This document shows positions 1-38,302 of a stretch of 38,302 nt of DNA, piece by piece. A program made the position numbers and the translations under genes. Numbering within the stretch: the stretch's first letter is position 1; each line of letters begins with the position of its first letter. This DNA is from Krasilnikovozyma curviuscula (Eukaryota; Basidiomycota; Tremellomycetes; Cystofilobasidiales; Mrakiaceae): contig MVAQ01000213.1 in assembly GCA_014825775.1 (NCBI GenBank), forward strand, positions 1 through 38,302, written 5' to 3'. The notes under the pieces are model-generated. The model did not search any database. It was not told the DNA's origin and saw nothing but the letters and a program-made list of their open reading frames with translations.

Positions 1-36
1 GAACAGTGACTGACCATCGTCACCTCTGCTCTTTAG

Positions 37-210
37 TTCGTTGAAGACACCGGTGACATTCTCTTCTACAAAAACAAGAGAGGTGTTGGTGTAACCTTCC
101 CAACTTTCCCAGAGAAAGATGGATCAGTCTCTGACTCCGGTGTCGAAATCGAACCAGAAGAGCCTGTCGCCGAATTTTACCCAGAACGTGCTGGTGAGGG
201 AGACCTCTAG
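37..210 (+). CDS. C-terminal exon of an unrecognised protein
   Basis: This is the last exon of a gene that begins left of the window. A branch-like TGAC and a pyrimidine-rich CTCTTTAG acceptor end at base 36. From base 37 the frame runs 57 codons to a TAG at 208-210. The peptide begins FVEDTGDILFYKNKRGVG and ends with an acidic tail rich in Glu and Pro (IEPEEPVAEFYPERAGEGDL). The acceptor, the clean open frame and the codon use look like a genuine coding exon. I do not recognise the family from this short C-terminus. The phase assumes the frame starts directly at the acceptor. Confidence 0.6.
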   Translation, partial: FVEDTGDILFYKNKRGVGVTFPTFPEKDGSVSDSGVEIEPEEPVAEFYPERAGEGDL

Positions 211-871
211 ATACAGTCAACCCTGCATATTGCAGACATACGCACGTGTTCAACATCATTATTTTCATCATTCACTTACATCATTCATTTACATCCCGGG
301 CTAAACGTGAAGAGAAGATGCTAGATTGGGTTTTTTATTCACATTTGAACAACATATACTCTTCGGAGAATGTAATCTTTTCACACTTTGATCCAATGAG
401 CATTCATCTGCAATTAAGAAAAGGTGTGATTTGAAAGATCATCTCACTGTTACTGTCCATTTCGAATCTTAGCTTCTTGCGAACACCCGTCTCAAATCGA
501 TCTCCTCAATCTGTCGCGTAGTGTCCCAGAATTCTGCAAGGGTTACCTATGACTTTGGGTAAATGTTCTGTATCTAACTTTTCGTTTTCCTACCGTTGCT
601 CGCAGATTTTCGAACGCTTCTACGGATTCGGCGGATGGGCGAGATGAAGAAGTAAATGTCCTCCCATTTGGATATCTGCAACAGTAAAGCAATCTGGCGA
701 ATGTCCAGGATATAGATCAGGAAATGAGAGACAATTCCACTGCTTTCTGGGAGAGCTTTTACGAAGTGTGAGTGGCCTTATCGTAGGAAGTAAATGGCTC
801 TGATTGGACAAACTAAGGTTGATCTGCTTTGCGCGCCGCGTTGATGTCACGTCCAAGGAATTATTACGAAC
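211..871. other. Intergenic and 3' flank, nothing firm
   Basis: This stretch holds the 3' flank of the first gene, AT-rich to about 430, and then mixed sequence. A minus-strand open frame covers 620-856 and could be a downstream exon of the doubtful gene at 872-1507, but no consistent splice joins them. No RNA gene or repeat was seen. Confidence 0.3.
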
Positions 872-1507
872 CTAACGAGATTGGCAGGAGGAGAGCTCTG
901 GCAAAGGTTGGAGAGGGCTGATGCGGTGGTACCGTCTGAAGACGTCTCTGTAAGGAGTAGAAGAGGCTTGAGAGACCGCGCTCTAATACACGTTTCACTT
1001 GGACGACGCACGCGCATTTAGCGACAACACTCCAGCGAGAAAGTCAAATTGACAGGGTGGTATCGTCCTCGGTGCTACTTCTCCACTCATTATTGACTCT
1101 GAAAGGGCTGGGTGCCTGATGTTCGCTGCTGTTTGACCAGTATCTCATTCGGACAGCAACGAGGTAAAGCTCACAGCGTAACATCGACTCAGCCTAGCTG
1201 CACCCTAAACCAGAAGGTCCTCATACATCCATAATATGTGATGGGAGCTGCCTTGAGAAAAAATCCCGAGGCGTGTGATTTTTTGTATTTTGGGTGGCTT
1301 TGATAGTTACTGGTAGAGCGTTGGAAAATATCAAGAGTCAAACCACTGACGGTGAAGCGCATATTCTCCAGGTCGGCCAAACTCGTCGTCTGGTATATCA
1401 ATAACCATCTGCTCTCCAAATCCCGTCAGCAGCAGAATCCAGGAACGCAGCTGATCCAGAGGGAAGGGAGCTACAGCTGCAATGTCTGTTCTGTCTAAGT
1501 CGTCCAT
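872..1507 (-). CDS. Doubtful small gene, head-to-head with the phosphatase gene
   Basis: Two pieces of minus-strand sequence read like real coding exons. The first is a complete 58-codon frame at 1507-1331 (start MDDLDRTDIAAVAPFPLDQL, then an acidic VIDIPDDEFGRPGEYALH stretch). The second starts at an ATG at 1090 (MSGEVAPRTIPPCQFDFLAG). It can be spliced through a GTGAAA donor and a CTTACAG acceptor at 948 into DVFRRYHRISPLQPLPELSS, with a stop at 874-872. I could not find a splice joining the two pieces in frame, so they may be one gene with a misread intron, two tiny genes, or chance frames in the upstream region of the plus gene. The first piece overlaps the start of the phosphatase gene by 26 bases on the opposite strand. 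I recognise no family. Confidence 0.2.
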
Positions 1508-2515
1508 CTCTCAAGTGCTACAGCCAGCAGGGAAATCCTCCGTCTTACCTTCCACAGGTGTAGGCACGTCAGCTCCAACATCATCAAAGGAAGCCAAGTC
1601 AAGTAAGAACAACAGCGCGGTGATAGAAACCTCAAGTCCTCTTAATATTCCTTCCAAGTTTGGAACGGTGGAGAGAGGCCTCTATCGGAGCAACATACCA
1701 GCACCAGCCAACGTAAGTTAAAAAGATGAACTTTGACTCTTTGTCACTTGTCTATGATTCTGCTTCCCAAGGCGGCTAATCCCTGTGTCTGGCTCGCATT
1801 TTACTAGATTCCTTTCCTTAGTACCTTGGGCCTGAAGACAGTAATCTCCTTGACTCCAGAACTCCCCCACCCAGCTCTTTCAGCTTTTTATTCGGAGAAG
1901 GGAATCGAACTTGTAAGGTCTTTTTGCGGACTAGTTTATAGGTCATCCCACTGCTCGTTCCGAGTTGACTCTGATCTCATTTCCATCTGTAGGTCCAGCT
2001 TGGAAATTTGCACTTCCATTTGAGAAAAGAAGGAGAATGGAGACCTATTTCAGACGAGTTGGTGAAGGAGAGTCTGGAGCTAATATTGTCAAAAGCAGGT
2101 TATCCAATCATGGTCATGGATCCGTACATAGCAGTCTTTTTTTCCTCTCATCGGGAATAGTTTGCTAACTGAATATTTTCCCATTTAATCAGATCTGGTA
2201 TTCATCTCACTGGTATTGTGATAGGTTGTCTCCGTAAACTTCAACACTGGAATTTCGCCTCTATTGTTGTCGAGGTGAGCGTTCTTTCATCACGGACTCC
2301 TTACTTCTCATCCTTCGATCGACTTATATTATCTGCCGAGTCATTCCTAGTATCGTTCTTTCACTGGCCCTTCAAAACACAGGTACTCGGACGAGCAGTA
2401 CATTGAAGTTTATGATACGGATCTGGTGAATGTCCCTTCAGCCGCGGTAGAATGGTTCGATGACGGTGAAGATCTCTGGCGCGAAGAAGAAGAAGAAGAG
2501 ATGGGAGATGATTAG
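1482..2515 (+). CDS. Siw14/Oca1-family atypical tyrosine phosphatase-like protein, catalytic loop degenerate
   Basis: Five exons (1482-1712, 1808-1912, 1993-2123, 2193-2274, 2351-2515) join in frame to 237 residues. After a low-complexity Ser-rich N-terminus of about 60 residues comes the family signature: FGTVERGLYRSNIPAPAN, then FLSTLGLKTVISLTPELP, and near the end an EYRSF-G-K-R-DEQYIEVYD block. These are the hallmarks of the plant/fungal atypical dual-specificity phosphatase group (Siw14, Oca1). In S. cerevisiae that group acts on inositol pyrophosphates or has Oca-type roles. Here the loop that should read C-x5-R is VMDPSGIHLTG: Asp stands where the catalytic Cys should be and Leu where the Arg should be, while the Gly and the trailing TG remain. 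That predicts a pseudophosphatase, comparable in kind to the non-catalytic members I recall in yeast. The C-terminus is a run of Glu. The last acceptor was chosen at 2350 because it restores the EYR-x-F-x-G block; the CAG at 2391-2392 would not. Confidence 0.85.
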
Positions 2516-3009
2516 TGGTTAGAAAGCAGGACGTGGCACATCTTTTGGATCAAAATTAGCTAGCTGTCTCGTATGTCACCCTATATCTTCCTCTTTTTCT
2601 TCTCCGGTCACTTTTATTTACTCACTTTATCCAGCACGGACCATATTCTTTCTTCCCCTATCTCGTGTCCATCGGCTGTTAGTCTTCTAGCACGCTCCCC
2701 GTAGGTTGAGGAGAAGCCCCATCTCCTTCATCTTCACGCCAACACCCCCTCGCCCCTCCCTTGCAACAATGCTCAGCCTCTACATACCTGCCGGCGTAAT
2801 CTTTGCTCCTGAGGTCGTAAATCCACGAGACAAGGGCGTCCGCCAGTGAAGCCGTCTCGCCAATGATTTGCCTTCAAGAACCAACATCTGGACGTATCTT
2901 TCCGACTTGTGAGTAGAAACTCCTGGTTGAAAAAACTTCGGAGCTAACCGTTCCTCTCATTGATCCAAAACCAGCTGCGGTGGCGATCAGATCGGGGACC
3001 TACCTCAAA
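2516..3009. other. 3' flank and intergenic region, pyrimidine-rich
   Basis: The sequence is CT-rich from about 2570 to 2770. A plausible GTGAGT...CTAAC...CAG intron is present at about 2910-2973 on the plus strand, which suggests a transcribed leader for the doubtful small gene at 3010. A 26-codon frame starts at an ATG at 2769. Nothing firm can be called. Confidence 0.3.
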
Positions 3010-3262
3010 ATGAGCGATGGCAAGTTAAACATTTAACATTCACTGCTCAGTGGCCAGACACAGCCGCTTGTCATCTTCATCAGGAGCCATTGTTGACATA
3101 GAAACGGATCATCATCGTATATTTCTACCAGCCGGGCTAGAAGACTCGTTAGCGACTCGTTTCTGCGGAGGTGTGTTAAACTCCAATGTGGAAGGAATAG
3201 GAAGACCAGTTCAAATAACGCAGCTGGTCCCGCTGTATTTGCTTTCTTTATTTCTTCTCTAA
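3010..3262 (+). CDS. Doubtful small gene of unknown function
   Basis: An ATG at 3010 can be joined through a short GCAAGT...CTCAG intron (3020-3050, only 31 bases) to a frame reading VARHSRLSSSSGAIVDIETD and ending LVPLYLLSLFLL, with a stop at 3260-3262. The frame is of coding quality in the middle (HHRIFLPAGLEDSLATRFCG) and ends in a short hydrophobic tail. A CAG at about 3080 is an alternative acceptor. The proposed intron is at or below the lower size limit usual for these fungi and would be another GC donor, so the model is weak. The opposite strand has an overlapping open frame of similar length. I recognise no domain. Confidence 0.2.
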
Positions 3263-4197
3263 TCTTCTTCATATTTCTGGAGGATCCAGCGGTGTGTTAA
3301 GATACAGATCCTAGAGTCGGGAGAATTCGTGGTGATGTGTTGGCTCGATCTGAACTTCTTGTCAACTTCTCCGATATGATACAATAGAAGGTACGAAGCG
3401 TTGCTTACAGATTGCTTAAAATTCTTGAATCCCGATTGAAACATTATCATACACGATGGTAGAGCATTCGGGATTTATTATTCGAGATTGCTGTCCGCCG
3501 GCACAGGGGAAGTGGACGGAGATTTGTACTAAAAGAATCTCTTGCTATGTTTCATTAATTACCTGAAAAAGAGTAAACTTCGAGGAATATTTTAAACTTG
3601 CTCTTGCAACTTTGAGGATGAGAAATAGAAAATTCATCGAAATCTTTCCTTGCACGGCGGCGCTAAGTGGAGCATTCAACTTGCAACTCTTCTCCAAACA
3701 AAGCAAATGGCTATAAACAAAAAGGGTAGAAAGATAAAAATGACCAACTAATCTTTAGTATAGATATTGCTATCTAAGCAGACAAGCAAGAAGTGCGCTG
3801 CCTTTGATGGATTGCCTTGTTATTGTTTTGAGGGGGCTGATTTTCTGGATTTTTGGGGGGTTTTTGTGGTTTGTCGGGTATCTAGGTGAATCAACAAAAG
3901 AAGATAAAAAACTTGTGGGGACCAAGTGGAATTGGTGATGAGATTGGCCGATGTGTTGTTGTCAAATGATGAAAATAATTAGGCTGACACGAAAGGATAC
4001 TGAAGATGCTTAGGTTGGCGTGGAAAGAAACGTGGTTAAAATGCATTTGTTTACTGATTGATCACTGTGATTATGTGGTTGATGTTGGGGTATCGTATGG
4101 TATACTGGGAGACTGATGGGAAAGAGTTGGGGTGGTGATGGTGGATGACCAGCGCTGAGCTGCATGGTTGGCTGGATGATTGAAGCACTTATCGTCA
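3263..4197. other. Intergenic region and 3' UTR of the CCCH-finger gene
   Basis: This AT-rich stretch holds no convincing coding frame. It contains a G/T-rich run near 3828-3875 and several A-rich tracts. The part next to 4197 is presumably the 3' UTR of the minus-strand CCCH gene. A GTAATG sequence directly at that gene's stop leaves open a further 3' exon down to about 4010, but I see no domain to support it. Confidence 0.35.
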
Positions 4198-7100
4198 TTA
4201 CCAAATGAGAGCCTTCTTATCTTTGTAAGATGATCTTTCTTCCCAGCTAGGTGAACTCTCTACCAGCGGGAAGTTTGACCATCGGAAAGAAGGAGATGTT
4301 TGAATTTGGGAGTTGTTCCATAGTGATGGAGCTGCACGAGCAGTTGAACTGAAAGTCTCATCGGTATCAACATTCATTCTCGGGTGATGAGGGTTGGACC
4401 AAGAGGAGGTAAGGTAGTTGTCTACTTCCCTATTAGAGTGGTTCTGGTGAATGGTATAGTCGTTTTCGGATGTATGCCTTCTCATACCAATAGAAGTTGG
4501 GAAAAGCGGATTTTGAGGCTCTGGAGTGAGTGGTGGAATCTCCGAGTGGCGGACTGAGAGCGAGTCTGAGCGATCTCTTCCTCTGAGGAGCTGCCTCCCA
4601 TCGGAACTGACTCTACCGTTTGATAACTGGGGTGTATATCCAATCAAGGATGAAGATGAAGAACTATACGAACTTTCGGTCGACAAAAGTTTGTAAGCAG
4701 CCCGTTCCAATTCCTCTTGAGCAATCCTGAACAAACAGCTCTGTCAGTCACGAATCAACTTTAGAATGTCCCTGCGAAAACATCTCACTTCCTTCTAGCA
4801 TCCAATATAGCTCTGAGAGCAGCCTCGGTTCCAAAAACTCCCAGCTCTGGCAATCCGCCAGCTGGAACTTCGTCGTGGATGAAGCAGCACCTGTGTATTT
4901 AAAAATCGAAACAAACGGAAAGACAGTCAGTCGGCACCGTAAGCGATCGCGGCGAGATTCACGTACCTCCTTCCATAGGCACAGAAATTGCAAAGCCAGA
5001 AAGTAGTACAGATCTGAGTCTTGTACTTTGGATGTCTATCGACAGGGCGAAGCTCCTCCAATCCATGAGCGTATTGACACTGCACAGCCAGTCCAAAAAT
5101 CAGCACCATCTCAAATCATTTTGAGGTTCTGACCACTCACCTTGGCACCGTACATGCATCTATCCAAGTCAGAAGCCCATGGTCTACTCTCCCAGCTTCT
5201 ACACAACTCAGTCTTGTACAACTTTCCCTTTTTATTGGTTGGCGAAGGACCCATCAGTGAGTCGTTTGACGGATAGCCGTTATCAAATGGGAATCTGGAG
5301 AGATTTTTATCTGAGACTCCCAATACAGACAGACCACCAAACAAGCTGCCGCTATTGGGTGAGAGATTTTCCAAGTTAATGTTATTGTGGAGCTTATTGT
5401 TGAACAGGGAAGCCGTTTCACGATCAGAATGAAGACCAAATGCGGAGGGATAAAGTTTTTGGATAGCTGAGAACTGTTGCAAGAGCTCTGCTGGGTTGTC
5501 GAAGATGGATGATGAGAGCGGGAGGCTCAAATTGACAGTTCTGTCCGAAGCGCCATGAGATGAGAAGTAGTCTGGAATGTTAGGACTAAAGTCACTTGCT
5601 CTTGGCAGAGGTGAAGGAGAGGTAACTGGACTTCTTTCGTTCACGGAGTTAGGGAAAGTAGAAGTTGGTGAGAGTCGGTCTCTATCGTATATGTCTTGGG
5701 CGCGGAGTGTTGGACCTTGTGGGATGACGGCGTGGCCAACAGCTGAGGGACCCATGGGGAAGCTTCTTCTGTTGAGATGGCTCAGTTGGTCAGCAACTCC
5801 GGGATCAAGCGATTCTCTGTAGAAAGAGACGTCCGTTGCGCTAGAAGAAAGGTTCTGGGAATGAGAGCGATGAAGTTTTTGGGCGTGACCAGGAGTGAGA
5901 AGGGAGGCAGTCGATCCCGGTTGCGTAGTAGAACGGAGCTGGTTAGTCGGAGAGAACCCATTCTTGATTTCTTCAGCTCTATCATCACCATTCCATGTCG
6001 AGGAGAAAGCCACAGTGTTGTACAGTGCAGCAGGAACTGCCTTCACCTGAATCAGAACAAGTAAGAAAAGGTCGGATCTAGCATCTCTCATTTGAAAAGT
6101 ATTATTCACTCACTTCGTTGGTGAAAAACCCTTCACTTTGGCTGTCTGCTGAACCGAAGGTTATTCCGAGACCGACCAGGCCTTCTTCCTTTGGCACCGC
6201 GACACCAATATTGCTTCCTTCTCTAAATGATCTAGCAACCTGTAATGCGTCTTTGATCTCAGACTTCTTGGCAACAAGTCTTCTGACTACTCCAAAATCA
6301 CTCTCTGGGCTTCCGCCGGCCATGAGTGGTGATTTAGGTGAAGAAGATCCAGTGGAGACATCTGGAGTGTTGTTGAGCGCGAAGGATGGACAGAACGCAG
6401 GAACGTCCCCCCTGAGACCGGTGTTGACCGGCGCTGTGAAGTCATAAGATGTTGGTCTAGAGCTTGCTTGGGTGCTTCCTCTGTTAGATGTCGACCATAT
6501 ACTGGCTGCGGTGCCAACAGAAGAGTTGAGAGAGCTCCTGTTTGATGAGCTTGAGTCCCCGAGAGACCCAGCTATGAATGGAGGGGTGGAGTTGAGAGCT
6601 GGAGTAGAGATTGCAACTAATGGTGAAGTTTGGGAGATGGCTGAAGGTTTATTGTCTGAGTTTTCGTCGTCAAAACCACCGAGCTTGAGCGCCATGATCT
6701 CATCAATAAAGTCGTCTTGAGTAGAAGATGGAGTTCTGATGTAAGTTGTTGGTCTAATCAAGGAAACTCCGAAAGAACTAGAAGCTGGTGAGTTGGTGCC
6801 AGAACCGATGCTTCCTGCTCCTGCCCCTGACAAAGATGAAACGGATTTGTTGAGAGCGCCAAATCGACCAGAACCGATTGTTCTATCACCGATCCATCTA
6901 AATGTCTCTCTCTCATCAGCGGAGTCTCCTCCAAGGCTTGAAACGCTCCTTTTCCCGTCTTTAACACAGCATTGATTTCCACAGTCGCTGTCGCTCCCGT
7001 TGCTGCCATCACCTTCAACCTCCACTCTTGAACGCAAAGAGATGGTTTGGTCCTCATCACGGGATTTGATCTCGATCGGCAGAATAGTTTGACGGATTCT

Positions 7101-7229
7101 GCGGACTTCTTGGTCTGGTTGGAGAAGAGATGAGAAGGAACCTTCGAGAGCGGCGGTGGAGAGGGGTGTGAAGAACTCATTGGCGGTGGAACCATGAGAG
7201 GACGGAGTGTTGACGTATGAGCGAGACAT
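4198..7229 (-). CDS. Tandem CCCH zinc-finger RNA-binding protein (TTP/TIS11-like)
   Basis: Five exons on the minus strand (7229-6114, 6046-5141, 5079-4967, 4890-4789, 4726-4198) join in frame to 921 residues. The first ~650 residues are low-complexity, Ser/Asn/Pro-rich and probably disordered. Then comes a YKTELC lead-in and two CCCH fingers separated by a conserved linker (YAHGLEELRPVDRHPKYKTQ). Finger 2 is canonical C-x8-C-x5-C-x3-H (CTTFWLCNFC...CCFIH). Finger 1 is C-x14-C-x5-C-x3-H, with six extra residues between the first two Cys. The exon boundaries that split both fingers are supported by restored CQYAHG and RRCCFIH motifs. Proteins of this family bind AU-rich elements in 3' UTRs and promote mRNA decay. 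After the fingers lie a helix with ARRKIAQEELERAAYK and a Ser-rich tail. A GTG in frame lies upstream, but the ATG at 7229 is the natural start because it directly follows a 5' UTR intron. Confidence 0.88.
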
Positions 7230-7231
7230 TT

Positions 7232-7333
7232 CTTTTAAATCATTTGGAAGTGGAACAGGCACATCGAATATTGATAGTCGACATTAGTAATGTATTGAAG
7301 TCTGACAAGAGAAACTGAAACGAGCGAACTTAC
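7232..7333 (-). other. Probable 5' UTR intron of the CCCH-finger gene
   Basis: On the minus strand a GTAAGT donor at 7333 is followed by a TACTAAT branch-like sequence. The first AG after it is at 7233-7232, two bases before the ATG at 7229. The intron would be 102 bases and entirely in the leader. Confidence 0.5.
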
Positions 7334-9084
7334 CAAAGATTCTTGGCAGATTACCAGACCACTACGGGACGAGCAGCTGATATATAGGAAGAGATAACTC
7401 GTCTCTAATAGTGCCAAATGAGAGAAAGTGAGAGGCGGTTGCAACGTGCCACAGGAGCGATGTCAGCTCCACCAAGTCAAAACATCGACCGTCAAGTGAC
7501 TCAAAACTCACCTGTGATGAAGGAATTGTTTGGAAGTGGTTTCTAGGATATACCAATATTTGAAGTACCTTTCCCGAAAAAGTGGATGTCGAGTCGAAAT
7601 GAGTCGAGTGACCTTGTGAAGGCGAGGGCTTCTTCCTTTTCAGAGTTCCCCTGGATTGACAACTCCTTTGAAGAGCAACAGACAGGCTAGAGGGCCACAT
7701 GGAATATGAACGAGAGTTTTTCAGTATTTCAGAACATTTACGCGTCCCGTCGACTTTGGGAGAATGACTGGCGTCCTCCAAATGAAGGGCGCGATATGAC
7801 GACCGGAAATTGAACTCACCTGCTGATGACAAGATCGAATAGTTATAGCACAAGCAAACAGAGCGAGAATGACAATGGGAAACAATATTTCTTGAGCACT
7901 GTTTTCTTTGGGGATGGTTTTTGACTACAGCGATATTTTCTCTGAGCGGCGAGTGGGAAGGCAGCTGCGTGCAGCAAGACCTGGAGCTAACGATGGTGAG
8001 ACTGGAAAGAGCGCCTGAGTTGTCCTATACTAGGGAAACAGGCAGACTTTCAGGGAACAAAGGGATATTTTCAGCCTCTTTTTACACCACGGAAATGGTG
8101 GTTTGGAGGGAAAGACCGTATGCAGGGTTGGAGACAGGAGACGAGGATACACCCAGTGGAGAGGTCGTACGCACCAGAGAAGAGCAGTCGAGGCTGTTGG
8201 ATACTCTGGGTGGACTTCAGCAGAAAGGTTAGCTGGAAAACAGAGGGATACAGTCCCTGGGCAACGAAATGAAAGGTCACCCACCATTTTCCCTGCCGCC
8301 GCACGAGCGCAGCGATTTCAGTCCAGTTCCCCCTGTCTTCGCGACTCCGTCTTCTTCCAGAATCTGTCATTTCCAACCTGCCAAAGTTTCAGAGTAGCAC
8401 GTCGCTCTTTGAAATACGTCCAAGTCTACGCTGAGTCGAGGAGAGATGGTGGAATTCAAAACCACCTGACTTGCTTCAGTTGAAGGCACCTTTCCTCCAT
8501 AACCTCTCTCACTGGCAGAACCTGCAATCATCGATTACAAATCATCGTTTTCTTTTTAGTTTCCTACCCCGCTTTAGTCTCTTTTTAGAGGTGCGTCATG
8601 GCGAGGAATTAGAAATCAAAACAAAGAAATCCCTGCCGTTTCTTTGAGGTCACAACTCAGCAGAGGATATCAATTCCACGTCAAAGAAATTAGCCGTTCA
8701 GAGCTTATCCAGTCAGGTTTCTTGATACTGAATGTACCAAGGCAGCAATCTCGGCTATTTGAAGTGATCGGGGTCGGAGTGAGACCACGGCGATCAAACT
8801 TGATCAAGATATAACTCTGGCGCCATGGAATCTATTGTTGACTCTGATGAAGATTCATCTATATTTGGACGATAAAGTTCAACGACAGAAAGGCGTTGAT
8901 AATCAATGAAGACTTTGCTAATATTATTTATTATCAACGTTGCTGAATCTATTTCTGTGCCACTACAACTTTGAACTGACTACAACTGTTAATACCAACG
9001 AGAAAAAGTGAAAAAAGTATTTGTGGACCAATTGAGGGAAAAGAAGGCTAGGTAGGACGACATTCACAAGACGGATTGATAACA
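7334..9084. other. Long leader and intergenic region upstream of the CCCH-finger gene
   Basis: About 1.75 kb lies between the CCCH gene and the end of the first transporter. On the minus strand there are further donor-like sites (CAG followed by GTGAGT near 7514 and 7817), which suggests a long, multiply spliced leader. A 163-codon minus-strand frame at 7362-7853 has no ATG at its beginning and crosses these sites, so I do not call it a gene. From 8530 to 9084 the sequence is AT-rich, with no feature beyond the expected transporter 3' UTR. Confidence 0.35.
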
Positions 9085-12000
9085 TTACCAGAACTTCTTT
9101 TTTCCGAAGCATCTATCGACGCTGTCGCTGTAAACGAGGAAAGCACAGTTTCAGCTTTCTGGTAGGTCAGATTACCAAAAGGGAATGAAGTGAACTTACG
9201 CATTGCTGATATAGGCAACGTAAACGAGAAAGAGGTTGGTCAGTGGGGAGCTACAATCTAACTGCGGACGAGCTTACTTGAAGAAGTAGTGAGGCATCTT
9301 GATACTCTTCGCCGCCGAGAAAGCAACGAAAATGAAAAGAAGGTTAAGGTTCCAACCAGCATCAGCTGCAGCTCCCAGCAAGAAAGCGTATGCTTTCCAG
9401 ATTCTGTGCTTGTAGCGCATGAGGTAGAAGTTGATGAAGACTCCGAGGATAACTTTGGTGAATGGGCCAGTAGATAAGAAGCCTCGGAACTACGATAGAG
9501 AGAGCTCATCAGTGTCTTGGGACTGACAGAGAAGCTCACTCACCCCGTGCGCATGATAAAAAAATTAAAATTAAAACCAACTCACCTGTGCGGCGCTGGC
9601 GAAGAAAATTGTTGGGTTCAAGAGATCGATGCCCTTGTGAGGCCATCTTCTATGGAATAGGTAGACGATAACTGGAACGACTGCCCCAATTAAGAATCCG
9701 TAGAGGATGGGCGTATAGAAGTTGCTGGCGTAAAGTCTGGCGGGACCGATCAACGCATATTCAACTGCTTCAGTATTGTAGTTCAGAGCATCTTGGCCAC
9801 TCCATTGACCCGCTTTATTTTGTAGAGACGCATAGAGGGGGAAATGATGAAACGGAAGGGTGAAAAGAGGTTAAAGCAGGTGTCAGTTTGTGTGACAGCT
9901 TTCTTTCTGATAACGAAAGAAATCCCACTTACCAGGATCTACTTCCGTTTGATCCAGGTAAGATCTGGTGATGAAGTTATCATGAGTCAAGTTGATGCGC
10001 AATATAGTGAGCTGAGTGATCACTACTAACCTCTTGGTATCAATTACCCATCGAATGACAGCTACGTTGATAGGCACACCAATTATGGTACCCCAGATCT
10101 GAGAGAAGAACACTTCCTTCATGCTAACATGCATGTAGAGGGCCTAGAAGAAAGATTATCAACGACTGTTTGGTGGCAGCCCTATTCAGTGCAAGCACTG
10201 ACCATCTTTTGATCCTGAAGCATGGTTTGTGCTTTATACCAGCAATCACCAGAGAGGACTCTATAAGCAAGAGAGCCAACAGGATGCCTGCTCGAACTGT
10301 GAGAGACCAAAGCACAGTGATGGATTAGCACATTTGAAATTTAAGCAAACATAGGTGCAACAACGAACCCTTTGATATCCAAGAGATAACCATATATGAG
10401 CTCATTAATGATACCTTAACAAAAATTGGGAATGTGAGCTGAAGTGCTTATGTACCTTTGAGACAGAAGGAAGTAAATTACCAAGTTGTGTTGTGTAATT
10501 TGAGATCGAATAGATCCAAGCCATGGGTATAAGAGTGACTGCGCCGACAAATAGGCCTATGATTACTGTAAACCAAGGCATATACAATCCAGCAGTGTAG
10601 ACAAGACAGTAGAACACGCCCACAGAGATGACCTGAAACGTAATCGGCGGGTGTGAGGGTGGTGAGCGCCACACAGGACCACCGTGGTGGGAATGCTCAT
10701 ACTCACAAAAGTAACCATGAACCACCATCCTGGAATATCATCATACTGTTCTTCGAGCATCGCGTTGAGTTTGTCTTTCCTGACCTCCTTTCGGCGTTGA
10801 ATGATATTTTTGACCGTGCGATAGATTTTCGGACCGCGTGTCAAACCAATGAAGACGAAAGCGCTAACGAAGGAACAATAAAAGAACATATTGTACCTGA
10901 AAAAAGGGCGTCAAAGTCAGCTAAAGGTGTAGGAGGAGGGGTTAGCAAGACTAAAATGACTCGCCAAAGTGACTGCGCGCTGATCCTCGGTAGCCCGTAG
11001 ATCTCATACGCGGTCTCGTTGAAGTTTCCATCAGGCAGAACAAGCGCTTTGTAAGGGTAAAGAGTACCATTTTTCAGATAGATCTTGTTGGTCATTACGG
11101 GGTAAATATCGGTTGAAGCGAGACGGCCGAAATATGTCACTTCATCAAAACAAACAAATAATGATCAAAATGACACCTGCAGTACAGCTGCAACGTTATT
11201 ACTCACAAGGAATTAGAACCCAAGCAGAAAGAGCATATCCCAAGAATTGAAGGACCTGTGACCACCAGGGAGAGAGCACGATTGAGGAGGTGATGTTGGA
11301 CCAATCTAGCGTGATGTTTAAGAAGCCCATGCCTCCAATACCACCGCCCACAAAGCTGGCTGCTGGTGAGCGATGTCCAGCAGCCCAGCAAATGATGGAG
11401 AGTGATGAGAGCATAGGCATGGCGTAGGTGGGCAAGAACTCCCAGCTAGTGGAAAGCGCGGTAAAATCAGCTTCTTTCTCTTCGAGCACGACGGTGACAG
11501 AAGGCAACTAACCAGAACATTCCGACAAGGACGATCCAAAACCATCTCATCTGCTTCTTAGCGAGAACAGCATCCGTCTTTTTGTTTTCATACATGGTCT
11601 TGAACAAGTTGGCATTCATCAACGAGTTTTGCCAGACGAACTCGGGATCGTAGAGGACGAAATGGCGGGCAAACCCAGCGTAGGAGAATCCGATTCCAAT
11701 AGTGCACGCCATGAAGGCCATCTGAGATTCGTGAAGTGTTCTGGTCAGTTGAGGTTTATCAAGAGAAAGGGATGTTCACTAACCGCAGCCAATGGATGCA
11801 TCCTCTGACCCCAGTATAAATCCTTGACAACAACTACAACTTCTCCAAAGTTGGTGTTGGCTCCTGGTAATGGGACGATGTGTTCAGAAAAACAAAGTCA
11901 GAAAGTATCGATGATGTATCGTTTAAGATTCGAGTCTGAAGCGTTCACTTCAAAGTAATCGACATACCAGCAGAAGCCGTGAGAGTGACCAGCACATGCT

Positions 12001-12795
12001 CTTTCTTAGTGAAGGGGCCTGGATTAGTGTTGAAGCTGAATCTACCTCGTCCAACTTGGACAGATGGGATGAAGCGGGCGAGGAGGGGCCCAAGCCAGAA
12101 CACCACAACCTGGACGACTACGAATAAACGAATAAGGGGAATCATGTTAAGCTTTTTGAGGCTGTTTGGTCTGGATAAGGGTATCAAATAATACTTGCAG
12201 AAGGAGGTATACGGCTGCCGGGGTCGAGAGATGAAGCTGTTAGCCACTTCTTCAGAGCATAATGCGAATGAACTGTTCGCAACTCACAGCCGCTGTAGTT
12301 CTGAAATATGCAATCTGAGAAACGAGTGCTCCCAAGCCAGTGAAGAACAGAGAAAGAAGGAAGTAACGGAAAGTGAGACCGCTCCCGCCCTTTTCGTCGT
12401 CCGTGAAGGAGACCATCTCTCTGGAAACGGTTTTACCAGATTATGGGTACAGGATTCCAGCCACCAGAAGAGTTAGTCAAAGCGGTGAGAGAAGTGATAA
12501 GCCTGGTCAGCAACAGAGCTATGCTGTCGTGAAAGTGCGACTTGTTCGGTACATGCCTGACGAGAAGTGGGATGTCCTTGTATTCTTCAGACTCGAAGTC
12601 GATGTCCTCACTTGAGTGATCAGTGACAGATTTCTCGTACTTCTCATCGATGTCATCGGAGATGGATCGGACTGAGACGTTGATAGCATCATCTTTGCCC
12701 TTGAGATCATCGTCCTGCTTGTCATTGTTGTTCAGAGGGGAGATCACAATGGGAGCGTTTAGCATGGCGTCTGGACCGGGTACTACCTGCGACAT
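9085..12795 (-). CDS. Oligopeptide transporter (OPT family), paralog 1
   Basis: This gene has about 18 exons on the minus strand, total length roughly 790 residues. Exons fixed in detail are 12795-12557, 12420-12288, 12214-12199, 12117-11968, 11863-11784, 11721-11513, 11445-11207, 11139-10965, and at the end 9127-9085. OPT features in order: a hydrophilic acidic N-terminus; EMVSFTDDEKGG before the first membrane segment (FLLSLFFTGLGALVSQIAYF); an NPGPFTKKEHV motif; a GIGFSYAGFARHFVLYDPEF block; a Gly-rich GGGIGGMGFLNITLDWSNI; EIYGLPRISAQSLWYN; GDCWYKAQTMLQDQKM; ARLYAS-Y-ILYGFLIGAVVP; DLLNPTIFFASAAQ; and DRCFGKKKFW at the C-terminus. The family imports small peptides or peptide-metal conjugates by proton coupling at the plasma membrane; the substrate here is unknown. 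A TTG upstream is in frame, but the ATG at 12795 is preferred. Three introns use GC donors and exon 3 is only 16 bases. The neighbour downstream on the plus map is a tandem copy in the same orientation. Confidence 0.9.
9336..9525. repeat. Near-identical tract shared with the second transporter (copy 1)
   Basis: This 190-base tract matches 13555-13744 with about five mismatches by eye. It runs from coding sequence (FRGFLSTGPFTKVILG region) across the exon boundary into the intron. Coding sequence on either side is clearly more diverged. Confidence 0.8.
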
Positions 12796-13296
12796 CCTGT
12801 CAAACTGGGTGGGAGTGAGAGGACAGTTAGGTTGGTAGAGAAAAGACAAAGCTGGGGCTTCCGACTATCAAATTAGACGACGATAGGATGAGTTTAGTAC
12901 CCAAACACTTTGGTGGCGCTTTGGTGGAATCCCACCGGGCAATTTGTCCTTTGCCAAGCTATACGACCTTGCCATGAACGCCGCCGGAGAAGAGCGCAGC
13001 AGCGACAACGATACGAAGGCGGCGAATGCCACCCTATCACAGAGACTCCTGAGAATTTTCATCTAATAGAGGTCGCGTTGTACAGAGGAAGAATCTGAAG
13101 GTGTGCGCTAGTGTCCGTAGGCAAACGATTGGGCTAACAAAACTAGTCCAAACAATCAAAACAGCAGAGAGATTGCTCATTTTCTCCGCAACCAGAAATA
13201 TTTCCCAATGAATTGCATAGTAAAGTAACTTCTGGATTACAATACAAAGTGAGGTGGAGGTTTAATCCCCCTCAAACAATATGGTGACGGACGGGT
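12796..13296. other. Intergenic region between the two transporter genes
   Basis: This 500-base gap holds the promoter and leader of transporter 1 and the 3' UTR of transporter 2. A CCACCCAG acceptor-like site just before the ATG of transporter 1 hints at a leader intron. No gene, repeat or RNA was seen. Confidence 0.35.
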
Positions 13297-16200
13297 TTAC
13301 CAGAACTTCTTCTTTCCGAAGCACCGATCAACGCTCTCACTGAGAGTAGAAATCCACACTGACGTTAGCGATCTAAGAAAGATGGGACGAGAGAAATGAA
13401 AATGACTCACGCGTTGCTGGAGAGGGTTGGGGAATGCGAAGATCACATGCGACAGTCAGTTGCGAAGACGGTGTTGGGAAGAAACAGCAAACTTACTTGA
13501 AGAAATAGTTCGGCATCTTGATACTCTTCCCTGCTGAGAACGCTACGAAGATAAAAAGAAGGTTAAGGTTCCAACCAGCATCAGCTGCAGCTCCCAACAA
13601 GAAAGCGTATGCTTTCCAGATTCTGTGCTTGTAGCGCATGAGGTAGAAGTTAATGAAGACTCCGAGGATAACTTTAGTGAATGGGCCAGTAGATAAGAAG
13701 CCTCGGAACTAGGATAGAGAGAGCTCATCAGCGTCTTGGGACTGCCCAAGAAGAAATCTCACAGGCGCCCGAAAAAGATTGAGGACAACTCACTTGCGCG
13801 GCGCTGGCGAAGAAGATTGTTGGGTTCAACAGATCAATTCCCTTGTGAGGCCATTTTTTGTGAAGCAGCCAGACAAACACTGGGACGACAGCTCCAGCTA
13901 AGAATCCATATAGTAGTGGTGTGTAGAAACCGCTCGCGTAAAGCCTGGCGGGACCAATAAGCGCGTATTCAACTGCTTCAGTATTATAGTTCAGAGCATC
14001 TTGGCCACTCCATTGACCCGCTGTAAGAGGGGTATAGAGGGGGAAATGTAGAGACGGGAGGGGGGAAAGTGGTTAAAGCAGCGTTAGTTTCAGAAGCTGG
14101 TTTTCAACGACGAAAGAGGTATCACTTACCAGGATCTACTTCCGTTTGGTCCAGGTAAGATCTGTTAATGGAGTTATCATCAGTAATGTTAACCGAACGA
14201 TCTAGTGAGTTGAGTGATCATTACTAACCTCTTTGTATCAATAACCCAGCGTATGACACCAACGTTGATTGGCACACCGATAAGGACACCCCACATCTGT
14301 GTGAAGAACACTTCTCTCATGTTAATATGCATGTAGAGGCCCTAGAAGAATGCAAATCAGTCATTGTTTCTACACAGCGCGAACAGGTGTACACTCACCA
14401 TCTTTTGATCTTGGAGCATGGTCTGAGCCTTGTACCAGCAATCGCCGGAAAGAACTCTATAAACGAGGGAGCCCACTGGATGCCTACTTGCCCTGATGAG
14501 GGCGAGAATTTGTGGTCATATCAGCTTCAAGACGTGATATGAAAACAATCAGAGACCCAAGAACGGACCCCTTAGCATTGATCATGTAGCCGTAGAAAAG
14601 CTCGTTGATTATTCCTAGCTGAGTTGTATAGTTGGAGATGGAATAAATCCAGGCCATAGGAATGAGAGTGATGCCGCCGATGATCAAACCTACTATGACA
14701 GTGTACCAAGGAAGATAAAGATCTTCCGTGTACACCAGTGCAAAGAAAACTCCCAGAGAAATGATCTGATAGTTCGAGGAGTTAGGACGTTGTAGCTGGT
14801 GGAGAAATTCAACGACATAGCTCACGAAGACAATGCCAAACCACCAGCCAGGAATGTCTCCGTTTGGTCCATACTGCTCCATCATCTTATTCAACTTATC
14901 CTTCCTGACCTCCTTACGTCTCAGCAAGATATTTTTGACTACACCATAGATTTTGGGACCTCGAGTCAAGCCAATGAAGACGAAAGCACTGGCAAAATCA
15001 AGAGACATCAGCCATCAGTGTTCCTTGACATTTACATGCTTGGCATGAATTACCTGACAAAAGAAGCGTAAAAAAACCAGTTATACCTACAGAAAGGTTC
15101 TCGAGGTTAGCTGAGGTTTAAGAGGGCTCAACAAGACTCAAAACACTCACCAGAGCGACTGCGCGCTGATTCTTGGGAGGCCATAGATGGCATACGCGGT
15201 CTCGTTGAACTGTCCATTAGGCAGAACCAGAGCTCTGTAAGGATATAAGGTGCCATTCTTTAGGTAAATTTTGTTGGTCATGATCGGATAAACGTCGGTT
15301 GATCCCAGCCGTCCGAAGTAAAACACTGCGCGCCAACCGACCAGAAATCAGCCTGATTAGGCTTCAAGAAAGAGATGATGAAACAAGCTTACATGGAATC
15401 AGAATCCAAGCTGATAGAGCGTACCCAGAGAACTGAAGGACCTGGGACCACCAAGGGGAAAGGACAACTGAGGAGGTGATGTTAGACCAATCAAGTGTGA
15501 TGTTCAGGAAACCCATTCCTCCGATACCACCACCCACAAAGCTGGCTGCTGGTGAGCGATGTCCAGCAGCCCAACAGATAATTGATAGCGAAGAGAGCAT
15601 CGGCATCATGTACGCTGGCAAAAATTCCCAGCTGAGGAAAGAAATGCGACATGGTCAGGAAACAGGCATCGCACTATAGCTATCCAGCGAAGTTAGTCAC
15701 CAAAACATTCCAACGAGGACGATCCAGAACCATCTCATCTGTCTTTTAGCAGTCTTCGCGTCTGCCTTCTTGTTCTCATACATCGTCTTGAACAAGTTGG
15801 CGTTCATCAGTGAGTTCTGCCAAACGAACTCAGGGTCGTAGAGGACGAAGTGACGGGCAAATCCAGCGTAGGAGTAGCCAATACCGATGGTGCTCCACAT
15901 AAGGAACATCTTGGAGAGGTAGAAATATCAGGAAATTACTGGAGCGGCTGGTACACACAGGGAGAAAGCAAGGCTTACCGCTGCTAGTGGATTCATCCTC
16001 TGACCCCAGTACAAGTCCTTGACTACAACGACTACTTCAGCAAAGTTCGCATTCCCTCCTATTAAAAGTGATGTTTTGAAAAGTTCAGAGATCCAGAAGG
16101 CGAGGGATGCCTACTGTGAAGCAAATTGAAGGCGATAAAGAGCTGTAGCGGGACTGACCTGCAGATGCCGTCAAAGTGACAAGAACATGCTCCTTCAGTT

Positions 16201-16874
16201 TCCACGGTCCCGGGTTGGTATTGAAACTGAAACGACCACGTCCAACTTGGTAAGAAGGGATGATGCGCGCGAGAAGAGGACCAAGCCAGAAAGTGACAAT
16301 TTGGACGACTAACAGGATTCAGAAACAACAAAACCGTGTTTAGTATTTACTTTTGATTCTAGACATGGGCAGCGACTTACAGAAAGAAGTATAAGGTGCC
16401 GAAGCTACAAAGGGAATTGGTAGAGCATGGTCAGTTCAGAAGAAGTACACCAGTTCCCACTCTTTCGGACTCACTAGTTCGGAAGTAGGCAATCTGAGAG
16501 ACGAGAGCTCCCAACCCGGTGAAGAAAAAACTCAGAATAAAGAATCTGAAGGAGATTCCGCTCTGTCCTTCTTCTTCATCATTGAAATTCACCATCTCCC
16601 TGTGTAGTAAGTAAAGAAAAGGCTTTCAGAGGTTGCGGGGCGTCAGAGATCATCGCAGCGAAGGTCCGACTCGCCTTACGAGTAGAGGGATATCTCTGTA
16701 CTCCTCACTCTCGGCATCTACCTCCTCGCTCAAATGGTCTGTGATAGACTTCTCATCCTTCTCTTCGATATCAAAACTTTTTTCGTCGATGTTTTCTTTG
16801 GTAGTATGGCGGCTGAGGGCACCCACGATGATGGGATTGACGTTGGCGCTATTGTCAATCTGAAATTCAGCCAT
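13297..16874 (-). CDS. Oligopeptide transporter (OPT family), paralog 2
   Basis: This is a tandem copy of the neighbouring transporter with the same order of motifs and, where checked, the same intron positions. The start is an ATG at 16874. The N-terminus is shorter and less acidic (MAEFQIDNSANVN), then EEYRDIPLLVR joins through an intron (16674-16600) to EMVNFNDEE. The NPGPWKLKEHV motif, YSYAGFARHFVLYDPEF, GGGIGGMGFLNITLDWSNI, EQYGPNGDIPGWWFG, GDCWYKAQTMLQDQKM, DLLNPTIFFASAAQ and the C-terminal DRCFGKKKFW are all present, and I saw no frame break. Its first intron has a GC donor, at the same position as in paralog 1. At the third intron and at the intron after QSLW it has ordinary GT donors where paralog 1 has GC. 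The two genes probably arose by local duplication and may be regulated separately, since each has its own upstream gap. The substrate is unknown. Confidence 0.9.
13555..13744. repeat. Near-identical tract shared with the first transporter (copy 2)
   Basis: This is the second copy of the 190-base tract at 9336-9525. It includes the CTAGTTCCGAGGC acceptor region (minus strand) and about 35 bases of intron. Confidence 0.8.
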
Positions 16875-17966
16875 GTTGAGTGAACGCAGCGATTAGACTG
16901 AACGAGATTGTTACGTTTGATGGAAAGCGGTGCTGAATCCCGTGAAATTGAACAGTACCTATTTATTTAAGCTGGTTGATAGGTCGAGTGGAAGTCCTCC
17001 TTGCCCGAAGAAATACCAGGTTGTACGGAAATGAGTGAATTCCCTGCGATATCACCACAAAATCCTCTTAATGGTGCGATGATCTTCGGTTGAAACTGAA
17101 TTTCACTAAGGTGAAGAATTGCAGTGGTTGAAATTAGCTTGCGCCAAGTCGCACAACCCCACTTCGCCGGAGATGAGCGCCAAACCACAACAGTGGAAAA
17201 TAGGGACATACATAGGGCTTCATCGCAGGACTGTAAAATAAAAACTCGAGCACTATGGCCCTGAATTCCATAAGAAATAATAGGCACCAGCGAGGTGAAT
17301 GCTGATCCGAAAGCAGGAACATTGAGAATTAGACATAGGAACGCATTACAAGAGCGCAATACCAAATCAAAGAGCGACATTACCACTATCCCGTTGACTC
17401 TACCGATCGAGCACCTCATACTGGAGGCCATAATACCCACCCGGGCACCTATTTTGATATGGCGTCACCACATGGGGATCTGACGAAAGGTAAGCGCGAG
17501 TTTGTGTGTTGGGAGAATAAACAAGCCATCCTGTGATGGAGACGACCAGACAAATTGGGCAGAAGTAAAATCAGCTTGAGAAATAGGGGGAAGAAGAGAG
17601 ACTGATGACGCCAATCATACCGATCTTCGCAAGGTGGCAATTTCGTGCTGAGATGCGATGAACAAGTTCGACAAGGACGACGAGAAACGCTTGCTTCGTA
17701 CCCAGTGAGACTGCCTAGTATATTCGATATGCATATAAACACATATCGAAACAACCGTCCCTATTTTTAGCAACATCCTTGTCTAAATACCACGCCCGCG
17801 AACTAATAGACAATCGAGTCGTTGAAGACCCTCATCGTATGATTCCCATTCGTCTGCATTCCCTAAAAGTCTAAGTTGTGCGTGAAAGCAACTAAAGTTG
17901 TACTTTACACTAATGTTGAAATCGTTGTTGTTCCCTGGAAGTGGAGACGGAGGCTGGTGGAGGTGC
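16875..17966. other. Intergenic region upstream of transporter 2
   Basis: This is about 1.1 kb. A minus-strand frame of roughly 157 codons lies at 16967-17440, with an internal ATG but no recognisable domain, low coding character and no supporting splice sites. I treat it as chance or leader sequence. The part from about 17780 to 17966 is probably the 3' UTR of the methylthioadenosine phosphorylase gene. Confidence 0.35.
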
Positions 17967-19519
17967 TTAATCCTCATAGTAGGGGAGGATGTATCTGAGA
18001 GTCTTTCTAGCTTCATCGGGTTGTTGATCCTTTCTAGTAATACACGAGAACCTGTCGAAGAAGCAGCAAGATATACCAATGCCAAAGTCAGTATGCAGCA
18101 CATCAAGCGATGGCAAGAGAAGACAACAAAGTGTCACTCACATCATACATCCCGGAGTCTCAGTCAAGACATCACCCTTGACAACAGCATCATGAACAGT
18201 TTTCAGAATGCTTTCGCAGACTTTCTTGGAGCTGTTAGCGTTGGTCTTCAGGGTCTTGACGACTTCTTCGACGGTGACTGGCGCTTCGCCTTCTCTCCAG
18301 GCATCGTAGTCGGTAGAGGTACAGATGAGGGCATATCTGAAGAAGTAAGACATATCGATAACGAGTCAGATGATGATGTGCGACTCTGGTACCAACCAAG
18401 TCAAAAGAACAGTTGAGCTCACGGAAGTTCAGCCTCACGGGCAAGCTTGGATTCTGGAATGACAGACATGTTGATGATATCACCACCCCAAAGACGGTAC
18501 ATCTTAGATTCAGCTCTGGTAGAGAACTGAGGGCCTTCCATGCAGACCTGGTGTTACGTGTCAGAACGCAAAACCCTAATCAGCTAAAACTCTCGTCGGG
18601 GCTAGTAACGCGCACGAGGAGAGGATGGAACGTACGACAGTCTTGTCAGTGTGGACCTTAACAGGAGTTGGAAGGGCAGCGAGGGTCTCCTTGACGAGAG
18701 GGGTGATGAGCTTGACAAGCTGGTTGTCGAAAGGGTCGCCGAACATGGCGTGGACAACGACGCCGAGTTGGTAGAAGAAGGTGGATGGTCGGAGGGACTT
18801 GGTTCTGTCAATGATTTGAGATGGGATAATGAAGTCGCCTACAGTTTTGTTTGAGCCCATCATAAACGTTTAAGTCAAAGGAACAGAGGTTACGTGGTCA
18901 AATGGCTAGAAGACTAACCTGGAGCAATCTCCTCTTGCAAACTTCCGACGGCAGAAAAAGCGACAACGGCTTTGATACCAATGTGCTTTAAAGCAGCAAT
19001 GTTAGCTCTCGCTGGAACCTCAGATGGGGTAATGCTGTGGTGGGAACCATGTCTGGCCAAGAAAGCAATTTCTTCACCAGTTGGAAGGGTAGCGATAGTG
19101 ATTGGTGAAGATGGCTTTCCCCATGGCTAACAAATTAAATGAAAATCACTAGTAAGCAAATTTGTAACATCCTACATAGCAGAATGAGGGACGTACTGTC
19201 TCGACTTCGATTTCACGGCTGCCGTACGAGCAAAACCCAGTCAGTTTTTTGTACCCTATGCGAAAGCTAAGAGTAGCTCGGCAGGCCAGATCCAAACTTA
19301 CACAAAAGTCAAGTTGTCCAATTGGTACTGTAAACCAGACAGGATTCACCAGCAGACATCCAAAAAGAGGTCAGTTACGAAACGCAGTTTCAGAAAAATG
19401 TGATTCCTCACCAGACCAGAGCCTCCGATGACACCAACGACAGCTAGTTGAACAGGACGAGTCAGTACTGGAAATGGGCTTCTTCAAAGCAAGAGATTTG
19501 CCATACCTGAAGTAGACAT
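17967..19519 (-). CDS. MEU1: S-methyl-5'-thioadenosine phosphorylase
   Basis: Several exons on the minus strand join to about 302 residues. The first coding exon is only 13 bases (MSTS plus one base); the last is 18051-17967. The enzyme cleaves methylthioadenosine with phosphate to adenine and methylthioribose-1-phosphate, the first step of methionine salvage in the cytosol. Family motifs are plain: VIGGSGLYQLDN at the N-terminus, [69 protein letters not shown], and the substrate-site [19 protein letters not shown] followed by STDYDAW. A stop appears right after TPGCMM if the last intron is read through. Splicing at the GTGAGT there restores the conserved ending [13 protein letters not shown]. 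Length agrees with the family (about 280-340). The gene sits between transporter 2 and the coiled-coil pair, with no obvious functional link. Confidence 0.93.
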
Positions 19520-19792
19520 TTTGAATGATGAAGCGATCCTTAACGAAGTTGGTGTCGTCGCACGTTTGCCCTTCTCACGCAAGCGGTGGCGCCAATACTA
19601 CCAGAGGTAGGCTGAGCATAGAGAAAATAAGGAAATCGGTACGAAATACAAAAAAAAGGCGATGAAAATGAAAACATCAGGTTATCAGTAACGTGAAGAA
19701 ACAAGTTTGCGCCATAGATGAGCTTGCTCTCTCCGCTTCAAAAATGGCAAGGAGTTCTACAACGTAAAGGGTTTTACAATCTCTATTCTCTT

Positions 19793-21212
19793 TCATCCTT
19801 TCGACTTCAAGTTCCCAAACCAAGAGTGAGGACGTGTAGGTGGTGTCGACACTCTCGGCGGCGGGGCTCTGGGCACCACGATGGTCGACTGAGGGGAGGG
19901 CGCTTTGATGGTCTGCAGTATCGGCGGTGATGGCGGTGGGTGCTGGTGTGCTGGAAGTGACAAGCTAGGTACAAGTGGTGATGGTAAATGGGCCTTCCGA
20001 CCAGGTTCAGGGCTGGTGTAGCCTCTCGTTTTCGAGTTTTGCTCGGGTTGGATATAATGGTTGTCTGAAGAAGAGATGACGTTGATAAATTCTTGGGGTA
20101 CTGCTGCTGGTTGGGGAGTAGGGGAGTGAACTAGAGGTGAGGGCGTGATAGACCGGGTTACAGAGTGTTTACTAGAGATCGAAGGCGCTTGAGAGGAATG
20201 AGTTGATGCTGTCGGCGATGGCAACTTCTCCACGGGGGTAGAGCCATTCCATGCTTCGAATGGATTGAATCTTTCTGACCCCGGTGACTGGACGTCACCT
20301 GAGTGGAAGGACGGTGTTGACGACCAAGGCGAAAGAGTGGCCTCGGCTAACAGCTTCTGATGTTCAGACTCTTCTTGGGGTTCAGGAATGGTCGCAATGA
20401 TCTTTTGAGCTGATTTTGTTAGAGCAAACAGCTTGATGGCGTACTGTCAAGCGCCGGACAATGGTCAGACGGAATCTTTCTTGGGTAGCGCTTCCTCCAA
20501 ACGAACTCACATCATTGTAAGCGGCCCATTTGACCTTTTCAGCTTCACGCATAGCACCCTTGTTCAAGTAATCTAACCTCGTCTCGAGAACCTTGACATC
20601 GCTCTTGATGGCAGCTAGCTCCCTATCGTTCGACTTGTGGGGATCCACCAGGTATTTGTGCAAGTCCTTCTTCCTGGCATCCAAAGCAATCATAGTTTTT
20701 CTTAGCTCGACCCCTGAAATGAATGAGGTCAGACAGTTATCTTGGTACTTTGGAACCTTTCAGCAAACTCGCTCACTCACAGGGTTCCTTGGCACTGAAT
20801 ACAGCCTCAGCGAGTTCTCCATGCAACTTGTTGACCTCATACGACAGGAATCCCAATTGATCCCCAAAATCAACCAGCTCCTTCGTTGGGAGAACCTGAG
20901 TTACAGCGAAAAGCGACTTGGTAGCCTCAATGCCATATTTCGAGTGCTTGACTGTGTGTTCGTACGCTTTGGTGTGGTGTTTGAGGGCTTCACTCAGATC
21001 CTTGACAACTTCCGATTCCTTGGGGTGTTTTTGAAAGGGACGAGAGAAAACAGAGGCGTGTTTCCTGGGCAAGACGACGACGAAAGTGGGTTAGTCGACC
21101 CGGCCAAAAAAAAGGTTGAGGCCAACTTCGTTGCTTACTCTCGATTGAAGTCTACCAGATGATCTGAGGTGGGTCTTGACTTGACGCTGGGACTGCTAGA
21201 CCTGCTCCTCAT
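19793..21212 (-). CDS. Coiled-coil protein with BAR/eisosome-like pattern, paralog A
   Basis: Four exons (21212-21139, 21064-20781, 20713-20511, 20443-19793) give 403 residues. Residues from about 25 to 210 are largely helical with heptad-like spacing. They contain QVLPTKELVDFGDQLGFLSY, an EPWVELRKTM block split by an intron, a DPHKSNDRELAAIKSDVKVL stretch, and KVKWAAYNDYAIKLFALTKS. The remaining ~190 residues are Pro/Ser-rich and disordered, ending SWFGNLKSKG. The helical part resembles, in layout, the BAR-type domain of fungal Pil1/Lsp1 eisosome proteins (short FL-YE helix, long paired helices, KW-A motif), but I saw no decisive signature, so membrane-shaping is an inference. The next gene is a clear paralog with introns at the same places and an identical 203-base third exon length. 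Confidence 0.8.
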
Positions 21213-21405
21213 CCTTGAGACTCGAGTGACGGTTGGGAACAATTCGCCGATATCTCGCTCGGGCCAAGCTTTAGACCTTCATTTCGTTTGCGTATTTGCG
21301 CAGACGAATGAGGTAAAGCGTTAGGTAAACACAAAAACAAGTTCATCGATCACGGCCAGCGTTATCTCTGATCTAATTACAATCTAACATCATCCTTCTC
21401 TACTC

Positions 21406-22567
21406 CTACCTTTCTTTGTGTCCACCAAACCAGGAGCGCCTGGATGAAGTCGACGGGGTAGGCGAAGCAGCACGCTTCACTTCTGGTGCAACAAGCTCAG
21501 TTGCTGGTGCGAGTTTCTTCACACCAGGTTCAGGAGTAATATAGCCAGAGGATTGAGGTGCCGCTGGGACTGTTGCTGCTGACTTACCGGCTGCTGCGGT
21601 CGTTGCATTGTTGATCGCCGCAACGTTTTTAAGTACTTCTTTCTGACTGAGGGGCTGCCGTGGTTGCTCCGGGGCTGAGGTAATGAGGTGGGATGTCGGG
21701 TTGGATGTCCAGAGCTTGAGAGCGTTCTCTGCTGCTGCTCTCTGGTGTTCTGATGGCGGCGGTGGGGAATCGAGTGATGAAATGATCTTTTCAGCTTTTT
21801 GGTTCAATCCAAAGAGCTTGATAGCATACTGAAAGAAATACAGTTACTACATATTTCCTGCTCATATCTCGAAAGAGATAGCGAACCAGACTTACCTCGT
21901 TTCTTGCTTTCCACTTTATAGTCTCAGACTCTGCGAGAGCTCCTTTCTTTAAAAACTCTACCCTCTCCTCCAAAATTTTGATGTCACTCTTGATTTCATT
22001 CAGCTCTCTATCGTTGTCCTTGGTGGGATCCATAATGGTTTTATGTAGAAGCCGCTGGCGTTCTTCCAGTGCAGCCATCGTGCCTCTCAGCTCGACCCCT
22101 GTTGAGACAGTCAGTTGCGAAACCAAAAACCAAACTGCAGCAGAGAGAGACATCTGAGGACGACTCTACTCACATGGCTCTCTAGCCTTTTCGAATGATT
22201 TAGCGAGCTTAATCTGGAGTTTTGAAATTTCAAATTCCAGGAAGGAAAGCTGATCTGCACTTTCAACCAGCTCCTTGGTAGGTAGAGACTGACTGGTGAA
22301 CTCGTAAAGATCCTTGGTGGCTTCGATTCCAGTTTCTGAGAGCTTCACTTGCGTTTCAGTCGCCTTCTCGCAAGTTTCGACGGCCTTGTTAAGAGCTTGG
22401 AGCAGTGGTGAGTTCTTGACTGATTTGGTAAAGGTATGGAAACCTGTTGAGAGGGAGGATTTGATCCCAGGTCGTTTTCTAGTAAGTGAGGAGGCAATTA
22501 CTCACTACATGCTGAAAAGCGTCATAGAGCTGGAATTTTGGAATCAGTACTCACTCCTTATGAGCAT
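21406..22567 (-). CDS. Coiled-coil protein with BAR/eisosome-like pattern, paralog B
   Basis: Four exons (22567-22555, 22443-22174, 22098-21896, 21828-21406) give 302 residues. The core matches paralog A: SLPTKELVESADQLSFLEFE, EPWVELRGTM, DNDRELNEIKSDIKILEERV, and IKWKARNEYAIKLFGLNQKA. The tail is shorter, Ala/Pro/Ser-rich, and ends SRRSWFGGHKER, echoing the SWFG ending of paralog A. The start is uncertain. The longer upstream ATG (MSPAMPLKNF) would put the first junction out of frame. The ATG at 22567 gives MLIR-x and joins in frame to FHTFTKSV. As for paralog A, a role in membrane curvature or plasma-membrane domains is an inference from helix layout only. The pair is tandem, same strand, 190 bases apart. 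Confidence 0.78.
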
Positions 22568-23154
22568 CTGGCTTGAAATTCTTAAGTGGCATAGCAGGGC
22601 TCATGGTAGTTCAGATGGTGAAGGAGGTATGCTGAGGAGGGGTGAGGATGGGTGTTGAGAAGGAACAAAAAAAGATTGACGAAACACCCTGCGAGATGAA
22701 AAAGGGGTTCAGCTATGAACTCCATTACGAGCTTTCCGAGCAACCCCTTATTGATAAAGAAAGATTCACATTATACAGCGGAAAGCTCCGAGACTCTCAG
22801 ATAGCGGATCAAAGCTGTGTCGTGTTAGCTTCACAGCGCGAAAATAAAAATCAAGTCGCGCTTCACCCATACAAATGAGACGCGTCGAATAGCAGAAACC
22901 TTTCGTGAAAGGCTAGATATGCTTTCCGAAGCAAGACATTAATACTGTTCGAACGCATTCTCTGCAACAGAGTTACGTACCAAGTTCGAGCCTCAGCAAT
23001 CCGCATGCTTTATACTTGACGTAATTCCGAGAGCTATTTACGTCGCGCACGACCGGCCCGCCACCGACTTTCCCAATTGTTTACGATGCTGGCTAAAGAA
23101 AATCTCTATACATCAACTTTTCTACTTCTAATTGTCTATGAAGCAGGACGCCCG
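22568..23154. other. Intergenic region upstream of paralog B
   Basis: This region contains the leader and promoter of paralog B and the 3' UTR of the GH5 gene. A 78-codon plus-strand frame at 22642-22878 has no coding character. Nothing else was seen. Confidence 0.35.
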
Positions 23155-26100
23155 TTAGTAAGCGTCCGGGAAGTGCTCGTGAACCTTGTTCAGCAGCGTG
23201 AAGACTCCAATCGCAAGCACGACCATCAACAGAGCATTCAGCACGTTATCTGAAACCTCCATATCCTCAAACCATCCTTTCTTCCCTAGCACCCTGATCT
23301 TGATCCACTGATCGCCCATGGCTTTCTCGTCACCATGGTGTACGAGCAGCTGATCGTCTGGGAACCACTCCAATTCACCGCTCGAACAGCTTAGCATCAC
23401 GTCCTTTCGCACCGGGAGATAAGACCTTGATGGGAGATAGATGAGAGTTTTGGTTGATTTGCATGATGCAGTGGGTGTGTTGAACTGTAAGGTGTAAGAG
23501 AGAGTTTTGGCATTGAACGTAGATGATATAGGTGTTCCACACAAAGCAGATGGATATGGACGCTAGATTTATCGTGCAATCGTGCAAAAGGGAAGATCAG
23601 CAATGAATGATTTATGTCGAAAAGTGAACAAGGGCTGGCAAAGACTTACGACGATGACGTCCAGTAATCTTCCACCAGCGTCCCAAAACGCTGTTCCGCC
23701 ATCATCTACCAACCCCTTCGTCTCCCTCTCCATATTTGCTCTCGCTTGAGAGAACCAAGAGAAGTTCTCTCCGTTCCATTCGTCATCGCCGGCTATGTCG
23801 CTGTTGGTCGTATTGTAGCACCAAAGGGTGAAGCCGGTGAGATTTGATTCGAGACCAGATATCAGAGCATCCATCATTCGTGCTTGGTACGTAAAGTCGC
23901 CGTTTCCAAATGCCGATTCACGGCTGCGCGCAAGACAATGATGGTCAGCAGCCCGTCGAATCACTGCAAGAAAGCTTGACGTGAGACTTACTTCAAATCC
24001 ATTGGAACACCACATTCACCCATGATTGCAGGATGCTGTCCGAGTTTTTCGTATCCTGCGCCGAGAACGTTCGCATGCTAGTTTCGTTTCGCTTGAGCTT
24101 CACCAAAGAACAAGCAAAGAGCAAAGAATTTTCCCTGAATCCAGAAAATAAACGAAGTGAGTAAGTAAGAAAAGGATAAGTAGGGTTCTGCTTACTCTGG
24201 AGAGTCCCTGCACATCTACGGTCATGTAGCCGAATGATTTCTGGAACATCGCATTGAGATCGTACCTAGGAGAAAGAATGAGTCAGTAAGCGTCCAGGCC
24301 GTTGAGACGGTGGTAGAGGCGTACCAATGAGGAGCATAAATCATGTTGTTTGGTTGACTTTCTTCCGGCCAGTCAGGGCAGTACTATACGAGAGAATGCT
24401 GGGTCAATTATAGTCCTTAATTACACTCGAGAATAGAATGCTCACCTCATTGGGTACATTCTCAATGAATAGGAACTTGTTGGTAGCATTAGGTCCTAGC
24501 CAGCTCTTTATAGAGTCGGACCATCGCCTGACAGCTGGGTAGTAGAAGTCGCGATAAAAATGGTACTGGACAATCGAATAATAATCAGCGAGATGAATGA
24601 GACGAAGTCCGAAAAGAACCCACTTCTCTATCATTCTTAGCATCCCACCTAAAGTAATTCTCCCTCAACACAACTGCTTTCTCAGCGTCCTTATCCCACC
24701 CCCAAACGCCTTCCTTCTCCCAAACACACCCGTTCGTCCAGACGGATTTTTTCTCCAGGTTGACAGTCACCATACCATTTTTTCTTGACGGAAAGGGCCA
24801 CGATTTCTTGTAGAATGGGACGGATTGTGTGTGCCCAGCTCCGAGGGCCATCGATTGAAGTGCGGATGGGAAGACGGAGAGATGGAGGTCGGTATTGTAG
24901 TTGAAGGCATGGAGGGACTCTAACGTGCAGTAGCCTGGATGAGGTTCATTCATATACTGTGAAAAGAAAGAAAGAAAAAGGAAGCGCGAGGATTTAAAAT
25001 GGACCTAAGTTTGACATCGCTCGTATGGCATACTCACTTCGTACCCAATCACACTTGGCAAGTCCTGTGTCGCATCCACCAGCTTTTTGAACGCAGCCAA
25101 ATTAGCATCCTGTAAGTAGTCTTGAATATTTACAGACTCAGTTTCCCTTTGGATCATCAACTGCGGTGCGAAAGTCTTTCCAGCCCAGAACAGAGTGCTT
25201 TGGAGCGAGAAGGGTGAGGTCAGATCTTGGCGGTTGTTGACGAAGGGAAGGATATGCTCACTTCATCGTGCTACAGATGAGCTTCTGATATCCAGTTGGC
25301 CATCTGCCTCTGTCAGTTTCAACTTCCCGAGCTATCGTTCAAGAAAGTTAGCCAGCGTCTGAAGTATGACGACCGTTCCGTCACTCACAGCGCCTTCTAA
25401 TTCCGCCCATATAGGCACTTCCAGTAGTATCGAAGTTCATAAGGTCAGGATTGGTTTCAGGTGACAGGTCGAATCCAGCAGCTGTAATGAACGAACATCA
25501 GCGTGTGCACGTTTGTTTGAACATGAGCTACACCAACCTGTCAGAGTCCAGCCTGGTGCTCCAGAACCACCACAGAGACGTGACCAGACATCTTGGTGCA
25601 TACACTGTGGAAATAAGTGTTAGATTAGACTGAGAAGCGGTCGCTACTGGCTGACTGTAACTTGCCACGAAACACCGCAATCCATACTGAGGCAGCTTTG
25701 AGAGTAAGGTCCTGAGATACGTGAGATAGTCCTCATCGTATTTACCATGTCCAGCATGTTCAAGAGCCTCCCACGTTACCTTAAGGATGTGAAAGCATTT
25801 CAGAATGGGAGCAGTGATCGATTCGGGGAAGGAGACTCACAGTTATTCTCAAGAAGTTGAAACCCCAATTCTGAAGTCGTCTGATGCAGATCAGACAAGA
25901 ATTGATTAGAGTAGGTAGCAGACGATTACACTACTGCAAACTCACGATAGGTTATCGTCTGCATCCTCCAAGCTGAACGGACGGTCGATGTAAGAGACGG
26001 TTTCGTGCTCGTTCATCGATCCAGGTGCAGAAGACGGAACTTTTGAACCTCCTCCTACATTGGCACCTCTGAGCCAGACTACTCTACCCTGATCATCGAT

Positions 26101-26433
26101 GAACCATCGTCCTTGTGTCTTCAGCTGGGGGAGTTCAGCCATCAAAAGGGGGTCTGCCAGCGTTGGACTCGACTGAGCGGGATGGCGGGACGACGGTAGC
26201 TTAAAGGAACGGAGAGAGTAGAATAGGAGATCAGGGCTTAGATGAGATAATCGTAACTTTGAATGGTTCGGGTTTGAGGACAGCTTCTCGTCCACTTGCA
26301 GCAAGTCGCCGATACCGCCATGCGGGAAATGAAATGAACGGTAATTCTCGTGATTTTCTTTATGCAGATTTGAGTTGGATTGAGATCTCTGTTGGGTATC
26401 GGTAAATGAAGATTGCTTTTCTGAGGGAACCAT
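23155..26433 (-). CDS. GH5 glucosidase of the endoglycoceramidase-related type, with C-terminal membrane segment
   Basis: This is a many-exon minus-strand gene of very roughly 780 residues. The N-terminal ~100 residues are variable; then GRWFIDDQGRVVWLRGANVG opens the glycoside hydrolase family 5 barrel. Catalytic residues are visible: the acid/base Glu in YMNEPHPG (codon 24947-24945) and the nucleophile Glu in IMGECGVPMDL (codon 24017-24015). Between them lie VIGYEYMNEP, WGWDKD, DYYSIVQYHFYRDF and APHWYDLNAMF. After the barrel come a beta-rich C-terminal domain (RPYPSALCGTPISSTF, LQFNTPTASCKSTKTLIYLP) and, at the very end, a hydrophobic segment VLNALLMVVLAIGVFTLL followed by NKVHEHFPDAY. Layout and motifs match the fungal EGCrP1/EGCrP2 (sterylglucosidase Sgl1) group, which hydrolyses glucosylceramide or ergosterol glucoside inside the cell. 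I cannot tell which substrate. The ATG at 26433 is used; a second possible start is MAELPQLK near 26142. Confidence 0.87.
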
Positions 26434-26838
26434 CTGGATGTGACATAGTTCTGGTTGGGCTACTCTTCGCTTAGAGTCCAGAATGATCACTTATGAGACC
26501 ATCATTGATCTAGTTTTCTAGATAGCCTCAGGTAGAAGAAGACTGGATTCTTCGTATAATCGTATAACTGAGCAGATATTTATCTCTAGCTTTATGATTT
26601 GAAGGTAGTTTGTGACTGTCCTAATCGTCACGGAAGGGATCTGTTGCCCTGACATCAACTTTAGACCTGAAGAGTAAGTTAGGTCTCTGTTAATCCAAAC
26701 GTCAATACTATCCTGATATTAATAGAAAAGAATTGGATAAACATTAACCTAAAACGGAGGAATGGTGAAACGAGATACGGCCTGCCGGATGTTCAGTACA
26801 ACAACTAGTATGCAAAAAGGGTATCTCACACATCGAAT
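26434..26838. other. Upstream region of the GH5 gene and 5' flank of the tRNA gene
   Basis: This is AT-rich sequence with several T-runs and no open frame. It is the likely promoter of the GH5 gene. No obvious element can be named. Confidence 0.35.
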
Positions 26839-26943
26839 TCCTCTATAGCGTAGTTGGTAGCGCGTGAGACTGTTACTCATGCCTGTTCCTAGAACAGTTC
26901 AAGCCACATCTCGAGGTCGGTGGTTCGAACCCACCTGGAGGAG
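26839..26943 (+). tRNA. tRNA-Asn(GTT): tRNA-Asn(GTT) with a 32-base intron
   Basis: A full cloverleaf can be drawn. The acceptor stem is TCCTCTA paired with TGGAGGA, then discriminator G at 26943. The D arm is GCG-TAGTTGGTAG-CGC. The anticodon stem is TGAGA paired with TCTCG, with loop bases C T G T T A and then A; the anticodon GTT is at 26872-26874. The variable region is AGGTC. The T arm is GGTGG-TTCGAAC-CCACC. The intron is 26876-26907, between positions 37 and 38 as usual for nuclear tRNAs. It contains an inner hairpin CTGTT/AACAG compatible with a splicing-endonuclease substrate. The internal B box GGTTCGAAC is perfect. No CCA is encoded, as expected for a eukaryote. Confidence 0.93.
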
Positions 26944-26949
26944 TTTTTT
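26944..26949 (+). terminator. RNA polymerase III terminator
   Basis: Six T residues begin directly after the discriminator base of tRNA-Asn. Confidence 0.85.
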
Positions 26950-27856
26950 GTTTGGCAATCCCAAAAAAAGGATTACTGTTTTTTTTTTGTGGATAAGTCG
27001 GGAACCAAGTTGTACTTCTTCCTGCACCTTGATATACCTCTTTTTGTTGGTGACAGCTATGAATGAACTCTCAATAATGTCCCGAATATCTCTTAAGAGG
27101 CTGAGCGACCTCCTTTCCCTTTGCTCACGAGAATTATGAGTCTATGCAGGGCGGGTTTCCCTTTGTACTCCCCAACGCCTTACGTTTCATCAATCTAGAT
27201 CGTTTGTTGATCTCTTGCTGTATTACAAGCGCTGTGAAGAGTCCCATTGCTCCACCAATGATTGTCGCAGCGCAAATGCAAGCAAACTTCCCATGTCATT
27301 TTGCCCTTGCTTCCTATCCTTTGTATGAGGTTCATATCACTATCATTCACCTCAAAATTACCGGTGCGGTTTTTGTAGGAACTGCCCAGACTCTCTAAAG
27401 CCTACCTAAATAGCATCTCTGTGGGGGAAGTGGCATGAAGACTCCCATTAAGCAGCATCTTGGATGAAAGAAAACAGCTCGCTGTATGATATATACAGTG
27501 ATCTGTACAGATGCTTCTGTATAACCTTCGCGAATGGCTGAAGTGATGCAGTTACACAAAACGTCCGTATGTGAATGAAGGTGTTTCTCCCATTTCGAGG
27601 GCCCTTTTATCATCCCGCCCCATTCTCTTATCAGGAACTTTTACTAGAGTCAGTTTGATTCCACTAGCTCACTTCGGTCGCCGTACGACGGACCTTTCGT
27701 TGAGGCTGAGCGGGGCGTCGGCTCTCCAGTTCTCCACGGAAATCGCTTACTCAGCTCCGAATGCTTTTTTACCCCGAGCAGTTTGGTTTATGAAAGAGCT
27801 TTCTGTAGTCTTTAAGAGCTTCTCTCGCCCCTTCCAAGAAGAAATCTGTTATCGAA
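26950..27856. other. Intergenic region with unassigned open stretches
   Basis: This is about 900 bases between the tRNA and the next plus-strand gene. A T-rich run lies at 26983-26993. Open plus-strand frames at 27144-27398 (containing YPLYEVHITIIHLKITGAVF) and 27571-27900 have some coding look but no start or splice structure that joins them. They could be exons of a longer version of the 27857-28591 gene, or relics. Confidence 0.3.
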
Positions 27857-28591
27857 ATGTCTATCAACAGCTCCTGCATCGTCAGCTCTGTACCGCTTGA
27901 TTGGTACTTCCTCCCACCAACACCCCAAATCGCAGGTATCATTAAGATAAAACCTCTAAAAGGACTGAGGACCAGTGATGTGAAGCTGTTGATAGCTCTG
28001 AATTGTACCAGTAAGTCCAGCTGTTGACTTTTGCGCGAGATAGGACGACATCAGCGAAGTGACCCTGATTTTTCGTCGACGTTCACAACCACAACTAGAG
28101 ATCGAGGTCCATACGCCATTTTTCATAAGCTCAGTACTCTTGGAGTACACCAGATCAAAACTGGTGATCAGGCGAAGAGACACACGGTGGGTGGTAAAGA
28201 AGTTGGACCAGCTGCAGACATGGGCTGAGCATTTCTCAGTGGGTCCCATTAATCTCTTCAAAACCATTCTGTTACTGATATCCTCTTTGAATAGGTGATT
28301 CGAGCGCATCTTCCGTTCTACCGCACCGTAATCTCGCAACTTCAAAACGACCTGCTGAATCGGCCACATCTCATTCTGAATTCACAAGCCCAGCCCACCG
28401 AAGCCAGTTACAGTGACTTACAAGACAGTCAAGAGCCGCCCTCCTATGTGAAAACTCTTGACGGTGGACACGAAGAGCAGCTCCCTGGATACGAGGAACC
28501 CAAACTGTCGACACGAACGAGCAAAAGTAGTAGTCAAGAGGTTCATTCATATTCTGGTGCTGGAAGGCTGCTGAGTTGGGGTGGGGTCTAG
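27857..28591 (+). CDS. Small unrecognised protein with PY-type motifs
   Basis: Three exons (27857-28010, 28099-28193, 28295-28591) join in frame to 181 residues. The first two give IIKIKPLKGLRTSDVKLLIA and then TKIEVHTPFFISSVLLEYTR, a beta-strand-like pattern. The last exon ends in a hydrophilic tail with EPPSYVKT and EQLPGYEEP. PPxY and LPxY motifs like these are common at the C-termini of fungal alpha-arrestins, where they bind Rsp5-type ubiquitin ligases, and the strand pattern could fit part of an arrestin fold. However, the protein is much shorter than any arrestin and the match is by impression only. It may be a truncated relative, a gene whose 5' exons lie in 26950-27856, or something unrelated. 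The middle donor (GTAAAG) is not strong. Confidence 0.45.
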
Positions 28592-29151
28592 AAGGGTAGG
28601 TCGACTCGATAGTTCGGAAAGGCCTAGGTCCTGCTGGTTCTTATCGATATCTGGCTGATGGTGTCCATTTTGTTTTCGCTCTCCGTCAGCCTCCGTCAGA
28701 CTGCTCAGTTCTTTTCAAAACCTTTCTATATCCTTCTTTTACTTTCTCCAATATTCGGGTCCAACTTGTTCTTTCGGTTCCAACATCGCAGCTTGGTTCG
28801 GGTCACCCATCGCTGTAATCAACCTACCGCGCTTGCCCCACCCTCTCGACGCGCATGAAAAAAATGGCGCGCGGTTTCATGTGTCTCGAGTTGTAGGGCT
28901 TCGACAAGACTAGCAGTTGATATGTGTATATTCCGTCCTATAGGTACATCTCTGCCCTCACTTCGGAAAGTAGAGAGATCTGCAAGATATTTTCTGTCCG
29001 AGCACAGGGATTTCCCCTGGCTGTGCGTTTTCCTTCACGACCTGCATTCAAACAGTGAAAGCTAAAAAAAAAAGCATATTGAACTAGTCCAGCTAGCAGG
29101 TCTAGCTGACCCTCATTCACTACTCAGCCCAGGAACAAGAAACAGTTTAGG
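28592..29151. other. Intergenic region
   Basis: This pyrimidine-rich stretch holds the presumed promoter and leader of the next gene. No feature was supported. Confidence 0.3.
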
Positions 29152-31316
29152 ATGGGCGACTATTCGAATCAGTCTGGTCGTCCCTTGACTTCGCCTTCGG
29201 GCAGCACGCACCATCCCTCAGAAAATCCAGCGTTCTTGACGTCCAGGGGTCCAAACCAGCTACATCCGTATCCTCCAATGGTCAGCGAAGGTACCTATCT
29301 CCAGAGGTCGAACTCGTATCAGTCAGAGAACGAATACATGTCTGCAACGTCGCCTCCTCCTCCTCATGGCCAGCTTTCACCGAATCTCTATCTCCCTCAT
29401 CAAGATGCCACCGACCCAAAGCCAGAGTTGGACAGAAATACCAGTCTGGAGAGTGATGAGGGAGTATGGCCAAAGCAGAGCCCTCCTCATTCGGCAGAGT
29501 TCCCCAGTCACAAAGAGGCGATGAACGAGGTAAACTATCAAGACTTTGGTGTCGTTCCGCCTCCTACCCCTAAGCCTGCGTTTTGGGCATCGGTGAGTCT
29601 GAGTCTGCTTTCTTCTCGTTTTCAACGCTGTGCTTTACCGGGTGTGAACGTAACGTAGCGACCTGTCGAAACACTACTGATGTTTTTTAATTTATCTGCC
29701 AGTTCATTCCCAAGAGCTGGGTGACTCGTCTGTTCATCAGCATGGTCATTCTTCAAACCGGTGTCGATATTGCCCTGCTATCAGACCTCTTCAGCCGATA
29801 CCTGTCCCTCAGCAACCTCACGCTCTCTACACTCACGGACGGCGATGCGACCAACCTTCGACTACCCGTGTATCTCGCCATCTTTGCTCTAGCACACGTT
29901 TTTCTCTTCTATCTCAGTGTGACTGCTGTTCAGGTCAGTTCTTTGCCGTGTCTGAGAGCAGTGGCGTACCTGAAACTGGACACTAAAACACTTGTCCTCG
30001 TGCCCCCTGTTCAAAAACAACATTTAAACAAAACAACAGGCCAGGAATACCATCCAGATACTCTCGCTACCTATATTTAACGCTCTCTTCCTAGGATACG
30101 CAATCATCCTCATCACTGAAATCCAAGACGCGCTAGGGACCGCACTCAGCAACTCGTCGGTGGACCAGGAAGTTGGCAAAATTCCCGTGAATGTATTAAC
30201 GGGACTGATACCTGGAATGATTGGGTTGAGTGAGATTGTCTATGCAGGCTTGACGTGGGGGATTTGGAAAGAGTTCGGTTAGTCACTTCAATTTGCTGCT
30301 AGAGGTTCGGCTGCCGCCTCTAGATCGCTGGTTGTTTCTGGTTCTGGCTGACCGACGATACGTTCTGGCGTCCTCGACATATTGTCATTGATAGGTTGGG
30401 ATATTTATAAATCCCTCGGTGCTGACAGACGGATTAAAAGATACTTCTTGCACTATCAGATTTTCGTAAGTCCTCCAGCAGCAGTCGTAATTCAAGATAC
30501 GGAGCTCTCTGACCGTAATTGCTGCAACCTATCTAGATTTGCCTGTGTAAATTCGATGTGTTCTGGTTCATCGGTTTCTCCATCCAAGTTCGTGTTTGGT
30601 TGATATTGCTCAGTTTCATTTGCGACTCATTCACCCTGACCTGTCTGTGCTCCTGCTAGATGATCTACCTGGTCTTGGCTCACACCGACGCCGAATACTA
30701 CATCACTATCGTAGCTCTCCCATTCTCGCTCTTCCTGTTATTTTGTGGATGGTTCAGTGCTCGATACGAGAAGAAGTGGGGAATGGTATGTTTGGCTTCG
30801 CTCGCCTGTAACGTTCTGTTCCTGACTATGCACTGACTGGCTTGACAATAACTTGGGGTTGGATTTAGGCTTCCTTTTCGGTGCTAATGCTCATCGCTTT
30901 GGTCTACTTCGTCTACAAGACGATAAGAATCTGGCAGCAGAAGGAGGCTTACTTAACGGTGTACAAGTCGCTGACTATCTTCTGTGAGTACTGTACCTTT
31001 GATTTGCAATTGATGTATTCTGATGATATCTTCGTTCGTTTCCCAGCTGCACTGGCGATATTCAGTCTGGTCACGACGTTTGCAGCCACGATTGTCGTGT
31101 GGACAAACTTTGATCGAGGTTTGAAAGTTCAAAGTAAGTTGTAGAGCCCAAGGTTGAGCTTGACTCAGTTCTGACTTGTTTTTGTCCGGTACGGAAACTT
31201 AAGTGGACCGAAACGACGCCAAGAAAAAAGCTCTTCGAGGGAACGAGAAGCCTGTCCTGAACGAAGGAGGGAACTATCCTATGCAAGGCGTAGGAAGGAT
31301 GACCATCGACGACTGA
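29152..31316 (+). CDS. UPF0658-type Golgi apparatus multi-spanning membrane protein
   Basis: Nine exons (29152-29592, 29703-29933, 30040-30277, 30395-30465, 30537-30587, 30660-30785, 30869-30983, 31047-31133, 31204-31316) join in frame to 490 residues. Residues 1-147 are a cytosol-type Pro/Ser-rich tail (many PPP and SPP motifs). About seven to eight hydrophobic segments follow, including FISMVILQTGVDIALLSDLF, LPVYLAIFALAHVFLFYLSV, LPIFNALFLGYAIILITEIQ, VLTGLIPGMIGLSEIVYAGL, IVALPFSLFLLFCGWFSARY and LAIFSLVTTFAATIVVWTNF. The conserved core with RNTIQ, WDIYKSLGADRRIKRYF, YEKKWGM and YLTVYKSLTIF is what I recognise as the UPF0658 family, annotated in fission yeast as Golgi membrane proteins of unknown activity. 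The C-terminus is basic then acidic. No signal peptide is evident. Confidence 0.85.
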
Positions 31317-32536
31317 TTTCTCGACCTCTCTGTGGACTTTATCTTCTCGCGACTCCACATGACTCTTTCTGGTGACTCTATTGGTAATATGGTGTACATG
31401 CAAACCTTTTGTTTATTCTATTTTCTTTATAATAGGAGAAACAGCACATTTGTTTTTCCCGAGGTTCTTTAGTTGCTTTTTGTCTTGTACGATGTCTATT
31501 AACTCTGAAGTTCTGCAAGTCTCCCTGTAATATCAACACATCATCAACAATCCTTCAAAGACTCGCGGCGCATCTGTCGATGAGAACACCGCTGGTGATG
31601 CGACCAGTAGACGTACTCCAGCCTGGGTCCAAGTCGTCCTAATCTTTCAGAAGATCCATAACCATTCCTGAATGGAAGAAGCGAAAGTCTGGCGCCCGAC
31701 ATCGGCAGGATGACTCGAGATGTGACAGTGCATATCTCCCCTCGATACATCTTTGCTCAAGCCACTTGAGCGAACCGGTTTGGATATCGCAGGTCTCGAA
31801 GAGAGAGAGGTGAGCTCTGTCTCCGCTATCCGACCTTTTTTTGTTGTTGTTTAACCGGATCTGCTTCAATTTTGCCGTTGATCCTTTCTACAGTTCTATC
31901 ACCCCGATTGTGCCCCAAGGGAGGTCTTTCATCTGCTCTTATACAAACGTAGCAATTGCATCCGCTAAATAGAAAACTGACAACTCAGCAACTTCCACAG
32001 CTTTAAACCACCTTGACCAGATGCAACGGCAGTTCTAGCTGCTTTCTGCACCACCATATCTTGCATCGCTCTTTTGATTCTAACCTTCAGAGCAATTCCC
32101 ATTGTATTCAACGTTAGTACTTTTCGTTATTACCACAGATATCATCCCCACGTATTCGCTTAGATCTTTCGTAGCAACGTTGTTTACATGAAAATATTCC
32201 AATCTTCTGGACCAACTTTATCTTTGGTCTAACCTGCAAGCTGCCGACCCCTTCTTCTTACGAACTACAATATATTACCTATTTATGCTATTCTGTAAAG
32301 TGGAGTCTGGAGTCCGCCATCGGGCTCAGCTCGCGGGCTCGTACATTGCGCTGCTCGGAACGGTATCTCCATCCGTCACCTTCTCAAATCTCAAGCTGGC
32401 TGCAGCACCAGAGAAAGGAGCTGGATCATCGTCTTAATCGTAAGCTGGCGTCTCATCAACTTCCCATTTCCTCCGTCGTACTCAAAACCTATTTCTGTCG
32501 TTCTTCGGGGCTGGGTCAGTTTTCTGAATCAGAAAG
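31317..32536. other. Long intergenic region upstream of the four-cluster zinc regulator
   Basis: This is 1.2 kb with no convincing gene on either strand; short open frames on both strands lack starts, splice structure or domains. The sequence near 32100-32500 is pyrimidine-rich and may be the promoter and leader of the regulator. Long upstream regions are usual for regulatory genes. Confidence 0.35.
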
Positions 32537-35474
32537 ATGGCAGAGGATGGTAGCAACGAGATGGCTATCGATGGCACTGCAGATCATGAGAATGAGCTTG
32601 GTGAGCTGTTCGCTCCTAACGTTGAAGCTCTAATACATCAAAATAACTGAATTCGTACGTCGACGCCATTCATTTTTCGACGTCTCCACCAAGCAGGCCG
32701 TCCTCAAGTCAATAGTAGCCATGCATCCGGTACTCAGGGACAGATATCTTCTCTTTCTGGACCAGACCAAAAGTCTATCTCGTCTTCTGGAGAAAACGAA
32801 CCTGCTTCTTCAGCGTTTCAAATAGTTCCCTCTGGAATCGCTGCAGCTGAAGGGCCACCAGTACTAAGTTAGATCAGGTTGTTACCTTCTTTTTATCATA
32901 TGTACACTAACGTAGGTCTATCTGAATTTTATCTGCCTTTAGGTTTCGTTGAATCCTCTGAAATTCCAACCTGGGCGTCAAGTAATCAACAACATCCTCC
33001 TCAGATCTTCTCTAGCCAATCTTCGATGAATGTTTCACAAGTTCCCCAGCCTCAATCTACTAGTCCAGCCATCAAACGCAACCGGGCCTGTTTACAGTGC
33101 TCAAGATCCAAGCAACGATGTTCTGGGCCTATCGGGGCAGCTGCTGCTGGAGGATGCGAACGATGTCTCGGCCGGACGGAGAGTGGTCTCTCTAGGTGTA
33201 GTTTCTTAGACGAACCTCTAGAGGAAACTGTTTCTTCTTCAGTTCGTCGTTCAAGGAAGAGAAAGACTGACTCCGAAGAAGGACACGGAGCACCTTCCTC
33301 TCGAATTCATCTCGAATCAGAATCAGCTCTAGTGCTTCCACAGGATCACATTGGCTCGCCACAACAGAACATACATGACTCCAGTAACGGCTCATCAGCT
33401 TCTCAATCTCAGGAGCCAGCCAGACCTAGAATGGCTCCACGCGCCTGTGTGTTGTGTCGTCGAGGGAAGATCAGGTGTGAGGGATTGACAGCCAGCAGAG
33501 CCAGCGGTGGTTGTGTGAAATGCCGAAGGTTTCAAGAGTCATGCTCGTTTCTTAACTCGGAATGGGACGGTGCGATCGAACCGACGCCAACAATCCGGAA
33601 GAAACGTGAAAGAAACACTAAAGCAACTTCCGCCAACGCCGGCAACCACATAGAAGAAGGAGATGATCATGGTGATAATGAAGATGATGATGAGGATGGA
33701 CAGCAATCGTTCCCGCCGGGTGATCAGCGTCATGCTATCGCTTCGTCAATTCCAGTCTGGACAACTGCGATGCCGACCCTTCAACAGTCATTTCAGCTTC
33801 AGCACCCACCACAACTGCAACCTAATCTTCCTCAGATATTACTACAACCTCAACGGCCACCTATGCAACAGCTAGATCAGACCGGTCCTTCCTTGCTAAC
33901 ACCGCAGCAATACCCCCAGCCACAATCAACGACACCAGCCAAAGTACAACAGAAGACGAACCACACAAAATCAATTCCCTCGGCCACAGGTAAAGGATCG
34001 GGTACTTCAGTTCCTGCTGGATCCCAAGCTGAATCTGTTGCTGGTCAAAAAGTTGCGCCGAAAGCCTGCACAATGTGCAGACAAGCTAAAGTCAGGTGTG
34101 ATGGCTTGGTCCTGAGTAGGGCCAACGGCGGATGTACGAAGTGTCTGAGAGCAATTGTGCCTAGCAGATGCTCTCTTCTTGATCCTCAGTGGGATGACGC
34201 TGTCGAGCCTCGACGCGATCCTCCTCCTTCAAAGCAGTCCAAGGCAGGCACTGCAGTTCCAAAGAAAGCTGCGTGTGAAGGCTGCCGGGCTGGAAAGGAT
34301 AAATGTGAGAAGATAGAGGGTCAAGAATCCTGTACAAAGTGCGTGGAGAAGAATATCGGCTGCTCTCTTTCAAGCACCCACGCGACCAGCGCCCCGCCTG
34401 TCCTATCTGCAACTGGTCACCTAGCACCCTCCAACTCAACTCACGTATCAGACTATCCGCTGGAGCGCGTTGCAGAAGAGAACAGTGCTGCTACTACTAC
34501 TACTACTAAGCCCCCCTCTGGGTTCTCTCAAGAGTTCACGAGCCAAGCCCCGGCATCGTTACCTACAAGGTCTTCTGCACAACTACCATCACCTCCATTC
34601 ACGACTTCAACCGTCTCTCGTAGCTCGAGCAGTCAGGGACTGTATACAACAGTACCTTTTGGACAAGCTTCAACCTATATTTTACCAACGTCTCAACATC
34701 AACATCATCAGAACGCCCCATTCGACCCACTATACTCGTATCAACCAAACTCCAATGGGGCTAACCATCCCCCACGATACGCACCGCTACCGCCAACTCA
34801 AAGTTATTCGCAATACCCTCCTCCTCTTGCTCAGCAGCACTCCCATTATCAACCCCCTCAGCAACAACCACATTACCAAATGCAACAGCAGCAACAGGAC
34901 CTTCACCGTCAATCTCAATCTCCGTACATTCAGTCATCACCACACTTCCAACACCAGCCGCTCGGCTACTTGCAACAGCAACAGCAGTCTGCTGGTTCCA
35001 GTAGTAGCAGTCATTCTCACCCAATGCCTCCTCCACCTCATCCTAACCCAATGTCCCCGCATTTGATGTCTCCTCGCTCTCCTATGCTTCCGCCACCACC
35101 ACCACCTCCCCAGCAGCACGGTGGGCATTACCGATCGCCTTCGTTGTCTCGAGACGGGTCTACTTCATCAATCAGCCAAGATCTTCAACAGCGGTATGTC
35201 CTTCTTGCGTCTCCTCTTCTTCTTAAACTCCTCCAAGCTGACACCCTTGAGCTTTGGTGGCTTCAGGCTGGATAAATCAGACCACTTCATTCAATCGCTG
35301 CAGAAATCGAACCACGAGCTAATACAAGACATTCAGATGAAGTCGCACAGGATCCAGTTCCTGGAGTCTGTCCTCCGAGAGGCTGGGATCGCTCTGGATG
35401 AGAGTCGGTTCAGTACATCTATGGGCAGTGGGGGAGGTGGGGCGATAGTGACTGGGCAACAACCACCGCAATAG
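32537..35474 (+). CDS. Regulator with four Zn(II)2Cys6 clusters and a Gln/Pro-rich region
   Basis: Four exons (32537-32600, 32697-32867, 32943-35193, 35267-35474) join in frame to 897 residues. Four separate zinc-cluster motifs are visible, each C-x2-C-x6-C-x(8-11)-C-x2-C-x(6-10)-C. Cluster 1 begins at residue ~128 (ACLQCSRSKQRC), cluster 2 at ~247 (ACVLCRRGKIRC), cluster 3 at ~454 (ACTMCRQAKVRC) and cluster 4 at ~523 (ACEGCRAGKDKC). Clusters 2-4 have canonical spacing; cluster 1 has ten residues before its last Cys. Residues ~280-440 and 560-820 are Gln/Pro/Ser-rich. They include poly-Thr, poly-Gln and poly-Pro runs typical of activation or low-complexity regions. The C-terminus has a predicted coiled coil (KSDHFIQSLQKSNHELIQDI onward), a possible dimerisation helix. 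I saw no fungal-specific transcription factor middle domain. Fungal zinc-cluster regulators normally carry one cluster, so this is unusual; nuclear DNA binding is inferred from the motif. An in-frame alternative acceptor at 32915 would add nine residues. Confidence 0.9.
34491..34508 (+). repeat. (CTA)6 trinucleotide repeat inside the zinc regulator
   Basis: Six perfect CTA units are read in the ACT frame as part of a poly-Thr run. It is a candidate for length variation between strains. Confidence 0.85.
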
Positions 35475-36189
35475 GAGTACAGTCCTATTTGAGGTGGTTA
35501 TTGGTATGGTGCTGTAGATATTGATCCCTCTCTTGGAGGCTCTGGGGGACACTCAGCCTAGAACTGTTCGCCTTTTTTATTTGCTCTAGGATAGATGTAA
35601 ATAGACAGCGCCTTAAATAAGCTTTGAACATTGAGATTGCCTGTGGTGTATCAATTTTGTTTTGTGCTTTGGTGAAAGATAACTAAGAATGGGTCGCTGA
35701 AAGGTCGTGGCGACTGTCGAGAAATCCAGCTCTTCGTCACGACCTGTGCTTTCGACAAAGTTAGCCACTTTGCAAGGACAACCGTGGGATGAAATTCACA
35801 CTTTCATGAAAGATACATGTATTCAAGGTACAAGTAGCCCTAGAACAACAACGACGCTGGAAACGCAACATCGCGTTGCAGCGACTTTTTCTCCGACTTT
35901 GCCTTCTGACCAAGGCTTAGCATTGGGCAAGCGACGTACAGGATCACTTGTTTTGATTCCTATCTCTTGCAAAGCTCTGGTCACATCACAGCATCGCAGA
36001 TGGAAGGCTGTCGTGTAGCATTGTTACTCGCTCGCGAGCGTTCCACGGCGGCCCACTACTGACTCCATTACATTTTTAATCAGCCCTTTCAACCTCGATA
36101 GCTCTTCTCCTATATTTCGGATTGGATGATACCCAACCCCCTGTAAGAACTTATTAAAAACAACAGGTAGCGCCATCTCGAACAGCAGG
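35475..36189. other. Intergenic region with a 104-codon open stretch lacking an ATG
   Basis: The 3' UTR of the zinc regulator lies first. From 35707 to 36018 a plus-strand frame stays open (VATVEKSSSSSRPVLSTKLA and onward) but begins with GTG, has no upstream ATG or acceptor I trust, and shows no domain. I do not call it a gene. The part from about 36020 is the leader of the MFS gene. Confidence 0.35.
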
Positions 36190-38302
36190 ATGTCGGCTGC
36201 CCCACCAAGAAAAGACTTCGACTGCAGCAAAGGGGCTTCATCCGAAATCGTGTCTGTCCAACCTGTCGATCCAGACGAATCCACCTTACTTCTCCCTAGT
36301 TCATCGACTTCATACTCCAAATCGCCCACTCGTTCAACCCACTCGAATCAGAGAAGACAGGGCAGGGAGGCCTATCATCGATTGCTGGCGAGCGTGTGCC
36401 TGACTGCGGTCGCCATGAGTTTTACAACTTCAACTCTCATGTTCTCGATCAGGACCCTAGCATGTCAGGAGTACTATGAAGTGAATGAGCCGTATGACGG
36501 TGTGGGCGACAAGTGTGCAGTGAGAGAGATCGAGTCGAGTTTTGCGAAGAGCATCGCTTGGTTGGCGACTTTGATCAGAATTGGTGAGTTCTGTCGCTTT
36601 CGTGGAAGGTCTCCAAAGAAAACTTACTCTCAGCTGGCGTGTTCAACATCTTCGTAACAAACTGGATGATTAAGCGCTTTGGAGTGAAAGTTGCGTGAGT
36701 AGTGTCCTCCTTCGACCTTCTTTCCAAACTCTGCTTTCTAATAGACATAAACAACCAGGATGTTGAACCAAACACTTTGGCCCTGTCTTCGGACGGTCCT
36801 GCAACTCTTCGCTCTCTCCATCGGAGGTCGCGACGGTCGCATTCTAATCATCAGTTCGCACTTCTTCAACGTCCTCGGCTCGACATATGGATGGCATCTT
36901 GCTACCACCACATTCATTACGGAGGTGATTAAAGAAAAGAAGGAACATACACCGGCGTTTGGTCTCACCCATGGGTTGACTTTGGCGTGTGAGTCTTTGT
37001 CGAGAAATGGAGCAACTTGCTCATCATGAGCTTTCCACAAACTTATTTTCCATTATTGCGCAGGCATGTCGATTGCTCTATCACTAGGAGGAGCCATTGG
37101 AGATCGATATGGCTTATCGTCACCCTTTAAAGTGGAGATCTGTCTCCTCGTGATCACGACTGTCTTCTCCTTCTTCGCCCTCCCCCTCCCCTTAGTACAT
37201 CAACCATCTCCCGCCCTGTCCATAGAGATAACAGCAATATCTAAATCAGTGTTACCATCTTCTCCCGTTGGCATGTGGTTCAAAAGTGTATTGAGTACGT
37301 TTACGGAACCCATCAAAGTTTTCGGACCGCAAAAGGTTGTGAGAGATGGGATTGAGAAAAGGCATCTGGGCCTGATGTTTCTTGGAATTGGTGAGTCATC
37401 TAAAAACAATTATTCTGATGTTCATAGCCTTATTTTTAGCTTTCGATTGATGTTGGATGCTGCCGCCAGGTAATCTCATCGTCCACTTCTCAGTTTCCTA
37501 TGTTCATTCGATGTTAGCAATGACCGCGGTAGCTCAATTTGGATTCAAGCCTACCCAAGTAAGCTACTATATAATACATAGACCCCCCACCAAAGATTAC
37601 TCACACACGACTCCTCTCACAGTCTGGCTACTTGTTCACGATCCAGCTCTTCCTCGCCGGGATTTACATAACTTTCATTTTCCGCCCCGTCATCTCTTAT
37701 GGCAGAAAATCGTTCGTCTCATCGTCCTCTTCTCAAGATCTATCTACAGAAAATTACCACCACCAACAGGCGAACCACGACGAGGAATACCTCACCTCCT
37801 CCATTGTCCTCGAAACACCCGACACAATCCCCTCCGAGACGGACACAAACCATGGATCTGGGTTTGACCTGATCTACCTCAAAGTAGAGACCTTCATTCA
37901 CTGCGCGCTGGTGCTGGGAATTGGGTGTAGTTGGAGTGGTTGGAACATGTACGTTTGGGCGAGTGCGATCAGCTTGACAACTGGCGGGAGCTCCATTCTC
38001 AAAGGCACGTTTTTTGCTCTTCAGCTTTTGTTTGTGTACTGGATATCTGCTAATGTGATGAATGATACAGGCATAGTGTTGGAAATGGTCCCACCGCTCA
38101 AGAAGTCGGATGCGTTGAGTGCGCTGTACTTGGCCGAAACACTCAGTGGGATGTGAGTTTCTCTCTCTGTCCATCTTGATGGCATTGCCCTGTGAACTGT
38201 AACTAATTTTGAGTGACAGAGCTTCAGCGAATGTCTTCGGGTTGTTGTTTGCGCACTTCGCAGAATCGAGCTCGTCAAACTTGACGTATTTTTGCGCTGG
38301 TG
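36190..38302 (+). CDS. Major facilitator superfamily transporter, 3' end outside window
   Basis: Exons are 36190-36583, 36634-36694, 36759-36988, 37064-37390, 37470-37558, 37623-38004 (or through to 38152), 38071-38152, and 38220 to the window end, where the frame is still open. The N-terminus is about 70 residues of cytosolic sequence with an ESTLLLPSSS motif. Then come the first membrane segment (LLASVCLTAVAMSFTTSTLM), a TM2-3 loop (WMIKRFGVKVAM), and GGAIGDRYGLSSPF, which resembles the MFS motif with Asp-Arg-x-Gly. Also present are a long central cytosolic loop (residues rich in Ser, Glu and His around SSSSSQDLSTENYHHQQANH) and second-half helices (IHCALVLGIGCSWSGWNMYV, ASANVFGLLFAHF). Pattern and topology are those of 12-TM fungal MFS proteins; the substrate cannot be told. 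The sixth exon contains a possible in-frame GC-AG intron (38005-38070). Confidence 0.83.

Follow-up and report, generated by a model that had tools for sequence, protein, structure and literature searches.

A single gene of the basidiomycete Krasilnikovozyma curviuscula (32537..35474, forward strand) encodes a protein of 897 amino acids that carries four Zn2Cys6 clusters, and its sequence points, with a probability of roughly 0.57, to a multivalent Zn2Cys6 (Gal4-type) transcription regulator and putative DNA binder. The location of all four clusters in one uninterrupted exon is real and was confirmed. Positions refer to the window, which is the whole stretch of DNA that was analysed (38,302 nucleotides). 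Zn2Cys6 proteins make up one of the largest regulator classes in fungi; they usually carry a single cluster, and their known specificity mostly concerns paired half-sites that are read by dimers. With four clusters instead of the usual one, the present protein may grip DNA at several points simultaneously. The four-cluster chain is an uncommon variant inside the known Zn2Cys6 class.

Gene Model and Open Reading Frame

Splice-site and frame analysis gave a model with an ATG at 32537, exons at 32537-32600, 32697-32867, 32943-35193, and 35267-35474 on the forward strand (stop codon included, ending at 35474), and GT-AG introns at 32601-32696, 32868-32942, and 35194-35266. Its translation comprises exactly 897 residues, which is the chain length that the first-pass annotation, made from the DNA letters, had claimed for this interval. 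For intron 2, four alternative choices likewise preserve the frame and alter only the part of the protein before cluster 1. Exon 3 (32943..35193) contains the four clusters in a single open frame, which runs from stop to stop over 32873-35275 (800 codons) and has a chance probability of about 4e-15 at the local base composition. The frameshift against which that annotation had warned was not seen, and the clusters share the 800-codon frame.

Codon usage was scored after training on 17 long frames taken from other loci (6169 codons). The score was positive in frame for exons 1 and 2 and ranged from 0.114 to 0.172 in the cluster frame for the start of exon 3, the three linkers, and the tail. The linkers individually scored 0.139, 0.132, and 0.172, with another frame slightly above the cluster frame in the short third linker (0.217 versus 0.172). 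Over clusters 1-4, the true frame scored -0.114, -0.097, -0.017, and -0.004, and some other frame or strand outscored it in each of clusters 1-3 and, by 0.001, in cluster 4. Positive in the linkers and not in the clusters, the score is evidence that the linkers are coding but carries no information about the clusters. It was about zero for exon 4 (-0.02) and negative in every frame for introns 1 and 2 and the tested flanks, and two intron 3 frames lay slightly above zero (0.08).

Elsewhere in the window, downstream frames at 36130-38153 (forward strand) resemble a multi-spanning membrane protein, one of them with a weak match to MFS_1 (15.5 bits, short of its 33.4-bit cut-off), and an OPT oligopeptide transporter exon lies at 14487-15014 on the reverse strand (36.6 bits, cut-off 25.8).

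Four Zinc Clusters in One Chain

The clusters lie on the forward strand and were scored against the Pfam Zn_clus model (PF00172), whose curated cut-off is 21 bits. Cluster 1 (33089..33199) has the pattern C-x2-C-x6-C-x11-C-x2-C-x10-C and scores 22.6 bits, barely passing the cut-off (1.6 bits above); cluster 2 (33446..33544; C-x2-C-x6-C-x11-C-x2-C-x6-C) scores 26.1 bits, cluster 3 (34067..34171; C-x2-C-x6-C-x11-C-x2-C-x8-C) 24.9 bits, and cluster 4 (34274..34363; C-x2-C-x6-C-x8-C-x2-C-x6-C), which is of separate origin, 25.4 bits. In the 800-aa frame, Zn_clus was matched by four stretches with an E-value of 1.5e-13, and each cluster also exceeded the cut-off when it was scanned alone (4/4). The first-pass annotation had described four separate, intact six-cysteine clusters in a single chain and had proposed a PF00172 search as the check; the four Zn_clus domains returned by that search, at 22.6-26.1 bits, bear the description out, and all of the 24 cysteines in the protein fall inside the clusters. 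Shuffling the protein 20,000 times produced the six-cysteine pattern on average 0.00005 times per sequence, against four occurrences in the actual protein. The four clusters are spread over 425 residues, and the linkers measure 82, 174, and 34 residues, in good agreement with the earlier estimates of about 85, 175, and 35.

PF00172 was the only Pfam family to pass its cut-off in the protein. Cluster 3, alone among the clusters, gave a sub-threshold match to DUF3716 (PF12511; 12.3 bits, cut-off 22) at 34043-34213 on the forward strand. DUF3716 is a family of unknown function that may be distantly related to zinc clusters; a link to it was considered on this weak match and dropped. A genome search for the family was silent, but so were the control genomes, and the silence is no evidence that the genome lacks it.

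Apart from the cysteine columns, the alignment of the four clusters has just three invariant positions: an A, a K, and an S. Cluster 1 has a serine at the first loop position, where Gal4 has a backbone-contacting arginine. The loop lysine is kept in all four clusters and aligns, in sequence only, with its counterparts in Leu3, AlcR, and Hap1; we take it to be the equivalent of the CGG-reading lysine of Gal4. According to PMC5559640, a lysine of Gal4 contacts adjacent guanines.

Regions outside the Clusters

A tail, SFLNSEWDGAIEP, follows cluster 2 (33545..33583, forward strand) and is repeated in the alignments behind cluster 3 as SLLDPQWDDAVEP (34172..34210, forward strand). The copied unit of clusters 2 and 3 thus takes in 13 residues of the form S-F/L-L-N/D-x2-W-D-x-A-I/V-E-P, of which cluster 1 retains just the beginning (SFLD). 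Direct reading of the sequence located the basic stretches RRSRKRKT after cluster 1 (33245..33268) and IRKKRERNTK after cluster 2 (33593..33622), both on the forward strand; the former may serve nuclear import or backbone contact. The longest linker contains an acidic run, EEGDDHGDNEDDDEDG, at 33653-33700 (forward strand), followed by a Q/P-rich stretch, and the two might form an extra activation region.

Behind cluster 4, a low-complexity tail was delimited by composition (34385..35193, forward strand); residues 560-830 consist of 56% Q/P/S/H, no Pfam domain was found in 34373-35191 at E-values up to 1, and this tail may have a role in activation. Heptad analysis was confined to proline-free windows with at most one glycine (43 of the 870 windows of 28 residues). 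The best permitted window, far from the clusters at residues 824-868 (35177..35384, forward strand), marks a possible coiled coil split by intron 3. Of 1000 shuffles, 336 reached its score with 21-residue windows, 69 with 28-residue windows, and 31 with 35-residue windows. Support for the C-terminal coiled coil of the first-pass annotation is thus modest. The same annotation could see no middle homology region. This agrees with the absence of Fungal_trans (PF04082) from the 800-aa frame, the tail, and exon 4 in the Pfam search, and with a genome search, the sole scan to cover exons 1 and 2 (79 residues), in which none of 79 PF04082 matches lay on the contig of this gene (C126).

Occurrence of Multiple Clusters in the Genome

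The genome yielded 51 Zn_clus matches at E <= 0.001, which were grouped by position into 48 loci, and three loci (this gene, C211, and C237) had two matches. Of the 47 other loci, 27 were rescanned together with 3.5 kb of flanking sequence in either direction, or less near a contig end, with a model built from 13 clusters of the same genome. C211 and C237 each proved to have two adjacent clusters in one frame, and the other 25 gave one main match each (13.7 to 49.4 bits), accompanied in five of them by a second weak match (8.7-11.2 bits) on the opposite strand, in a different frame, or about 3 kb away. With this rather insensitive model, none of the 27 loci covered, out of 47, showed three or more clusters above 8 bits. 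On the present gene, the model gave 9.9, 12.5, and 15.2 bits for clusters 1, 3, and 4 and less than 8 for cluster 2; it is thus insensitive to clusters of this kind, and weak additional clusters may exist elsewhere. C332 and C365, which were not among the 27, have one cluster each by pattern, and the remaining 18 loci are represented by the profile search alone. The genes at C211 and C237 are paralogous (64% identical over 97 aa) and make up a separate two-cluster family. At both (C211, about 10.7-10.9 kb, L015:3336-3695; C237, about 18.6-18.9 kb, L017:3309-3638), the clusters are joined by a short basic linker.

Origin and Selection of the Clusters

Pairwise comparisons against 500 cysteine-preserving shuffles gave z scores of 14.9 for clusters 2 and 3, 7.3 for clusters 1 and 2, and 7.0 for clusters 1 and 3, whereas cluster 4 reached 0.9, 2.5, and 2.4 against clusters 1, 2, and 3. 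Searched against all 387 contigs of the genome (22.4 Mb), clusters 1, 2, and 3 each recovered themselves and only the other two, with three candidates scored per query. With cluster 2 as query, the E-values were 4.4e-16 for cluster 3 and 1.9e-4 for cluster 1; with cluster 3 as query, they were 8.4e-16 for cluster 2 and 8.5e-6 for cluster 1. The cluster 4 query, for which a single candidate was scored, recovered only itself. With so few first-pass candidates (three, three, three, and one), a distant relative of the clusters was possibly overlooked. The z scores and genome searches together indicate that clusters 1-3 form one internally duplicated family and that cluster 4 came from another source; by sequence likeness, clusters 1, 2, and 3 are old internal copies. 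The internal duplication proposed in the first-pass annotation is thereby supported, except that it involves three clusters (1, 2, and 3) and not two, and the signature given there for clusters 2 and 3, GL-x4-R-A-x-GGC, has to be corrected to GL-x3-R-A-x-GGC.

Between clusters 2 and 3, silent sites are saturated: over 52 codons, pS is 0.81 and pN 0.29, and when the gaps are placed differently, the values are 0.75 and 0.31 over 39 codons. The remaining five cluster pairs show pS of 0.75-1.02 and pN of 0.43-0.59 over 36-41 codons. Since the pN of cluster 1 against clusters 2 and 3 (0.43 and 0.47) is hardly below that of pairs with cluster 4 (0.48-0.59), which share just the cluster fold, the rate test is informative for clusters 2 and 3 and not for cluster 1. 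Saturated silent change combined with low replacement change marks the duplication of clusters 2 and 3 as old and probably maintained by selection, so that decay of these two clusters seems unlikely; the test stands in weakly for an ortholog comparison.

Searches of a large protein collection returned 7994 candidates for residues 100-610, none at E <= 0.001, and 57 and 86 candidates for residues 446-560 and 822-892, respectively, none at E <= 1. No homolog was confirmed among 19 stretches from viral contigs or 102 from prokaryote genome contigs. Because the latter two sets are non-fungal and the fungal share of the protein collection is uncertain, these failed searches say little about orthologs. 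AlphaFold models of clusters 3-4 alone (mean pLDDT 51) and of cluster 3 supplied with an alignment made from the remaining clusters (mean pLDDT 64) were both of low confidence and too poor for a fold search.

Comparison with Known Zinc Cluster Proteins

Among solved structures, the best match of cluster 3 is Hap1/Cyp1 (E 0.00057), in an alignment that extends past the last cysteine into residues that include a W in Hap1 as well; cluster 4 aligns best with Leu3 (E 0.0015). The best solved match for cluster 2 is AlcR, at a weak E of 0.06, and cluster 1 matched no solved zinc cluster at E-values up to 10. A long loop between the third and fourth cysteines is common to AlcR and the present protein (16 residues in the weak AlcR alignment, 11 here), as are, for both AlcR and TerR, basic residues preceding the cluster. 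AlcR and TerR have one cluster per chain. These Aspergillus Zn2Cys6 proteins bind as monomers, according to PMC4360782.

The cluster pattern and the loop lysine are shared with the single-cluster activators Gal4, Hap1/Cyp1, and Leu3. In contrast to these, the present protein has four clusters, so that it departs from the single cluster of the classical Gal4 type, no middle homology region was found in it, and its sole candidate coiled coil is far C-terminal instead of directly behind a cluster. Dual-specificity transcription factors also have several DNA-binding domains per chain; they are defined, in PMC5415576, by DNA-binding domains of different classes. Here, however, all four domains belong to one class (PF00172) and no other family exceeds its cut-off, and membership in that group was rejected.

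Pfam lists architectures that have several Zn_clus domains. Two-cluster proteins appear in the literature: PoZCP55, one of the 66 zinc cluster genes in Pleurotus ostreatus, is named with two clusters and septin domains (PMC7295025), and an Alternaria factor with two clusters is mentioned (PMC10305253). The present chain has multiple clusters in common with them, with four over 425 residues against two. For Cryptococcus neoformans, PMC4391232 assigns a Zn2-Cys6 domain to 78 of 178 factors and more than two factor domains, of types unspecified there, to several factors. Phrase searches of the open literature, a limited test, found no Zn2Cys6 protein with three or four clusters; the matches to 'four Zn2Cys6' concerned four genes or four factors and not one protein.

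Possible Mode of DNA Recognition

A multivalent DNA binder is suggested by the loop lysine and the matches to solved clusters. In the proposed mechanism, each cluster would fold around two zinc ions and use its conserved lysine to touch a CGG-like half-site, in roughly the manner of the AlcR and TerR clusters, which bind as monomers. The long flexible linkers could then allow one chain to hold several half-sites whose spacing is not fixed. Two such chains might be paired by the helix at the C terminus, and the tail rich in Q/P/S/H might attract the transcription machinery. Where a promoter offers many half-sites, individually weak contacts would sum to tight binding. The reading of a half-site array by one chain or by a dimer would fit the anatomy of the protein. 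More specifically, and only tentatively, a single chain with three duplicated AlcR-like monomer-binding clusters and an unrelated fourth may act as an array reader that counts CGG-like half-sites and does not recognize a fixed pair. Such an array-counting recognition mode for Zn2Cys6 proteins was not met in the portions of PMC5415576, PMC5559640, and PMC4360782 consulted. The kilobase upstream of the gene is not enriched in CGG/CCG (23 versus 21.2 expected; 7 pairs versus 7.0), as these counts were reached by 182 of 500 shuffles for single sites and by 241 of 500 for paired sites, and it thus gives no sign of self-regulation through a site array. This tells against the multivalent reading, as do the low-confidence models, the restriction of the rate test to clusters 2 and 3, and three features of cluster 1: its marginal score, its lack of a solved match, and the serine in its loop.

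In a somewhat improbable alternative, just one cluster, most likely cluster 4, would bind DNA, and clusters 1-3 would be a repeated zinc module that binds proteins or RNA. The shorter loop, separate origin, and Leu3 match of cluster 4 are consistent with this division, the 11-residue loop of clusters 1-3 and the W-D-x-A-I/V-E-P tail of clusters 2 and 3 offer possible interaction surfaces, and no solved cluster is matched by cluster 1. However, clusters 1-3 retain the loop lysine, the alignment of cluster 3 with Hap1/Cyp1 includes the residues with W behind the last cysteine, and a long loop is also present in AlcR, which binds DNA.

Two further explanations would remove the four-cluster protein itself. 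The long exon could represent several transcripts or linkers that are spliced out, so that no protein holds all four clusters. The low complexity of the linkers would allow this, as would the codon score over the clusters, which is not positive in the true frame and is higher in other frames or strands; the single 800-codon frame, hardly expected by chance, and the coding scores of every linker in the cluster frame make it very unlikely. Even less credit is given to a decaying or non-functional gene: no relative was found that shows conservation, in collections that probably hold few fungal sequences, but the frame is open, the 24 cysteines are intact, and the replacement rate between clusters 2 and 3 is low. 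The four-cluster chain is a natural test of whether Zn2Cys6 domains work in series, like C2H2 fingers, and it also lets the divergence of the copies in specificity be followed.
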